Assembly (NCBI RefSeq): GCF_040537815.1
Contig: NZ_JBEWSZ010000001.1
Location: 3,782,001 to 3,846,000, forward strand
Length of the DNA: 64,000 nucleotides
Direction of reading: 5' to 3'
Origin: Mesorhizobium shangrilense
Lineage (GTDB): Bacteria; Pseudomonadota; Alphaproteobacteria; Rhizobiales; Rhizobiaceae
Below the pieces are notes generated by a model. The model saw nothing but the letters and a program-made list of their open reading frames with translations, ran no database searches and was not told the origin of the DNA. The translations under genes were made by a program, and so were the position numbers. How positions within the stretch are numbered: the first letter of the stretch is position 1; each line of letters starts with the position of its first letter. Shown here one piece after another: positions 1 through 64,000 of the stretch.

Positions 1-1
1 G

Positions 2-82
2 GGCAATGTCAGCGAGGATGATGCACGCCGTCTGAGCGGCATGCTGAAATCCTTTCGAAGCAATTGGGAGGGCCGGGAATGA
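2..82 (+). CDS. MarR-type regulator, C-terminal fragment (5' truncated)
   Basis: The frame is open from the window edge to a TGA at 80-82 and encodes about 26 residues, ending [12 protein letters not shown]. The short charged helical end ([15 protein letters not shown]) resembles the C-terminal helix of MarR-family repressors, which commonly sit beside acyl-CoA catabolic genes. Its stop overlaps the ATG of the next gene in an ATGA arrangement, so the two are probably translationally coupled. The DNA-binding domain lies outside the window, so the family call rests on a short tail and on context only. Confidence 0.45.
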
Positions 83-891
83 CTAAGATGGCTGGTTTGA
101 AGCCGAAGCATTTCCTTTGGCAGGTCGAGGGCAGGATCGCCAGGATCCGGCTCGACCGGCCAGAGCGCAAGAACCCGCTGACCTTCGAAAGCTACGCCGA
201 ACTGCGCGACACATTCCGCGATCTCGTCTATGCCGACGATGTCGACGCGGTGGTGTTCCTGCCCAATGGCGGCAATTTCTGCTCCGGCGGCGATGTCCAC
301 GACATCATCGGTCCACTGGTCAGGATGGAGATGAAGGAGCTGCTTGCCTTCACGCGCATGACCGGCGATTTCGTCAAGGCGATGCTGAATTGCGGCAAGC
401 CGATCATCGCGGCGGTCGACGGCGTCGCGGTCGGCGCTGGCGCCATCATCGCCATGAGCTCCGATATCCGCATCGCCACGCCGGAGGCCAAGACCGCGTT
501 CCTGTTCACGCGCGTCGGCCTTGCCGGCTGCGACATGGGCGCCTGCGCGATCCTGCCGCGCATCATCGGCCAGGGCCGCGCCGCCGAACTGCTCTACACC
601 GGCCGCACGATGACCGCGGCGGAAGGCGAGCGCTGGGGTTTCTACAACCGGCTGGTCGATGCAGCGGCCCTTGAAGCAGATGCTCTCGACATGGCGGCGC
701 GTATCGTCTCCGGCCCGACCTTCGCGCATGGCATCACCAAGACGCAGTTGAACCAGGAGTGGTCGATGGGTCTCGACCAGGCGATCGAGGCGGAAGCACA
801 GGCGCAAGCCATCTGCATGCAGACCCGCGATTTCGAGCGGGCGTACAATGCCTTTGTCGCGAAGGAAAAGCCGGTGTTCGAGGGGAATTGA
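79..891 (+). CDS. Enoyl-CoA hydratase/isomerase (crotonase) family protein
   Basis: A 270-residue cytoplasmic protein of normal crotonase length. The CoA/oxyanion-hole region [10 protein letters not shown] (about residues 70-80) and the GVAVGAGA stretch (about 118-125) mark the fold; crotonases hydrate or isomerise acyl-CoA thioesters. By eye, the first of the two hydratase glutamates (the 'PE' after the second oxyanion strand) is not conserved, while the later one may be kept in [10 protein letters not shown]. The reaction may therefore not be simple hydration. ATG at 79 is preferred over TTG at 64 because it follows GGAGGGCCGG. It is followed by an inverted-repeat element and an acyl-CoA dehydrogenase, suggesting one catabolic operon with the RidA gene. 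MarR-crotonase-ACAD-RidA sets are known in aromatic acyl-CoA (2-aminobenzoyl-CoA-like) degradation, but the substrate here is inferred only. Confidence 0.85.
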
Positions 892-925
892 GGATGATCG
901 GTTCAATGGAGACATCGGCGGGACA

Positions 926-1085
926 GCGCCCCCCTCTGTCCTGCCGGACATCTCCCCCACTTGGGGGGAGATTGGATGTGATCTCTGCTTTCGCCAATCG
1001 CCACCGCAGCAAAGAAAGCGCCGCAGGCGAAGGCGCCAATCTCCCCCCTCGTGGGGGAGATGTCCGGCAGGACAAAGGGGGGCGC
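926..1085. repeat. Rhizobial intergenic inverted-repeat element
   Basis: Arms of about 50 bp (926-975 and 1037-1085) are near-perfect reverse complements. Each contains its own smaller palindrome (CTCCCCCAC-GGGGGGAG type) next to TGTCCTGCCGGACA. The two arms flank a loop of about 60 bp. Similar G-rich hairpin elements recur in this window at 30483, 37961, 42229 and 47257. It sits inside the catabolic operon, between the crotonase and acyl-CoA dehydrogenase genes, so it may act as an mRNA stability or attenuation element. An open frame reads through the right arm into the dehydrogenase, which makes an upstream GTG at 1051 look like a start. Confidence 0.85.
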
Positions 1086-1113
1086 CATAGAGGTCTCAAT
1101 AGCGGAGGTGGAA

Positions 1114-2262
1114 GTGCCTGATCGTTCCTTCCTCAACTGGCCCTTCTTCGAAGACCGCCATCGCGAGTTGGCCGAACAACTCGACGCATGGTGCACGAAA
1201 AATCTGCCCGTCGATCACCATGATGTCGATGCCGCCTGCCGTGATCTGGTGGCAATGCTCGGCAATGACGGCTGGCTGAAGCCGACGGCTGTCGACACCG
1301 ACAACCCCGGGCCGCTCGATGTGCGCACGCTGTGCATCACGCGTGAGACGCTGGCCCGGCATGACGGGCTGGCCGATTTCGCCTTCGCCATGCAGGGGCT
1401 CGGCACCGGTGCACTCAGCCTGTTTGGCACGCGTAGTCAGCAGGACTGGCTGGCGAGGACCCGCGCAGGCAGGGCGATCTCCGCCTTTGCATTGTCGGAA
1501 CCGCGCTCCGGCTCGGATGTCGCCAACATGGAAATGACGGCCGTCGGTGACGGCGATGGTTATGTTCTCAATGGCGAGAAGACCTGGATTTCCAATGGCG
1601 GCATCGCCGATCTCTACATTGTCTTTGCCCGCACGGGCGAGGCGCCGGGCGCCAAGGGTCTTTCAGCCTTCATCGTACCGGCCGAGACGAAAGGCCTGAC
1701 CATCGCCGAGCGGCTGGAAGTGATCGCGCCGCATCCGCTGGCGCGCCTCGCCTTCGACGGCGTCCGCGTTCCAGCTTCCGCGCTGATCGGCAAGCCGGGC
1801 GACGGTTTCCGCATCGCCATGTCGGTGCTCGACGTGTTCCGCTCGACCGTCGGCGCGGCAGCGCTCGGTTTTGCCCGCCGCGCTCTGGATGAAAGCATCA
1901 AGAGGGTGGCCGAGCGCAAACTGTTCGGCGCGCCGATGGCCGAGTTGCAGATGGTGCAGGGCCATATCGCCGACATGGCCCTCGATGTCGATGCCGCCGC
2001 GCTTCTGGTCTATCGCGCCGCCTGGACCAAGGACATGGGCGCTGCCCGCGTCACCCGCGAAGCGGCGATGGCCAAGCTGTTCGCCACCGACAAGGCGCAA
2101 GAGGTGATCGACAAGGCCGTGCAGATGCATGGCGGCGACGGCGTCCGCAAGGGCCATATCGTTGAAAGTCTGTACCGCGAGATCCGTGCGTTGCGCATCT
2201 ATGAAGGAGCGTCGGATGTGCAGAAGGTGGTGATCGCCAGACAGGTCATGGGAGCGGCATGA
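1114..2262 (+). CDS. Acyl-CoA dehydrogenase family protein
   Basis: A 382-residue FAD flavoprotein that would oxidise an acyl-CoA to the enoyl-CoA and pass electrons to ETF. The ACAD core is visible: [13 protein letters not shown] (FAD/substrate loop), [10 protein letters not shown], and the C-terminal [12 protein letters not shown] and [11 protein letters not shown], whose Glu is the usual catalytic base in the medium-chain family. The start is taken as GTG at 1114, which follows GGAGG at 1104-1108. The longer frame from 1051 would translate the repeat element and is rejected. It lies downstream of the crotonase gene and 89 bp upstream of the RidA gene, all on the same strand. The exact acyl-CoA substrate cannot be read from the sequence. 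Confidence 0.9.
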
Positions 2263-2351
2263 GGCCTCTTCCGATGCCGGGAAATTTACAGGTCGGATTG
2301 TTTTCGAACGCAGACATTGCGAACCGAGTTTAGGGAATCGGGAGACTGGAC

Positions 2352-2747
2352 ATGCACACCATCCTGCAGCCGGAAGGCTGGGCCAAACCAGTCGGCTACG
2401 CCAACGGCGTCGCCGCGCGCGGGCAGCTTGTCTTCGTCGGCGGGCAGATCGGCTGGAACGGGCAATGCCAGTTCGAAACCGATGATTTTGTCGGCCAGGT
2501 GCGCCAGACGCTTGAGAATGTCGTTGCGGTTCTGGCCGAAGCCGGCGCCGGCCCGCAGCACATCACCTCGATGACCTGGTATTTTACCGACAAGGCCGAA
2601 TATCTCGCCAACCTCAGAGGTCTCGGCGAGGCCTACCGCGCGGTCATCGGCCGGCACTATCCCGCCATGGCCGCCATGCAGGTGGTGTCGCTTGTCGAGG
2701 ACCGGGCCAAGATCGAAATCCAGGCCACCGCCGTTATCCCGGAATAG
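2352..2747 (+). CDS. RidA/YjgF/YER057c family protein
   Basis: A 131-residue protein of the RidA fold. These proteins form trimers and hydrolyse reactive enamine/imine intermediates or related compounds. Recognisable segments are the N-terminal GYANGVAARGQLVFVGGQIGW, the central VRQTLENVVAVLAEAGA helix and the C-terminal MAAMQVVSLVEDRAKIEIQATAV. A RidA subunit in an acyl-CoA operon suggests an amino- or imino-bearing intermediate, which fits aminobenzoyl-CoA-type breakdown, but this is inference. The start ATG follows GGGAG with a 7-nt gap. It is convergent with the following minus-strand monooxygenase, with only 34 bp between stops. Confidence 0.88.
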   Translation: MHTILQPEGWAKPVGYANGVAARGQLVFVGGQIGWNGQCQFETDDFVGQVRQTLENVVAVLAEAGAGPQHITSMTWYFTDKAEYLANLRGLGEAYRAVIGRHYPAMAAMQVVSLVEDRAKIEIQATAVIPE

Positions 2748-2781
2748 CCAATCTCCGGAACAATCGCCCTCCTGGAATAAT

Positions 2782-3873
2782 TTATTCGCGAAGCCCGACC
2801 TGCCGCAGCAGCGGCAGCACGCGGTCGCAGAAATAGGGCAGTTCCTGCGTGTAGTTCACGAAGGACAGCGCGATGCCCTGATAGCCCTGCCCGGCAATGG
2901 CAGCCATGTCGGCGGCGATCGTCTCCGGCGTACCGACCAGCGGATAGGTGCCGGCGCCGCCGGCAAAACGCTGCCGGTAGCGGTCATAGGCATGCGTGTC
3001 GTGCGACTGGGAGAACTCCTTCTTGCCCGCCATATGCGCGTCGACAGCGTCATGGTCCGCCATATCAACGGCGTATCTGTCATAATAGGCCTGCGCCTCT
3101 TCCATGGTCTCCCGGCAGACGACATGCGCCACCGTGTAGACACCGACATCGCGCCCATGCTTGTCGGCACGTTCTCTGATATCGATGACATGCTTGCCGG
3201 CATCGGCCATTTCCGAAAAGGTCGTGAACAGGTAGTCGCATTTGGCGGACGCGAAATCGCGACCCGGTCCGCCGAAGGCAGCGTTCATGGTCACCGGTCG
3301 CGGAACCTGCAGACTGGCCGGCCGGCTGACCGCTTCCTTGAGGCGATAATAGGTGCCTTCGTAGTCGAGTGGCTCGTCGGCGGCATAGAGTTTCTCAACG
3401 ATCTCGATCCATTCCGCCGCCTGGTCGTAGCCCTTCTCGACCAGCGGCGTGCCGAACATGCCGAATTCCTTCGGGTTCCAGCCGCAGACAATATTGAGGC
3501 CGGCGCGCCCGTTGCTGATGTGGTCAACCGTCGCCAGCGACTTGGCGGCGTAAAGCGGATGCACCAGCGGCACATGCACCGTCATGAACAGGCCGATCCG
3601 ATCGGTGGCGGCGGCAAGAGCGGCCGCCCAGGTGAAGGTCTCGAACGACCATTCCCGCACCTTGTTGCGGCCACCAAAACCGCGCCAGCGGGCGATCGGC
3701 AGCATGAACTCCAGGCCGGCGCGGTCGGCGATCTGCGCCGCCGTAAGATTGTCCCGCCAGGTTGCCGTCCAACGTTCCGGTACATCGGTGATGGCCAGCC
3801 CGCCATCGGCATTGGTCGAAAAGACGCCGAGCTTCAGTTTGTTCGGGCCTTGCAGGGGATGCGCTTTGATCAT
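2782..3873 (-). CDS. LLM-class flavin-dependent monooxygenase (RutA/SfnG-like)
   Basis: A 363-residue protein of the bacterial luciferase-like family, which uses reduced FMN and O2 to oxidise small organic substrates. RutA (pyrimidine ring opening) and alkyl sulfone/sulfide monooxygenases are the closest types by eye. Family signatures are ARWRGFGG, ATDRIGLFMTVH, a central DHISNGRAGLNIVCGWN and a C-terminal GTPETIAADMAAIAGQGY. ATG at 3873 is chosen because the 13 residues encoded further upstream are outside the family pattern. It is divergent from the aldolase gene at 3996 and shares a 120-bp intergenic region that contains an 18-bp dyad. No partner flavin reductase is seen nearby, so FMNH2 would have to come from elsewhere. 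Confidence 0.85.
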   Translation of the reverse strand: MIKAHPLQGPNKLKLGVFSTNADGGLAITDVPERWTATWRDNLTAAQIADRAGLEFMLPIARWRGFGGRNKVREWSFETFTWAAALAAATDRIGLFMTVHVPLVHPLYAAKSLATVDHISNGRAGLNIVCGWNPKEFGMFGTPLVEKGYDQAAEWIEIVEKLYAADEPLDYEGTYYRLKEAVSRPASLQVPRPVTMNAAFGGPGRDFASAKCDYLFTTFSEMADAGKHVIDIRERADKHGRDVGVYTVAHVVCRETMEEAQAYYDRYAVDMADHDAVDAHMAGKKEFSQSHDTHAYDRYRQRFAGGAGTYPLVGTPETIAADMAAIAGQGYQGIALSFVNYTQELPYFCDRVLPLLRQVGLRE

Positions 3874-3919
3874 GTCTTGCACTCTCGACGGGAGACGGCA
3901 GGCTAGGGCCACGGCAAAT

Positions 3920-3937
3920 TATTTCAAGCCTGAAATA
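3920..3937. promoter_or_regulatory. Perfect dyad (7-bp arms) in divergent promoter region
   Basis: TATTTCA-agcc-TGAAATA is a perfect inverted repeat placed between the divergent monooxygenase and aldolase genes. Its AT-rich arms contrast with the GC-rich surroundings, as expected for an operator of a dimeric regulator (MarR- or GntR-like). A related 14-bp palindrome lies at 4803-4816 before the aminotransferase gene. The regulator is unknown. Confidence 0.45.
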
Positions 3938-3995
3938 GCTTCGCCTAGCCGCCGTTTGCGGTTATGGATTCAACCAGGATCAGAAAGGGATCGGC

Positions 3996-4772
3996 ATGAG
4001 CGACTTCCGTCAGAAATGCACGGGCAAGAGCAACCTCGTCGGATCATTCGCCTCGATACCGCATCCTGTCGCGGTGGAGGTGGCGGCACAGTCGGGGCTC
4101 GATTTCCTCTGCATCGACTGGGAGCATGCCCAGATATCCAGGGACATGATCGAGAACATGGTCCGGGCGGCCGATGTCAACCGCGTCCCCGCCATGGTGC
4201 GCGTTCCCGGCCATGCGCCCGAAGCAATACAGGCGGCGCTGGACAGCGGCGCGCAGGGAGTTCTTGTTCCCCGCGTCTCGACGGCTGCCCAAGCCGCCAT
4301 GGCGGTGAAAGCCTCGCGCTACCCGCCAATCGGTGAGCGAGGCGTGGGGCCTGGCCGGGCAGCAGCCTATGGCTATCGCATTCCCAGCTATCTGGCCGCC
4401 GCCAATGAAGCGGTCGTCGTCGCTGTCCAGGTCGAGACGGCTGACGGCCTTGCCAACATCGAGGCGATCGCCGCGGTCGACGGCGTCGACATGATCTTCG
4501 TCGGCCCCGGAGATCTTTCGGTGTCGATCGATGCGCTCGGGCCAGCCGGCGCCAGCAGACTTGCCGGGGCGATCCGCACGATCATTGGCGCGACGATCAC
4601 GCACAACAAGACCGCCGGCATATTCTGCGCGAAGGCTGACGATGTCGGCCAATGGGCAGCAGCCGGCGCAAGCTTTTTCATACTGGCCAGCGATGCGATG
4701 TTCCTTGGGGCGGGCGCCGCTGCCGGCTGTATTGCAGCGCGCGCCGAGCTGGAGCGGGGCAAAGCCGGCTAA
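3996..4772 (+). CDS. HpcH/HpaI aldolase family protein
   Basis: A 258-residue class II (metal-dependent) aldolase, which cleaves or joins 2-keto acid units such as pyruvate with an aldehyde. Active-site signatures are IDWEHAQIS (His/Glu region, about residues 39-47), the MVRVPG arginine, VQVETADG (metal-binding Glu) and FVGPGDLS (metal-binding Asp). The start ATG follows AAGGGA at 3985-3990. The gene is divergent from the flavin monooxygenase and is followed by a probable terminator and an aminotransferase gene. Together these would suit breakdown of an amino compound to a keto acid and then pyruvate plus aldehyde, though the pathway is not identified. Confidence 0.88.
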   Translation: MSDFRQKCTGKSNLVGSFASIPHPVAVEVAAQSGLDFLCIDWEHAQISRDMIENMVRAADVNRVPAMVRVPGHAPEAIQAALDSGAQGVLVPRVSTAAQAAMAVKASRYPPIGERGVGPGRAAAYGYRIPSYLAAANEAVVVAVQVETADGLANIEAIAAVDGVDMIFVGPGDLSVSIDALGPAGASRLAGAIRTIIGATITHNKTAGIFCAKADDVGQWAAAGASFFILASDAMFLGAGAAAGCIAARAELERGKAG

Positions 4773-4777
4773 GCCTA

Positions 4778-4806
4778 TCGGCCGGACAGGGGGCCGACAA
4801 TTTTTT
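4778..4806 (+). terminator. Probable Rho-independent terminator
   Basis: Six nucleotides after the aldolase stop there is a stem TCGGCC/GGCCGA with an 8-nt loop, followed two bases later by a run of six T. It would end the aldolase transcript before the aminotransferase gene. The stem is short, so termination may be partial. Confidence 0.55.
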
Positions 4807-4816
4807 AAGCTTAAAA
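4803..4816. promoter_or_regulatory. 14-bp perfect palindrome, possible operator
   Basis: TTTTAAGCTTAAAA lies 133 bp upstream of the aminotransferase start. Its centre resembles that of the dyad at 3920-3937 (TTTC-AAGC-CTGAAA), so both could bind the same regulator. The overlap with the terminator T-run is noted. Evidence is symmetry and position only. Confidence 0.3.
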
Positions 4817-4948
4817 CTTTTGCCTTGAAAAGTCCGGCACTTTGGATAAGCATTCCCTAACGATTGTGGCTCCCGTGCCGTAAGTGCTTGATGGTGGTCG
4901 CATCGTGCTGTTCCGGGTGCGATCAAGAGGTGCTTGTACTTGTCGTTC

Positions 4949-6139
4949 ATGCCGCCCCAGTCAACGTCCATGGCGCGCTATGCCTTCGATGGCATCCGCG
5001 CGCAAATCCGTGACCTTCACACCGAAAACATCGCCAACCTTGCCGTACGCGCGCGTGAACTGGGCGACGTGATCGCGCTCTGGTACGGCGAAGGCGACAT
5101 GGTGACGCCCGCCTTCATCCGCGACGCTGCCAAGGCGGCGTTCGATGACGGCCAGACCTTCTATGTCCCCAACATGCGGGGCCTCGGCCCGCTCAATGAA
5201 GCGCTGTCGGACTACCAGACGCGCTTGCACGGACGATCGATCCCCGTCGCGCGCACCACGGTGACACCGGGCGGCATGCAGGCGCTTTATCTGGCCCTGG
5301 AACTGCTCGTCGATGTCGGTACGAACGTCGTCTATGTCGCCCCGCAATGGCCCAACATCCACAATGCCATCCACCTGATCGGCGGCGAGCCGCGTCCGTT
5401 TTCGCTCGACTTCAAGGGCGACTGGCGGCTCGACCTCGACCGGCTGTTTGCGACCTGCGATGCGCGCACGCGGGCAATCTTCCTGTCAACGCCGTCCAAC
5501 CCGACCGGCTGGACCGCGTCACGCCAGGAGATGCAAGCCCTGCTCGACTTCAGCAGGCGCACCGGTACCTGGATCATCTCCGACGAGGTCTATGGCCGGC
5601 TCTATTTCGACGGCGACGTTGCTCCCTCGATCCTGCAGATCGCCGAGGACGGCGACCGGGTGCTGTCGGTCAACAGTTTTTCCAAGGCCTGGGCGATGAC
5701 CGGCTGGCGCATCGGCTGGCTGACGCACCCGTCCGGCGTGGCCGACCAGCTCGGCGCCATGACCCAGTATGTCAACAGCGGCACCGCCGCCCCGATCCAG
5801 GCCGGCGCCGTCGCGGCCATCCGCCAGGGCGAGCCGCTGGTCGAGGAGATCCGGCAGAGGATCAAGACCGGTCTCGACCTCGCCTATGACAGGCTTGGGC
5901 AGATTCCCGGCATCGTGCTGCCCACGAAACCGCGCGGCGGCATGTATGCGTTCTTCGCCATGGAAGGCGAAAGGGATGCACGGCAGGCCTGCGCGAAAAT
6001 CCTGGAGACGGCACGGGTCGGGCTGGCGCCTGGCCATCTCTTCGGCAATTCTTCAGCAGCCTTCCTGCGCATGTGCGTTTGCCGGGATCGCGACCAGATC
6101 GCAACCGCGCTCGATCGCATGAGCGCGGCCATGAATTGA
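4949..6139 (+). CDS. Pyridoxal-phosphate aminotransferase, class I/II
   Basis: A 396-residue fold-type I aminotransferase that would move an amino group between an amino acid and a 2-oxo acid. The cofactor pocket is clear: TPGGMQALYLAL, STPSNPTGW, ISDEVYGRLYF, and the Schiff-base lysine in NSFSKAWAMTGWRIGW. The start is uncertain: ATG 4949 is used, TTG 4934 follows AAGAGG, and ATG 4970 is also possible. The gene is followed by a polar amino acid binding protein and permease, so the substrate may be the compound those proteins import. A catabolic role is more likely than biosynthesis given the neighbours. Confidence 0.87.
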   Translation: MPPQSTSMARYAFDGIRAQIRDLHTENIANLAVRARELGDVIALWYGEGDMVTPAFIRDAAKAAFDDGQTFYVPNMRGLGPLNEALSDYQTRLHGRSIPVARTTVTPGGMQALYLALELLVDVGTNVVYVAPQWPNIHNAIHLIGGEPRPFSLDFKGDWRLDLDRLFATCDARTRAIFLSTPSNPTGWTASRQEMQALLDFSRRTGTWIISDEVYGRLYFDGDVAPSILQIAEDGDRVLSVNSFSKAWAMTGWRIGWLTHPSGVADQLGAMTQYVNSGTAAPIQAGAVAAIRQGEPLVEEIRQRIKTGLDLAYDRLGQIPGIVLPTKPRGGMYAFFAMEGERDARQACAKILETARVGLAPGHLFGNSSAAFLRMCVCRDRDQIATALDRMSAAMN

Positions 6140-6213
6140 CGCCCCGCCGGGAGCGAGGCGGCAAAAAACCGTGCGGGACCAACCCGCCCGATCAACAACC
6201 AGAGGGAACAAAA

Positions 6214-7011
6214 ATGAACTTCACACGTCGTAACCTGCTTCTTCTCGCCGCCGCCATCGGCATCGCCGCCGGCCCCGCAACCGCCTATGCGGCGGACGTG
6301 CTGAACGTCGGCGCCTATCCGACCAACCCGCCCTTCGAGTTCAAGAACGAGAGCGGCACGTTCGAGGGTTTCGAGGTCGACATCGTCAACGAGGCCGCCA
6401 AGCGCATCGGCATGACCACGGACATCGCCGATCTCGGATTCCAGGCGCTGTTTGCCGCCACCACATCGAAGCGCATCGACGTCGCCATTTCGTCGATCAC
6501 CATCACGCCGGAACGGCTGAAGTCGCAGTCGTTCACCCAGCCCTATTATGATTCCGACATGGGCATCGCGACCAAGTCCGACAGCCCGATCAAGGCCGAG
6601 GCCGACCTCAAGGGCAAGATCATCGGCGTGCTGTCCGGCTCGACCGGCGAAACCTGGGTCAAGGCGCACCAGGAAGCCGACGGGTTCAGCGACGTGAAGG
6701 GCTATGACACGCAGCAGAACCTGCTGCTCGACCTCAGCGCCGGCCGTGTCGATGCCGCGGTCAGCGACATTCCAGGCATGCAGTATGCCTTCACCAAGAT
6801 GAAGGATCTGGTCGTCAAGGAGCGCATCAAGACCGGCGAGCAGTACGGCCTGATGATGACCAAGGACCACCCGCTGCTCGGCAAGCTGAACGACGCGCTG
6901 ACCGCGATGAAGAAGGACGGCACGCTCGCCGCGATCCACAAGAAGTGGTTCGGCAACGACGCACCGGCCGATTCTTCGACCGCCAAGGAAATGCCGCTGC
7001 CGAAGGCCTGA
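6214..7011 (+). CDS. Polar amino acid ABC transporter, substrate-binding protein
   Basis: A 265-residue periplasmic binding protein of the SBP_bac_3 family. It begins with a signal peptide (MNFTRRNLLLLAAAIGIAAG, cleavage probably after AYA at about residue 28), followed by LNVGAYPTNPPFEF, the usual first beta strand of cystine/glutamine/histidine-type binders. FEGFEVDIVNEAAKRIG and ISSITITPERLKSQSFTQPYY are further family landmarks. The ATG follows AGAGGGA. A strong stem-loop downstream (7027-7057) separates it from the permease gene, which could let the binding protein be made in excess of the membrane subunit. Ligand unknown. Confidence 0.9.
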   Translation: MNFTRRNLLLLAAAIGIAAGPATAYAADVLNVGAYPTNPPFEFKNESGTFEGFEVDIVNEAAKRIGMTTDIADLGFQALFAATTSKRIDVAISSITITPERLKSQSFTQPYYDSDMGIATKSDSPIKAEADLKGKIIGVLSGSTGETWVKAHQEADGFSDVKGYDTQQNLLLDLSAGRVDAAVSDIPGMQYAFTKMKDLVVKERIKTGEQYGLMMTKDHPLLGKLNDALTAMKKDGTLAAIHKKWFGNDAPADSSTAKEMPLPKA

Positions 7012-7026
7012 GCGGCACTCCGTTAA

Positions 7027-7057
7027 AATCGTGCCGGTTTTCCATGCCGGCACGATT
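7027..7057 (+). terminator. Stem-loop after binding-protein gene
   Basis: AATCGTGCCGG and CCGGCACGATT form a perfect 11-bp stem with a 9-nt loop, 16 bp after the stop of the binding-protein gene. There is no clean T-run, so it is more likely a 3'-stabilising or attenuating hairpin than a full terminator. Confidence 0.6.
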
Positions 7058-7201
7058 CCACGGCAGCGCCTCGCGTCCTTGTGAGCGCACAAATACGCCG
7101 TAGCCCTGGTTTTCGCGCATGATCCTCGCCGGCAACCGATTTCGGCTGGGATCATGCCCACATCTAGCGTCGCGGGACGCCAACGTTTCGGGAATGCTCC
7201 C

Positions 7202-7876
7202 ATGTCGCTGCTGGACACCTTCTTCAACGCCGATGTCATCATGTCCAGCCTGCCGGCACTGCTGCGCGGCTTCCTGAACACGCTGCTGCTCGGGCTGCTC
7301 AGCATCGGCATCGGCATCCCCATCGGCCTGGTGATCAGCCTGTTGCGGCTCTATGCACCAAAGCCGTTTCGGATGCTGGCTGTCGGCTACATCGACATTT
7401 TTCGCGCCCTGCCGGTGCTGGTCGTGCTGATCCTGATCTACTATGCGCTGCCATTCCTCGGCATACGCCTGTCGTCCTGGGCGTCCGCGGTGACGGCGTT
7501 TGCCATCATCATGGCGGCCTATTCGGCCGAAGTGTTCCGCTCCGGCATCGAGAGCATCCCGCGCGGCCAGTTCGAGGCGGCGCAGGCGCTCGGCCTGCCG
7601 TTCCTGCTGACCTTGCGCAAGGTCGTGCTGCCGCAGGCCATCCGGCTGGTCATTCCGCCGATGACCAGCAACTGCGTTTCGATGTTCAAGGATACGTCGC
7701 TCGCCTCCACCGTGGCGCTGCCGGAGTTGCTGAAGGAGGCGACCAACGCGCAGTCGCTCTACGCCAACCCCTCGCCGCTGATCGGCGCGGCATTGGTCTA
7801 TCTCATCTTCCTCTGGCCGATGGTCCGTCTGGTCAGCGTTCTCGAGCGCCGCTTCAAGACCGAAAAGACGCGCTGA
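7202..7876 (+). CDS. Polar amino acid ABC transporter, permease (HisQM type)
   Basis: A 224-residue inner-membrane protein with about five hydrophobic segments. It carries the HisM-type signatures [17 protein letters not shown] near the start and the EAA loop [25 protein letters not shown] (about residues 121-145), which docks to the ATPase. ATG 7202 is taken as the start. It follows the binding-protein gene by 190 bp. No amino-acid-type ATPase gene (GlnQ/HisP-like) is found nearby; the next ATPases at 9233-10932 are oligopeptide-type and on the other strand. It may therefore borrow an ATPase encoded elsewhere. Confidence 0.9.
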
Positions 7877-7923
7877 GCTCAACAACCGATCCCATCTGCA
7901 AAAGCATTTCGCAGGAGACGACC

Positions 7924-9195
7924 TTGAACAATCCGCAATCCACCACAGCCGCCGGCGGCTTTCCCGTCGATACTATCCGCGCCATGTTTCCAGCGCTGCA
8001 ACGGGCTGGCGACTTCATCTTCCTGGACAACGCCGCCGGTGCACAGATCCCGCAGAGCGTGCTCGACGCGGTGACCAACCATCTGGTTTCGCATAATGTG
8101 CAGCGTGGCGGCCGCTATGGCCGCAGCGTCACCGTCGACCAGTCCGTCGCCGATGCGCGGACAAGCGTAGCGTTGCTGATCAACGCCTACAGCCCGGCGG
8201 AAATCTGCTTCGGCATGAACGCCACCTCGTTCATCCGTCTCGTCAGCCTCGGGATCGGCCAGATGCTCGGGGAGCGCGACGAGATCGTCATCACCGACAT
8301 GGACCATGACGCCAACATCGCGACGTGGCTGGCGCTGGAGTCCGCCGGCGCCAAGTTCAAATGGTGGCGCATGCGCGAGGACGGCAATCTGCATGTGGAC
8401 GACCTTCGCCCGCTGGTCTCCGATCGCACCCGCCTCGTCGCCTGCACGGTGACGGCGCACTCGATCGGCTCGATCGTCGATGTCGCTTCCGTGGCCGAGA
8501 TCGCGCATTCGGCCGGCGCCGAGGTGTTCCTCGACTGCGTCCACTACGGACCGCACGGGCTGATCGACGTGCAGGCCTGGGATTGCGACTATCTGGTCTG
8601 CTCCGGCTACAAGAATTTCTCACCGCATATGGGCTTCCTGTGGGGCCGCTTCGAAACGCTGAAGCGGCTTCCGACCTTCCGTGAAGACTTCATCCCTGAC
8701 GAGCCGCCCTACAAGGTCGAGGCCGGCACTTTCATCTACGAGAACGTGTCGGGCATGGATGCCGCCGTGCAGTACCTGGAATTGATCGGCCGCAATCTTG
8801 CGCCGGCAAACAACCGCTCGCGCCGCGAAAACATCGTCGCCGGCATGGGCGCCATCCGCGACTATGAGCTGGTGCTGGCGCGCAAAATGCTCGCCGTGCT
8901 GAAGGATTGCAATGCCACGATCTACGGCGTCGCCGACGAAGCCCGCATCAATGAGCGCGTGCCGACCTTCTGCTTCAACATCGGCAAGCTGTCGCCGCAG
9001 AAGATCGTCGAGGAGATGGCGGACATGCAGATCGGCATCCGCGACGGCCATATGTACGCGCCGCGGCTGATGAAGCGCCTCAACCTCTCGATGGACAGCG
9101 GCGCCATTCGCGCCTCGCTGGTCCACTACAACACGGTCGAGGAGATCCATCGCTTCGGCGAAGCACTCCGCGCGATCATCGCCAAGCTGTCTTAG
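7924..9195 (+). CDS. PLP-dependent aminotransferase class V, SufS/CsdA-like
   Basis: A 423-residue fold-type I enzyme related to cysteine desulfurases. Typical elements are [18 protein letters not shown] at the N terminus, [16 protein letters not shown], and the pyridoxal lysine in [16 protein letters not shown]. By eye the C-terminal part lacks an obvious mobile-loop active-site cysteine motif (RxGxHCA type), having [15 protein letters not shown] instead. It may thus be a lyase or aminotransferase acting on an imported amino acid rather than a sulfur donor. The start is TTG at 7924, preceded by AGGAGA at 7913-7918. It is last in the plus-strand run and converges on dppF. Confidence 0.8.
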
Positions 9196-9232
9196 TCGAC
9201 GAAGGCTGGCCTGACGGCTGCATCGAGCGGCC

Positions 9233-10066
9233 TCAGGCGGCCGCCTTCTTCTTGGCCAGCCTCGCTTTGATGCTGGCCACGTCGGAGCGTGGCGTCGCGG
9301 CGAACAGCGTCTTGGTATAGCTGTGCTTGGGGTCGGCGAAGACCTCGTCGCGCGAACCGTATTCGACCGCTTCGCCGAAATACATCACCATCACATCGTC
9401 GGCGATGTAGCGCACGACGGACAGGTCGTGGCTGATGAAAACATAGGTCAGCTGGAATTCGTCCTGCAGGTCGGCAAGCAGGTTGAGCACCTGGGCCTGC
9501 ACCGAAAGATCGAGCGCCGAGACCGGCTCGTCAAGCACCAGCAGGCTTGGGTTGAGCATCAGCGCACGCGCAATGGCGATGCGCTGGCGCTGACCGCCGG
9601 AGAACATGTGCGGGTAGCGATTGTAGTGCTCCGGGCCGAGGCCGACCTTCTTCAACATCTTCATCGCCAGGTCGCGCCGTTCCGCGGCCGGCTTGTCGGT
9701 GTTGATGAGCAGCGGTTCGCCCAGCACGTCGCCGATCTTCTGGCGCGGATTGAGCGAGCCGTAGGGGTTCTGGAAGACGATCTGCACCTTGCGGCGCATT
9801 TCCTTCGACAGGCCACCCTTGGCAATGTCGACCTTGTTGCCGTCAATCAACAGCTCACCGGACGTTGCCGGGTCAATCAGCGTGATGATGCGGGCAAGCG
9901 TGGACTTGCCGCAGCCGCTTTCACCGACGATCGCCAGCGTCTTGCCCTTCTCCACCTTGAAGGAGACGCCCTTGACCGCGTGCACGGTGCGCGGCCCGGT
10001 GAACAGGCCGCCACCGATGTGGTAGTCGCGCACGATGTTCTTGCCTTCGAGGACCGTCGTGCTCAT
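9233..10066 (-). CDS. dppF: Peptide ABC transporter ATP-binding protein DppF
   Basis: A 277-residue ATPase of the oligopeptide/dipeptide importer family. Walker A GESGCGKST (about residues 49-57), Q-loop VFQNPYGSLNPRQ, signature FSGGQRQR, Walker B LLVLDEPVSALD and the His-loop ISHDLS are all intact. Family-typical 'SLNPRQ' after the Q-loop and C-terminal HSYTKTLFAATP support the DppF/OppF class. It is the last gene of a five-gene minus-strand operon, and its ATG overlaps the dppD stop (ATGA). It pairs with DppD as a heterodimeric motor. Confidence 0.92.
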   Translation of the reverse strand: MSTTVLEGKNIVRDYHIGGGLFTGPRTVHAVKGVSFKVEKGKTLAIVGESGCGKSTLARIITLIDPATSGELLIDGNKVDIAKGGLSKEMRRKVQIVFQNPYGSLNPRQKIGDVLGEPLLINTDKPAAERRDLAMKMLKKVGLGPEHYNRYPHMFSGGQRQRIAIARALMLNPSLLVLDEPVSALDLSVQAQVLNLLADLQDEFQLTYVFISHDLSVVRYIADDVMVMYFGEAVEYGSRDEVFADPKHSYTKTLFAATPRSDVASIKARLAKKKAAA

Positions 10067-10932
10067 GAGGCAGCTCCAGCAGCGGTTCCTGCCGCAGAGG
10101 GCGCCGGCTCGAACATCATGTCGGACACGGTCGGCAGGCGGTCGCCGACGGCGTTTTCCGGCAGCGCCGACAGCAGCGCGCGGGTGTAGTTGCTCTTCGG
10201 CGCTTCAAACAGCGACAGCACGTCGGCCTCTTCCATCTTGCGGCCCTTGTACTGGACGATGACGCGGTCGGCGGTCTCGGCCACCACGCCCATATTGTGG
10301 GTGATCATGATCAGCCCCATGCCGTATTTGGCCTGCAGCGAGACCAGCAGATCGAGGATCTGCTTCTGAATGGTGACGTCGAGCGCCGTGGTCGGCTCGT
10401 CGGCGATCAGCAACTTCGGATTGCAGGCAATGGCGATGGCGATCATGACGCGCTGGCACTGGCCGCCAGACATCTGATGCGGATAGGAGTTGAGCCGCTC
10501 TTCCGGATCGGCAATGCCGACCAGCTTCATCAATTCGATGGCGCGGGCGCGCTGCTGGGCGCCATCCATACCCATATGGAAGCGCAATACCTCCTGGATC
10601 TGGAAGCCGACGGTGAAGCACGGGTTGAGGCTGGCGACCGGCTCCTGGAAGATCATCGAGATGTCCTTGCCGACGATCTTGCGCCGTTCGGACGGGCTGA
10701 GCTTCAACAGGTCGACGCCGTCGAAGGCCATGCGGTCTGCCTTGACCGTCGCCGTGTTGGGCAGCAGCCCCATCACAGCCAGCATCGACACCGACTTGCC
10801 GGAGCCGGACTCGCCGACGATCGCCAGCACCTCGCGCGGCTCGATGGAGAGATCAATGCCTTGCACGGCCATGAACGGGCCGGCGGCGGTGTCGAAAGAG
10901 ACGGTGAGGTTCTTGATCTCGAGGAGCGGCAT
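10063..10932 (-). CDS. dppD: Peptide ABC transporter ATP-binding protein DppD
   Basis: A 289-residue ATPase with Walker [11 protein letters not shown]-loop [15 protein letters not shown], signature MSGGQCQR, Walker [15 protein letters not shown] and the His-loop ITHNMGVV. These are the DppD/OppD-type features. The start is ATG 10932, only 2 nt after the dppC stop; the longer open frame to 11091 lies in another frame of dppC. The signature motif has Cys in place of the usual Arg (SGGQCQR), a mild oddity. Residues after the nucleotide-binding domain include the [11 protein letters not shown] tail typical of this subfamily, though no clear iron-sulfur cysteine cluster is seen. Confidence 0.92.
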
Positions 10933-10934
10933 GG

Positions 10935-11858
10935 TCACGACCTCTTCAGCTTGGGGTCGAGCGCATCGCGCAGGCCGTCGCCGATCAGGTTGATGGCGAA
11001 GACGGTGATCAGGATGGCGAGGCCGGGGAATGTCACCACCCACCAGGCGCGCAGGATGAATTCGCGTGCCTCGGCGAGCATCGTGCCCCATTCCGGCGTC
11101 GGCGGCTGGGCGCCCATGCCGAGGAAGCCAAGTGCTGCCGCCTCGAGAATGGCGTTGGAGAAGGACAGCGTCGCCTGCACGATCAGCGGTGCGATGCAGT
11201 TGGGCAGGATGGTGACCAGCATCAGCCTGATATGGCCGGCCCCGGCGACCTTGGCCGAGACCACATATTCACGGGTCTTCTCGGCCATGACAGCGGCGCG
11301 GGTGAGCCGGGCGAAATGCGGTTGCAGCACGAAGGCGATGGCGATCATGGCGTTGACCAGCCCAGGTCCGAGAACCGCGACCAGCACCAGGGCCAGCAGC
11401 AGCGACGGGAAGGCCAGGATGATGTCCATGATACGCATGATCAGCGTGTCGACCCAGCCGCGGCAGTAGCCAGCGAGCAGGCCGAGGATGACGCCGGAGA
11501 TTAGCGCCGTGGTGACGACGACGAAGCCGATGGCAAGCGAGAAGCGCGACCCGTAGATCAGCCGCGATAGCATGTCGCGGCCGACGGCGTCGGTGCCGAG
11601 CAGGAACTGCGCGTTGCCACCCGCCTGCCAGGCCGGCGGCGTCAGGAAGAAGTCGCGGAACTGGTCGTCGGGCGAATGCGGCGCCAGCAGCGGCGCGAAG
11701 ATGGCAATCAGGATCAGCAGCGCGAAGACGAAGAGGCCGATCACCGCGCCCTTGTTGATGGAGAAGTAGTGCCAGAACTCGGCGAACATCTGCAGCCGGG
11801 CATCCTGCGGCCTGACGACGGTGGCGGCTTCGATCTCGGCTGGGCCTTCATTGGTCAT
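10935..11858 (-). CDS. dppC: Peptide ABC transporter permease DppC
   Basis: A 307-residue inner-membrane permease with an N-terminal cytoplasmic stretch, a first membrane helix at about residues 35-55 (GAVIGLFVFALLILIAIFAP), and the DppC-type segment LGTDAVGRDMLSRLIYGSR. The BPD_transp_1 core follows, with the EAA loop around VSAKVAGAGHIRLMLVTILPN and GFLGMGAQPPTPEWG. The start ATG 11858 lies 1 nt from the dppB stop, showing tight coupling. It would form the channel with DppB. Confidence 0.92.
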   Translation of the reverse strand: MTNEGPAEIEAATVVRPQDARLQMFAEFWHYFSINKGAVIGLFVFALLILIAIFAPLLAPHSPDDQFRDFFLTPPAWQAGGNAQFLLGTDAVGRDMLSRLIYGSRFSLAIGFVVVTTALISGVILGLLAGYCRGWVDTLIMRIMDIILAFPSLLLALVLVAVLGPGLVNAMIAIAFVLQPHFARLTRAAVMAEKTREYVVSAKVAGAGHIRLMLVTILPNCIAPLIVQATLSFSNAILEAAALGFLGMGAQPPTPEWGTMLAEAREFILRAWWVVTFPGLAILITVFAINLIGDGLRDALDPKLKRS

Positions 11859-11859
11859 G

Positions 11860-12867
11860 TCAGTTCGCCCGTATGCGCGGGTTGATGACGGCATAGAGCA
11901 CGTCAACGATGAGGTTCACGGACATGACGATCAATGCGATCAAAAGCAGTCCGCCCTGCACGGTGAAATAGTCGCGCTTGGAAATGGCGTCGATCATCCA
12001 TTTGCCGATGCCCGGCCAGGAGAAGATGCTCTCGGTCAGGATGGCGCCGGTCAGCAGCGTACCGACCTGCAAGCCGATGGTGGTGACGACGGGGATCAGC
12101 GCATTGCGGAAGGCATGCAGGCCCACGACCCGGAACGGGGTCAGACCCTTGGCGCGGGCGGTGCGCACATAGTCCTCACCCAGCACTTCGAGCATGGCCG
12201 AGCGTGTCTGCCTGGCGATGACGGCCAGCGGAATGGTGCCAAGCACGATGGTGGGCAAGATGAGATGCGACAACGCCGAACGGAACGCGCCCTTTTGCCC
12301 GGAAATCAGGGAATCGATGGTCATGAAGCCGGTGACCGGCTTGAAGAAATAGAGAAGGTCGATGCGGCCGGATACTGGCGTCCAGTGCAGCGTGCCGGAG
12401 AACACGATGATGAGCAGCAGCCCCCACCAGAAGATCGGCATGGAATAGCCGGCGAGCGCCGTTCCCATGGTCAGCTGGTCGAACCAGGAACCCCGGCGGA
12501 TGGCGGCGAAGATGCCGAAGGCGACACCGAAGATGACGGCAAAGATCATGGCGAATATGGCGAGTTCGACCGTCGCCGGGAAGCGGATCAGGAAATCCTT
12601 GAGCACCGGCGTCTTGGTGGAGAACGAGGTGCCGAAATCACCGCTGAGGATGTTGGTCAGGTAGGTCAGGTATTGTTGCCAGATCGGCAGGTCGAAACCG
12701 AACTGGTGCATCAACGCCGTGTGACGTTCGGGCGACAGGCCCCGTTCGCCCGCAAGCACCAGCACGGGATCACCGGGCAGGATGCGCACGAAGCCAAACG
12801 CGAGGATGGTTATCCCGATGAAGGTCGGGATGATGAGGGCGAGCTTACCGAGGATATAACGCAGCAT
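11860..12867 (-). CDS. dppB: Peptide ABC transporter permease DppB
   Basis: A 335-residue inner-membrane permease of the DppB/GsiC group. The hydrophobic start LGKLALIIPTFIGITILAFGFVRILPGDPV, the HQFGFDLPIWQQYL segment and the EAA loop DYVRTARAKGLTPFRVVGLHAFRNALIP are typical. The C-terminal ILTESIFSWPGIGKWMIDAISKRDY is a family landmark. The gene follows dppA after a 51-bp gap containing a strong hairpin (12879-12906) and is followed immediately by dppC. Confidence 0.93.
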   Translation of the reverse strand: MLRYILGKLALIIPTFIGITILAFGFVRILPGDPVLVLAGERGLSPERHTALMHQFGFDLPIWQQYLTYLTNILSGDFGTSFSTKTPVLKDFLIRFPATVELAIFAMIFAVIFGVAFGIFAAIRRGSWFDQLTMGTALAGYSMPIFWWGLLLIIVFSGTLHWTPVSGRIDLLYFFKPVTGFMTIDSLISGQKGAFRSALSHLILPTIVLGTIPLAVIARQTRSAMLEVLGEDYVRTARAKGLTPFRVVGLHAFRNALIPVVTTIGLQVGTLLTGAILTESIFSWPGIGKWMIDAISKRDYFTVQGGLLLIALIVMSVNLIVDVLYAVINPRIRAN

Positions 12868-12878
12868 GGCGGGCGAGT

Positions 12879-12906
12879 GGGGGCGGCGCCATGCGGCACC
12901 GCCCCC
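12879..12906 (-). promoter_or_regulatory. dppA-dppB intercistronic hairpin
   Basis: GGGGGCGGCGCC (12879-12890) and GGCACCGCCCCC (12895-12906) form a 12-bp stem with one wobble and a 4-nt loop. Very stable hairpins between a binding-protein gene and its permease genes usually slow 3' decay or partly terminate, giving more binding protein than permease. No T-run follows. Confidence 0.6.
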
Positions 12907-12918
12907 GTTTCGCGAACC

Positions 12919-14511
12919 TTATTCGGCGATATCGACGCCGTCGAAGCGATGGATGCCGAGCGGATCCATCGCAAAGCCGGAGACGGTCTTCTGCATCGGC
13001 ATGAACACCTTGGAGTGGGCGAGCGTCGCCCACGGTGCCTGTTCCTTGAAGATGACCTGTGCCTGTTCATAGAGCTTGGTGCGCTCGGCCTGATCCGAAA
13101 CGGTCTTGGCCTTGTTGATGAGCGCGTCGAAGTCCTTGTTGCACCATTCCGCGCGGTTGTTCGAACCGACGGAAGCGCAGCTGAGCAGCACGCCGAGGAA
13201 GTTGTCCGGATCGCCATTGTCGCCGGTCCAGCCAACGATGACGGCGCCATCGTGATCGACCGCGGACGCACGCTTGAGGTATTCGCCCCAATCGTAGCTG
13301 ACGATGTTGACGGTGACGCCGACCTTGGCGAAGTCAGCTTGGATCAGTTCGGCGGTGCGGCGCGCGTTGGGCATGTACGGGCGCGACACCGGCATGGCCC
13401 AGACGTTCATCTTCAGGTCCTTGACGCCGGCTTCCGCGAGCAGCTTCTTGGCTGCATCGGGATCGTACGGATCGTCTTTCACGTCCTTGTTGTAGGACCA
13501 CATCGTCGGCGGGATCGGGTTGATGGCCACCTGGCCAGCGCCCTGGAACACGGCGTCGATGATGGCTTTCTTGTTGATGGCCATGTTGAGCGCCTTGCGC
13601 ACGCGCACGTCATCGAACGGCTTCTGCTGGGTGTTGTACATCAGCGCGCCGACGTTGAGGCCTTCCTGCTCGGCGACCGTCAGGTTCGGATCAGCCTTCA
13701 GACCGGCGATATCGGCCGGTGCCGGGTAGGACATGATGTTGCATTCGCCGGCCTTCAGCTTCTGAGCACGGACCGCCGGGTCGGTGGTGATGGCGAAGAC
13801 CAGATCGTCGATCTTCTGCTTGCCGCCCCAGTAATCAGGGTTGGCCTTGTAGCGGATGGCCGCATCGGTCTGGTAGTCGACGAAGATGAACGGGCCGGTG
13901 CCGACCGGCTTCTGGTTGAACAGCTCAGGCGTCTTGTTGGCCTGCAGCTTGTCGGCATATTCCTTCGAGACGATGGAGGCGAAATCCATGCCCAGCGTGG
14001 GCACGAAGGTGATTGCCGGGTCCTTGAGGGTGAACTTCACCGTCAGGTCATCGACCTTCTCGACCTTGGTGATGTTGTCGCCAAACTGGTCATTGTAATA
14101 CTGATAGGCAATGCCCGGAATGTACTGGAACCAGGGACCGTTCTTGTCGACCTGGCGCTGGAACGAGAACACCACGTCATCGGCGTTGAGGTCGCGCGTC
14201 GGGGTGAAATAGTCGGTGGGGGCGAACTTGACGCCCTTGCGCAGCTTGAAAGTGTATTCCTTGCCGTCGTCGGAGATGGTCCAGCTCTCAGCCAGGCCGG
14301 GCGAGATCGAGGTCTTGCCGTGATCGAATTCGACGAGGCGGTTGAAAACGGTGCGCGAGGACGCGTCGAACGTCTGTCCCGCGGTGTAAGGCGCCGGGTC
14401 GAAACCTTCCGGTGACGCTTCCGCGCAATAGACCAGAGTTTTCGCGTTGGCCACGCCGCCCAGGACGCTTGCAGCCAGCAACGCGGCTGCAAAAGTCAGT
14501 TTCTTTTTCAT
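12919..14511 (-). CDS. dppA: Peptide ABC transporter substrate-binding protein DppA
   Basis: A 530-residue periplasmic protein of the SBP_bac_5 family, which binds di- or oligopeptides. It begins with a signal peptide (MKKKLTFAAALLAASVLGGV, cut after ANA), and the mature chain opens KTLVYCAEASPEGFDPAPYT, close to E. coli DppA. Internal PVGTGPFIFVDYQTDAAIRYKAN and the C-terminal AQVIFKEQAPWATLAHSKVF are also DppA-like. The close resemblance favours dipeptides (or heme/ALA, which DppA can also carry) over other ligands of the family. It is the promoter-proximal gene of dppABCDF. The upstream 471-bp gap holds a perfect 12-bp inverted repeat. Confidence 0.92.
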   Translation of the reverse strand: MKKKLTFAAALLAASVLGGVANAKTLVYCAEASPEGFDPAPYTAGQTFDASSRTVFNRLVEFDHGKTSISPGLAESWTISDDGKEYTFKLRKGVKFAPTDYFTPTRDLNADDVVFSFQRQVDKNGPWFQYIPGIAYQYYNDQFGDNITKVEKVDDLTVKFTLKDPAITFVPTLGMDFASIVSKEYADKLQANKTPELFNQKPVGTGPFIFVDYQTDAAIRYKANPDYWGGKQKIDDLVFAITTDPAVRAQKLKAGECNIMSYPAPADIAGLKADPNLTVAEQEGLNVGALMYNTQQKPFDDVRVRKALNMAINKKAIIDAVFQGAGQVAINPIPPTMWSYNKDVKDDPYDPDAAKKLLAEAGVKDLKMNVWAMPVSRPYMPNARRTAELIQADFAKVGVTVNIVSYDWGEYLKRASAVDHDGAVIVGWTGDNGDPDNFLGVLLSCASVGSNNRAEWCNKDFDALINKAKTVSDQAERTKLYEQAQVIFKEQAPWATLAHSKVFMPMQKTVSGFAMDPLGIHRFDGVDIAE

Positions 14512-14982
14512 TGAGCACTCCCTGATGTTCTTCCAAGCCCCTCTATCAGGCTCGCGAAGCCCGCATATAAGCACCGTTTTTCCGGCTTTGGAACTCCCTG
14601 TTTGCCTACCCCACGGGAAGCGGAAAATAATTCCCGACTTTTGCGAGAAGTCAGAACAAAATAGCAAAACTTGCCAATCACGGCATTGTTAACGACCGCA
14701 TTTTTTTATTGATCGCCATCGATGCGAAACTGGCGGACCACTGACCCGCTTCGTCACCGACATGGCAGGAAGTCGCCCCCGAAAGGCGCCGCCGCCGGAA
14801 AGATTTTGACGGCAAATCTTTCCGGTCCTGCCGCAGGGGCAGTCTTGCACCACCGCCGATAGTGGCCATACATACATGCCATGCGGGATTTCCTTTGAAA
14901 TCAGCAGTCGGCGGCGGAGGACGTCTCTTCATCGAGGGGCGGGCGCGGCAAGAGACGGCAAGAACGACTGAGGGAGGGACAG
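14512..14982. other. Divergent intergenic region dppA / acyl-CoA ligase (471 bp)
   Basis: No convincing gene was found here. The half near dppA is AT-rich (14600-14720, including a seven-T run at 14701-14707) and probably holds the dppA promoter. The other half carries the perfect inverted repeat at 14795-14825. Small open frames over this stretch have no family resemblance and no ribosome-binding site. Confidence 0.6.
14795..14825. repeat. Perfect 12-bp inverted repeat with 7-nt loop
   Basis: CCGGAAAGATTT (14795-14806) and AAATCTTTCCGG (14814-14825) are exact reverse complements separated by TGACGGC. The element lies 158 bp before the ligase start and 284 bp before dppA. It could be an operator, the end of a small RNA, or a transcript hairpin; no T-run follows on either strand. 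Confidence 0.7.
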
Positions 14983-16977
14983 GTGGCAAAGACACCCAGG
15001 ACAGCGGCCCCGGCCAAGGCAAAGGCCAAACCCGCCCCCGATCCCGGCGCGGCGGCCAAGATGCCCAAGGCGCCCTCCGTCAAAAACACAAAGCCATCCT
15101 CGGTCAAGAACGCTGTTGCGGCCAAGCCCAAGGCAGCGCCGTCAAAGGCAAGCACAAAGCCCGCCGCCGCGAAGACAGTGGCAGCAGCCAAGCCTGTCGT
15201 CAGCAAGCCCGCTGCCGGAGCCGCACCGGCAAAGGCTTCATCCGCATCCGCGCCGACGACGGCGCCGTCCAAGTTGCCGAAAGCCCTGACGGTGCTCGCC
15301 GCCGGCCTGCCGGATAAGCCGTGGCTCAAAAGCTACCCCAAGGGCGTACCGGCCGAGATCGGCCCCCTGCCCTACAGTTCGATCGGCGACCTGCTCACGG
15401 CCGCCTGCAAGCAGTTCGCGGGGCGGCCGGCCTTCACCTGCATGGGCAAGGACATCAGCTATGCCGAGCTCGAACGGCAGTCGGCGGCCTTTGGCGCCTA
15501 TCTGCAGTCCAAGGGGTTGCCGAAGGGGGCGCGCGTCGCGCTGATGATGCCCAACGTGCTGCAGTATCCGGTGGCGATGATGGCCGTGCTGCGCGCCGGC
15601 TACGTCGTGGTCAACATCAACCCGCTGTACACGCCGCGCGAGCTGGAGCACCAGCTGAAGGATTCCGGCGCCCAGGCCATCGTCATCCTCGAAAATTTCG
15701 CCAACACCTTGCAGGCGGTCATTGCCAAGACGCCGGTCAAGCATGTGGTCGTCGCCGCGATGGGCGACATGCTCGGTGGCCTAAAAGGCACGATCGTCAA
15801 CCTCGTCGTGCGCCGCGTGAAGAAGATGGTGCCGGCATGGTCGCTGCCCGGCCACGTCAAGTTCAACGCCGCTTTGAAGGCCGGCGCCGGGATGCGCTTC
15901 ACACCCGCCAGCGTCGCCGCCGGCGATGTCGCGTTCCTGCAATATACCGGCGGCACCACCGGCGTCTCGAAGGGGGCGACGCTGCTGCACAGCAACGTCC
16001 TGTCCAATGTGGCGCAAAACGCACTGTGGCTGGAAGACGCCTATGCTATCAAGCCGAAGCCGGCGCATCTCAACTTTGTCTGTGCGCTGCCGCTCTATCA
16101 TATCTTCGCGTTGACGGTGAACGCGCTGATGGGGATGCAGCAAGGCGCCCAGAATGTGCTCATCCCCAATCCGCGCGACATTCCCGGCTTCGTCAAGGAA
16201 CTCAAGAAGTACCCGATCCACATCTTTCCCGGCCTCAACACGCTGTTCAATGCGCTGCTCAACAATGAGGATTTCCGCAAGCTGGACTTCAAGCCGCTGA
16301 TCCTGACGCTGGGCGGCGGCATGGCGGTGCAGAAGGGTGTTGCCGAACGGTGGAAGGCGCTGACCGGCTGCTCGATCTCGGAAGGTTACGGACTGTCGGA
16401 AACCTCGCCGGTGGCAACGGCCAACGCATTCGGTTCCGACAAGTTCACCGGCACGATCGGCCTGCCGCTGCCCTCGACCGAAATCGCCATCCGCGATGAC
16501 GATGACAACAACGTGCCGCTCGGCGAAGTCGGCGAGATCTGCATCAAGGGCCCGCAGGTGATGTCGGGTTACTGGAACCGCCCGGATGAAACCGCCAAGG
16601 TGATGACCAAGGACGGTTTCTTCAAATCGGGCGACATGGGATTCATGGATGAGCGCGGCTTCACCAAGATCGTCGACCGCAAGAAGGACATGATCCTGGT
16701 CTCCGGCTTCAACGTCTATCCCAATGAACTCGAGGAAGTCGTGGCGCAGCACCCCGGCGTTCTCGAGGTGGCGGCGATCGGTGTGCCGGACGAGCATTCG
16801 GGCGAGGTGCCGAAGCTGTTCGTCGTCAAGAAGGATCCGGCGCTGACGACCGAGGCGCTCATCGCCTATTGCCGCGAGAACCTGACCGGCTACAAGCGGC
16901 CCAAATATATCGAGTTCCGGACCGAACTGCCGAAGACACCGGTCGGCAAAATATTGCGGCGAGCGCTGCGCGAGTGA
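14983..16977 (+). CDS. Long-chain acyl-CoA ligase with Ala/Lys/Pro-rich N-terminal tail
   Basis: A 664-residue AMP-forming ligase that would activate fatty acids to acyl-CoA. Residues from about 105 form a FadD-like enzyme: the P-loop YTGGTTGVSKGA, the SEGYGLSETSP motif, KSGDMGFMDERGF and the C-terminal hinge/lysine region (VDRKKDMILVSGFNVYPNE; KTPVGKILRRALRE). Residues 1-100 are unusual: a low-complexity tail of AKAKPAP/KPAAAKT repeats, like histone H1-type or polyhydroxyalkanoate-granule/DNA-binding tails. FadD proteins are normally about 560 residues, so the tail is an addition. GTG at 14983 follows GGGAGGGACA. The next gene, a probable ETF-beta methyltransferase, overlaps its stop. Confidence 0.88.
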   Translation: MAKTPRTAAPAKAKAKPAPDPGAAAKMPKAPSVKNTKPSSVKNAVAAKPKAAPSKASTKPAAAKTVAAAKPVVSKPAAGAAPAKASSASAPTTAPSKLPKALTVLAAGLPDKPWLKSYPKGVPAEIGPLPYSSIGDLLTAACKQFAGRPAFTCMGKDISYAELERQSAAFGAYLQSKGLPKGARVALMMPNVLQYPVAMMAVLRAGYVVVNINPLYTPRELEHQLKDSGAQAIVILENFANTLQAVIAKTPVKHVVVAAMGDMLGGLKGTIVNLVVRRVKKMVPAWSLPGHVKFNAALKAGAGMRFTPASVAAGDVAFLQYTGGTTGVSKGATLLHSNVLSNVAQNALWLEDAYAIKPKPAHLNFVCALPLYHIFALTVNALMGMQQGAQNVLIPNPRDIPGFVKELKKYPIHIFPGLNTLFNALLNNEDFRKLDFKPLILTLGGGMAVQKGVAERWKALTGCSISEGYGLSETSPVATANAFGSDKFTGTIGLPLPSTEIAIRDDDDNNVPLGEVGEICIKGPQVMSGYWNRPDETAKVMTKDGFFKSGDMGFMDERGFTKIVDRKKDMILVSGFNVYPNELEEVVAQHPGVLEVAAIGVPDEHSGEVPKLFVVKKDPALTTEALIAYCRENLTGYKRPKYIEFRTELPKTPVGKILRRALRE

Positions 16978-17720
16978 CGGCAAGCGACGGCCTCGCCGGC
17001 GACACCGAGACAGAGGCGCCCCGCCGTCCCGACCCTGTCGCGTTCATCAGGGCGAACATGGTGATAGCCCCGGTGCCGTCGCTGCCTGAAATCCTGCTTT
17101 ACACGGCCCACCCGGCCAGCGGCCTGAGGCGGCTTGTCGATCCCCACCAAGGCGCCGACGCGGGCGACGATGCGGTCGAGCCGGACCACGATCAACCTGA
17201 GCCCCAGCCGCCGTACTGGGCCTATGCCTGGGCCGGAGGCGCCGTGCTTGCGCGCCATATACTCAGCCATCCGCAAATCGTGGCCGGCCGCCGCGTGCTC
17301 GACCTCGGCGCCGGCTCCGGCCTTGTCGGCATTGCCGCGGCCAAGGCCGGCGCGCGGCAAGTGATCGCCGCCGAGATCGATCGCAACGGCGTCGCCGCGA
17401 TCGGCCTCAATGCCCTGGCCAACGGCGTCGAGATTACCATTGTCGACAAGGATATCACCACGGGGCCGCCGCCGGCGGTCGACCTCGTACTCGCCGGCGA
17501 CGTGTTCTACGGCCCTGAGGTTGCCCTGCGGGTTATCCCGTTCCTCGATCGCTGCCTGGCAGCCGGCATCGATGTGCTTGTCGGCGATCCCCGCCGCAAC
17601 GACCTGCCGCTGCCACGGCTACGGTTACTCGCAGAATATCAGGTGCCGGATTTCGGCGACGCAAAGGGGGCTGCGACCAAGCCCAGTGGTGTCTTCTCGT
17701 TCGAGCTGGAAGACTGCTGA
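16974..17720 (+). CDS. SAM-dependent methyltransferase, ETF-beta lysine methyltransferase-like
   Basis: A 248-residue class I methyltransferase. The segment PPYWAYAWAGGAVLARHIL followed by GRRVLDLGAGSGLVGIAAAKAG (SAM-binding motif I) and LAGDVFYGPEVA closely parallels METTL20/ETFBKMT and its bacterial homologues, which methylate lysines near the recognition loop of electron transfer flavoprotein beta. A general PrmA-like function is the alternative. GTG at 16974 overlaps the ligase stop as GTGA. ATG 17058 is possible but would remove the conserved PVAFIRAN start. Sitting in one unit with a fatty acyl-CoA ligase fits control of beta-oxidation electron flow; the role is inferred. Confidence 0.72.
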   Translation: MTASDGLAGDTETEAPRRPDPVAFIRANMVIAPVPSLPEILLYTAHPASGLRRLVDPHQGADAGDDAVEPDHDQPEPQPPYWAYAWAGGAVLARHILSHPQIVAGRRVLDLGAGSGLVGIAAAKAGARQVIAAEIDRNGVAAIGLNALANGVEITIVDKDITTGPPPAVDLVLAGDVFYGPEVALRVIPFLDRCLAAGIDVLVGDPRRNDLPLPRLRLLAEYQVPDFGDAKGAATKPSGVFSFELEDC

Positions 17721-18037
17721 AGCCCGGCTTAAAACCAAATCATTCTGAACGACCGGGTTCGACCTCATGGCGGTCGTTTGAGCCATAAATACGAATTCCT
17801 CAACGCTGCCAATTGCTGCCGCAGGGCAATACCGGCCTGCCCTGTTCCAACCAGTCAAACCGTACTGGCGGTGTCCTGAAATTCACCGCTGGGCTTCGGC
17901 GGAACGATCGCTCGCTCTCATGCAGGCGGGAGAAAAAGGCCTAACGGGCGAACATTATCGTCCCATGTTGTAATTAATAATGGCACCGCGCAGAATTAAA
18001 TAATAGCACGACAAGCAAGTAGGCAAAAAGAGTGTCA
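17721..18037. other. Intergenic region before HEPN orphan (317 bp)
   Basis: No gene is recognised. GC content falls steadily towards 18000 (AATTAATAATGG, GAATTAAATAATAG), marking the left edge of the AT-rich orphan-gene island and a likely promoter zone for it. Confidence 0.5.
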
Positions 18038-19060
18038 ATGTCCGAGGAGCGCGCCTTCAACGTTTTTATTTATTTTGATGGGGGAGTAGCTCGGCAATAT
18101 GGAGTCCGCCATCACCGTGTCGTTGGCAGTGACGAGGCTAAACTAGAACACTTGCTAGCCAACGTTGAGACCGATCACACAAACGCCAAGCGTTTCGATT
18201 TCGAACGGACATTCACCCCCGATGAGTGGGTTGCGGCGCAACGCTTTAGCTACGTAACTCATTATTTCGAGAGGGCGTTCTGTTACTACAGAGCGCCTCG
18301 AGCGGTGATTTATTGTGTGACGTCAGTTGTCGATGGTGTGCCGACTGTAGGTCAAGAGGTTTCTACTGGCCCATTCCGCGGCGATGCCGTGACACAGATT
18401 GAAGGGCGTGGATCAGTCCCAGACTATTTGGTCACCTACGTGCGGAATAATAAATTCCACTTGGCCGAGCTGCTCAACGACGACTATTTCAAAGCTATCA
18501 AGTTACTTTTCAACGCTGGCCACCATGTATCGTCGGCAAAGTTGCTCATGTCGTGCATCGACACGCTCGCTTTTGTGGAGCATGGCGACATTCGCGGCAA
18601 TTTCACCGACTGGCTAGACACATATGTGGACCTCAAACCAATCGGGATCAGCGCCGTTGAGGTCTGGGAATTCCGAAACTCGGTTCTCCACATGACGAAT
18701 CTCGCATCGAGACAGGTGCTCGCCGGAAAGGTGTCTTCCATCGCACCTTACATTGGAAGGGCCCCGTCACTGCCACGATTAGACCCGCGACTGCCAAAGC
18801 CCTTCAACCTTTATCTATTGATGTTGGCCGTGGGAAATGGCGCGGCAAATTGGGCGCAGACTTATGCCGACACAGAAAAAATGTTGAAGTTCATTGAGCG
18901 GTACGACACAACGATCTCAGATGGGCGCATTGCAAAATGGTCTATAGACTAGTCTCGCTCATGACTTTGGTCTGTTTCGCGGGTTAGCCGGCATCTCTTT
19001 CTGGTCGGCTGCCTTATTCGCCGGCTTTAGTTCAATATTAGCACGTCCGCTAATGGCACC
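17978..19060. repeat. 10-bp direct repeats bracketing the AT-rich orphan
   Basis: TAATGGCACC occurs at 17978-17987 and again at 19051-19060, on either side of the orphan gene. If a target duplication, the inserted unit would be about 1.07 kb. A 10-bp match between two flanks of this size is not very rare by chance, so this is only suggestive. Confidence 0.25.
18038..18952 (+). CDS. AT-rich orphan protein with HEPN-type RNxxxH motif
   Basis: A 304-residue protein, not recognised as a named family. Near the C-terminal third it has EFRNSVLHMTN, with Arg213-Asn214 and His218 giving the RNxxxH motif of HEPN domains, which are often RNases in toxin-antitoxin and phage-defence systems. The motif follows a helical stretch (LLMSCIDTLAFVEHG), also HEPN-like. 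The N-terminal half (to about residue 130) has no family I can name. GC content and codon use (TTA, CTA, TAT, CGG at unusual rates) differ strongly from neighbours, which suggests transfer. It stands alone between housekeeping genes, with no nucleotidyltransferase or antitoxin partner. ATG 18038 is chosen; GTG 18032 is also possible. Confidence 0.7.
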   Translation: MSEERAFNVFIYFDGGVARQYGVRHHRVVGSDEAKLEHLLANVETDHTNAKRFDFERTFTPDEWVAAQRFSYVTHYFERAFCYYRAPRAVIYCVTSVVDGVPTVGQEVSTGPFRGDAVTQIEGRGSVPDYLVTYVRNNKFHLAELLNDDYFKAIKLLFNAGHHVSSAKLLMSCIDTLAFVEHGDIRGNFTDWLDTYVDLKPIGISAVEVWEFRNSVLHMTNLASRQVLAGKVSSIAPYIGRAPSLPRLDPRLPKPFNLYLLMLAVGNGAANWAQTYADTEKMLKFIERYDTTISDGRIAKWSID

Positions 19061-19184
19061 AAATTCGCCGATCACCGAATGTCCGCTTTTCGACCGGCTG
19101 CGTCAGCACCGGTCAGACAGCTTTCCACCCATCTCGGCCACTGGCGGGAAGCTCAAGTGGATTTGCGTTTGCCCGCCTTGCCCG

Positions 19185-19916
19185 TCAGCTCGCCTCCTTG
19201 ACCCTCGCTGACAAAAAGTCCGGCAGGTCGGCAACCGAATCCAGGATGACGTCGGCAATCTCGGCAAGCGACTCGCGGGTGCCGGTGCCGGAAAGGACGC
19301 CGATGGCCAGGCCGCAACCGCCGGCCCGCGCCATTTCGAGATCATGGCGGTTGTCACCGACCATGGCGATGGCCGCCGGCTTCAGGCCGGTGAGGTCCGA
19401 GAAGGCGAGGATCGTATCCGGCGCGGGCTTGGGATTGGCCACGGCATCATAGCCATAGGCGGCGTCGAAAAGCTGAGATACGCCCAGCGTCGCCAGAGTC
19501 TTCTCCGCACCGCTGGTCGAATCGTTGGTGGCGACGCCAAGCCGGTAGGATTTCCTGTGCAGCACCGACAGCGTGTCGACGATGCCCGGCAGCGCAACCG
19601 CCATCTTCGACCCCTGCACCGAGGTGATCTCGTTGAAGCGCGCCACGGCCAGCATCTGGTCTTCCACCGACAGTCTCGGGAACCACAGTTCGACGACGTC
19701 GAGATTGGTGCCGGAGGCAAAGATCGAATCGGGCTTGAAGCGTTTGGCTGTAAAATCGAACCCAGCCGCCGCCAGCAGCCTGTCGGCTTTCCAGCGGTCA
19801 CCCTCGGATGCGTCCATGGCCATGAAATCGGCGACGCCGAGCCACGTTGCGTTGAAGTCGACAAGCGTGCCGTCCTTGTCGAACAATATTCCCCTGATGT
19901 CTTCCAAGCTGCTCAC
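19185..19916 (-). CDS. HAD-family hydrolase, phosphoglycolate phosphatase-like
   Basis: A 243-residue phosphatase. Motif I is [11 protein letters not shown] (nucleophile and acid Asp; the first Asp of DKDGT attacks the phosphate), motif II lies in GVATNDST, motif III is the lysine of NPKPAPD, and motif IV is [11 protein letters not shown]. The cap between residues 20 and 90 fits the Gph/PGP type. Its ATG overlaps the pgi stop by 4 bp, so it is co-translated with glucose-6-phosphate isomerase. Substrate may be a sugar phosphate or phosphoglycolate; the sequence does not decide. Confidence 0.85.
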
Positions 19917-21556
19917 TCCGATCCGCGCAAGTGGTGGATGTGTCCCACAAGGCCGGCAGTCGAAGCATCCCGCTTTGCGGCACTCTCCTTGCCTTCCACG
20001 ACGGGCAGCAGACCAGTCGCCAGTTCCTTGCCGAGTTCAACGCCCCATTGGTCGAACGAATTGATGTTGAAGAGCGTGCCTTCGACGAAGACGCGATGCT
20101 CATAGAGCGCGATCAGTCGGCCGAGCATGTGCGGATCGAGTTTCCTGTACAGGATGGTCACGGACGGGCGATTGCCGGAGAAGACACGGTGCGGCGCGAT
20201 CTTGTCGACATCGGCGGGTTTCATGCCCTTGGCCAGCATCTGCGCCCGCGCTTCCTCCAGCGTGCGGCCTTTCATGAAGGCTTCCGACTGCGCCAGGCAA
20301 TTGGCCAGCAACAAATCATGTTGATGCTTGAGGTCCGGCTCATGCCCGATGGCCGCCGCGATGAACTCGACCGGGATGACGTCGGTGCCCTGGTGCAGGA
20401 GCTGGAAGAAAGCATGCTGGCCGTTGGTGCCGGGCTCGCCCCAGACCAGCGGGCCGGTTGGCGTCGTCACCGCGTTTCCGTCGAGGGTAACGCTCTTGCC
20501 GTTTGATTCCATGTCGAGCTGCTGCAGATAGGCCGGCAGCCGCGAAAGGCGCTGGTCGTAGGGAATGACGGCGCGCGCGGGATATTTGCAGATCACGCGA
20601 TGCCACCAGCCGACCAGACCCAGCAGCACCGGCAGGTTCCCAGCCATGGGCGCCGTGCGGAAATGCTCGTCCATTTCATGCGCGCCATTGAGGAAGGCGC
20701 GAAAATTCTTCGGGCCGACGGCGATCATCACCGGCAGGCCGATGGCGCCCCAGACCGAATATCGGCCGCCGACCCAGTCCCAGAAGCCGAAGACGCGATC
20801 CGATTCGATGCCGAACTTCGCCACCAGGTCGAGCGCGGTGGAGACGGCGGCGAAATGCTTGCCGACCGCATCCTTGCCGAGTGCCTTCTGCACCCATTTG
20901 CGCGCCGTCTCGGCATTGGTCATCGTCTCGACCGTGGTGAAGGTCTTCGAGGCGATGATGAAAAGGGTCGTCTCGGCGGAAAGGCCCTTCAGCGTGTCGT
21001 GGATATGGGCGCCATCGATGTTGGACACGTAATGCGCCCGTGGCCCATCGTGATACGGCGCCAGCGCCAGCGTTGCCATGGCTGGGCCAAGGTCGGAGCC
21101 GCCAATGCCGATGTTGACGATGTCGGTGATCTTCTTGCCGGTCGCGCCCGCCGCCTTGCCGGAACGCACCGCGTCGGCAAAGGCGCTCATCGCGTCGAAG
21201 ACAGCCAGGACTTCCGCCTTCACGTCCTGACCGTCGAGCGTGATGCCCTTGCCGTTCAGGTTGCGAAGTGCCGTGTGCAGAACGGCGCGGTCTTCGGTGA
21301 TGTTGATCTTCTTGCCAGCGAACATCGCGGCGCGCCGGCCTTCGAGATCGGCGGCGGCCGCCAGCTTCTCCAGCAGGCTCATAGTCTGCGCGTCGACGGC
21401 GCATTTGGACCAATCGAGCAGCAGATCGGAGTCAGAGGCGGAGAATTTCTCGAAACGTTGGGGATCGGCGGCAAAAGCCTCGCGCATGCTGCCCGAAGCA
21501 GCCGCACGATGATCGCGCAAGGCGCTGAGCTGTTTTTGGAAAGACGATTGATCCAC
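19913..21556 (-). CDS. pgi: Glucose-6-phosphate isomerase
   Basis: A 547-residue cytoplasmic enzyme interconverting glucose-6-phosphate and fructose-6-phosphate. It is of the long bacterial/eukaryotic type (E. coli Pgi is 549). The family signatures [45 protein letters not shown] (active-site Arg), [17 protein letters not shown] (active-site Glu region nearby) and [13 protein letters not shown] with the catalytic lysine are all present. It is transcribed away from the MocR gene and upstream of the HAD phosphatase. No sign of truncation. Confidence 0.97.
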
Positions 21557-21681
21557 TGGCGGGGGACTCCTGGGGTTTTCGGCAGCACCATAGCAGATGG
21601 GATGTTTCCGGCGCGTGTCGTCGCGCCAAACTATTGAGCCGGATTATTCATTTCAATCCGCAGCGATGACGCACGGCCTCA

Positions 21682-21694
21682 CGTAACCGTTACG
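21682..21694. promoter_or_regulatory. CGTAAC-c-GTTACG palindrome between pgi and MocR gene
   Basis: A perfect 6-bp-arm dyad with a single central base in the 286-bp divergent region. It may be an operator for either gene. MocR proteins more often bind direct repeats, so the MocR assignment is weak. Confidence 0.3.
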
Positions 21695-21842
21695 CGACGC
21701 GCGAGGCATGATTTCGGCCACGAAGGATCACTGGCATAAATCCCTGCGATCAGAAAAATTGATTGGCGCAACACCTTGTACCACCGCTACATTCGACTGG
21801 GCCAGACAAGTGAAAAAAGCTGGCCATCGAGGAACATCTCCC

Positions 21843-23336
21843 ATGCCACAGAGAAACGACACGGCCATATGGTCCGGCCTCTTCCGGATTTCGGCGGAAT
21901 CCGGCCAAACCCTGCAGGCGCAGATCCGCCAGGCGATCGTGGCCGCCATTCTTGACCGGCAGATCGCTGCCTCGATGCCGCTGCCATCCTGCCGTATCCT
22001 GGCCGAGAAACTGGGCGTGGCGCGCGGCACCGTGGTGCTGGCCTTCCAGCAGCTTGTCGACCAGGGTTTCCTGGTGGCGCGCGAACGGCGCGGCCATTTC
22101 GTCAACCCCGACGTGCTGGCGACACCGGCAAAGCCGCACCAGAAGGCGCCCGACCAGGCCAACGAGATCGACTGGAAGGCGCGCCGCCAGATCGCGGCCA
22201 GCGACATGCCGCCGCCGGCCAAGCACGAGAACTGGATCAAGTCGTCCTATCCGTTCGTCTATGGCCAGTTCGATCCGGCGCTGTTCCCGACAGCCGAATG
22301 GCGCGAGTGCAACCGCATGGCGCTGGCGGTGCTGGAAATCCGCAACTGGGCGTCCGACATGGTCGATCGCGACGATCCGCTGCTGATCGAACAGATCCAG
22401 GCGCGGCTCCTGCCAAGGCGCGGCATCTTTGCCAATCCCGACGAGATCATCGTGACGCTGGGCGCCCAGAACGCGCTCTACATGCTGGCGACGCTGCTCA
22501 TGACCAAGGGCTCCAAGGTGGCGATGGAAGACCCCGGTTATCCCGATGCGCGCTCGATCTTCCGGCTGGCGGGCGCCGACATACAGCCGGTCCCCGTGGA
22601 CCAGTCCGGCATCGTAACGTCATCCATTCCCAATGATTCCGGCTTCGTCTTCGTCACGCCAAGCCACCATTGCCCGACCATGGTGCCGCTGTCGGCGGAA
22701 CGGCGGCAGGACCTGCTGGCGCGCGCCAATCGCTACAACCAGATCATCATAGAGGACGGCTATGACAGCCAGCTTCTGGACGAGGCGCCGCAACAGGCGC
22801 TGAAGAGCCTCGATCGTTCGGGCCGCGTCGTCTATGTCGGCTCGATGTCGAAGACATTGGCTCCCGGCCTGCGGCTCGGCTACATCGTCGCTTCGGCTGG
22901 CCTCATCTCCGAACTCAGGGCGCTGCGTCGTTTCATGCTGCGCCATCCGCCGGCCAACAACCAGCGCGCGGTGGCGTTGTTCCTGTCGCTCGGCCACCAC
23001 GAGGCGCTGGTGCGGCGGCTGTCGTCAGCCTTCGACGAGCGGCGCAAGCGTCTGGTCCATGCGATTTCGGCCTTCCTGCCGGAGTGGCGTTCGACGGACT
23101 CTGCCGGAGGCACCTCCCTCTGGCTCGAGGGACCGCGCGGCACCGATGCCCGCGGCCTGGCCGAGGCCGCCGCCTCGCGCAGCGTCATCATCGAACCCGG
23201 GGATCGCTTCTTCGACCGCACCGAAAAGCCTTCGCGTTTCATGCGGCTGGGCATCTCGTCGATAGCGTTGCAGCATATCGAGCCGGGAATTCGTGAATTG
23301 GCAACAGCCGCCGGGCGCCGGCCTGCCGCTGCCTGA
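21843..23336 (+). CDS. MocR-type regulator: GntR winged helix fused to aminotransferase domain
   Basis: A 497-residue transcription factor of the MocR/PdxR/GabR group. Residues 1-90 form a GntR winged helix (LQAQIRQAIVAAIL, LPSCRILAEKLGVARGTVVLAFQQLVDQGFL), and the rest is a fold-type I aminotransferase domain. The pyridoxal lysine lies in YVGSMSKTLAPGLRLGY and the Asp region in IIIEDGYDSQL. Such proteins sense amines or pyridoxal phosphate and switch neighbouring genes. ATG 21843 has GAGGAA 8 nt upstream; an in-frame ATG at 21708 lacks support. The MttB-family gene 184 bp downstream is a natural target candidate. Confidence 0.9.
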   Translation: MPQRNDTAIWSGLFRISAESGQTLQAQIRQAIVAAILDRQIAASMPLPSCRILAEKLGVARGTVVLAFQQLVDQGFLVARERRGHFVNPDVLATPAKPHQKAPDQANEIDWKARRQIAASDMPPPAKHENWIKSSYPFVYGQFDPALFPTAEWRECNRMALAVLEIRNWASDMVDRDDPLLIEQIQARLLPRRGIFANPDEIIVTLGAQNALYMLATLLMTKGSKVAMEDPGYPDARSIFRLAGADIQPVPVDQSGIVTSSIPNDSGFVFVTPSHHCPTMVPLSAERRQDLLARANRYNQIIIEDGYDSQLLDEAPQQALKSLDRSGRVVYVGSMSKTLAPGLRLGYIVASAGLISELRALRRFMLRHPPANNQRAVALFLSLGHHEALVRRLSSAFDERRKRLVHAISAFLPEWRSTDSAGGTSLWLEGPRGTDARGLAEAAASRSVIIEPGDRFFDRTEKPSRFMRLGISSIALQHIEPGIRELATAAGRRPAAA

Positions 23337-23520
23337 TCCATCGACCGGAGCCGCTTGTAATTGGCTCCGGTTCCTTTAGCTCCCTGGCATATGCAACCGG
23401 ACTCGTTGGCTCATAGGCTGTACCAACGCTGGCGGCATAGTCGCAACACAAAGGGGAGAAGCAGGCCGATGGTGGACCAACCACCACTCCCGGCTTCACA
23501 GCTAAAGGCGGAGTGCATCC

Positions 23521-25101
23521 ATGTCAGCAGCTCTAGGGACCCAGGATTCACCCGCGGATCAACGTTCGCGACGTTCCGGTGGGCGGGAAGCACGTGGTGT
23601 TGCGCAGGCAACCGATAATATCCAGCCGGTCCGCGCCGGCCTCGAAGGCGGCAGCTACGGGCCGCTCAGCGAAAATGATTGCGAGCGCATCCACGAAGCC
23701 GTGCTGACCCTGCTGGAGACGGTCGGCTTCGCCAACGCCATTCCCTCCTGCATCGAAGCGCTGAAGACGGCCGGAGCGATCTACGCGGACGACGGTCGTA
23801 TCCGCTTTCCCCGCGCGCTGGTGCTGGACACGATCAAACGAGCCGGCAGGCATTTCACCCTCTGCGGCCAGGATCCGAAGCACGACATGGTCATCCAGGG
23901 CAAGCGCGTGCATTACGGCACTGCGGGTGCGGCCGTGCATCTGGTGGATGTCGAGAAGCGTGAATACCGCGAGGCGCGGCTGCAGGACATCTATGACGCC
24001 GCCCGCATTGTCGAAGGCCTCGACAACATCCATTTCTTCCAGCGGCCGATGGTGGCGCGCGACATCGCCGATCCGCTCAATATGGATTTCAACACGCTCT
24101 ATGCCTGCGTGACGGGCACCTCGAAACATATCGGCACATCGTTCACCGTGCGCGAGAACGTAAAGCCCGCGCTTGAGCTGCTCTATGCCATTGCCGGCAG
24201 CGAGGAGAATTTTCGCGCCCGCCCCTTCGTCTCGAACTCGAACGCCTTCGTCGTGCCGCCGATGAAATTCGCCGAGGACGCCTGCGGCGTGCTCGAAGCC
24301 TGCGTCGCAGGCGGCATCCCGATCCTGCTGCTCTCGGTCGGACAGGCCGGTGCGACCGCGCCGGCGGCGATTGCCGGGGCCGTGGTGCAGGCGGTGGCCG
24401 AGGTTCTGGCCGGCCTTGTCTATGTCAACGCGATCAAGCCGGGGCACCCGGCGATCTTCGGCACCTGGCCATTTGTCTCCGACCTCAGGACCGGCGCCAT
24501 GTCGGGAGGTTCGGGCGAACAGGCGATGATGACCGCGGCCTGTGCGCAGATGGCGCAGTTCTACGATCTGCCGGGCGGTTCACCCGCCGGCATGACCGAT
24601 TCGAAATTGCCGGATATCCAGTCCGGCTACGAAAAGGGCATCACCAATGTGATGGCGGGCCTGTCCGGCCTGAACCTTGTCTATGAATCGGCGGGCATGC
24701 ACGCCTCGCTGCTGGGTTTCTGCCTGGAAAGCCTGATCATCGACAACGACATGCTCGGCCACTGCCTGCGTTGCGTGCGCGGCATCGAGGTGACGGACGA
24801 GGCGCTGTCGGTCGACACCATTTCAGAGGTCTGCCTGAAGGGTCCAGGCCACTATCTCGGCAATGAGCAGACCCTGCGGCTGATGCAGACCGAGTATTTC
24901 TATCCGGCCGTCGGCGACCGCTTTTCCCCGAAGGAATGGAACGAGAAAGGCCGACCCGACATCGTGCAGCGGGCGATCAACGAGAAGAAACGCATCCTTG
25001 CCGAACGCTTCCCGCGCCACATATCCAAACTGCTCGACGACAAACTGCGCGCCCGCTTCGGCGATCTCATCCAGTTGCCGCGCAGCAGCATGGGCGGCTG
25101 A
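23521..25101 (+). CDS. MttB-family (trimethylamine methyltransferase-like) methyltransferase
   Basis: A 526-residue TIM-barrel methyltransferase that would demethylate a quaternary or tertiary amine, with the methyl normally passed to a corrinoid protein. The frame has no internal UAG, so it is one of the non-pyrrolysine members, some of which act on glycine betaine, proline betaine or carnitine. Recognisable parts are IHEAVLTLLETVGF, the barrel region TAGAAVHLVD-like (GTAGAAVHL) and SGGSGEQAMMTAACAQMAQFYDLPGG. The N-terminal 40 residues are polar and poorly conserved. No corrinoid protein or RamA-type activase gene is seen beside it, so the methyl acceptor is encoded elsewhere or differs. 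It follows the MocR regulator. Confidence 0.85.
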   Translation: MSAALGTQDSPADQRSRRSGGREARGVAQATDNIQPVRAGLEGGSYGPLSENDCERIHEAVLTLLETVGFANAIPSCIEALKTAGAIYADDGRIRFPRALVLDTIKRAGRHFTLCGQDPKHDMVIQGKRVHYGTAGAAVHLVDVEKREYREARLQDIYDAARIVEGLDNIHFFQRPMVARDIADPLNMDFNTLYACVTGTSKHIGTSFTVRENVKPALELLYAIAGSEENFRARPFVSNSNAFVVPPMKFAEDACGVLEACVAGGIPILLLSVGQAGATAPAAIAGAVVQAVAEVLAGLVYVNAIKPGHPAIFGTWPFVSDLRTGAMSGGSGEQAMMTAACAQMAQFYDLPGGSPAGMTDSKLPDIQSGYEKGITNVMAGLSGLNLVYESAGMHASLLGFCLESLIIDNDMLGHCLRCVRGIEVTDEALSVDTISEVCLKGPGHYLGNEQTLRLMQTEYFYPAVGDRFSPKEWNEKGRPDIVQRAINEKKRILAERFPRHISKLLDDKLRARFGDLIQLPRSSMGG

Positions 25102-25119
25102 GGACGCTGATCCCAGCGG

Positions 25120-25518
25120 TCAGTCCGCCCCCAACCCATATTGCTCAACGACTTCGGCACTGATCAGCTTGGCGTGCAGCGTCATCAGCACGATCTGCGC
25201 GTCGAAACTGTCGCCGGTTTCGAGCGCCGCCTCGATGCGGCGCTCCGCATCCACCCTGTTTTGAAGGCCGTTGGACCGTTCGAAAGCTTCCGACCCGGCA
25301 ATGCAATAACTGAACAGCTGGGCCACTGTCTTATAGGCATGCGAGGGCGGCTCGTCCGGCCAGTGGTCCTTCATCAGATTGACGATGGTGAGCTTCACGC
25401 CCTCGGGCACGAGGGCCGGATGAAGGTCGGCGCCACGCAATGCATCGTCGAGCTGCCTGAGGTCGCCCGAGCGGCCGAACATTCCGAGGAAACCGAGGGA
25501 TGAGCGTCGTCTCGCCAT
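25120..25518 (-). CDS. Conserved hypothetical protein, about 132 residues
   Basis: I do not recognise a named family. The protein starts MARRRSSLGFLGMFGRSGDL, then has an amphipathic helical stretch (LRQLDDALRGADL), a DHWPDEPPSHAYKTVAQLFSYC segment and a negatively charged C-terminal helix region. No signal peptide or membrane helix is apparent. It is convergent with the MttB-family gene, ending 18 bp from its stop, and is followed on the opposite side by chrA. Composition matches the neighbours, so it is likely a genuine core gene. Function unknown. Confidence 0.65.
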   Translation of the reverse strand: MARRRSSLGFLGMFGRSGDLRQLDDALRGADLHPALVPEGVKLTIVNLMKDHWPDEPPSHAYKTVAQLFSYCIAGSEAFERSNGLQNRVDAERRIEAALETGDSFDAQIVLMTLHAKLISAEVVEQYGLGAD

Positions 25519-25636
25519 GATGGTCCTGCCTGTTTTCCACTCAGTTATGTGGTTCGCACGCGGAATACAAAGGCAGGAACCGGCCCGATCTCGCTCGGCG
25601 CCTGTTTCTCGACGCAAGAAGAATGCCCCAACGCGC

Positions 25637-27028
25637 CTATCGGCTCACCGCCAATAGCAGGACGCCAGCCAGGGCCGACCCTGCCAGCGTCGGCAGCATG
25701 CCGATCTTCAGCTTCAGCACCGCGACCATCGCGGCGCAGGAAAGCAGTGCTGCCCGCCAGTCGATCGACGAAAGCACGGGCACGTCCATCCCCAGCCCCA
25801 CGCCGCGGACTTCGCGGAAGATAACGTGCAAGGCAAACCACAAAGCGAGGTTCACGATGACGCCCACGACAGCGGCAGTGATCGCCCCCAACGCAGCCGA
25901 CAATGCCTTGTTGCCGCGCAGGGCTTCTATGTAGGGCGCGCCCAGAAATATCCAGAAGAAGCACGGAGTGAAAGTTGCCCACAATGTGAGCAGCGCCCCA
26001 AGCGATCCGGCAAGCACGGGACTGAGCGCTCCGGAGTGGCGGAACGCGGCAATGAAGCCGACAAACTGCAAGACCAGAATGAGGGGCCCCGGTGTGGTTT
26101 CGGCAAGCCCTAGGCCATCGACCATTTCACCAGGGGCAAGCCAGCCAAAAGACTCGACAGCAGCCTGCGCGACATAGGCCAGGACGGCGTAGGCGCCGCC
26201 GAAGGTGACCACCGCCATGAGGCTGAAGAACCCGCCGATCTGTGTCCAGACACTTGCAGTGCCGGTGAGCAACCAGACCAGCAAGACAGGCCCCAGCCAG
26301 ATCGGCAGCCAGATGGCAATCGTTCGCGGCGCATGCCATTTCGTCGGCCTGGTGTGGGTCAGTTCGCCTCGCTCGAACATGACGTCAACCGCGCCCTTGA
26401 GATCAGGAGCGTTGTCCTTGCCGTGAGCCTGGCCAGAGAAGAGCGCGGGCGCAATCCGGTTTCCGGCCCATCCCGCCAGACCGGCGAAGAGGATGATCAA
26501 TGGGAACGGCACCTTCAAGGCGTAGATGGCAATAAACGCGCAAAGCGCGATCGACACCATGATGCGGTTCTTCAGCGCCCGTCGCCCGATCCGGATCACC
26601 GCCTCGACCACGACGGCAAGCACGGCTGCCTTCACGCCGAAAAACAGCGACTCGACAAGGGGCGCATCGCCGTAGAGTGCGTAAAGCGTGCTCAAGGTCA
26701 GCATAACGACCGCACCCGGCGCGACGAAAAGGATGCCGGCGACCAGCCCTCCCACCGTCTTGTGAAGCAGCCAGCCGATGTAGATGGCGAGTTGCTGGGC
26801 CTCAGGACCGGGCAGCAGCATGCAGTAATTCAAGGCATGCAGGAAACGCTGTTCGCCGATCCAACGCCGCTCCTCGACCAGTTCCTTGTGCATGAGCGCA
26901 ATCTGCCCGGCCGGCCCGCCGAAACTGAGCAATCCGATTTTCGCCCAGACCTTCAGCGCTTCGTTGAAGGTTGGCGCCGCCGGCACATCGACAATCCCGC
27001 CCTCGTTTTTCGAAGCCACGGTGTTCAT
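25637..27028 (-). CDS. chrA: Chromate efflux transporter ChrA
   Basis: A 463-residue inner-membrane exporter of the CHR family, long (two-domain) form, which expels chromate using the proton gradient. The two homologous halves are visible. The N-terminal one has KVWAKIGLLSFGGPAGQIALMHKELVEERRW and LLPGPEAQQLAIYIGW; the second has VVTFGGAYAVLAYVAQAAVE and GLAETTPGPLILVLQFVGF. About 10-12 hydrophobic segments are present. The start ATG 27028 overlaps the stop of the ChrB-like gene (ATGA), so both are in one operon. Sulfate-analogue transport is the alternative for distant homologues, but the similarity to ChrA is strong. Confidence 0.92.
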   Translation of the reverse strand: MNTVASKNEGGIVDVPAAPTFNEALKVWAKIGLLSFGGPAGQIALMHKELVEERRWIGEQRFLHALNYCMLLPGPEAQQLAIYIGWLLHKTVGGLVAGILFVAPGAVVMLTLSTLYALYGDAPLVESLFFGVKAAVLAVVVEAVIRIGRRALKNRIMVSIALCAFIAIYALKVPFPLIILFAGLAGWAGNRIAPALFSGQAHGKDNAPDLKGAVDVMFERGELTHTRPTKWHAPRTIAIWLPIWLGPVLLVWLLTGTASVWTQIGGFFSLMAVVTFGGAYAVLAYVAQAAVESFGWLAPGEMVDGLGLAETTPGPLILVLQFVGFIAAFRHSGALSPVLAGSLGALLTLWATFTPCFFWIFLGAPYIEALRGNKALSAALGAITAAVVGVIVNLALWFALHVIFREVRGVGLGMDVPVLSSIDWRAALLSCAAMVAVLKLKIGMLPTLAGSALAGVLLLAVSR

Positions 27029-27843
27029 GCCAGCTTGCCTCCGGACGGCCAGTTATGCGTTTCGTCCGTGGCATCGCGGCACCACCTGAAAAACGCATCG
27101 TAGAGCAGCATGCCGGCTTCCAACTGTTCCAGATCGTCGCGGAACATGCGTGACAGGCCAAGCGAGGCAGCGAGAAATCCGGCAGCCTGGGGAACCAGGT
27201 CGAGGCTTGCGGTGTCGGCCGCGCGGACAATGGTGGCAAGGCGATCGAGCGCCTGGGATTGGAGCCCGAACTCCTCGATCATCGTGTCGAAGGTGCAGCG
27301 CTCGCCACGGTGACTCCAGAACACATTGTCGATGTCGAAAGGCACAGCCTGAAAGCGGTCGGCAACAGCCAATACTTCAGCTGGCTCGACGAACAGAAAC
27401 ACCGCGCCGGGGTCAACGAAACGCCGGATCAGCCATGGGCAGGCAATACGATCAACTTTCGGGCGAGCCCGTGTCACCCAGACGGTGCGGCCCTTTTCAT
27501 CGCGAGGCGGCATCTTGCCGGTGCGAACCAGAAGTCCTTTGCCGTCGCGCCAGGCTTCGAACCCGCCTTCAAGGGATTCAGCGGAAATCCCCTCATGCCG
27601 CAGCCACGCGGCCACGCCCTGCGAAAGCTTTTGACCTTTCTGGCAGACGACCACCACCGGCTTGCCCGCGAATTCAGCCGCCCAGGTCGAAACAGTTTTG
27701 AAGTCACGCTGGATCGAGGCCGGAAGCAGGCGCGGATCGGCGTTGTAATCATCATCGATGCGAACATCGATGATAACAGGAGCGCCCGGCAGACCGACAA
27801 GGCGGGTCAGTTGCGGGACGGTGATAGCGGTTGTTGACGGCAT
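27025..27843 (-). CDS. Rhodanese-ChrB fusion protein, chromate-responsive
   Basis: A 272-residue two-domain protein. Residues 1-115 form a rhodanese-like domain (VIIDVRIDDDYNADPRLLP, VVVCQKGQKLSQGVAAWLRHEG), with Cys of VCQKGQK at the expected active-site loop. Residues 125-270 match the ChrB C-terminal domain (VWVTRARPKVDRIACPWLIRRFVDP, HRGERCTFDTMIEEFG). ChrB proteins regulate chromate export, and a rhodanese N terminus replaces the usual DNA-binding part, so this version may sense or reduce rather than repress. ATG 27843 sits 7 nt after AGGAGGTG. It is co-translated with chrA. A TTGACA-like -35 element appears on the minus strand at 27951-27956. Confidence 0.82.
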   Translation of the reverse strand: MPSTTAITVPQLTRLVGLPGAPVIIDVRIDDDYNADPRLLPASIQRDFKTVSTWAAEFAGKPVVVVCQKGQKLSQGVAAWLRHEGISAESLEGGFEAWRDGKGLLVRTGKMPPRDEKGRTVWVTRARPKVDRIACPWLIRRFVDPGAVFLFVEPAEVLAVADRFQAVPFDIDNVFWSHRGERCTFDTMIEEFGLQSQALDRLATIVRAADTASLDLVPQAAGFLAASLGLSRMFRDDLEQLEAGMLLYDAFFRWCRDATDETHNWPSGGKLA

Positions 27844-28034
27844 GGCGTCCACCTCCTGAAAGAGAAGCCTGGACGCGAACGTTGGGCTGACGCCTCACGG
27901 GGTCGTCGCGATACACCCCTTGTCGTGATGGTGGAATTCTCGCGGTCGCTTGTCAAGCATCGTGCTGTTCTCGCCCTGTCATGGCGGCACGGTGTATTCC
28001 CAATTCCAACATCGACCACGCGGGGGCATCTGAT

Positions 28035-28060
28035 GGCGGCTTGATTTGCACCAAGCCGCC
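28035..28060 (-). terminator. Hairpin downstream of dehydratase gene
   Basis: GGCGGCTTG (28035-28043) and CAAGCCGCC (28052-28060) pair perfectly over 9 bp with an 8-nt loop, 17 bp after the dehydratase stop. No T-run follows on the minus strand, so it is a possible Rho-assisted terminator or 3' end stabiliser. Confidence 0.5.
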
Positions 28061-28076
28061 GATTGCCATTCCGCTG

Positions 28077-29882
28077 TTAGTGATTGTCCCTCGGCACGCC
28101 CATCGTATGGGCCACGTCCTGGTATTTCACCGCCGGCTTCAGCACCATGCCTTCCGAGAACTGATCGACCATGCCGCGCTGGATCTCCTGCCATGGCGTC
28201 TGGTGCTTGGGATAATGATAGCCGCCATCTTTCTGCAGTTCGGCGCGGCGCCGCGCGATCTCGTCGTCCGAGACTAGAATGTTGGCGGTAGCCTTGTTCA
28301 AATCGATGCGGACCCGATCTCCGGTCTTGAGCAGGGCCAGTCCGCCGCCGATCGCCGCTTCCGGCGAAGCGTTGAGGATGGACGGCGAGCCAGAGGTCCC
28401 GGACTGGCGGCCGTCGCCGATACAGGCCAGCGCGTGGATGCCCTTCTTGATCAGGTAGGCCGGCGGCTGCATGTTGACGACTTCGGCGCCGCCGGGATAG
28501 CCGATCGGGCCAGCGCCGCGCATGAACAGGATGGTGTGCTCGTCGATGCCTTGCGCGGGATCGTCGATGCGGGCGTGGTAATCCTCCGGACCGTCGAAGA
28601 CCATGGCGTTGCCCTCGAAGGCTTCCGGGTCCTTCGGGTTGGACAGATAGCGCTCGCGGAACTCGGGCGAGATGCCGCTGGTCTTCATGATCGCCGAATC
28701 GAACAGATTGCCCTTGAGGTTGATGAAGCCGGCGTTCGTCTTCAGCGGCTCGGCGACCGTGCGGATGACGTCCGCGTTCTCGTTGACGACGCCGCTGCAA
28801 TTGTCGCCGATCGTCTTGCCGTTGACGGTCATGGCTTCCGGATAGGGCAACAGCCCGCCCTTCATCAACTCGGCAACGACAGCCGGCACGCCGCCAGCAT
28901 GGTGGTAATCCTCGCCGAGATATTCGCCGGACGGCTGCAGATTGACGATGAGCGGCACATGGAGGCCGATCTTCTGCCAGTCGTCATTGGTTAGCGGCAC
29001 GCCGAGATGGCGGGCGATGGCGTTGAGATGGATCGGCGCGTTGGTCGAACCGCCAATGGCCGAATTGACGACAATGGCGTTTTCGAAGGCTTTCCGCGTC
29101 ATGATGTCGGACGGCTTCAAATCCTCATGCACCATGTCGACGATGCGCTTGCCCGTCTCGTAGGCGATCTGGCCGCGCTCACGATAGGGTGCGGGGATAG
29201 CGGCGGACCCCGGCAACTGCATGCCAAGCGCCTCGGCCAGCGAATTCATGGTGGTGGCGGTGCCCATGGTGTTGCAATAGCCGGTGGATGGCGCCGAGGA
29301 GGCGACGATGTCCATGAACTCGTCATAGTCGATCTCGCCGGCCGACAGGCGTTGGCGCGATTCCCAGACGATGGTGCCGGAGCCGGTGCGCTTGCCCTTG
29401 TGCCAGCCATTGAGCATCGGGCCGACCGAGAGCGCGATGGCCGGGATGTTGACGGTGGCGGCGGCCATCAGCAAAGCCGGCGTGGTCTTGTCGCAGCCGA
29501 TGGTGAGCACGACGCCATCGAGCGGATAGCCATAGAGCACTTCGACAAGGCTGAGATAGGCGAGGTTGCGGTCGAGCGCCGCGGTCGGGCGCTTGCCGGT
29601 CTCCTGGATCGGATGGCACGGGAATTCGAAGGGAATGCCGCCCATCGACACGATGCCTTCGCGCACGCGCTTGGCCAGCTCGATGTGATGGCGGTTGCAA
29701 GGCGAAAGATCCGAGCCGGTCTGGGCGATGCCGATCAGCGGCTTGCCCGACATCAGTTCGGCGCGCGTCAGCCCGTAGTTCAGGTAGCGCTCCAGATAAA
29801 GCGCGGTCATTCCCGGGTTGTCGGGATTGTCGAACCATTCCTGCGAGCGGAATTTTTTCTTTCTGGTGGGGGCGCCTGCCAT
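28077..29882 (-). CDS. IlvD/Edd family dehydratase, sugar-acid (L-arabinonate-like) type
   Basis: A 601-residue iron-sulfur dehydratase. The N-terminal [37 protein letters not shown] is the form seen in L-arabinonate/galactonate-type dehydratases rather than in IlvD itself. Cluster ligands are expected at Cys in [22 protein letters not shown] and [11 protein letters not shown]. The C-terminal GSGSP-type loop appears as [28 protein letters not shown]. The product would be a 2-keto-3-deoxy sugar acid. Two adjacent ATGs (29885, 29882) follow GGAG; 29882 has the better spacing. No sugar transporter or aldolase lies beside it, so its pathway is scattered. It is divergent from the CoxG-like gene. 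Confidence 0.87.
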
Positions 29883-30029
29883 CATGGTCTCCGTATTTGT
29901 ACGACAAATCGATATGGCAACGCACGGAAGCAGGCAAGAGGGACGCACGGTCGCAACCGGACTTTGGTGCGATAGACATGCGCCAAGCCGTGCGATAGGC
30001 CTTCGAGCAGTCTTGTCCGGGAGGTTTTG

Positions 30030-30479
30030 ATGGCTTTGGTGATCGAAGGCGAGGAACGCATTGCCGCACCCTTGCAAAAAGTCTGGGGGGCGTTGAACGA
30101 CCCCGAGGTCTTGAAGGCGACCATTCCCGGCTGCCAGAGCCTGGAAATGACCTCGCCGACCGAAATGGCGGCAACCGTGGTGCTGAAGATCGGGCCTATC
30201 AAGGCGACGTTCAAGGGCGAGGTGACCCTGAAGAACCTCAAGCCACCGCACTCCTACACGATCCAGGGCGAAGGCAAGGGCGGTATAGCCGGCTTCGCCA
30301 AGGGCGGCGCCGACGTGACGCTGACGGAAGATGGGCCGGATGCGACGGTGTTGAAATACGCGGCCAAGGCCGATGTCGGCGGCAAGATCGCCCAACTGGG
30401 CAGCCGGCTGATCGAATCGACCTCGAAGAAACTGGCCGGACAGTTCTTTTCGAGCTTTGGCGAGAAGGTGGGCGGCTGA
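30030..30479 (+). CDS. SRPBCC/CoxG-family protein (carbon monoxide dehydrogenase subunit G-like)
   Basis: A 149-residue START/SRPBCC-fold protein. The N-terminal [34 protein letters not shown] is the characteristic CoxG beginning, and [33 protein letters not shown] is the typical C-terminal helix. CoxG helps recruit or assemble Mo-containing CO dehydrogenase-type enzymes at the membrane, but here no coxMSL genes are near. The ATG is preceded by GGGAGG at 30019-30024. It is divergent from the dehydratase gene and converges, across a repeat element, on the Mrp-type ATPase gene. Confidence 0.85.
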
Positions 30480-30482
30480 GCG

Positions 30483-30658
30483 CCCTCTCCCCCTCGAGGG
30501 GAGGGTGCCGAGCGAAGCGAGGCGGGAGGAGTCACCTCAACTGCCTCGACCTTGCCCGAACCGCGTCCGACTTGCGAAGAAATAGCGCCGAGCACGTCGC
30601 CGCGGACCCCACCCGGCCCTTCGGGCCACCCTCCCCTCGTAGGCCTCAAGGGGGAGGG
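30483..30658. repeat. G-rich inverted-repeat element between convergent genes
   Basis: Two palindromes (30483-30505, CCCTCTCCCC-type closing on GGGGAGGG; 30629-30658, CCCTCCCCTC closing on GGGGGAGGG) flank a short loop region containing GCCCTTCGGGC. The layout matches the other rhizobial hairpin elements in the window. Placed between two converging stops, it probably serves as a bidirectional transcript end. Confidence 0.75.
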
Positions 30659-30667
30659 ACAACTGCG

Positions 30668-31837
<1,170 letters not shown>

Positions 31838-31945
31838 TCATTCTTCCTCATGCAATGTGCGCCTCAGATAATGCAGTTTCCGCGCGGAACCAAGCGGGTC
31901 GCTTTGAAGGGCTGACAGGCGCTCGCGGCTGTGGCAGCCTTCAGC

Positions 31946-32845
31946 ATGATCGACAAGCTGGAATTTTTCATCGCGCTCGCCCGGGAAGAGCACTTTGGTC
32001 GGGCGGCCGAGGTGTGCGGCGTCACCCAGCCGACGCTTTCGGCCGGCATCAAGCAGTTGGAGGGCCAGCTCGGCGTCATGCTGGTTCTGCGCGGCTCGCG
32101 CTTCCAGGGGCTGACGCCGGAGGGAGAACAGGTGCTGGTGTGGGCGCGGCGCATCGTTGGCGACACCCGCACCATGCGCGAGGAAATGCGCGCGGCACGC
32201 CACGGCCTTTCCGGCCGCATCCGCATTGCCGCCATACCGACAGCGCTCGCCATGCTGCCGCGCCTGACGACGCCGTTCCGCGAAAAGCACCCCGGCGTCA
32301 CCTTCTCGGTGCTGTCGCGGACCTCGATCGAGGTGTTGTCGCTGCTCGGCAATTTCGACATCGACGCCGGCATCACCTATCTCGACAATGAGCCGCTGGG
32401 GCGAGTGACCAGCGTGCCGCTCTATGACGAGCGCTACCAGTTGATCACCGCTGTCGGGAATCCCTATTCCGATCGCGACAAAGTGACATGGGCGGAGCTC
32501 AGCAGCCTGCCGCTCTGCCTGCTGACGCCTGACATGCAGAACCGCCGCATCATCGACCAGCATCTGGCCGAAGCCGGGGTGCAGGTGCGACCGACACTCG
32601 AATCCAATTCGATGATCGTGCTGTTCTCCCATATCCGTACCGGAAAATGGTCATCGATCATGCCACTCAACCTCGCGGAAACATTCGGCTTTTCGGAGCC
32701 GATCCGGGCCATTCCAATCGTCGAGCCCGATGCGAGCCACACGGTCGGCCTGGTGGCGGCGCCGCGCGAACCGCACACGCCGCTGGTCTCGGCGCTGCTG
32801 GACGAGGCGATGGCGCTGGCGGACGATTTCCACGCTCACCGTTAA
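31946..32845 (+). CDS. LysR-family regulator, probable regulator of fds genes
   Basis: A 299-residue LysR protein. The N-terminal winged helix reads LEFFIALAREEHFGRAAEVCGVTQPTLSAGIKQLEGQLGV; the effector domain follows from about residue 90 (RIRIAAIPTALAMLPRL). The GTG at 31931 is possible but ATG 31946 matches the usual LysR beginning (MIDKLEFF). It lies 135 bp upstream of and parallel to fdsG, and a classic T-N11-A dyad (ATAG-N7-CTAT) stands in that gap. In fds operons a LysR gene in this place is often called fdsR. Inducer unknown; formate is the simple guess. Confidence 0.87.
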   Translation: MIDKLEFFIALAREEHFGRAAEVCGVTQPTLSAGIKQLEGQLGVMLVLRGSRFQGLTPEGEQVLVWARRIVGDTRTMREEMRAARHGLSGRIRIAAIPTALAMLPRLTTPFREKHPGVTFSVLSRTSIEVLSLLGNFDIDAGITYLDNEPLGRVTSVPLYDERYQLITAVGNPYSDRDKVTWAELSSLPLCLLTPDMQNRRIIDQHLAEAGVQVRPTLESNSMIVLFSHIRTGKWSSIMPLNLAETFGFSEPIRAIPIVEPDASHTVGLVAAPREPHTPLVSALLDEAMALADDFHAHR

Positions 32846-32872
32846 GCTAGATATTGCTGGCGGATGACGTTT

Positions 32873-32889
32873 GATAGAAGATTTCTATC
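32873..32889. promoter_or_regulatory. LysR-type box upstream of fdsG
   Basis: GATAGAA-gat-TTCTATC is a perfect 7-bp dyad; its core ATAG-N7-CTAT fits the T-N11-A rule for LysR proteins. It is about 90 bp upstream of the fdsG start and 28 bp after the regulator's stop, so it probably controls the fds operon. Confidence 0.6.
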
Positions 32890-32980
32890 GAACAACGAAA
32901 CAGCTTTATTGATTTCGCGGGTTTCCTCTGATTTTGTAAACACTTAGCGACAAAACGCTATCGACCAGGGAGGGCGCTGC

Positions 32981-33460
32981 ATGACGATGCAGCCTGCAAG
33001 TACCGAGATCGCATCGCGCACGGCGGCGATCATCCATGAGATGAAGGGGCTGGAAGGCCCACTGCTGCCGATCCTCCACGGCATCCAGGAAGAGTTCGGC
33101 CATGTGCCGAAGGACTCCTTGCCCATCATCGCCGAGGCGCTGAATATTTCCAACGCGGAAGTCCACGGCGTCGTGACCTTCTACCATGATTACCGCAGCC
33201 ATCCGGCCGGCCGGCATGTGCTGAAAGTCTGCCAGGCAGAGGCCTGCCAGTCGATGGGTTCGGACGCGGTTGCCGCCAAGCTCAAGCAATTGCTGGGCAT
33301 CGGCTTTCACGAGACGACCCGCGACGGCGCGGTGACGCTGGAGCCCGTCTATTGCCTCGGCCTGTGCGCCTGCGCGCCGTCGGCGATGCTGGACGGCGAA
33401 GTGATCGGGCGGCTGGACGACGAGAAACTCGACGAGATTGTTGCCGAGGTGCGCTCATGA
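32981..33460 (+). CDS. fdsG: NAD-dependent formate dehydrogenase gamma subunit
   Basis: A 159-residue NuoE-like subunit holding one [2Fe-2S] cluster. The four ligands are Cys84 and Cys89 (KVCQAEACQSMG) and Cys125 and Cys129 (YCLGLCACAPS). It passes electrons between the FMN and cluster chain of the soluble FdsGBA complex. The start ATG follows GGGAGGG with a 5-nt gap; a second ATG two codons later is equally readable. Its stop overlaps the fdsB ATG (ATGA), and the LysR box lies upstream. Confidence 0.93.
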   Translation: MTMQPASTEIASRTAAIIHEMKGLEGPLLPILHGIQEEFGHVPKDSLPIIAEALNISNAEVHGVVTFYHDYRSHPAGRHVLKVCQAEACQSMGSDAVAAKLKQLLGIGFHETTRDGAVTLEPVYCLGLCACAPSAMLDGEVIGRLDDEKLDEIVAEVRS

Positions 33461-35013
33461 TCCCCCGCATCTACATCCCCGGCGATTCCGGCGCTCTGTC
33501 GCTCGGAGCGGAAAAGGTTGCCAAGGCGATCGCAACTGAGCTTGCCGAGCGTGGCATCGAAGCCAAGATCGTACGCAACGGCTCGCGCGGCGCCTATTTC
33601 CTCGAACCGATGGTCGAAGTGGCGACGGCGAACGGCCGCGTTGCCTATGGGCCGGTGAAAACCTCCGACGTCAAAAGCCTGTTCGATAGCGGCTTCCTCA
33701 CCGGCGGCCATCACAAGCGCTGGCTGGGCTCGCCCGACAAGATCCCGTTCCTCGCCAAGCAGACGCGGCTGACCTTTGCCCGCTGCGGCATCAACGATCC
33801 GCTGTCGCTCGACGCCTACAAGGCGCTCGGCGGGTTGAAAGGCCTGCAGAACGCGGTGGCCATGGCGCCGATCGAGGTTGTCAGCCAAGTCACCGCATCC
33901 GGCCTGCGCGGCCGTGGCGGCGCCGGCTTCCCGACCGGCATCAAGTGGAAGACCGTGCTCGATGCCACCGCTGACAAGAAATACATCGTCTGCAACGCCG
34001 ACGAGGGCGACAGCGCCACCTTCGCCGACCGCATGATCATGGAAGGCGACCCCTTCGTGCTGATCGAAGGCATGGCGATCGCCGGTGTCGCGACCGGCGC
34101 GACCAAGGGGTTCGTGTATATCCGCTCGGAATATCCGCATGCGGTGGCGATGATGCGGAAAGCCGTCGATGTCGCCCGCAAGGCCGGCGTGCTCGGGCTC
34201 AACGTGCTGGGCTCGCCCAATGCCTTCGACATGGAAATCCGCGTCGGCGCCGGCGCCTATGTCTGCGGCGAGGAAACGTCGCTGCTCAACAGCCTGGAAG
34301 GCAAGCGCGGCGTGGTGCGCGCCAAGCCGCCGCTGCCTGCAATCCAAGGCCTGTTCGGCAAGCCGACGGTGATCAACAACGTCATCAGCCTAGCCTCCGT
34401 GCCTATCATCATGGACAAGGGCGCAGCCTTCTACAAGGATTTCGGCATGGGCCGCTCGCGCGGCACCATCCCGATCCAGATCGCCGGCAACGTCAAGTTT
34501 GGCGGCCTGTTCGAGGCTGCCTTCGGCATGACGCTGGGCGAGATCGTCGACGATATCGGTGGCGGCACGGCGACTGGCCGGCCCGTCAAGGCAGTGCAGG
34601 TCGGCGGCCCCTTGGGCGCCTATTTCCCGCGAGCGCTGTTCAACACGCCGTTCGACTATGAAGCCTTCGCGGCCAAGGACGGGTTGATCGGCCACGCCGG
34701 CATCACCGTGTTCGACGATACCGCCGACATGCTAAAGCAGGCGCGCTTCGCCATGGAATTCTGCGCCATCGAAAGCTGCGGCAAGTGCACTCCGTGCCGC
34801 ATCGGCTCGACGCGCGGCGTCGAGACCATCGATAAGATCGCCAGTGGGGTAGAGCCGGAGAAGAACATCGCTCTGGTCACCGACCTCTGCAACACGATGA
34901 AGTTCGGCTCGCTCTGCGCGCTGGGTGGCTTCACCCCCTACCCCGTGATGAGCGCGCTCAACCATTTCCGCGAAGATTTCAAGCCGGCGCCGGTCGCCGA
35001 AGCAGCAGAATAG
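33457..35013 (+). CDS. fdsB: NAD-dependent formate dehydrogenase beta subunit
   Basis: A 518-residue subunit that holds FMN and the NAD site. It has an N-terminal thioredoxin-like/NuoE-like part (residues 1-110) fused to a NuoF-like part. GRGGAGFPTGIKWKTV (NADH/FMN glycine loop), GAGAYVCGEETSLLNSLEGKRG and the [4Fe-4S] ligands in ESCGKCTPCRIG plus a later Cys (TDLCNTMKFGSLCALGG) are clear. It reduces NAD+ with electrons from formate. Start ATG 33457 overlaps the fdsG stop; fdsA begins 10 bp after its stop. Full family length, no defects seen. Confidence 0.94.
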   Translation: MIPRIYIPGDSGALSLGAEKVAKAIATELAERGIEAKIVRNGSRGAYFLEPMVEVATANGRVAYGPVKTSDVKSLFDSGFLTGGHHKRWLGSPDKIPFLAKQTRLTFARCGINDPLSLDAYKALGGLKGLQNAVAMAPIEVVSQVTASGLRGRGGAGFPTGIKWKTVLDATADKKYIVCNADEGDSATFADRMIMEGDPFVLIEGMAIAGVATGATKGFVYIRSEYPHAVAMMRKAVDVARKAGVLGLNVLGSPNAFDMEIRVGAGAYVCGEETSLLNSLEGKRGVVRAKPPLPAIQGLFGKPTVINNVISLASVPIIMDKGAAFYKDFGMGRSRGTIPIQIAGNVKFGGLFEAAFGMTLGEIVDDIGGGTATGRPVKAVQVGGPLGAYFPRALFNTPFDYEAFAAKDGLIGHAGITVFDDTADMLKQARFAMEFCAIESCGKCTPCRIGSTRGVETIDKIASGVEPEKNIALVTDLCNTMKFGSLCALGGFTPYPVMSALNHFREDFKPAPVAEAAE

Positions 35014-35023
35014 GAACCACACC

Positions 35024-37900
35024 ATGGGTCTCATTCAGGAAATCGACTTCGGCACGCCGGCCTCAACCTCGCAGAAGCAGGTGACGCTGATGGTCGACGG
35101 CTTCACCGTGACCGTGCCCGAGGGCACCTCGATCATGCGCGCCTCGATGGAGGCGGGCATCGCCATCCCGAAGCTGTGCGCCACCGACATGGTCGACGCC
35201 TTCGGCTCCTGCCGGCTCTGTCTGGTCGAAATCGACGGCCGCAACGGCACGCCTTCCTCCTGCACGACGCCGGTGGCGCCGGGCATGGTGGTGCACACCC
35301 AGACCGGCAAGCTCAAGGACATCCGCCGCGGCGTGATGGAGCTCTACATTTCCGACCATCCGCTCGACTGCCTGACCTGTGCTGCCAATGGCGACTGCGA
35401 GCTGCAGACGCAGGCCGGCGTCGTCGGCCTGCGCGATGTGCGCTATGGCTACGAGGGCGACAACCACGTCTTCAAGAAGAACGACGGCGCGGAAAACTTC
35501 AAATGGATGGCCAAGGACGAGTCCAACCCGTACTTCACCTATGACCCGTCGAAATGCATCGTCTGCTCGCGATGCGTGCGTGCCTGCGAAGAGGTGCAAG
35601 GCACCTTCGCGCTGACCATCGAGGGCCGTGGTTTCGGCAGCCGCGTGTCGCCCGGCATGCATCAGTTGTTCATCGACTCCGAGTGTGTTTCGTGTGGCGC
35701 CTGCGTGCAGGCCTGCCCGACGGCGACGCTGTCGGAAAAATCGGTGATCCAGATCGGCCAGCCCGAGCATTCGATGGTCACCACCTGCGCTTACTGCGGT
35801 GTCGGTTGCCAATTCAAGGCCGAGATGCGCGGCGACGAGCTGGTGCGCATGGTGCCCTACAAGGACGGCAAGGCCAATCGCGGCCATAGCTGCGTCAAGG
35901 GCCGCTTTGCCTATGGCTACTCGACCCACAAGGACCGCATCCTCAACCCGATGATCCGCGAGAAGATCACCGATCCCTGGCGCGAAGTGTCGTGGGAAGA
36001 GGCGCTGACCCACACCGCCAACGAATTCCGCCGCATCCAGTACCAGTATGGCCGCACCTCGATCGGCGGCATCACCTCGTCGCGCTGCACGAACGAGGAG
36101 ACCTATCTGGTGCAGAAGCTGATCCGCCAGGGTTTCCGCAACAACAATGTCGACACCTGCGCGCGTGTCTGCCATTCGCCGACCGGCTACGGCCTCGGCC
36201 AGACTTTCGGCACTTCGGCCGGCACGCAGGATTTCGATTCCGTCGAACACACCGACGTGGTGATGGTCATCGGCGCCAATCCGGCGTCGGCGCATCCGGT
36301 GTTCGCCTCACGGCTGAAGAAGCGGCTGCGCAAGGGCGCCAAGCTGATCGTGCTCGATCCGCGCCGCACCGAGATGGTCAAGTCGGCGCATATCGAGGCG
36401 GAATACCATCTGCCGTTGAAGCCCGGCACCAACGTCGCTGTCGTCACTTCGCTGGCGCATGTCATCGTCACCGAAGGCCTGTTCGATGAGGCGTTCATCC
36501 GCGAGCGCTGCGACTGGGATGAGTTCCAGGACTGGGCCTCGTTCGTAGCACTGCCGGAAAACAGCCCCGAGGTCGTCGGCAAGCTCTCCAATGTCGACCC
36601 GGAATTGATCCGCGGCGCGGCGCGGCTCTATGCGCGCGGCGGCAATGGTTCGATCTATTACGGCCTCGGCGTGACCGAGCACAGCCAGGGCTCGACCACC
36701 GTCATCGCCATCGCCAACCTCGCCATGGCGACCGGCAATATCGGCCGTCCGGGCGTCGGCGTGAACCCGCTGCGCGGCCAGAACAATGTCCAGGGCTCTT
36801 GCGACATGGGTTCGTTCCCGCATGAACTGCCGGGCTATCGCCACGTCTCCGGCGACGCCGTGCGCGACATCTATGAGAGCCTGTGGGGCGTGAAGATCGA
36901 CGACGAGCCGGGCCTGCGCATCCCCAACATGCTGGATGCCGCCGTCGACGGCTCCTTCAAGGGTCTCTATGTGCAGGGCGAGGACATCCTGCAGTCGGAT
37001 CCCGACACCAAGCATGTCGCGGCCGGCCTCGCTGCCATGGAATGCGTCGTCGTACACGATCTGTTCCTCAACGAGACCGCCAACTACGCGCATGTCTTCC
37101 TGCCGGGCTCGACCTTCCTCGAAAAGGACGGCACCTTCACCAACGCCGAGCGCCGCATCAACCGCGTGCGCAAGGTGATGGCACCGAAGAATGGCCTAGC
37201 TGACTGGGAAGTGACGCAGAAGCTTGCCCAGACGATGGGGCTGAACTGGAACTACCAGCATCCGTCCGAAATCATGGACGAGATCGCCATGACCACGCCG
37301 AGCTTCGCCAAGGTTTCCTACGATTACCTGGAGAAGATGGGCTCGGTGCAGTGGCCCTGCAACGACAAGGCGCCCCTGGGCACGCCGATCGTGCATGTCG
37401 ACGGCTTCGTGCGCGGCAAGGGCAAGTTCATCCGCACCGAATATGTCGCGACCGACGAGAAGACCGGACCGCGCTTCCCGCTGCTGCTGACCACCGGCCG
37501 CATTCTTTCACAGTACAATGTCGGCGCGCAGACGCGGCGCACCGAGAACGTGGTTTGGCATAGTGAGGACCGGCTGGAGATCCACCCGCACGACGCCGAG
37601 AACCGGGGCCTGCGCGATGGGGACTGGGTGCGGCTGACCAGCCGCTCGGGCGAGACGACGCTACGTGCTGAGATCACCGACCGGGTGTCGCCGGGCGTGG
37701 TCTACACGACGTTCCATCATCCCGACACGCAAGCCAACGTCATCACCACGGACTTCTCCGACTGGGCGACCAACTGCCCGGAATACAAGGTGACGGCGGT
37801 GCAGGTCGGTGCGTCGAACGGCCCGACCGAATGGCAGCGCGACTATAACGAACAGGCCGAGCAGAGCCGCCGCATCGCTCCTCTGCAGGCGGCTGAGTAG
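35024..37900 (+). CDS. fdsA: NAD-dependent formate dehydrogenase alpha (catalytic) subunit
   Basis: A 958-residue Mo-bis-MGD subunit oxidising formate to CO2. In order: a NuoG-like [2Fe-2S] domain (Cys63, Cys66, Cys80 and a Cys near 52), a His-Cys3 cluster site (HPLDCLTCAANGDC, about 112-125), two ferredoxin-type [4Fe-4S] motifs (Cys178-188 and Cys221-231), and the FdhF-like domain with its own cluster (TTCAYCGVGC, then Cys290). The molybdenum-ligating Cys is Cys383 in RVCHSPTGYG, with His384 beside it as in Rhodobacter FdsA. No selenocysteine codon is used. The length equals that of R. capsulatus FdsA. The next gene, fdhD, is separated by a hairpin repeat. Confidence 0.96.
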   Translation: MGLIQEIDFGTPASTSQKQVTLMVDGFTVTVPEGTSIMRASMEAGIAIPKLCATDMVDAFGSCRLCLVEIDGRNGTPSSCTTPVAPGMVVHTQTGKLKDIRRGVMELYISDHPLDCLTCAANGDCELQTQAGVVGLRDVRYGYEGDNHVFKKNDGAENFKWMAKDESNPYFTYDPSKCIVCSRCVRACEEVQGTFALTIEGRGFGSRVSPGMHQLFIDSECVSCGACVQACPTATLSEKSVIQIGQPEHSMVTTCAYCGVGCQFKAEMRGDELVRMVPYKDGKANRGHSCVKGRFAYGYSTHKDRILNPMIREKITDPWREVSWEEALTHTANEFRRIQYQYGRTSIGGITSSRCTNEETYLVQKLIRQGFRNNNVDTCARVCHSPTGYGLGQTFGTSAGTQDFDSVEHTDVVMVIGANPASAHPVFASRLKKRLRKGAKLIVLDPRRTEMVKSAHIEAEYHLPLKPGTNVAVVTSLAHVIVTEGLFDEAFIRERCDWDEFQDWASFVALPENSPEVVGKLSNVDPELIRGAARLYARGGNGSIYYGLGVTEHSQGSTTVIAIANLAMATGNIGRPGVGVNPLRGQNNVQGSCDMGSFPHELPGYRHVSGDAVRDIYESLWGVKIDDEPGLRIPNMLDAAVDGSFKGLYVQGEDILQSDPDTKHVAAGLAAMECVVVHDLFLNETANYAHVFLPGSTFLEKDGTFTNAERRINRVRKVMAPKNGLADWEVTQKLAQTMGLNWNYQHPSEIMDEIAMTTPSFAKVSYDYLEKMGSVQWPCNDKAPLGTPIVHVDGFVRGKGKFIRTEYVATDEKTGPRFPLLLTTGRILSQYNVGAQTRRTENVVWHSEDRLEIHPHDAENRGLRDGDWVRLTSRSGETTLRAEITDRVSPGVVYTTFHHPDTQANVITTDFSDWATNCPEYKVTAVQVGASNGPTEWQRDYNEQAEQSRRIAPLQAAE

Positions 37901-37960
37901 CTGTGCCGAGCTATTCGACAATAAGAGCTTCGATCTTGACGGTTGATCGACCCTCACTCC

Positions 37961-38005
37961 GTCGAGCTTCGCTCGACACCTCTCCCCCGATCGACGGGGG
38001 AGAGG
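37961..38005. repeat. Double hairpin element between fdsA and fdhD
   Basis: GTCGAGC-ttc-GCTCGAC (37961-37977) is followed at once by CCTCTCCCCC/GGGGGAGAGG (37979-37988 and 37996-38005). It is another copy of the rhizobial hairpin family. Inside the fds operon it could lower expression of fdhD and fdsD relative to fdsGBA. Confidence 0.8.
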
Positions 38006-38063
38006 AAAGGCGCGAGCCTCCACAGATGCTGCGAAAGACGGGCAGGTCGGAGGGTGGCGCCTC

Positions 38064-38894
38064 GTGACCCGCAAACGCTCCCCTATCTCTCAGATTTCCC
38101 GCCTCGCGCACCGCGCCAGCGGCACGGCGGCGGCCAACCGCATGGTGCCGGAAGAAACGCCGGTGGCGTTCTCCTTCGCCGGCACCACCCATGCGGTGAT
38201 GATGGCAAGCCCCGCCGATTTCGAGGATTTCGCGCTCGGCTTCTCGCTGACCGAAGGCATCATTGCCAAGCCGGAAGAGATCGAGGCGATCGAGGTCGAG
38301 GACCATGGCGCCGGCATCGACATCCAGATTCGGTTGAAGGACACGGCCAACACGCGTTTCGAGGCGCGGCGGCGCAGGCTCGCGGGACCCGTGGGCTGCG
38401 GATTGTGCGGCATCGAATCCATCGAGGAAGCGATGCGGTCGGTCGACGCAGTTGGTGCGTCAAAGCTTACACTTGATGCTGAAGACATCGTCCGCTCGGT
38501 CAAACTGTTGTCCAAGGTGCAGCCGCTTCATACAGAGACCGGAGCCGTACACGCCGCTGGTTTCTATGTGCCCGGCAAAGGCATTGTCATGGCGCGCGAA
38601 GATGTCGGCCGCCACAACGCGCTGGACAAATTGGCCGGCGCGCTGGCCGAGGCCGGGATCGAGGGTTCGGCCGGCGCCGTCGTGGTGACAAGCCGCGTTT
38701 CAGTGGAAATGGTGCAGAAGACGGCGGCCATCGGTTCGGCCTTCATCATTGCCGTCTCGGCGCCGACAGCACTTGCCATCCGCACCGCCGAGGAGGCCGG
38801 CATGACGCTGGTGGCGTTGGTGCGCGGTGACGATTTCGATGTCTTCACCAACCCTCACCGGGTGGTCTTGGGAGTTGCCCAGCATGTCGCATGA
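38064..38894 (+). CDS. fdhD: Formate dehydrogenase sulfurtransferase FdhD/FdsC
   Basis: A 276-residue accessory protein that delivers sulfur to bis-MGD so that formate dehydrogenase becomes active. The catalytic Cys loop is CGLCGIESIEEAM (about residues 112-124), and GKGIVMAREDVGRHNALDKLAGA is the other strong family block. GTG 38064 is the start; an in-frame ATG at about 38142 lies too deep. It also partly overlaps fdsD: the likely fdsD ATG (38884) is 11 bp inside its 3' end. In Rhodobacter this gene is called fdsC and protects or inserts the cofactor. Confidence 0.93.
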   Translation: MTRKRSPISQISRLAHRASGTAAANRMVPEETPVAFSFAGTTHAVMMASPADFEDFALGFSLTEGIIAKPEEIEAIEVEDHGAGIDIQIRLKDTANTRFEARRRRLAGPVGCGLCGIESIEEAMRSVDAVGASKLTLDAEDIVRSVKLLSKVQPLHTETGAVHAAGFYVPGKGIVMAREDVGRHNALDKLAGALAEAGIEGSAGAVVVTSRVSVEMVQKTAAIGSAFIIAVSAPTALAIRTAEEAGMTLVALVRGDDFDVFTNPHRVVLGVAQHVA

Positions 38895-39195
38895 CGAAGA
38901 GCACATCATGAGCACCAGGGAAAAGCTGGTGCGCATGGCCAACCAGATCGCGGCCTTTTTCCATTCCAGACCGCGTGAGGAGGGCGTTGCGGGCGTCGCC
39001 GAGCACATCAACAAGTTCTGGGAACCCAGAATGCGCCGGCAGTTCTTCGAGATGCTCGACGGCGGTGGCGAAGGCTTCGACGAACTCGTTGTGGCGGCTT
39101 CCGTCAGGATCAAGCGGCCGATCACACCGGCTGAGGCTGATCGAAAGCTCGGTGTCGAGGCCTCTCCAGCCGATGTCGCGGCCTCGCAAAACTAG
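38884..39195 (+). CDS. fdsD: Formate dehydrogenase delta subunit
   Basis: A 103-residue protein of the FdsD family, required for formation or stability of the NAD-linked formate dehydrogenase. LVRMANQIAAFFHSRPREEGVAGVAEHINKFWEPRMRRQFFEML is the defining conserved segment. ATG 38884 (overlapping fdhD) is given; ATG 38908 is an alternative that leaves the conserved part complete. It ends the fds operon, giving the order fdsG-fdsB-fdsA-fdhD-fdsD. Confidence 0.9.
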   Translation: MSHDEEHIMSTREKLVRMANQIAAFFHSRPREEGVAGVAEHINKFWEPRMRRQFFEMLDGGGEGFDELVVAASVRIKRPITPAEADRKLGVEASPADVAASQN

Positions 39196-39306
39196 GCGCC
39201 GTGCCGCGCGAGCTTATATTTCTTTCCGCTAAAATTTAACCTGCCGCAAACGGCGCGCCTCTGCTATGGTTGACGATCAGAAATCGTCAGGCCGGGCGGA
39301 CAACTC

Positions 39307-40860
39307 GTGAGGCCGATCGAGACCCGATATGCCCTAAGCGGCGAGGTGCGGATTGCCTATCAGGTGGTCGGCCAAGGATCGTTTGATCTCGTCTTCGTCC
39401 CCGGCTTCATTTCCAATCTCGACCTGCATTGGGAGGATGAAGGCTACAGCCGGCTCCTGAAACGGCTTTCGGCGTTCTCGCGGCTGATCCTGTTCGACAA
39501 GCGCGGCACGGGTCTTTCCGACCGCGTCGACGCGCATCACCTGCCCAGCCTCGAAACGCGCATGGACGATGTACGTGCCGTGATGGATGCCGCCGGCAGT
39601 GGCCGTGCGGCTTTGCTCGGGGCTTCCGAAGGCGCGCCGATGGCAATGCTGTTCGCCGCCACCTATCCGGAGCGGACGCGGGCGCTGGCGCTCTATGGCG
39701 GCTATGCGCATTTCCATAAATGGGTGATGCCGCCCGAACGCCTCGCCGCCTTCATCGAGACGGCGGAGACGGCCTGGGGTACCGGCGCCACCTTGCCGCA
39801 TTTCGCGCCGGGTCGGATCGACGACGCCAGTTTCTCGACATGGTGGGCGCGCTTCGAGCGGCTGTCGGCCAGCCCGACGGCAGCGGTGGCGCTGGCGCGG
39901 ATGAACGCCGAAATCGACGTGCGCGGCGTGCTGGCCGCGATCAGCGCACCAACCTTGCTGATCCATCGTCGCAACGATGCACGGGTTGATCCCGACGCCA
40001 GCCGTTTCCTTGCCAGGCGGATACCGGATGCCCGGCTGATCGAGATTCCCGGCCGCGACCACCCGATCTGGACGGGCGACGTGGACCGCGTGGCCGATCT
40101 GATCGAGGAGTTCCTGACTGGCGAACGCGCTGTGGCCGAAGCGGACCGCGTGCTGGCAGCCCTTCTGGTGACGCGCATCTACGATACGGCGCGGCTGGGC
40201 GACCGCATGTGGAGCGAGCGCAGCCAGCGCTTCCAGGAAACCTGGCGGCAACTGGTTGGCCGCCATGGCGGCTGCTCTGTGGGCACGCAGGGCGAGATGA
40301 TGATTTCGCGTTTCGATGGACCGGCACGCGCCATACGCTGTGCGGGAGCATTGCGCGAAGCGGCGCAAAGCATCGGCGTGGCGAGCGCGCAAGGTGCGCA
40401 TGTCGGTGAGATCGAGCTGCGCGGGCCGCCGGTGGGGCTGACGACGCGGGTGACGATGCAACTCGCCTCTCATGCCGGCCGCGGCGATATCCTCGCGTCT
40501 CGGCTGGTCGCGGATCTCGCGACCGGCTCTGGCCTTCATTTCACCGATGCCGGGCGCATTCCGCTGGACGACCTGGACGAACCCCTGGCGCTGGTCCAGG
40601 CGGTGTCGGAGCAGCATCTGGAGCCGGCCTGCCGCGTCAAGGCCCGACCGGCGGAACCTACCATGCTGACAGCGCGCGAGAGCGAAGTGGTCAGCCTGAT
40701 TGCCGACGGCAAGAGCAATGCCGCGATCGCCGCCGAACTGAGGCTGAGCGAGCATACGGTCAAGCGCCATGTGGCCAACATACTGCTCAAGCTGGACCTG
40801 CCGTCGCGGGCGGCGGCGGCGGCGTTTTCGGCGCGGCACGCTGGCCCGGACGGGCCATGA
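39307..40860 (+). CDS. Alpha/beta-hydrolase + degenerate nucleotide-cyclase-like domain + LuxR HTH fusion
   Basis: A 517-residue three-domain protein. Residues 1-275 are an alpha/beta hydrolase (nucleophile in LLGASEGAPM, Ser107; Asp224 region; His252 in GRDHPIW). Residues 282-435 resemble a class III adenylate/guanylate cyclase domain (RFDGPARAIRCAGALREA, HVGEIELRG). Residues 452-515 are a LuxR/FixJ-type helix-turn-helix (LTARESEVVSLIADGKSNAAIAAELRLSEHTVKRHVANIL). By alignment of the cyclase motifs, the first metal-binding Asp (FTDI) is replaced by Arg290 and the second (TGDG) by Glu330, so cyclase activity is unlikely and the domain may only bind a ligand. The start GTG 39307 is provisional. 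It is likely a regulator of the three small genes that follow. Confidence 0.83.
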   Translation: MRPIETRYALSGEVRIAYQVVGQGSFDLVFVPGFISNLDLHWEDEGYSRLLKRLSAFSRLILFDKRGTGLSDRVDAHHLPSLETRMDDVRAVMDAAGSGRAALLGASEGAPMAMLFAATYPERTRALALYGGYAHFHKWVMPPERLAAFIETAETAWGTGATLPHFAPGRIDDASFSTWWARFERLSASPTAAVALARMNAEIDVRGVLAAISAPTLLIHRRNDARVDPDASRFLARRIPDARLIEIPGRDHPIWTGDVDRVADLIEEFLTGERAVAEADRVLAALLVTRIYDTARLGDRMWSERSQRFQETWRQLVGRHGGCSVGTQGEMMISRFDGPARAIRCAGALREAAQSIGVASAQGAHVGEIELRGPPVGLTTRVTMQLASHAGRGDILASRLVADLATGSGLHFTDAGRIPLDDLDEPLALVQAVSEQHLEPACRVKARPAEPTMLTARESEVVSLIADGKSNAAIAAELRLSEHTVKRHVANILLKLDLPSRAAAAAFSARHAGPDGP

Positions 40861-40971
40861 GGGCCATGGCGCTTTTGGGCGAAGCGGCCGCTGGGCCGTA
40901 AGCGCTATCAATTCTTCCCATGCAGGCCAAGGCGGATGTCGCCGGGAAAGGCGCTGCGAACGGAGAATGAA

Positions 40972-41451
40972 ATGCTGAAATCAAACCAGACACTCAAATC
41001 GCTGGTGATAGCGGCAGGCGTCGCGACGCTGTTCGCTGTTGTCCCGGCAAAGGCCGAGGATGCTTCGGCGACCGCTGCCTACAAGGACATCCAAGCAACG
41101 CTCGGCTCGGTGCCGGACATGTTCAAGACACTGCCGGACGTCGCGGTCGCCGGCGCCTGGGCCGAAATCAAGGGCGTGCAGCTCAACCCCAAGACCGCGC
41201 TCGACGGCAAGACCAAGGAGTTGATGGGCCTTGCCGTCGCATCGCAGATTCCCTGTCAGTACTGCATCTACTTCCACACGCAGGCGGCCAAGCTCAATGG
41301 CGCGACCGATGAGGAGATCAAGGAGGCCGTGACGATGGCTGCGATCGTGCGCCACTGGTCGACCATGCTCAACGGCAGCCAGGTCGATCTCGCGACCTTC
41401 AAGAAGCAGACCGACCAGGTCTTCGCCGACATCAAGGCGAAGTCGCAGTGA
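40972..41451 (+). CDS. Exported carboxymuconolactone decarboxylase/AhpD-like protein
   Basis: A 159-residue protein with a clear signal peptide (about 25 residues, LKSLVIAAGVATLFAVVPAKA, cut after AKA). The mature part has the CMD/AhpD fold and the motif IPCQYCIYFHTQAAKLNGAT, a redox CxxC followed by a conserved His. AhpD homologues are normally cytoplasmic, so export to the periplasm is uncommon. It could reduce peroxides or other oxidised targets there. ATG 40972 follows GGAG at 40962-40965. It is the first of a small plus-strand group with a SnoaL-like and an unknown protein, 112 bp downstream of the LuxR-type regulator. Confidence 0.83.
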   Translation: MLKSNQTLKSLVIAAGVATLFAVVPAKAEDASATAAYKDIQATLGSVPDMFKTLPDVAVAGAWAEIKGVQLNPKTALDGKTKELMGLAVASQIPCQYCIYFHTQAAKLNGATDEEIKEAVTMAAIVRHWSTMLNGSQVDLATFKKQTDQVFADIKAKSQ

Positions 41452-41536
41452 CAAAGGCCACTGCCCGACGATGAGCGCCGGGCGGCACTTCCGATCATCA
41501 ACCGCCCGATCATGAAGACGGGCCATGGAGGATAAA

Positions 41537-41899
41537 ATGCTGACCAAGACACAGACCGTGGACGGCGCGGCGATCAAGAAGGCGATCGAAGGCCGTGATG
41601 GAAAGATGCTGTCGAGCTTCTATGCCGACGATGCCTTGGTGCGGGTGATCGACCGCAACAACCCACCGAGCAAGCCACGCGAGATCCGCGGCCGCGCCGC
41701 GATCACCACATTCTGGGACGACATCTGCAGCCGGGCGATGACCCACAAGGTCGACACGACGATCGCCGACGGCGACAACCTCGCCTTCACCCAGGCTTGC
41801 GCCTATCCGGACGGAACGAAAGTATTCGCCGCGGCGATGCTGGAGCTGAAGAACGGTAGGATCGCACGGCAGACCGTCGTGCAAGCCTGGGACGAGTGA
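41537..41899 (+). CDS. SnoaL/NTF2-like fold protein
   Basis: A 120-residue protein of the NTF2-like/SnoaL superfamily: IKKAIEGRDGKMLSSFYADDALVRVIDRNN is the usual first helix-strand, followed by GRAAITTFWDDICS and the C-terminal AAAMLELKNGRIARQTVVQAWDE. Members are small isomerases, hydrolases or binding proteins. The start is ATG 41537, preceded by GGAGG at 41527-41531; ATG 41525 overlaps that site. It lies between the AhpD-like gene and the 104-residue gene and is probably co-transcribed. Function unknown. Confidence 0.78.
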   Translation: MLTKTQTVDGAAIKKAIEGRDGKMLSSFYADDALVRVIDRNNPPSKPREIRGRAAITTFWDDICSRAMTHKVDTTIADGDNLAFTQACAYPDGTKVFAAAMLELKNGRIARQTVVQAWDE

Positions 41900-41909
41900 G
41901 GAGGCGGCG

Positions 41910-42224
41910 ATGTTCAGCGCCAGATGGCAGATCGACGCCAGGTTCGGGCACAAGCAGACCGTGCTCGAACTGCTGAAGAAATGGGAACGCGAGATCGGCT
42001 CCCAGGTCGGCATCGCTGATCTGAAATTCCAGATCATGACCGGTTCGATCGGCGCACGCGAGGCGACGGTCGAGTCACATCACCAGGTCGAAAGCCTGGC
42101 CCAACTGGAGGCGTTCTTCGCCAAGATCGGCAAGATCGACGCCCATGCCAAATGGGGCAAGGAGATCGAGCCTTATGTCGTGTCGGGCACCAGCCTGTGG
42201 CAGATTTTTCGGATTGTTGAGTAG
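41910..42224 (+). CDS. Conserved hypothetical protein, 104 residues
   Basis: Not recognised beyond being a small conserved alpha/beta protein. It begins FSARWQIDARFGHKQTVLELLKKWEREIG, resembling dimeric ferredoxin-like (NIPSNAP/ABM-like) folds, and contains an HHQVESLAQLEAFFAKIGKI segment. No signal peptide. It starts 10 bp after the SnoaL-like gene, with GGAGGCG before the ATG. The three-gene order AhpD-like, SnoaL-like, this protein suggests a shared role, perhaps in handling reactive small molecules. Confidence 0.6.
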   Translation: MFSARWQIDARFGHKQTVLELLKKWEREIGSQVGIADLKFQIMTGSIGAREATVESHHQVESLAQLEAFFAKIGKIDAHAKWGKEIEPYVVSGTSLWQIFRIVE

Positions 42225-42228
42225 CTAC

Positions 42229-42354
42229 CTTCTCCCCGTTTACGGGGAGAAGATGCCTGCAGGCAGATGAGGGACGGAGCTAAGCTGGGCAAGATTGTGC
42301 TGCCCCTCATCCGGCCCTTCGGGCCACCTTCTCCCCGTAAAAACGGGGAGAAGG
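42229..42354. repeat. Rhizobial inverted-repeat element between convergent genes
   Basis: Two strong hairpins, CTTCTCCCCGT/ACGGGGAGAAG (42229-42252) and CCTTCTCCCCGT/ACGGGGAGAAGG (42327-42354), with GGCCCTTCGGGCC between. They stand between two converging genes and probably act as a bidirectional end signal. Confidence 0.85.
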
Positions 42355-42360
42355 GAAACT

Positions 42361-43788
42361 TCACCCATGCGCCACCATCACATGCCGGACAGCGGTGTAG
42401 TCCTCCAGCGCGTAGAGCGACATGTCCTTGCCGTAGCCGGACTGCTTCAGCCCGCCATGCGGCATCTCGTTGGTCAGCATGAAGTGGGTGTTTATCCAGG
42501 TGCAGCCATATTGCAGGCGGGCCGCCGTCGCCATGGCGCGCGAGACATCCTTTGTCCACACCGATGATGCCAGGCCGTAGTCGCTGTCGTTGGCCCAGTT
42601 CACCGCCTCGTCGACTTCCGTGAAACGAGTGACCGAGACGACCGGGCCGAACACTTCGCGGCGCACGATCTCGTCTTCCTGCAAGGCGCCGGCAATGACG
42701 GTCGGCTGGTAATAGAAGCCGGTGCCCTCGCCCGGCTTGCCGCCGGTGGTGATCTCGATGTGCTTCAGTTCCGAGGCGCGCTCGACGAAGCTCGATACGC
42801 GGTCGCGCTGGCGCCGCGAGATCAACGGCCCGATCTCGTTTTCCGTATCATCCGGACGATTGTACTTGATGGTCGAGACCGCCGAGGACAGCTCGGCGAC
42901 AAGCTTGTCGTAGATCTTCTTGCCGGCATAGATGCGGCAGGCGGCGGTACAGTCCTGGCCGGCGTTGTAATAGCCGAAGGCGCGCAGGCCGTTGACCACC
43001 GCGCCGAGATCGGCGTCATCGAAGACGATGACCGGGGCCTTGCCGCCGAGCTCGAGATGGGTGCGCTTGACCGACTTGGCGGCCGCCTGCAGCACCTTCT
43101 TGCCGGTGGCGACGTCACCGGTGATCGAGATCATGTTGACCTTGGGATGGTTGATCAGCGTGTTGCCGACGCTGTCGCCACGGCCGAGCACGACGTTGAC
43201 AACGCCTTCGGGCAGGATCTCGGCAAGGATTTTTGCCAGCTTCAGCGCCGTCAGCGGCGTCTGTTCGGAAGGCTTGAAGACGACCGTATTGCCGCCGGCG
43301 ATCGCCGGCGCCAGCTTCCAGGCCATCATCATCAGCGGATAGTTCCACGGCGCGATGGAGGCGACGATGCCGATCGGGTCGCGGCGGACCATCGAGGTGT
43401 GGCCGGGCAGGTATTCACCGGCGACCACGCCCGGCATCGAGCGCACGGCGCCGGCGAAGAAGCGGTAGCAGTCGACGATCGCCGGTATTTCGTCATTCAG
43501 CACGGCATTGATCGGCTTGCCGCAATTCAACGCCTCGAGCGCCGCGAACTCCTTCGCGTCGGCCTCGATGCGGTCGGCGATCTTCAGCAAATAGCCGGAG
43601 CGCTGTGCCGGCGTTGTGCGCGACCACAAGACGAACGCTTGTTCGGCGGCGAGCACCGCCGCCTCGATCTGCGCCTGGCTGGCTTCGGGCAGGTTGAGGA
43701 TTGTCGCCCCGGTCTTCGGATTGAGGATCGGCTCCTCGGTTTCCGTGCCCTTCTCGAACTTCGAGCCGATCAGCATCTGGGTGTCCAT
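42361..43788 (-). CDS. Gamma-aminobutyraldehyde dehydrogenase-like aldehyde dehydrogenase
   Basis: A 475-residue NAD(P)-dependent aldehyde dehydrogenase. The motifs are [22 protein letters not shown], the Glu of LELGGKAP (general base), the catalytic Cys in [11 protein letters not shown], and EVFGPVVSV. By its length, the [10 protein letters not shown] stretch and operon context it fits the PatD/YdcW group acting on 4-aminobutanal from putrescine. Other amino-aldehydes or betaine aldehyde remain possible. It is the last gene of the minus-strand potD-A-B-(insert)-C operon, consistent with polyamine import followed by oxidation to GABA. Confidence 0.87.
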
Positions 43789-43813
43789 GGACGTCTCTCC
43801 CTTATGAACTCAG

Positions 43814-44629
43814 TTATTTGCCCGAACCGGCGATCTGGTCGCCGTCGCGGGTCAGGTAATAGGCGGCAAGGATGGGCAGCAGCGTCACCATCACGACGAC
43901 CATGGCCACGACATTGGTGACCGGGCGCTGGCGCGGGCGGATCAGCTCTTCGAGCATCCAGATCGGCAGCGTCTGCTGCTGGCCGGCGGTGAATGTGGTG
44001 ACGATGACCTCGTCGAAGGACAAAGCGAAGGCCAGCATGCCGCCGGCAAGCAGCGCGGTCGCGATGTTGGGCAGCACGACGTGCCGGAAGGTCTGGAAGC
44101 CATCAGCGCCGAGATCCATCGACGCCTCTATCATCGAGCCCGAGGTGCGGCGGAAGCGGGCGACGGCGTTGTTGTAGACAACGACGACACAGAAAGTGGC
44201 GTGGCCGAGCACGATCGTCCAGAACGAGAAAGGAATGTCGGTCAGCGCGAAGGCCGAGCGCAGCGCGATGCCGGTGATGATGCCTGGCAGCGCGATCGGC
44301 AGGATGACCAGCAGCGAGATGGTTTCCCGGCCGAAGAATTTTGTCCGCGACACCGCTGCCGAGCACAGCGTGCCGAGGACCAGTGCGATCGCGGTCGAAA
44401 AAGCCGCGACCCTGACCGACAGCGACAGCGCCTGCCAGACATCCGGCCGGTTCCAGGTGACGGCGAACCATTGCGTGGTCAGCCCGGGCGGCGGCCAGAC
44501 GAAGCTCTTTTCCTCGGTGGTGAAGGCGTAGACGAAGATCAAGAGGATCGGCAGGTGCAGGAACAGCAGGCCGCAGGCGGCGGCGACCTTCAGGCCGAGG
44601 GGAGCGGATTGACCACGATCAGAGCGCAT
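43814..44629 (-). CDS. potC: Polyamine-type ABC transporter permease PotC
   Basis: A 271-residue inner-membrane permease with about six hydrophobic segments. It carries the PotC-type N-terminal helix [34 protein letters not shown] and the EAA loop [21 protein letters not shown] (about residues 166-186). The last helix reads [21 protein letters not shown]. The first 11 nucleotides of the gene (ATGCGCTCTGA) are also the end of the upstream orphan gene and are identical to the end of potB. So before the orphan gene appeared, potC would have overlapped potB by the same 11 nt. The ribosome-binding site now comes from the insert (GGTGGGA). Confidence 0.92.
44619..44629 (-). repeat. 11-bp direct repeat, copy 2 (potC start / insert stop)
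   Basis: TCAGAGCGCAT on the plus strand (ATGCGCTCTGA in the gene sense). This copy contains the potC start codon and the stop codon of the orphan gene. It is identical to 45226-45236. Confidence 0.95.
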
Positions 44630-45236
44630 TTTTTTCCCACCCGACCTTGGCAGATCCAGCTGCGATATCTTCGCGTGCCTCTCGATAATAGGCAGCTAGC
44701 AGCTCGTTCAACTGGCTCTCATCCTGACGCGGCAGTTTAAGACGCTCGCGCATGGCCTCGAATCTAGGCTTTAGAGCATCCTCCAGTCTGAGCACCTGAT
44801 GACGAACTTCTGCGATCTTCGTTAGGAGCAGCCAACAGCCTTCTTCAGATTCAAAATAGGCTGCTTCATCACGCATAAAATGATGCGCGAAATAATCACG
44901 TAGCCGTTTTGCATCAGCGAAGCTCGATCTCAGATCAGAGAACTCAGCAATTGAGCAGACCTTCTTTGTGAGATTGCCGAAGGTCAGCGCCACAGCCTGT
45001 TCGTAGCCGCTGTCAAACGCCGATTCCCAAGTTAATCGAGATCGAATTTTTCCTGTCCGCACTCCCTCGCCCACACTCCAGAAAGTTAGGACATTGATCA
45101 ACGAATGTTCCACCAAACCGAACTTCAGAAATGCCAAGCCGAAATGAGCGAATACTTCTTTTTGAAATATGATCTCCGGATTTCCGAGCTCTGGGAACTC
45201 GACTAGCAACTTTGCTTTCGCATCTTCAGAGCGCAT
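44619..45236 (-). CDS. Orphan HEPN-like gene inserted between potB and potC
   Basis: A 205-residue cytoplasmic, mainly helical protein with no family I can name. [14 protein letters not shown] (Arg113, His118/119) gives an R-x4-H motif of the HEPN type (a variant, with Asp in place of the canonical Asn), and a preceding helix [19 protein letters not shown] fits the four-helix HEPN bundle. Many HEPN proteins are RNases in toxin or defence systems. Its start ATGCGCTCTGA overlaps the last codons of potB and its end overlaps the first codons of potC, each by 11 nt. GC content is visibly lower than the neighbours (many AAA, TTT, GAA codons), which suggests transfer. There is no transposase and no antitoxin partner. 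It would be translated with the polyamine transporter genes. Confidence 0.82.
45226..45236 (-). repeat. 11-bp direct repeat, copy 1 (potB stop / insert start)
   Basis: Identical to 44619-44629. This copy contains the potB stop codon (TGA) and the ATG of the inserted orphan gene. Together the two copies bracket a 607-bp unit (one repeat copy plus 596 bp of foreign-looking DNA). Confidence 0.95.
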
Positions 45237-46194
45237 CGAAGGCCCCCATGCGTTTGGCGCCCCAGAGGTAGAAGCCCATGATGATGATGGGCACCACCGT
45301 GAAAGCGGCGGCAAGCGGGATGTTGCCGGCGGTGCCCTGCTGGGCATAGACGGCCTGGCCGATGAACAGCCGCGACGTGCCGATGATCTGCGGGATGATG
45401 TAGTCGCCGAGTGTCAGCGAGAAGGTGAAGATCGAGCCGGCGACGATGCCGGGCAACGCCAGCGGGAACAGCACATTGCGAAAGGTCTGGCCGGGCGAGG
45501 CGCCGAGGTCGGACGAGGCCTCGACCAGATTGCCGGGCACGCGTTCGAGCGCCGCCTGCACCGGCAGGATCATGAAGGGCAGCCAGACATAGACGAAGAC
45601 GATGAAGGTGCCGGTGAACGACACCGACAGCGAGTTGCCGCCAACCACAGGCAGCGACAGCCAGGCATCGAGCAGCCATTGCAGATGCAGCTTGCCTAGC
45701 AGCCAGGTGAGGATGCCTTCCTTGGCCAGGATCAGCTTCCAGGCGTAGATCTTGACCAGGTAGCTCGACCACAACGGCAGCATGATGCCGAGATAGAACA
45801 GTGCCTTCCAGCGGCCGCGCGCATAGCGTGCAGCATAGTAGGCAATGGGGAAGGCGACGATGGCCGAGGCCAGCGTGACCAATGCCGCCATCGTCACCGT
45901 GCGCAGGATGATATCGAGATTGGCGGCCTGGAACAGGTCGCCATAGGTCTTCAACGTGAACTGGCGGTTGATGAGGCCCGAGTACTCGTCGATGGAGAAA
46001 AAGCTCTGCGCCAGCAGGGCGAACAGCGAGCCGATGTAGACGATGCCGAGCCACAGCAAGGGCGGCAAGAGCATCAGCAGCAGCAGCACCTTGGGCTTGC
46101 GCCAGAAAAGGTCCGACAGCGCGCCGCGCAAGCCGCCACTGCCCGGCAGGATGGCGGGAGCGGTGGCGCGTGGCATGGTGGCGTCGAGGCTCAT
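45226..46194 (-). CDS. potB: Polyamine-type ABC transporter permease PotB
   Basis: A 322-residue inner-membrane permease. A polar N terminus is followed by the first helix (VLLLLMLLPPLLWLGIVYIGSLFALLAQSF). The EAA loop NLVEASSDLGASPGQTFRNVLFPLALPG (about residues 221-248) binds the ATPase, and FSLTLGDYIIPQIIG is a PotB landmark. Its start overlaps the PotA stop (ATGA). Its end, GAFDAL-stop, lies in the repeated 11 bp: GAT GCG CTC TGA, with the frame intact despite the inserted gene. It works with PotA, PotC and PotD. Confidence 0.93.
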   Translation of the reverse strand: MSLDATMPRATAPAILPGSGGLRGALSDLFWRKPKVLLLLMLLPPLLWLGIVYIGSLFALLAQSFFSIDEYSGLINRQFTLKTYGDLFQAANLDIILRTVTMAALVTLASAIVAFPIAYYAARYARGRWKALFYLGIMLPLWSSYLVKIYAWKLILAKEGILTWLLGKLHLQWLLDAWLSLPVVGGNSLSVSFTGTFIVFVYVWLPFMILPVQAALERVPGNLVEASSDLGASPGQTFRNVLFPLALPGIVAGSIFTFSLTLGDYIIPQIIGTSRLFIGQAVYAQQGTAGNIPLAAAFTVVPIIIMGFYLWGAKRMGAFDAL

Positions 46195-47189
46195 GCCGGC
46201 TCGTCCATCAGATGCAGGCTGTCACGATTGAAGGTCAGCACCACCGCTTCGCCCTCCTGCGGCAAGGTGGTGCCGGCAGGCACGACCGCGTGCAGTCGCA
46301 GCCCATCGGCATCAACAGACAGCTTTGTCGTGGCGCCGAGATAATTGGTCGAGACTAGGCGCGCGGAAACACCTTCGCCGCTGGCCGCGCGACCGACGCG
46401 AATGGATTCGGGGCGCAGGCTGCCCCAGCGGTGCTGGCCGCAATAGCGCTGGACGAAACCTGGCGGCAACACGTTCGACGAACCGACGAAATCGGCGACG
46501 AAGCGGGTCTTCGGCCGCTGGTAGATATCCTCCGGCGTGCCGATCTGCATGATCTTGCCGTCGTTGAAGACGGCGACGCGGTCGGCCATCGACAGGGCCT
46601 CGCCTTGATCGTGGGTGACGAACACGAAGGTGATGCCGAGCGCCTTCTGCAGCGACTTCAGCTCTTCCTGCATGTTTTCGCGCAGCTTGAGGTCGAGCGC
46701 GCCGAGCGGCTCGTCGAGCAACAGCACCTTGGGCTGGTTGACCAGCGCACGGGCGAGCGCGACGCGCTGGCGCTGGCCGCCGGACAACTGGCCGGGCCGG
46801 CGCGCGCCATAGCCGGGCAGCCGTACCAGCGACAACGCTTCTTCAGCTGCCTTTTGGCGCTCGGCCTTGCCGACGCCCTTGACCATCAGCCCGTAGGCGA
46901 CGTTGTCGAGCACGTTGAGATGCGGGAACAGCGCATAGTCCTGGAACACCGTGTTGACGTTGCGGCGATAGGGCGGCACGCCCTCGGCACGCTCGCCGAA
47001 GATCGAGATCGAACCCGATGTCGGCTGCTCGAAGCCGGCGATGAGGCGCAGGCACGTCGTCTTGCCGGAGCCCGAGGGCCCGAGCATGGCGAAGAATTCG
47101 CCCGGCACGATGTCGAGATCAACCGCGTCGACAGCGCGCACGCTGCCGAAATGGCGGGAGACTTGTCTGAAGGAAACGGCTGAGGTCAT
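46191..47189 (-). CDS. potA: Polyamine-type ABC transporter ATP-binding protein PotA
   Basis: A 332-residue ATPase. Walker A GPSGSGKTT, Q-loop TVFQDYALFPHLNV, signature LSGGQRQRVALARAL, Walker B VLLLDEPLGALDLKLRE and the His-loop FVTHDQGEAL are intact. A C-terminal TOBE-type domain follows (RPESIRVG, LVSTNYLGATTKLSV). This domain pattern fits spermidine/putrescine or Fe3+/sulfate-type importers, and the neighbouring aldehyde dehydrogenase favours putrescine. ATG 47189 is used; the frame extends upstream to 47270 without a signal. It is preceded by hairpin repeats separating it from potD. Confidence 0.92.
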   Translation of the reverse strand: MTSAVSFRQVSRHFGSVRAVDAVDLDIVPGEFFAMLGPSGSGKTTCLRLIAGFEQPTSGSISIFGERAEGVPPYRRNVNTVFQDYALFPHLNVLDNVAYGLMVKGVGKAERQKAAEEALSLVRLPGYGARRPGQLSGGQRQRVALARALVNQPKVLLLDEPLGALDLKLRENMQEELKSLQKALGITFVFVTHDQGEALSMADRVAVFNDGKIMQIGTPEDIYQRPKTRFVADFVGSSNVLPPGFVQRYCGQHRWGSLRPESIRVGRAASGEGVSARLVSTNYLGATTKLSVDADGLRLHAVVPAGTTLPQEGEAVVLTFNRDSLHLMDEPA

Positions 47190-47256
47190 GGGTTGTCCTG
47201 ATCTTTCAGGCTTTTCAATTCGAGCGGCAGTGCTGCCGCTCATCCGCCTGCCGGCA

Positions 47257-47339
47257 CCTTCTCCCCGCATAGAGACGGGGAGAAGGGAGAAGCTCCCGCG
47301 CTGACGCCCCCCTCTCCCCGTCTCTATACGGGGAGAGGG
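47257..47339. repeat. Hairpin repeat pair between potD and potA
   Basis: CCTTCTCCCCG/CGGGGAGAAGG (47257-47286) and CCCTCTCCCCGT/ACGGGGAGAGGG (47310-47339) form two stable stem-loops, the same element family seen elsewhere. Inside a binding-protein/ATPase gap, it may give potD transcript extra stability. Confidence 0.85.
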
Positions 47340-47385
47340 TAAGGGTGAGGGGCAGCGTCAACCTATCAATAAATGCGTGGCGAAA

Positions 47386-48543
47386 TCACCGACCGCCGAT
47401 GACGCCGATATAGTCCGACACCCAACGGTAGTAGGGCACGCACTGGTCGTTCTGGCTGGCGCATTTCGACACCGGGGTCTTCCAGAACTTGATCTTGTCG
47501 AAGTTCTCGTAGCCGTTGGTCTTGCAGCCTTCCTCGCCGAGCAGTTCGTTGCCCTTGCAGGCGGCCGGCACAACCGGAAGCGAGCCGAACCAGGCCGAAA
47601 CATCGCCCTGCACTTTCGGTGCCAGCGAGTGCTCGAGCCACTTGTAGGCACAGTTCGGATTGGCCGCGTCGGCTTCCATCATCGTGGTGTCGGCCCAGCC
47701 GGTGACACCTTCCTCGGGAACGGTCGAGGCGATCGGCTTCTTGGCGGCGACCAGCGTGTTGACCTGGAACGGCCACGAACCCGAGGCGACAACGCCTTCG
47801 TTCTGGAAGTCGTCGACCTGGATCGCCGCGTCATGCCAGTAGCGGCCAACCAGCGTGCGCTGGACGCGCAGCAGCGCGAGTGCAGCCTTGTACTGGTCTT
47901 CGTTCAGTTCGTAGGGATCCTTGATGCCCAGCTCCGGCTTGTGGAACATCAAATAGTTGGCGGCGTCCGCGATGTGGATCGGTCCGTCATAAGCCTGGAC
48001 GCGGCCCTTGTTGGACTTGCCGTCCGGCAGGTTCATTTCCTCGAAGACGACGTTCCAGCTCTTCGGCGCTTGCTTGAACACGTCGGTGTTGTACATCAGG
48101 ATGTTCGGGCCCCACTGGTAGGGGACACCATAATGGACGCCGCCGACAGTGAACCATGGCGCGTTCTTCAAGCGGTCGTCGACCGTCTTCCAGCTTGGGA
48201 TGAGATCGGTGTTGATCGGCTGGACGCGCTTGCCGGCGACGAGGCGCAACGAGGCATCCCCTGAGGCCGTGACGAGGTCGAAACCACCCTCGTTCATCAG
48301 CGAGACCATCTCGTCGGAGGTGTTGGCGGTCTTGACGTTGACCTTGCAGCCGGTCTCCTTCTCGAAGGAGGTGACCCAGTCATACCCCTTGTCGGTCTCG
48401 CCGCGCTCGATATAGCCCGGCCACGCGACAATGTTGACCTGACCCTCGCCCTTGCCGAGTTCCTTGACCTGGGCGACTGCCTGGCCGGAGAAGGTCAGCG
48501 CGACCGTCAAAGCAGTGCATGACTTCAAAAATGAATTCATCAT
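47386..48543 (-). CDS. potD: Polyamine-type ABC transporter substrate-binding protein PotD
   Basis: A 385-residue periplasmic protein of the PotD/SBP_bac_8 type. A signal peptide (MNSFLKSCTALTVALTFSG, cut after AVA) is followed by QVNIVAWPGYIERG, the typical polyamine-binder opening. FDLVTASGDASLRLVAG and VPYQWGPNILMYNTD are family features. The protein has several Cys near the C terminus (CAYKW, CKGNELLGEEGCK, KCASQNDQC), possible disulfides. ATGs at 48543 and 48540 both follow GGGAG; TTG 48546 is also in frame. It is the first gene of the potDAB-insert-C operon. The LysR gene 226 bp upstream is on the same strand. Confidence 0.9.
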   Translation of the reverse strand: MMNSFLKSCTALTVALTFSGQAVAQVKELGKGEGQVNIVAWPGYIERGETDKGYDWVTSFEKETGCKVNVKTANTSDEMVSLMNEGGFDLVTASGDASLRLVAGKRVQPINTDLIPSWKTVDDRLKNAPWFTVGGVHYGVPYQWGPNILMYNTDVFKQAPKSWNVVFEEMNLPDGKSNKGRVQAYDGPIHIADAANYLMFHKPELGIKDPYELNEDQYKAALALLRVQRTLVGRYWHDAAIQVDDFQNEGVVASGSWPFQVNTLVAAKKPIASTVPEEGVTGWADTTMMEADAANPNCAYKWLEHSLAPKVQGDVSAWFGSLPVVPAACKGNELLGEEGCKTNGYENFDKIKFWKTPVSKCASQNDQCVPYYRWVSDYIGVIGGR

Positions 48544-48769
48544 CAATCTCCCATTTTGGCGCGTGACCCCGAAACCCGGATCGGCTTTCGGAACGGATCA
48601 TGCGCGAACTTAAAGTGTCAGTTCGCCCGATGGCGAGCAGCGCTCCAAGGGGCCGCACTTGCGGCGGCTTTGGTCCCTGAGATGCAAGGTGCTGTGAAAA
48701 TTCCGGTTTCGCAAATTCATTTATCAGAAAGGCGATATCGGTTTTCCCGATAGGTCGACGAGAATATTG

Positions 48770-49681
48770 TCAGGGCCGCTGGCGGACGGTGCGCTGCGAC
48801 TGGGCGAGGCCGATGAAGTCGCGCGCGGCCTGCGGCAGGCCGGAACCGCGCCGCCAGACCATGCCTACCTGCACCACCGGCAACGAGCCCGAAATATCGC
48901 GCGATTCGATGCGGTCGCCTTCCAGCGACCACGGCCGGTAGACAAGATCGGGCAGCAGCGCCACGCCGGCGCCGGTGGCAACCAGGCTGCGCACCGCTTC
49001 AACGGAACGGGTGCGAAAGGCGACATGCGGCTTGGCGCCGATCGCCGTTAGCAGCTTGCCGGTGTTCTCCTCGATCTCGTCGACGGTGAGCATGATCAGC
49101 GGCTCCGAGGCGATGTCGCCGATGCCGATGATATCCGCGCCGGCCAGGGGATGGCCGAGCGGCAGCCACAGCCGATAGGCGGAGACTTCGAGGATTTCGG
49201 ACTGCAGCGCGGTGCGGTCGCGCAGGTTGGAGGTCACCATGACGGCGATGTCGAGCTTGCCGCCGATCAGCAGGTGTTCGAGATAGTCGCCATTGTCCTC
49301 GATGGCTGAGACCTCGACGCCCGGATAGGCGCGGCGGTAGCGGGCAAGCAGATCCGACAGCACGTAGCCGGCGACCAGCGATGTGACGCCGAGTTGCAGC
49401 CGCCCGCCCGCCACGGCCTGCTCTCCAGAGAAGGAGCGGCGTGCGTCGGAGACGTCAGCAAGAATTTTTGTCGCGTGGCGCAGGAACTGATGGCCCTTGT
49501 GGGTGATGTTCAGGCCGCGCGGATGGCGCTCGAACAGTTCGACGCCGAGATCGCTTTCAAGCTCCTTGATTGCTTCGGTGACCGAGGATTGCGAGATGGA
49601 GAGGTTTTGCGCGGCGCGCGATACCGTCCCTTGCTCGGCCACGGCGATGAAGAACTGCAGCTGGCGGATGGTGAAAGCCAT
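48770..49681 (-). CDS. LysR-family transcriptional regulator
   Basis: A 303-residue regulator. The N-terminal helix-turn-helix (TIRQLQFFIAVAEQGTVSRAAQNLSISQSSVTEAIKELESDLGVELF) leads into a periplasmic-binding-like effector domain (GRLQLGVTSLVAGYVLSDLL). ATG 49681 matches the usual LysR start; further upstream the frame is unrelated sequence. It may control the polyamine operon just downstream: a TATCGG-ttttc-CCGATA dyad (48736-48752) lies between its stop and potD, compatible with a LysR site. Direct targets cannot be proved. Confidence 0.88.
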   Translation of the reverse strand: MAFTIRQLQFFIAVAEQGTVSRAAQNLSISQSSVTEAIKELESDLGVELFERHPRGLNITHKGHQFLRHATKILADVSDARRSFSGEQAVAGGRLQLGVTSLVAGYVLSDLLARYRRAYPGVEVSAIEDNGDYLEHLLIGGKLDIAVMVTSNLRDRTALQSEILEVSAYRLWLPLGHPLAGADIIGIGDIASEPLIMLTVDEIEENTGKLLTAIGAKPHVAFRTRSVEAVRSLVATGAGVALLPDLVYRPWSLEGDRIESRDISGSLPVVQVGMVWRRGSGLPQAARDFIGLAQSQRTVRQRP

Positions 49682-49764
49682 GGCCGGACTAAACACCGGC
49701 GCGAAAGCGAAGGAAAGCCGACGCCGGAGCTTATCCCATAACTGGGAGCGGAGGCGCCTCGCGT

Positions 49765-50394
49765 TCAGCCGAGCGCCAGCCTGATGCGCCGCCGCCACGC
49801 GGGGCCATAGCGCAGCGCAAGCATGAATGCCGTCTCCAGGGCCACGACGATGACAATGATGCGAAAGCCCACCGTGAGGGTGTCCTTGCCGCTGCCGCGC
49901 ATCAGGTAGCCGGTGACGAGAAAGCCGGCATTCCAGAGCATGGCGCCGATCATTGTCGCGGCGGCGAAGGGCAAGGCAGGCAGGCGGAGCGCACCGGCCG
50001 CGATCGGCAGGTAATTGCGCACCGTGGGAATGAACTGCGCCAGCAACGAGACCCGGATATGATTGCGGCGATAGGCCTGGCCGAGCTTATGGTAGGTCGA
50101 AGGTCGCAGACAGACATATCGACCGAACCGGTCGACCAGCCTGTCAGCACGATCGGAGCCGATCCGACGGCCCACCGCGTACCAGACAAGACAGCCAGCG
50201 GACGAGGCAAGCGTCGTCACCAGCATCAGGATCGCCAACGTCACTGCATCCGGAGCCGCCGTCATGCCGAGGAACAGCAGCAGCACGTGCGAAGGCGGGA
50301 TCGGCAGGATCTTTTCGGTCAAGGCGAGGCAGAAGACGCCGAACAGACCGAGGCCGAGAATGCTCGACAGCGGCCCGGTCAAGAGAAGCGCCAA
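49765..50394 (-). CDS. DedA/SNARE-associated family membrane protein
   Basis: A 209-residue inner-membrane protein of the DedA/VTT family, thought to act in phospholipid or undecaprenyl-phosphate flipping and membrane homeostasis. It has TEKILPIPPSHVLLLFLGMTAAP (entry loop with acidic residue), WYAVGRRIG and the Arg-rich FIPTVRNYLPIAAGALRLP motif. The start is TTG 50394 (no clear alternative), inside the last codons of the upstream methyltransferase gene (16-bp overlap), so translation is probably coupled. The neighbouring lipid methyltransferase strengthens a membrane-lipid role. Confidence 0.85.
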   Translation of the reverse strand: MALLLTGPLSSILGLGLFGVFCLALTEKILPIPPSHVLLLFLGMTAAPDAVTLAILMLVTTLASSAGCLVWYAVGRRIGSDRADRLVDRFGRYVCLRPSTYHKLGQAYRRNHIRVSLLAQFIPTVRNYLPIAAGALRLPALPFAAATMIGAMLWNAGFLVTGYLMRGSGKDTLTVGFRIIVIVVALETAFMLALRYGPAWRRRIRLALG

Positions 50395-50978
50395 TCATAG
50401 GTTTTGACGGTCTTGATCCTGGAGATCCGGTAGACGGTGGCCGGCGGGAAATTGCGAAGTGTGAAGCCGATCCGCGTCGCTTCGAGATCGAGGCAGTCCA
50501 GCATTGGCTGGTCGATCGGGCAGCGCCAACCGAGCGTGAACTGATACAGTGCGCCACCTGGGCGCAGATTGGCAAAGACGCCTTCGAGAATGGCCCTTGT
50601 GTGGCGCGGCGTTATCAGCCGGAAGGGAAGGCCGCTGACCGCGGCACCAACAACCGGCTCGTCGAACAGCGGCAGGTGACGCAGGCCGACCGCGTCCATC
50701 TCGAGAATGCGAGCCCCGGGGAAGCGCCGCCTGAGCATGGCGGCGAAATCGGGATCGGATTCGATCAGCGTCAAATCCCTCTCGCGCACACCACGTGTCA
50801 GCAAAGCCCGCGTGAACGGTCCGGTGCCCGGGCCAAGCTCGAGCACAGGCCCGGTCTCGGGGCCGATGTCTTGCGTCATCAGCGCTGCCAGGCTGGAGCT
50901 GGACGGCGTTACGGAACCAATTTTGGCCGGCGCCGAGGTCCAGGCCAGAAGAAAAGACAAGGCGTCACTTGCAGGCAT
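50379..50978 (-). CDS. PmtA-like phospholipid N-methyltransferase
   Basis: A 199-residue SAM methyltransferase. Motif I is VLELGPGTGPFTRALL (about residues 44-59), followed by LTLIESDPDFAAML and the NxPF-like VVSGLPFRLI, as in the rhizobial PmtA family of phosphatidylethanolamine methyltransferases. The N-terminal FLLAWTSAPAKIGSVTPSSSSLAALM is also the PmtA-type start. ATG 50978 has GAGG with 6-nt spacing; ATG 50984 is just upstream. It would convert phosphatidylethanolamine towards phosphatidylcholine, or a similar lipid. It is divergent from the two-component system. Confidence 0.8.
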   Translation of the reverse strand: MPASDALSFLLAWTSAPAKIGSVTPSSSSLAALMTQDIGPETGPVLELGPGTGPFTRALLTRGVRERDLTLIESDPDFAAMLRRRFPGARILEMDAVGLRHLPLFDEPVVGAAVSGLPFRLITPRHTRAILEGVFANLRPGGALYQFTLGWRCPIDQPMLDCLDLEATRIGFTLRNFPPATVYRISRIKTVKTYDWRFS

Positions 50979-51280
50979 ATCCATCCTCGATATTTGAAGC
51001 GGCCGACGCGCCGTTGAGGCCAGCGCGACCGCTCTATCTCTGTTTGAGCATCCGATTTCCCGAAGCCAATTCCTGGGTCCGATGCTCCCGCGTCCGAACA
51101 CAAGCGAATCGCTCGCCGGCATTCGATGGGTGGTGTTTGCGACGACCGGATTGCATAGACATTGCGAAAACCGGAGATTGCAAGAAATGGTCTGCACGCT
51201 GCCGGCGCTTCAAAATCGCCATGTTTGCGCAATCTTGGCGATGTAGGGCGGCGGATACTGGTCTTCGCCAAGGGTGATAA
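50979..51280. other. Divergent intergenic region (302 bp) with a dyad
   Basis: No gene recognised. It holds the divergent promoters of the methyltransferase and the response regulator. ATCGCCA (51215-51221) and TGGCGAT (51236-51242) form a perfect 7-bp dyad with a 14-nt spacer, 38 bp upstream of the response-regulator ATG; it may be an autoregulatory site or a leader hairpin. Confidence 0.5.
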
Positions 51281-51955
51281 ATGCGTATCTTGCTGGTCGA
51301 GGACGAACCGGAAATGGTTTCGGCGCTGCGCGCCGCGCTGAAGCGGCACGACATGGTCGTCGATCATGCCGCCTCGCTGCTCGAGGCGAGGGATTTCGTC
51401 ACCGTCGACGCCTATGACGCCATCCTTCTCGACCGGCAACTGCCGGATGGCGATGGGCTTTCGCTGGTGTCAAAACTGCGCGCCGACAAGAACACCACTC
51501 CGGTGCTGATGCTGACCGCGAGGGGCGATACCGCGGACAAGGTCGACGGACTGGACATGGGAGCAGACGACTATCTGGCGAAGCCGTTCGCTTTCGAGGA
51601 GCTCATGGCGCGGCTTCGCGCGCTGCTCAGGCGTCCCGCGCCGATGCAGTCGCAAGTGATCCGGGCCGGCCATCTCGTCCTCGACGTCGGACACCGAGAG
51701 GTGTCGATCCGCGGCGAACTGCTCGGCTTGCCGCGCCGCGAGCTTCTCGTGCTCGAGACGCTGATGCGGCGCACCGGCCGCATGGTGCAGCGTGAGGCCC
51801 TGATGGAAGCGGTCTTCGGCTTCGACGATGAAATCCAGTCCAACGCGCTCGACACCCATGTTTCGCGCCTGCGCCGCAAGCTCACCGATGCCGATAGCGG
51901 GGTGACGATCAACGGCATTCGCGGCGTCGGCTATCTGTTGCGCGAGACACCATGA
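51281..51955 (+). CDS. Two-component response regulator, OmpR/PhoB type
   Basis: A 224-residue regulator. The receiver domain (1-115) has the acidic pair in LLVEDEPEM, phospho-acceptor Asp51 in ILLDRQLPDGDG and Lys101 in DDYLAKPFAFEEL. The winged-helix DNA-binding domain (about 127-222) ends in LDTHVSRLRRKLTDADSGVTINGIRGVGYLL. Its stop overlaps the start of the kinase gene (ATGA), so both are one operon. The divergent PmtA-like and DedA genes are plausible targets, in analogy with systems that remodel the envelope. Confidence 0.93.
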   Translation: MRILLVEDEPEMVSALRAALKRHDMVVDHAASLLEARDFVTVDAYDAILLDRQLPDGDGLSLVSKLRADKNTTPVLMLTARGDTADKVDGLDMGADDYLAKPFAFEELMARLRALLRRPAPMQSQVIRAGHLVLDVGHREVSIRGELLGLPRRELLVLETLMRRTGRMVQREALMEAVFGFDDEIQSNALDTHVSRLRRKLTDADSGVTINGIRGVGYLLRETP

Positions 51956-53325
51956 CGCTGCGACGCCCGCGATCGCTGAAATGGAGCCTGGTGCTGCGCA
52001 TCGCCCTGCTGCAATGCGCGATGCTGACACTGATCATCCTCGGCATCATCGGCGCATTGCTGGCCACCGGGCTTATTCCACACGACTACGAGGACGCGTC
52101 CCTTGATGTGCTCGTGGACGCCATCGCGCGCGACGCCAAGGGCGATCTCATCCTCAAGGAGACACCTGACCTCATCACGTTGCGCTCGAACGTCCCGGAT
52201 CTCTGGTTCATCATCAGGGACAAGCAAGGTCATCGGCTTCAGGAAGGCACGGTGCCCGCCGCGTTCCAGCCCTTTGTCGGACTGCTGGACAACATCAGCG
52301 ACGCCCGTATCGACCATGCCATCGGTGATGCCGCGCCGCCCGCCGCCAAGATCCGATGGTCCGACACGGCGGCCGGCAGCGTCCAGATCATGACCGGAAC
52401 CAAGGGCGGGCTTTCCCTGCTTCGCTTGCTCATGGAAGCGCCACAACTCTTCCTGTGGGGGATATTGCCGCTTGCCGGGCTGATGGGGCTTGCCACGCTT
52501 TTCGCCACGCCCTGGGTGGTGCGCGGTGCGCTTTCGGGCCTTGGCCATGCGGCCACGGAGGCCGAGCGCATCGATATCGACAAGCGCGGCGTGCGGCTGC
52601 CCCTGAAGGACGTGCCCAGGGAAGTCACGCCACTGGTCAAGGCGGTGAATGCGGCGCTGGAACGCCTCGACAGGGGCTATGAGCGTCACAAGCGCTTCTT
52701 GACCGACGCGGCGCACGAATTGCGAACGCCGGTCGCCATCCTCAACACACGCCTTGCCTCGCTGCCGCCAATGCCCGAACGGGCCCGGCTGCTGCAGGAC
52801 GCGGCGCGCCTTTCGACGCTGGCCGACCAGCTTCTCGACCTGCAGCGCCTCGACCGGCAGGCCGAGCATTTCAAGCCGGTCGACCTTGTGGTGATCGCGC
52901 GCAACGTTGTCGTCGATCTCGCGCCGATGGCCTTTTCGGCTGGTTATGAGATGTCCTTCGAGCCGGCGGCGAAATCGGTCTTCGTCACCGGCGACCGGAC
53001 CGCAATCGAGCGCGCCGTGACCAATCTGGTCCAGAACGCCATCGAGCATGGCGGCAATACTGGAAAGATAACGGTCAGTGTCACCGCACCCGCCGTGATC
53101 GAGGTTCTGGACGAGGGCGACGGCGTGCCACTGGGCGAACGTGAGCGGATCTTCGAGCCGTTCTACCGGCTGCACCCGCGCGATCACGGCGCCGGACTCG
53201 GTCTCAATCTGGTGCAGGAGATGATGCAGCTGCATGGCGGCCGGATCGAGATCCTCCAGGGTGATCCATCAGGCGCCCGGTTCCGGATGACTTTTCCGAC
53301 AGCTTCAGCCGCCGCCGAGGACTGA
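51952..53325 (+). CDS. Sensor histidine kinase
   Basis: A 457-residue membrane kinase. The first transmembrane helix covers about residues 13-42 (LVLRIALLQCAMLTLIILGIIGALLATG), a periplasmic sensor region of about 120 residues follows, and the second helix is near 165-187 (LFLWGILPLAGLMGLATLF). A HAMP-like linker leads to His255 in DAAHELRTPVAILN (autophosphorylation). The ATPase core has NLVQNAIEHGGN (N box), LDEGDGVP (G1) and HGAGLGLNLVQEMM (G2). It is co-translated with the response regulator. The stimulus is unknown; the sensor domain shows no recognisable ligand motif. Confidence 0.93.
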   Translation: MTLRRPRSLKWSLVLRIALLQCAMLTLIILGIIGALLATGLIPHDYEDASLDVLVDAIARDAKGDLILKETPDLITLRSNVPDLWFIIRDKQGHRLQEGTVPAAFQPFVGLLDNISDARIDHAIGDAAPPAAKIRWSDTAAGSVQIMTGTKGGLSLLRLLMEAPQLFLWGILPLAGLMGLATLFATPWVVRGALSGLGHAATEAERIDIDKRGVRLPLKDVPREVTPLVKAVNAALERLDRGYERHKRFLTDAAHELRTPVAILNTRLASLPPMPERARLLQDAARLSTLADQLLDLQRLDRQAEHFKPVDLVVIARNVVVDLAPMAFSAGYEMSFEPAAKSVFVTGDRTAIERAVTNLVQNAIEHGGNTGKITVSVTAPAVIEVLDEGDGVPLGERERIFEPFYRLHPRDHGAGLGLNLVQEMMQLHGGRIEILQGDPSGARFRMTFPTASAAAED

Positions 53326-53348
53326 CCAGAAACCCTCTCTCGCGGGGT

Positions 53349-53383
53349 TTGACATCCAGAAGATTCGTAACTATGTAAGTTAC
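53349..53383 (+). promoter_or_regulatory. Promoter and operator of Rrf2 gene; probable leaderless start
   Basis: TTGACA (53349-53354) and TATGTA (53372-53377) are separated by exactly 17 bp. GTAACT-atgta-AGTTAC (53367-53383) is a perfect dyad that covers the -10 box and touches the ATG at 53384. Transcription starting about 7 nt after the -10 would begin at or next to the ATG, so the mRNA would be leaderless; indeed no ribosome-binding site is seen. The dyad is a natural operator for the Rrf2 protein itself. Confidence 0.65.
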
Positions 53384-53833
53384 ATGAAACGCAACAGCAG
53401 GCTTTCCTCGACCTTGCACATCCTCGTCCACATGGCCGAGACACCGGGCCGCGCCCTGACCTCCGAACAGCTCGCCGCCTTCATCCATACGAACCCGGTT
53501 GTCGTTCGCCGCACCATCGCCGGCCTGCGGGACGCGGGTATCGTCACCTCGGCGCGAGGCCATGGCGGCGGCTGGCTGCTTGGCCGGGCGCCGGAAGCCA
53601 TTTCATTGGCCGAGATCAGCGTCGCGCTTGGCGAAACGCTGCTGCCGTTCAGCACAGAACCGGAAAGCCCGGGCTGCCTCGTCGAGCAAGCGGTGATCGC
53701 TGTTCTCGACGAATTCCGTGTCGAGGCGGAGAAGCTGCTTGAGCAGAAGCTCAGCCTCATCACGCTCGCCGACCTGACCGCCGACTTCCGCCGGCGCTAT
53801 GACCTGATTGGAGTGTCCAGCCATGCGGTATGA
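53384..53833 (+). CDS. Rrf2-family transcriptional regulator
   Basis: A 149-residue regulator with a winged helix at the N terminus (STLHILVHMAETPG, LTSEQLAAFIHTNPVVVRRTIAGLRDAGIVTSARGHGGGWLL). Iron-sulfur-binding Rrf2 proteins have three cysteines in the middle, but here only one (GCLVEQ) is present, so cluster binding is unlikely. It may instead sense redox or nitrosative stress through that Cys. The ATG directly follows its own operator/promoter. It overlaps the following oxidoreductase gene by 11 bp, so it is probably the autoregulator of that pair. Confidence 0.88.
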   Translation: MKRNSRLSSTLHILVHMAETPGRALTSEQLAAFIHTNPVVVRRTIAGLRDAGIVTSARGHGGGWLLGRAPEAISLAEISVALGETLLPFSTEPESPGCLVEQAVIAVLDEFRVEAEKLLEQKLSLITLADLTADFRRRYDLIGVSSHAV

Positions 53834-54722
53834 CCTGATCGTCGTGGGCGGCAGCTTTGCCGGCCTGTCCGCCGCCATCCAGGCGGCTCGGGCGCGGCGC
53901 AATGTGCTGGTGATCGACGCCGGCCAGCCGCGCAACCGCTTTGCCGAGCATTCGCACGGATTCCTGGGACAGGACGGACGCGCGCCCGATGCGATACTGG
54001 ACGACGCGAGGCGGCAATTGCTTGCCTATCCGACGGCCAGCGTTTTCAGCGGGCGTGCGGACAGGGCCATGGCCGCCGGCAGCGACGACTTCGAAGTCAC
54101 CATCGGTGGTGGCGAGACATTCGGCGCCGCACGACTGGTGCTGGCGACCGGCGTTCGCGACATCCTGCCGGACGTTCCCGGGCTTGCCGAACAATGGGGC
54201 AAGACCGTTCTGCACTGCCCCTATTGCCATGGCTACGAGGTCTCCGGCGGACCGCTTGGCGCGCTCGCAACCGGTCCGATGTCGATGCATCAGGCGCAGT
54301 TGATCGCCGACTGGGGCGATGTCACGCTGTTCGGCAACGGCCTGCTTGAGCCCGACGCCGAGCAAATGGCCGTCCTGGACAAGTGCAAGGTGAGGTTTGA
54401 GCCGACCATTGTCACCGAACTGCAAGAAGACGGTTCCGGCGGATTGATCGTCCATCTCAACGACAGCCGAAGGGCCGGCGTCAGGGCGATGTTCACCGCG
54501 CCGCGCAACACAATGGCGAGCCCGCTGGCCGAGCAGCTCGGCTGCGGCTTCACCGACGGTTTCATGGGTCCCGTGATCACCGTCGACGAGCGGCAGCAGA
54601 CAACGGTTCCCGGCGTCTATGCCGCCGGAGACGCGGCACGCGCGATGCATAACATCGCCTTCGCCGTGGCGGGTGGCGCCTTCGCGGGCGTATGCGCCCA
54701 CCAATCGATGGTGTTCGGCTAG
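53823..54722 (+). CDS. Thioredoxin-reductase-like NAD(P)/FAD oxidoreductase
   Basis: A 299-residue flavoprotein. It has the FAD motif IVVGGSFAGLSAAIQAARAR with the following acidic residue of LVIDAG, the redox-active disulfide CPYCHGYEV (CxxC), and the C-terminal FAD motif PGVYAAGDAAR. The middle NAD(P) motif is weak: the expected GxGxxA is not obvious around LGALATGPMSMHQ. It may thus use an unusual partner or substrate. ATG 53823 overlaps the Rrf2 stop. Its own stop TAG shares CTAG with the stop of the convergent DeoR gene. It probably works in redox or peroxide stress under Rrf2 control. Confidence 0.87.
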   Translation: MRYDLIVVGGSFAGLSAAIQAARARRNVLVIDAGQPRNRFAEHSHGFLGQDGRAPDAILDDARRQLLAYPTASVFSGRADRAMAAGSDDFEVTIGGGETFGAARLVLATGVRDILPDVPGLAEQWGKTVLHCPYCHGYEVSGGPLGALATGPMSMHQAQLIADWGDVTLFGNGLLEPDAEQMAVLDKCKVRFEPTIVTELQEDGSGGLIVHLNDSRRAGVRAMFTAPRNTMASPLAEQLGCGFTDGFMGPVITVDERQQTTVPGVYAAGDAARAMHNIAFAVAGGAFAGVCAHQSMVFG

Positions 54723-55495
54723 GACCCGGCTGCGCCGCCAGCGATGCTGAGTCGCGCTCCGGCCTGCGCAAGGGCGGCGGCTATGTCATCCGGTGGCGAC
54801 CGGTCGGTGGCGAGTTCGGAAAAGCCGTCGAAGCCGCAGACCTGGACCAGACCCTGACGGCCGAACTTGCTGTGGTCGGTTATGACGAGAGACCGCTGGC
54901 CGCGCGACAGGACCATGCGGGCGAATTCCGCTTCTTCCAGATTGTAATCCATGATGCCCATCGCGGTATCGACAGCACCGGTCGAGATCACCGCGTGGCT
55001 GACGGAAAAGCGGCTGACAAACTCGATGGCCGAGACGCCGAAGGCGGCGCCTGAATCGCTGCGCAGCTCGCCGCCGGCCATGTAGACCTTGTTGCCGTTG
55101 ACGGTGGCCAGCGTGCGGGCGATGTCGGACGAGTTTGTCACGACCGTCAGCCGCCGATGTCCCAGCAGTTCTCGTGCAAGGAAAGACGTCGTCGTGCCGG
55201 TGTCGAGCATGATCGATTCACCGTCGCGGATGGTTGCCGCGACCATGCGGGCAATGGCGCGCTTGGCGTCGGCGTTCTCGCGCATGCGTCGCTCGAACGG
55301 AGCTTCACCCGCCATCGACAGCAGGCCGATGGCGCCATGCATCTTCAGGACCGAACCGTCGCTGGTCAGCGGCTTGACGTCGCGGCGCACGGTCTCCAGC
55401 GACACGCCGAGCCGATCGGCAAGGCTGGCGATGGTGATGGTGCCCTCTTCCTGCAGGAGACGCAGGATCTCGCCATGTCGCTTCGAGTGGATCAT
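54719..55495 (-). CDS. DeoR-family transcriptional regulator
   Basis: A 258-residue repressor. The N-terminal helix-turn-helix (RHGEILRLLQEEGTITIASLADRLGVSLETVRRDVKPL) is followed by a DeoR sensor domain (IMLDTGTTTSFLARELL, LTVVTNSSDIARTL, the GG of MAGGELR and ITDHSKFGR). DeoR proteins usually bind phosphorylated sugars or similar compounds. It is convergent with the oxidoreductase gene (stops share CTAG) and divergent from the phosphotransferase-DMGDH pair, so it is the likely regulator of that pair; kinase-made phospho-compounds could be its inducer. Confidence 0.9.
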   Translation of the reverse strand: MIHSKRHGEILRLLQEEGTITIASLADRLGVSLETVRRDVKPLTSDGSVLKMHGAIGLLSMAGEAPFERRMRENADAKRAIARMVAATIRDGESIMLDTGTTTSFLARELLGHRRLTVVTNSSDIARTLATVNGNKVYMAGGELRSDSGAAFGVSAIEFVSRFSVSHAVISTGAVDTAMGIMDYNLEEAEFARMVLSRGQRSLVITDHSKFGRQGLVQVCGFDGFSELATDRSPPDDIAAALAQAGARLSIAGGAAGS

Positions 55496-55941
55496 CGGTT
55501 CTCGTTCGGTGAATTGCCGCGCCTTGACCGCTTCTAAGGCAAACCTGCTGAGTATGACAAGGAATCATCGGCACTATCGGGCAATAAGACATAAAAAGCC
55601 ACAAGTTTGCGTTGACAAGCCGACCACATGGCATGACACTGCCTTCATGCAGGCTCGGACTGCCGTGGGAAAATGATGGCTGAGCCGCATCCAAACTTGC
55701 CCGCCGAAGCGCTTGGGAAATTGATGGCGCCACGGCGACGACATTTTTCGAATCCGCGGGGGCGGATGCCAGCCTCGAGCAGGCCGGCGTATGGGGCTCG
55801 TCGGTGCGGTGCGGGGCGTAGGTCCCGAGATACGCACCGACGAGAACTTCGAAAATATCAGCGCATGTCGCCACGGCAGCCCGGCACCTTTGTGCAGGCC
55901 GTGGCGCTTGGCCGACCCCTCGCCAAACGAGGAACAGCACC
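55496..55941. other. Divergent intergenic region DeoR / phosphotransferase (446 bp)
   Basis: No gene recognised. The left part (55540-55620) is AT-rich (AATAAGACATAAAAAGCC), with a TTGACA at 55612-55617 that could serve as a -35 box, though no good -10 follows at 16-18 bp. It probably holds the regulated promoter of the kinase-DMGDH operon and the DeoR operator. Nothing else stands out. Confidence 0.45.
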
Positions 55942-56829
55942 ATGACCGCCGAAGACCGCATCCGCACCTTGCCCTGCTGGGCGGGCAGCATCGATATCGC
56001 GCCGCTGCCGGGTGGCCTCAGCAACGCCAACTATCTGGTCAAGGACGCGGCCGGGCAGCACGTGGTGCGCTTCGGCAAGGACTACCCGTTCCACCACGTC
56101 TTTCGCGACCGCGAGGTGATGACCGCACGCGCGGCACATGCGGGGGGCTTCGCGCCGGCCGTCCACTATGCCGAACCGGGTATCATGGTGACGCAATTCC
56201 TGGGCGCCCGGACCTATCTGGCCGAGGACGTGCGCGCCAATATCGGCCGCGTCGCATCGCTGATGCGCGGGTTTCACCGGGAGATGCCCAACCACGTCTC
56301 CGGTGCCGGCTTCATGTTCTGGGTGTTCCATGTCATCCGCGACTACGCGCGCACGCTGCAGGCTGGCGACAGCCGCATGACCGGCGAGTTGCCTAGATAT
56401 CTCGCACTTGCCGACGAACTTGAGCGGGCGCAGGCGCTGTTGCCGATCGTCTTCGGCCACAACGATCTTTTGCCGGCCAATCTGCTCGACGACGGCCACA
56501 AGCTGTGGCTGATCGACTTCGAATATGCCGGTTTCAACACCGCAATGTTCGACCTCGCCGGCGTCGCCTCCAATGCCGGCATGTCCGAGGACGAGTCGGA
56601 AAAGCTGCTGACCGCCTATCTCAGCCGTGAGCCGGACGAGAAAATCCGCCGCTCGCATGCGGCCATGCAGTGCGCTTCGCTGCTGCGCGAGGCGATGTGG
56701 AGCATGGTTTCGGAACTGCACCTCGACGCGCCGGGCGTCGATTACGTCGCCTATACCGGCGAGAACCTGGCGCGGCTCGAGATCGCGCTGGAAAACTACA
56801 GAACAAAATACGGGATTCAAAAACCATGA
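55942..56829 (+). CDS. Choline/ethanolamine-kinase-like phosphotransferase
   Basis: A 295-residue APH-fold kinase. The phosphotransfer loop is VFGHNDLLPANLLDD (about residues 171-185: catalytic Asp and Asn) followed by LWLIDFEYAGFNTAMFDLAG, with the metal-binding Asp in the DFEY motif. The N-terminal GGLSNANYLVKDAAGQHVVRFG is the nucleotide loop of choline-kinase-type enzymes. A likely substrate is a small amino alcohol or methylated amine. The ATG follows GAGGAA with an 8-nt gap. Its stop overlaps the next gene (ATGA), coupling it to the DMGDH-like enzyme. A second gene of the same family lies at 60060-60962. Confidence 0.85.
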   Translation: MTAEDRIRTLPCWAGSIDIAPLPGGLSNANYLVKDAAGQHVVRFGKDYPFHHVFRDREVMTARAAHAGGFAPAVHYAEPGIMVTQFLGARTYLAEDVRANIGRVASLMRGFHREMPNHVSGAGFMFWVFHVIRDYARTLQAGDSRMTGELPRYLALADELERAQALLPIVFGHNDLLPANLLDDGHKLWLIDFEYAGFNTAMFDLAGVASNAGMSEDESEKLLTAYLSREPDEKIRRSHAAMQCASLLREAMWSMVSELHLDAPGVDYVAYTGENLARLEIALENYRTKYGIQKP

Positions 56830-59279
56830 CATTGCCTACACATGCCGGGATCGTCGTCATTGGCGGCGGCATCATCGGCTGTTCGACGGCCTATCACCTG
56901 GCCCGCGATCACAAGGCCGATGTCGTGCTTTTGGAACAGGGCAAGCTGACGTCCGGCTCGACGTGGCATGCCGCCGGCCTGGTCGGCCAGCTGCGTTCGT
57001 CGGCCTCGATCACCCGCGTACTCAAATATTCCGTCGAGCTCTACAAGGGGCTGGAGGCCGAGACGGGTCTCGCCACCGGCTGGAAGATGACCGGGTGCCT
57101 GCGGCTGGCCACCAATGCCGACCGCTGGACTGAATACAAAAGACTGGCGACGACAGCCAGGAGCTTCGGCATGGACATGCACTTGCTGTCGCCGGCCGAA
57201 GTGAAAAGAATGTGGCCACTCATGGAAACCGACGATCTCGTCGGCGCTTCCTGGCTGCCGACCGACGGACAGGCCAGCCCTTCCGACATCACGCAGTCAC
57301 TGGCCAAGGGCGCGCGCATGCATGGCGCGAAGCTGTTCGAGGAGGTGCGCGTCACCGGCTTCGAGATGACGGACGGCCGCATCACGAAAGTGAAGACCAA
57401 CAAGGGCGACATCGCCTGCGACAAGGTGGTGAACTGCGCCGGCCAGTGGGCACGGCAGGTCGGCGCCATGGCGGGTATCAACGTGCCGCTGCACCCGGTG
57501 AAGCACCAGTACATCATCACCGAGAAGATCGACGGGCTGGCGACCAACGCGCCGACACTGCGCGACCCGGACCGGCGCACCTATTTCAAGGAGGAGGTCG
57601 GTGGACTGGTGATGGGCGGCTATGAGCCCAACCCGCAGGCCTGGACGACTGATCTTCCCGGGGGCGACGTACCCAACGACTGGGAATTCCGGTTGTTCGA
57701 CGACGATTACGACCATTTCGAACAGCACATGCGCCAAGCGATCGCACGCGTGCCGGCGCTGGAAACCGTCGGCGTCAAGCAGATGATCAACGGGCCGGAG
57801 AGCTTTACGCCGGACGGCAATTTCATTCTCGGCGTGGCGCCCGAATGCGCCAACATGTTCGTCGGCGCCGGTTTCAATGCCTTCGGCATAGCATCGGGTG
57901 GCGGCGCCGGCTGGGTGCTGGCGCAATGGGCTGTCGATGGCGAGGCGCCGCTCGACCTGTGGGCTGTCGACATCCGACGATTTTCCAACCTGCACCGCGA
58001 TCGGCAATGGGTTTGCGAGCGTACGCTGGAGGCCTATGGCAAGCACTATACGATCGGCTTTCCGCATGAGGAATACACCAGCGGAAGACCGCGCATCGTC
58101 TCGCCGCTCTACGAACGGCTGAAGAAACACCGCGCCGTGTTCGGATCCAAGCTCGGCTGGGAACGGCCTAACTGGTTCGCGCCAGAGGGCGTCGAGGCAA
58201 AAGACATCTATTCGATGGGGCGGCAGAACTGGTTCGCGGCGGTCGGCGAAGAGCACAAGCATGTACGCGAAAAGGTTGGCATCTTCGATCAGTCATCTTT
58301 CGCCAAATACGAACTGAGCGGACCCGACGCACTGAAAGCGCTGGACTGGATCTGCGCCAACGACGTCAGCAAGCCGGTCGGCCGGCTGACCTACACGCAG
58401 CTTCTCAACACGCGCGGCGGCATCGAGGCCGACCTGACCGTGGCGCGGCTGGCCGAGGAGAAGTTCTATATCGTCACGGGCACCGGTTTCCGCACGCATG
58501 ATCTGTCGTGGATCGGCGATCATATCGGCGACGGCCTCGATGCCAAGCTCATCGATGTCACCGAGGATTTCGGCACGTTGTCACTGATGGGACCGCACGC
58601 CCGCGACGTGCTGGCTGACGTGACCGATGCGGATGTGTCGAATGCCGGCTTCCCCTTCGGCCATGCGCGCGAAATTGCCATTGCCGGACACATCGTTCGG
58701 GCGCTGCGGGTCACCTATGTCGGCGAACTCGGCTGGGAGTTGCATGTGCCGATCGCTGCCACCGGCGAAGTCTTCGACGCGCTGATAGCGGCGGGCAAGA
58801 AGCACGGCATCCGACCGGTCGGCTACCGGGCGCTGGAATCGCTGCGGCTGGAAAAAGGTTACCGCGCCTGGGGTTCGGACATCACGCCCAATGATACGCC
58901 GCAGGAAGCCGGGCTCGGCTGGGCGGTCAAGCTGCGCAAGAACACGGATTTCATTGGCCGCCGCGCGCTCGAGGCGATCAACGGCGCCGCATTGAAGAAA
59001 CGCTTTGCCGGCTTCACCGTCGACGATCCGGCGGTCGTGCTGGTCGGGCGCGAGACGATCCTGCGCGATGGCCAGCCGGTCGGCTATCTGACCAGCGGCG
59101 GCTACGGCTATACGCTGGGCCAGAACATCGGCTTCGGCTATGTGCGCAACGCCGACGGCGTCAGCGACGATTTCCTCGCCTCTGGCAATTACGAGCTTGT
59201 CGTGGCGATGGAGCCTACGCCGGCAACGATCCGTCTTGAGCCGATGTATGACCCTGCCGGTGACAGGGTGAAAGCGTAG
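56826..59279 (+). CDS. Dimethylglycine/sarcosine dehydrogenase-like protein (FAD oxidoreductase + GcvT-like domain)
   Basis: An 817-residue two-part enzyme. Residues 1-390 form a DAO-type flavoprotein (GIVVIGGGIIGCSTAYHLARDH; GSTWHAAGLVGQLR around the covalent-FAD His of DMGDH homologues; FVGAGFNAFGIASGGGAG). Residues about 425-810 resemble the GcvT aminomethyltransferase (folate-binding) domain (VGIFDQSSFAKYELSGPDALKALDWICANDV, YVGELGWELHVP, EKGYRAWGSDITPNDTP). Such fusions oxidise N-methyl groups of dimethylglycine or sarcosine and pass the carbon to tetrahydrofolate. ATG 56826 overlaps the kinase stop. The exact N-methyl substrate is unknown. Confidence 0.88.
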   Translation: MTLPTHAGIVVIGGGIIGCSTAYHLARDHKADVVLLEQGKLTSGSTWHAAGLVGQLRSSASITRVLKYSVELYKGLEAETGLATGWKMTGCLRLATNADRWTEYKRLATTARSFGMDMHLLSPAEVKRMWPLMETDDLVGASWLPTDGQASPSDITQSLAKGARMHGAKLFEEVRVTGFEMTDGRITKVKTNKGDIACDKVVNCAGQWARQVGAMAGINVPLHPVKHQYIITEKIDGLATNAPTLRDPDRRTYFKEEVGGLVMGGYEPNPQAWTTDLPGGDVPNDWEFRLFDDDYDHFEQHMRQAIARVPALETVGVKQMINGPESFTPDGNFILGVAPECANMFVGAGFNAFGIASGGGAGWVLAQWAVDGEAPLDLWAVDIRRFSNLHRDRQWVCERTLEAYGKHYTIGFPHEEYTSGRPRIVSPLYERLKKHRAVFGSKLGWERPNWFAPEGVEAKDIYSMGRQNWFAAVGEEHKHVREKVGIFDQSSFAKYELSGPDALKALDWICANDVSKPVGRLTYTQLLNTRGGIEADLTVARLAEEKFYIVTGTGFRTHDLSWIGDHIGDGLDAKLIDVTEDFGTLSLMGPHARDVLADVTDADVSNAGFPFGHAREIAIAGHIVRALRVTYVGELGWELHVPIAATGEVFDALIAAGKKHGIRPVGYRALESLRLEKGYRAWGSDITPNDTPQEAGLGWAVKLRKNTDFIGRRALEAINGAALKKRFAGFTVDDPAVVLVGRETILRDGQPVGYLTSGGYGYTLGQNIGFGYVRNADGVSDDFLASGNYELVVAMEPTPATIRLEPMYDPAGDRVKA

Positions 59280-59289
59280 AGCAAATCCA

Positions 59290-59312
59290 GGAAAAGTGTG
59301 AAACGGTTTTCC
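59290..59312. repeat. Short rhizobial GGAAAA-TTTTCC repeat / terminator
   Basis: GGAAAA (59290-59295) and TTTTCC (59307-59312) enclose GTGTGAAACGG. This GTGTGAA-type motif recurs widely in Rhizobiales intergenic DNA. Placed between two converging stops, it may end transcription in either direction. Confidence 0.55.
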
Positions 59313-59313
59313 G

Positions 59314-59985
59314 TCAGCTCACACGCAGCACGAGACCGCGGCTGGGCACGGTGTCCGCCTCGCCCGGCATCGAGACATAAGGGGCCGTCTCCTCGGCGCG
59401 CGTGACGACGCCTTGCGCTTCGAGCTCCGCGATCCTTTCCGCAAAGCCGGCATCCCACAGCGTGTTCTTGACCGTCAGCACGATCACCCCGCCAGGCCGG
59501 CAGATGCGGATCAACTCGTCCAGTCCCTCGACGCCGACATGGCCCGAGGTGAAGACGCCCGCCGAGACGATCCCGGCATAAGCACCATCAACGAAAGGCA
59601 GCGGCCCACCGAGCGCCAGGCAATGCAGCGCCGAATAGACGCCCTTGCGAGCGGCCTGCGCCAGCATGCCCTGGGAAATGTCGAGCGCCTCGACAAGAGG
59701 ATAGCCGGTGATGCTCAGCCATTCGCCGATGAGCCCGGTGCCAGCCCCGGCATCGAGCAGCGGCGAGGCGCCGCGCGGCAGATGGCGGGCGAGCAAGGCA
59801 AGGCAGATCGTCGGATGGCGATAGCCGGCCGCCGACATATCGGCATCATAGGTCTGCGACCAGCTGTCGTAGAGGGCCGCAACCTCCTCCGGTCGCTTGG
59901 CCGCATAGACCGCACCAAGTGCGCCAGGCGCACCATCATGTCCATTGTCAGCCACTCGTGTTCCATCCAGTTCGTGAATCCCCAA
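59314..59985 (-). CDS. Class I SAM-dependent methyltransferase
   Basis: A 223-residue methyltransferase (UbiE/METTL27-type). YDSWSQTYDADMSAAGYRHP is followed by motif I LLDAGAGTGLIGEWL, motif II ALDISQGML and IVSAGVFTSGHVG plus LIRICRPGGVIVLTVKN. Substrate unknown. The start TTG 59985 is uncertain, because no ribosome-binding site is visible; GTG at the TRVADN segment is an alternative. It converges on the DMGDH-like gene and diverges from the second phosphotransferase gene. It may methylate the same kind of amino compound handled by its neighbours, but this is inference. Confidence 0.8.
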   Translation of the reverse strand: MGIHELDGTRVADNGHDGAPGALGAVYAAKRPEEVAALYDSWSQTYDADMSAAGYRHPTICLALLARHLPRGASPLLDAGAGTGLIGEWLSITGYPLVEALDISQGMLAQAARKGVYSALHCLALGGPLPFVDGAYAGIVSAGVFTSGHVGVEGLDELIRICRPGGVIVLTVKNTLWDAGFAERIAELEAQGVVTRAEETAPYVSMPGEADTVPSRGLVLRVS

Positions 59986-60059
59986 CGGATGATAGCCAAA
60001 CGGTGAAAATTGTGGAACCGTTGCGGCGATAAATAACGGCGCGACAGGGGGACGCTGGC

Positions 60060-60958
<899 letters not shown>

Positions 60959-60962
<4 letters not shown>

Positions 60963-61882
60963 TTCACGCCCTTCGGCACGTTTTCGGGAGGCACCGTGAT
61001 ATCCACCACCTTCTGGCGATGGAAGATGAACAGGCCGGCCAGCACGACGATGCCGGAGCCGATCAGGATGCGCGGGCCGGGAACATCGCCGAAGAACACC
61101 AGTCCGAACACCACCGCCCACAAGAGCAGCGTGTAGTGCAGCGGTGCCAGCGTCGAGGCAGGCGCCAGCTTCAGCGCCCTGGTGATCATCAGATGCGCGC
61201 CGCAGGAGACGATGCCCAGCAGCAGCATGGCGCCGAAATCGAGCGCCGATGGGGTCTGCCAGGCGCCTATGGTCAGGACACCGCCGACCACCAGCGTCCC
61301 GATCGTCTGCCATGTCACCAGATTGGTGTCGCTGGTGCCGCGCAGGCGTCGGTTGAGGATGATGGCGAAAGCGAAGGAAATGCTGCCGGCGAGCGCAAAG
61401 CCCGACGACAGCGAGAACGCCGCCGAGGAGGGTTTCAGCATGATCAGCACACCACAGAAGCCAAGCAGGATCGCCATCCAGCGGCGCCAGCCGACCTTCT
61501 CGCCAAGCAGCAGATGCGACAGCGCCGCGACATAGATCGGCCCGGCCATGTAGAAGCTCATGACGTCGGCGAGCGGCAGATAGACCACGGCGGCATAGAA
61601 GAAGGCGGTGTCGAGCGTCGTCATGACGACGCGCAGAACCTGCAGCTCAAGCCGCTCCATCCGAAACAGCTTGCCCGTGCCCTGACGGGCGATCATCGGA
61701 CCGAGCACGAAGAAGGCGCCGATCGAACGGATCAGCACGACCTGCCCGACCGAGAAGCTGGCAACCAGCCACTTGCCCATGGCATCGTTCAGCGCAAACA
61801 GGAAGTCGCCAGCCAACATCAACAGAATGCCGGCCAAAAGCACGTTCTTGATGGTCGAATTCTGCGCCACGGGCTGCGTCAT
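60959..61882 (-). CDS. DMT-family (EamA) transporter
   Basis: A 307-residue inner-membrane protein with ten hydrophobic helices in two EamA halves (first half from LLAGILLMLAGDFLFALNDAMGKWLV; second from LSSGFALAGSISFAFAIILNRRL). Such transporters export or import amino acids, nucleosides or other small metabolites. ATG 61882 is preferred; the frame runs upstream to 61957 without support. Its 3' end overlaps the stop of the choline-kinase-like gene. A role in moving the compound treated by the nearby kinases and DMGDH-like enzyme is conceivable but not shown. Confidence 0.85.
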
Positions 61883-62013
61883 GCCGGTCCCGGATCCTTC
61901 CTCTGCGAGCTGGACAGATTGCGTCGTAGACGCAAGCCATCGCTTTGACGAGGACAAATCGGGCGTTCGGCAATGCCAGCGCCGGGAATCGGCTGGGTCT
62001 GCCCCGTTGCGGC

Positions 62014-62274
62014 CTATTTGGGCCGCGGCCGGATAATGATCGGGCGATAGAACACAGGCTGGTCCCAGGGATCGAAGGCCGGCGTGGCGCGCAGTTCCGC
62101 GCGCCGCTCAAGATCGATGCGCTGCAGGCACTCGGCAAAGGCGTCGTTCTTCTTGAGGAAGCCATAGGACCGGCATTTCGCCTCGTCAGCGGCACGGCGA
62201 TCCTGCGCCGACATCGTCGTGCAGCCGGCACTGATTGCCGCCAGTGCGGCCACGATCGCTATCTTGCGCCACAT
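62014..62274 (-). CDS. Small predicted lipoprotein, 86 residues
   Basis: A short protein with a lipoprotein signal: MWRKIAIVAALAAISAGCTTM, where the lipobox ISAGC places the lipidated Cys at residue 17. The mature part is charged (KCRSYGFLKKNDAFAECLQRIDLERR) and ends in a Pro/Ile/Arg-rich tail (FYRPIIIRPRPK). Two Cys in the mature part could pair. GAGGAGG lies 6 nt before the ATG, a strong ribosome-binding site. Small rhizobial lipoproteins of this kind are common, of unknown function. The stop is 129 bp from the DMT transporter start. Confidence 0.75.
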   Translation of the reverse strand: MWRKIAIVAALAAISAGCTTMSAQDRRAADEAKCRSYGFLKKNDAFAECLQRIDLERRAELRATPAFDPWDQPVFYRPIIIRPRPK

Positions 62275-62384
62275 GGAGATCCTCCTCAAATAAAGTGGAG
62301 GTTTATTGTATACTTATTTTCGACGGATGACACGCCCCGGCTTTGATGCAGGCCCAGCGCCCTCTTGGGCCTGCCAGATCATTG

Positions 62385-63671
62385 TCAGCGGCCGGTCGGG
62401 CGATGCCGGCGGTTCACCGTTGCCGGCCTCCCCTCGATAGCAAGCCGCGTGTCCTGCCTGGTCCGCTCCGCCACCACCTTGCCCCTTGCGATGACGCAGA
62501 TGCGCTCGGCGCGCAGGCGCAAGGCCTCGATCGGGTTGCCGGCATCGAGAACGACGAGGCTGGCGCGCTTGCCGACCGCCAGGCCCAGATGATCCAGCCC
62601 CATGATGGCGGCGTTGACGTTGGTGACCATGTCGAAGCAGCGCGCCATGTCGGCTGGACTCGACATCTGGGCGACATGAAGGCCCATGAAGGCGACGTCG
62701 AGCATGTCGGCGGTGCCCAGGGAATACCAGGGATCGAGCACGCAATCCTGACCCCAGCCGACACGGATGCCGAGCGCCTGCATTTCCTTGACCCGGGTCA
62801 GGCCGCGGCGTTTCGGAAATGTGTCGTGGCGACCTTGCAGCATGATGTTGATCAACGGATTGGGGATGGCTGAAACACCCGCCTCTGCGATCAGCGGCAG
62901 AAGCTTCGAGACATAATAATTGTCCATCGAATGCATGGAGGTGAGATGCGAGCCGGCCACCCTGCCCTGCAATCCGAGGCGCTGCGTTTCATAGGCCAGC
63001 TGTTCGACATGGCGCGACAGCGGATCGTCGGTCTCGTCGCAATGCAGGTCGACCATCAGGCCGCGCTTGGCCGCGATCTCGCAGAGTTCGCTCACCGAAC
63101 GCGCGCCGTCGGCCATGGTGCGCTCGAAATGCGGAATGCCACCGACGACATCGACGCCCATGTCGAGGGCACGGAGGGTGTTTTCACGCGCTGTCGGCGA
63201 GCGGTAAAATCCATCCTGCGGGAAGGCGACCAATTGCAGGTCGATATAGGGCGCGATGGTTTTCTTCACGTCGAGCAGCGCTTCCACCGCCAGCAGCCGG
63301 TCGTCGCAGACATCGACATGCGTGCGGATGGCCAGCAGGCCCATCGACACCGCCCAGTCGCAATAGGCGAGCGCGCGGTCGCGCACCGCCTCATGCGTCA
63401 ACAGCGGCTTCAATTCACCCCACAGTGAAATGCCTTCCAGCAGCGTGCCCGACGCATTGATGCGCGGGATACCGTAGGACAGGGTCGCATCCATGTGGAA
63501 ATGTGGATCGACGAAGGGCGGCGAGACCAGATTGCCGCGCGCGTCGATGGCTGTACCCGCCGTGACATTCAGTTCGGGCTCGATCGCCACGATCGTCTCG
63601 CCGACAATGCCGATGTCGGCGATCCTGCCGTCAGGCAGCGTTCCGCCGCGCACGATAAGGTCGAAATTCAT
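62385..63671 (-). CDS. CodA-type amidohydrolase (cytosine deaminase-like)
   Basis: A 428-residue metal-dependent hydrolase of the amidohydrolase superfamily. Signature residues are HFHMDATL (metal His pair), the HCDET block (about residue 210), GSHLTSMHSMD and GWGQDCVLDPW (metal Asp). The N-terminal DLIVRGGTLPDGRIADIGIVGETI and C-terminal GLAVGKRASLVVLDAGNPIEALRL are the usual beta-sandwich halves. The set fits cytosine deaminase-like proteins, including N-isopropylammelide or creatinine/isocytosine deaminases, so the exact substrate is open. It is preceded by a 132-bp gap and divergent from the ABC exporter gene. Confidence 0.87.
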   Translation of the reverse strand: MNFDLIVRGGTLPDGRIADIGIVGETIVAIEPELNVTAGTAIDARGNLVSPPFVDPHFHMDATLSYGIPRINASGTLLEGISLWGELKPLLTHEAVRDRALAYCDWAVSMGLLAIRTHVDVCDDRLLAVEALLDVKKTIAPYIDLQLVAFPQDGFYRSPTARENTLRALDMGVDVVGGIPHFERTMADGARSVSELCEIAAKRGLMVDLHCDETDDPLSRHVEQLAYETQRLGLQGRVAGSHLTSMHSMDNYYVSKLLPLIAEAGVSAIPNPLINIMLQGRHDTFPKRRGLTRVKEMQALGIRVGWGQDCVLDPWYSLGTADMLDVAFMGLHVAQMSSPADMARCFDMVTNVNAAIMGLDHLGLAVGKRASLVVLDAGNPIEALRLRAERICVIARGKVVAERTRQDTRLAIEGRPATVNRRHRPTGR

Positions 63672-63803
63672 CGTTCGTCATCCCCTTGAAGAATCATGTC
63701 GCGACAGTGGCGCAAAGGACAGCCTGCCGCAGTCGTTTCCTTCGAATGACTGCTACAGGTTCCATCACGCGGCAACTGGTTCTATAAGCCGCCTCTCGCC
63801 CCT

Positions 63804-64000
63804 GTGGCGAATCCGAAATTCGCGTCAGTCAGACATGGGATCCACCATTTGTTTCGCTTCTTCCGTTCGACGGAGAACCAGCGCCTTGTCGTAAGGCTGG
63901 TCAGGGAATCCTTCCGGCAACACATGTTCGGATACGGCGCCGCCATCCTGTCGATGCTGGTGGTGGCCGGCATGACGGCTGCCAGTGCCTGGATCCTGCG
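63804..64000 (+). CDS. MsbA-type ABC exporter, N-terminal fragment (3' truncated)
   Basis: The plus-strand frame is open from 63750 to the window end. From GTG 63804 it encodes about 65 residues, including LFRFFRSTENQRLVVRLV and then FGYGAAILSMLVVAGMTAASAWIL, which matches the amphipathic lead and first membrane helix of MsbA/lipid-A-type half-transporters. No convincing ribosome-binding site precedes GTG 63804, and TTG 63849 is another possible start. The ATPase domain is beyond the window, so only the family is proposed. Such exporters flip lipid A or other lipids. Confidence 0.55.
   Translation, partial: MANPKFASVRHGIHHLFRFFRSTENQRLVVRLVRESFRQHMFGYGAAILSMLVVAGMTAASAWIL

Follow-up and report, generated by a model that had tools for sequence, protein, structure and literature searches.

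A HEPN-motif gene within the duplicated potB/potC start-stop overlap of Rhizobiales polyamine-transporter operons

In a polyamine-transporter operon of Mesorhizobium, two permease genes are separated by a gene that shares its start with the end of one neighbor and its stop with the start of the other. The question raised by this locus is how such a gene came to be there with both neighbors intact. The window, by which we mean the whole 64-kb stretch of DNA analysed, carries the operon on the minus strand, in the order potD (substrate-binding protein, 47386-48546), potA (ABC transporter ATPase, 46191-47270), potB (45226-46194), the inserted gene (44619-45236), potC (43814-44629) and, at the operon's end, an aldehyde dehydrogenase gene (42361-43788). 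Both potB and potC encode ABC transporter permeases by their matches to Pfam BPD_transp_1, and their names follow a preliminary description of the locus. The remaining three were identified as ORFs whose order is conserved, and potA, potD and aldehyde dehydrogenase are what we take them to be. At 47255-47341, Rfam gave micro-RNA families only, far below their gathering scores.

The inserted gene encodes a 205-residue protein with a HEPN motif. The 11-bp sequence ATGCGCTCTGA occurred exactly twice in the window, both times on the minus strand. The left copy (45226-45236) forms the end of potB and the start of the inserted gene, and the right copy (44619-44629) forms the end of the inserted gene and the start of potC; the distance from start to start is 607 bp. 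In the 8.35-Mb genome to which the window belongs there are five occurrences, two of them at the potB/potC junction. A chance repeat was rejected, since none of 100 dinucleotide shuffles of the window contained two matches. The last codons of potB are GAT GCG CTC TGA; the inserted gene begins with ATG CGC TCT GAA and ends with AAT GCG CTC TGA, and potC begins with ATG CGC TCT GAT. The GC content of the inserted gene is 49.5%, compared to 63.7% and 65.0% for the 600-bp flanks. These findings agree with the preliminary description, which had placed ATGCGCTCTGA at both gene junctions, with exact coordinates. It had also described host frames left intact by a gene taking its start codon from one copy and its stop codon from the other, and had proposed that an AT-richer gene entered and doubled the overlap. 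The GC difference and the single copy in the nearest genome, G129, bear out that proposal.

What kind of unit is this? Its 607 bp hold one gene, co-directional with the operon. As the preliminary description had also said, neither a transposase domain (ORFs and Pfam) nor terminal inverted repeats were found; the search for inverted repeats of at least 10 bp at both unit ends covered the window and two of the filled loci in other hosts described below, L004 and L005. A transposon or MITE was rejected on these two grounds. The pattern by which IS, transposon and MITE insertions are recognized, a target present twice when filled and once when empty, was nevertheless found. An integron cassette was likewise rejected, since the unit leaves no room for attC: no such site lies downstream of the gene within it, and the right repeat and the stop codon share their final base. 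Inspected by eye, the inner unit ends had no obvious attachment-like sequence in common beyond the VGWE codons at the 3' end of the gene. Nothing within the gene accounts for its movement. An assembly artefact was rejected because the same structure was found in independent assemblies and because relatives carry a single copy of the overlap.

The preliminary description had called for a comparison with close Mesorhizobium genomes, where a single ATGCGCTCTGA without the orphan gene would confirm the insertion, and this is what G129 contains. The 40 bases that follow ATGCGCTCTGA in G129 are identical to those following the window's right copy, and the mismatches between the two sets of flanks are evenly spread, the first lying 27 bases upstream and 53 bases downstream. 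A DNA search of 146 Mesorhizobium genomes gave a match in 144, and 130 junctions were read. The exact 11-bp potB/potC overlap was present in 128 of the 130, with the letters of ATGCGCTCTGA in 127 of these and ATGCGCTTTGA in one; the other two junctions were the filled one of the window and one with an 83-bp spacer (L161). In the genus of G669, the genome of L004, six of seven genomes were empty and one was filled. Among 21 Shinella genomes, the genus of G680 (L005), 19 were empty, one was filled and one was without the locus. Family-wide, 179 of 394 genomes searched gave a match, and the resulting 104 loci, of which 11 belong to genomes counted above, comprised 86 exact overlaps, the same two filled loci and 16 spacers of 153-263 bp. 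Tallied by hand over 250 distinct genomes of the family, 230 junctions were empty, three were filled and 17 held non-coding spacers. The 11-bp overlap is common in the wider order: of 50 loci, some of which share a genome, 34 have it, 28 of these with the letters of ATGCGCTCTGA. The inserted gene is rare in both order and family: profile searches detected any relative in only three of the 397 genomes searched in the order and six of the 394 in the family.

The gene is found at the same base position in other hosts. A locus scan based on an alignment of 28 relatives, with one genome per species, gave 21 loci. Besides the window, six hosts carry the gene at this position: a member of the Rhizobiales (L004), a Shinella (L005), a Rhizobiaceae MAG (L006), a Pararhizobium (L007), a Rhizobium (L008) and a proteobacterial MAG (L011). 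In all six the gene has the transporter's direction, the operon order is kept up to the contig limits and the overlap is present on both sides. The exact repeats are 11 bp long in the window, L004, L008 and L011, 12 bp in L007 and 13 bp in L005. The two overlap copies of L006 differ by one mismatch, the L008 gene stops just ahead of the right copy, and L011 has the variant ATGCACTCTGA in both copies. In a Xanthobacteraceae MAG (L009) the gene also lies between potB and potC, with a diverged right side. Counting L009, there are eight potB/potC hosts; in each the inserted gene is co-directional with the transporter, and its GC content is 38-50% in flanks of 60-69%. Most relatives of the inserted protein are on metagenome contigs.

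Beyond these eight hosts the address changes. The Pannonibacter relative (L010, 42% identity) lies outside the operon with no flanking repeats, after a gene that we take to be GNAT-like and with what is presumably a small upstream partner. More distant loci were not in the pot operon and had no repeat of note. The window genome has no clear second copy, the next match being at only E 0.17. In plasmid and phage collections, tblastn with the window protein found no match. The L005 junction DNA matched 39 plasmid records, none with a place reaching 80% coverage of the query, and the filled junction thus has no close copy there; one viral contig carried a distant relative only.

These loci bear on two suggestions in the preliminary description. 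A one-off recombination event finds no support, given the six other hosts with the gene at the same base and, for one pair of them, a conflict between gene and host trees. The suggestion of a unit aimed at start-stop overlaps goes too far: the potB/potC overlap is occupied in seven hosts, with L009 at the same junction, and no other was found occupied in the loci examined (the window and 1.18 Mb). The duplicated-overlap signature was defined as a k-mer of 9-25 bp that begins at the ATG or GTG of an ORF, has an out-of-frame stop at its end and recurs with that end at the ORF's own stop. A scan of ORFs of 80-1200 aa, covering the window together with fetched and partly overlapping loci of 1.18 Mb, matched members of the inserted-gene family only, and was blind to L006 and L008, whose ends differ. 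Start-stop overlaps in general as targets therefore go beyond the evidence, in which one specific overlap was seen occupied. The preliminary description had also proposed searching for the orphan elsewhere, and would have given up the insertion if homologues always lay in ordinary intergenic DNA without flanking duplications. The search returned six hosts with the gene in a duplicated overlap, together with L010 and the distant relatives outside it and without flanking repeats, so that part of what was to count against the insertion was found.

Could the filled allele have been imported by homologous recombination with its neighbors? If so, letters of a donor should extend outside the repeat. 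Numbering from the first base of the right copy, letters of the host genus are present from base 12 in the window and L005 and from base 16 in L004; on the left side they are present from base 23-24. Within 250 nt, donor-like letters numbered none in the window, five in L004 (four of them downstream) and two in L005. Over the 50 nt adjoining the unit on either side, the window differs from the nearest empty genome by one mismatch upstream and two downstream, and from the six other filled loci by 6-12 upstream and 12-36 downstream. L005 differs from empty Shinella by 0-2 upstream and at best 3 downstream, and from filled loci by 5-14 and 13-34. For L004 the values are at best 1 upstream and 4 downstream against empty relatives, and 7-15 and 7-29 against filled loci, so that its right flank has 4 mismatches to the empty relative G460 and 7 to the filled L008. 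L009 was left out of these tests, and L006, L007, L008 and L011, having no close empty relatives among the fetched loci, say little. In the window and L005, host letters clearly appear to resume at the repeat edge, and in L004 the right flank appears host-like by a small margin, which is thin evidence; in all three, a donor of the same genus would look identical. The flank letters thus disfavor long-tract import in the window and L005, and do so weakly in L004.

The main rival to fresh entry is a homologous exchange with very short tracts. On this account there was an old single or double insertion, and filled alleles have since spread among hosts by homologous recombination; either the tracts were short, or mismatch repair restored host letters on both sides of a 607-nt loop that itself escaped repair. 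The filled loci have the same flanking genes, which would supply homology arms and a fixed address, and the left stretch GGGGGCCTTCGATGCGCTCTGA is common to several hosts. On the right, however, only 11-15 bp are common to the window and L004-L008 before the first difference, a length below the usual minimum for RecA, and no donor-like tract is seen in the window and L005, the evidence from L004 being thin. We consider this exchange unlikely on balance, though a substantial possibility.

The trees address how often the gene arrived. L007 and L008 form a sister pair in the pot tree (98/98), and yet their inserted genes are only 43% identical. Monophyly of the two inserted genes was put to the AU test and rejected, with p 0.0046 on 31 rows and 0.020 on 8 rows, for a pair picked after the identities had been seen and with the L008 gene on a long branch. 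The converse test, of the pot data against an L004+L005+L007 clade, gave p 0.117. Several nodes of both trees are weak; the L008 potC is frameshifted, so only its first 100 codons were used and L008 potC divergence values are void. When the gene tree was rooted with Paracoccus and Ruegeria relatives, the L008 gene branched first, and the L010 group (P0023, P0024, P0026) fell between it and the other junction genes (95/80). This position implies that separate branches entered the junction, at least twice in all, or that the L010 branch left it. On the evidence of these trees, the inserted gene arrived at the junction more than once, since gene and host trees conflict for L007 and L008.

The opposite history, an ancestral operon gene removed many times by precise deletion between the 11-bp repeats, has points in its favor. 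Recombination of one repeat with the other would leave a perfectly restored junction, which makes host-like flanks trivial, and divergence of gene and host rises roughly together between the deeper groups. Further, the L008 gene is split from the other junction genes by a non-junction branch, which old residence and later escape could yield. In the midpoint-rooted tree of 130 Mesorhizobium flanks, however, eight forks lie on the path to the window (one with a support of 0.38), and each sister clade is gene-free; a single gain would account for this, and otherwise about eight losses are needed. Between L004 and L005, synonymous divergence amounts to 1.42 for the inserted gene, as against 0.54 for potB and 0.44 for potC; other pairs of inserted genes are at 1.48 or more, or saturated. 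The inserted gene is of low GC in every host, and the 17 spacers contain no remnant of it beyond chance matches of 12-21 residues. As the sole account, ancestral presence with losses was rejected on the flank tree and the L007/L008 conflict, and we consider this history highly improbable, less probable than any other that we weighed.

How much of the exact repeat is due to selection? For both potB and potC to be whole after the insertion, at least 11 bases must be copied. Because the reading frames demand the duplication, the length of the repeat by itself reveals no enzyme, and selection could set the minimum length. The spacer genomes lead to the same point: in all 17, potB ends with ATGCGCTGTGA or something similar and potC begins with ATGCGCTCTGA or something similar, on either side of GC-rich and mostly palindrome-bearing spacers. 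One might then dispense with targeting, and suppose random illegitimate insertions of which only those copying the overlap survived, the exact repeat being a selection effect. Non-coding, palindromic spacers did open the overlap in 17 of 250 genomes while leaving the potB end and the potC start alike, and L010 is an instance of a relative residing in ordinary intergenic DNA. Random entry predicts mostly other harmless sites, though; the window genome has a single copy, and seven hosts have the gene at the same base. Selection leaves unexplained that one rare family is found at one base in seven hosts, and that host letters resume directly outside the repeat. Insertion with no targeting is, in our judgment, very unlikely.

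The termini of relatives speak to the same address. A gene that starts inside a potB end encoding Ala-Leu-stop must have residues 2-4 of the form [RHLP][SYCF][DEKNSR], and one that ends in the right copy must finish with a residue whose codon is xAT, followed by Ala-Leu. The set comprised 39 of 43 relatives, P0040-P0043 being excluded as weak and fragments being judged by eye. Five of its members come from filled loci, namely the window protein together with P0012, P0013, P0030 and P0035, so that the counts, from related proteins, are not independent. Among relatives with a native start, 26 of 36 fit the potB overlap, and 20 of 37 end in [NDHY]AL; the background frequencies per three residues are 0.015 for starts and 0.004 for ends. 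The fitting starts include MRYE, MRCE, MHSD, MLSK and MLYE, which correspond to other potB codons or stops. Judged from these proteins, the variants at the termini follow the potB frame rather than a fixed sequence.

We hold with about even confidence that this is a mobile solo HEPN ribonuclease gene with one preferred address, the ATGCGCTCTGA overlap of the Rhizobiales polyamine-transporter operon. Entry would occur inside the 11-mer, by a site-specific process or one that uses very short homology. Since the unit has no second gene, the machinery for movement would be supplied in trans. Once in place, the inserted gene would be translated from the Shine-Dalgarno-like stretch at the 3' end of potB (45237-45256, minus strand) that formerly served potC, and the VGWEK codons at its own 3' end (44630-44649, minus strand) would give potC a new candidate ribosome-binding stretch. 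The transporter would thereby stay working, with the cargo expressed alongside. The predicted anti-SD duplex is -8.4 kcal/mol for the potB-end stretch and -7.0 kcal/mol for the one before potC; before potC it ranges from -4.8 to -7.9 over the seven filled loci. Empty junctions have a mean of -8.2, and random 20-mers a mean of -2.2 (sd 2.25). More tentatively, and with rather less than even confidence, we propose a gene-sized element that carries no mobility gene, uses one conserved ATG...TGA overlap in a conserved operon as its attachment site, enters site-specifically by trans-acting functions while duplicating the overlap, can be removed cleanly and borrows from the host junction its start and stop codons, its ribosome-binding site and its expression with the operon.

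What might the gene do? In an alignment of 28 rows (A1), Y115, F116, A117 and H118 are invariant and R113 is at least 90% conserved; the codons for R113-DYFA-H118 lie at 44883-44900 on the minus strand. The HEPN rule given in PMC3710099 is Rx4-6H in which R is followed by a polar residue (N, D or H), and the window protein, with R113-D-Y-F-A-H118, conforms to it. The relative P0012 bears the UniRef name HEPN AbiU2-like. The window protein matched no Pfam or NCBIfam family above cut-off, and no HEPN family was among the Pfam matches of the 28 members at E up to 1. DNA endonuclease domains were sought in Pfam (28 members) and NCBIfam (6 members); none was found, and there were no family matches at all. 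The PADLOC profile PD-T4-2_B matched six of the 28 relatives weakly (best E 2.1e-4) and not the window protein at E up to 1, and phrog_12893, which has no assigned function, matched 11 of the 28 weakly. The AlphaFold2 model has a pLDDT of 91 and is all helical; Foldseek and VIA-align gave no significant structural match to it, and a sequence search of the PDB with the window protein was empty. The likeliest function seems to be that of a solo HEPN effector in defence or stress, with the ribonuclease role predicted from the motif alone, and the gene is probably an abortive-infection or stress effector.

A different function, which is independent of how the gene moves, would be that of an RNA-level regulator of the transporter. 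The HEPN protein MtlR, according to PMC3710099, often has its gene in the mannitol operon, of which it is a repressor, and the inserted gene shares the direction and position of the transporter genes in all eight hosts. The gene is absent, though, from 247 of 250 junctions, and Rx4H is kept here, whereas a large fraction of MtlR proteins are stated there to have lost the motif. Distant relatives are found outside transporter operons. One of them (L016) adjoins a gene that, from its sequence, we take to encode a phage integrase, and an identical protein is encoded on a viral contig (L025). By analogy with MtlR, a regulatory role would be conceivable and distinctly unlikely.

These loci show how a gene of defence type can take a place in a conserved operon that stays unbroken, at one base position, in several genera and repeatedly. 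Site-specific movement, if that is what takes place, would mean that an enzyme directed at a protein-coding overlap is still to be found, and would make start-stop overlaps possible attachment sites. Being simple, and unmatched outside the family in the window and 1.18 Mb of loci, the duplicated-overlap signature lends itself to a genome-wide search for similar genes, and the availability of exact empty and filled junctions makes the mechanism directly testable. Among titles and abstract openings, in searches partly of narrow scope, we recognised no report of a polyamine operon with a HEPN gene in it, nor of genes inserted into start-stop overlaps.

Several known systems resemble parts of this picture. 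Integrative elements that use tRNA genes or gene 3' ends as att sites are flanked by direct core repeats that restore the host gene, and they carry their own integrase. The likeness lies in direct core repeats that regenerate the host gene; the difference is that a one-gene unit of 607 bp, with no integrase, here restores both a 3' end and a 5' start. Insertion of restriction-modification genes with long target duplication was reportedly described by Nobusato et al. in 2000. Such insertions, according to PMC3031569, have target duplications that are long and variable; they resemble the present case in that a defence-type gene lies between copies of a host target and is found by comparing filled with empty genomes. 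They differ in that the repeat here is 11 bp (12 in L007, 13 in L005) and set by the reading frames, with one address and repeated arrival. The free-standing homing genes of T4-like phages (intronless homing; PMC2988022) are likewise single intronless genes between conserved neighbors; those encode DNA endonucleases and leave co-conversion tracts, whereas here there is an RNase-type motif, no clear co-conversion and a doubled overlap. Integron gene cassettes are also single-gene mobile units and, according to PMC3710099, include a HEPN cassette (PDB 3jrt), but here there is no room for attC and the target is a chromosomal coding overlap. The protein itself resembles the HEPN superfamily, with AbiU2 and related Abi families as outlined in that paper: it shares with them R-x4-H with D or N after R and an all-helical model, and differs in having no Pfam match and in being lodged in a metabolic transporter operon.

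The 11-bp start-stop overlap between the permease genes potB and potC was retained in 34 of the 50 loci sampled across the order (L327–L376, not all from distinct genomes). The letters ATGCGCTCTGA were found in 28 of these 34 retained overlaps, and in 85 of 86 in the family sample.

Other DNA was also seen within this junction. In 17 of 250 genomes the overlap is split by GC-rich, mostly palindromic non-coding stretches of 83–263 bp lying between potB and potC, namely in the Mesorhizobium locus L161 and in 16 family loci (e.g., L258, L264, L274, L295 and L312). Junctions bearing such spacers are spread over several genus codes, including g189 and g169; in these loci the potC copy of the 11-mer is mostly retained, and the potB copy has drifted. 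At L357 (genome G208), from another family of the order, 675 nt separate potB from potC, and reading of the sequence gave an opposite-strand ORF (2624–3001, minus strand) which may encode a DUF559-like endonuclease.

In L008 (CP087974.1, a complete Rhizobium genome with a filled junction), potA, potC, potD and the aldehyde dehydrogenase gene were split in tblastn in a frameshift-like manner; these splits are probably sequencing errors. In the window, a palindrome-like stretch lies between potA and potD (47255–47341), which several micro-RNA families match on both strands, far below threshold.

Distant relatives of the inserted gene's protein were found at other sites. The sole other Mesorhizobium match, L003 (G054:C32:17093-17548), is a distant relative with 33% identity that is not in a pot operon; the gene upstream is presumably a LacI-like regulator. 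The distant relative in Pontivivens (L015, 6001–6573) has an early in-frame stop and looks like a pseudogene. In two Paracoccus genomes (L012 and L014), similar opposite-strand sequence lies directly downstream of the distant relatives, past 6600, and may represent a second fixed address.
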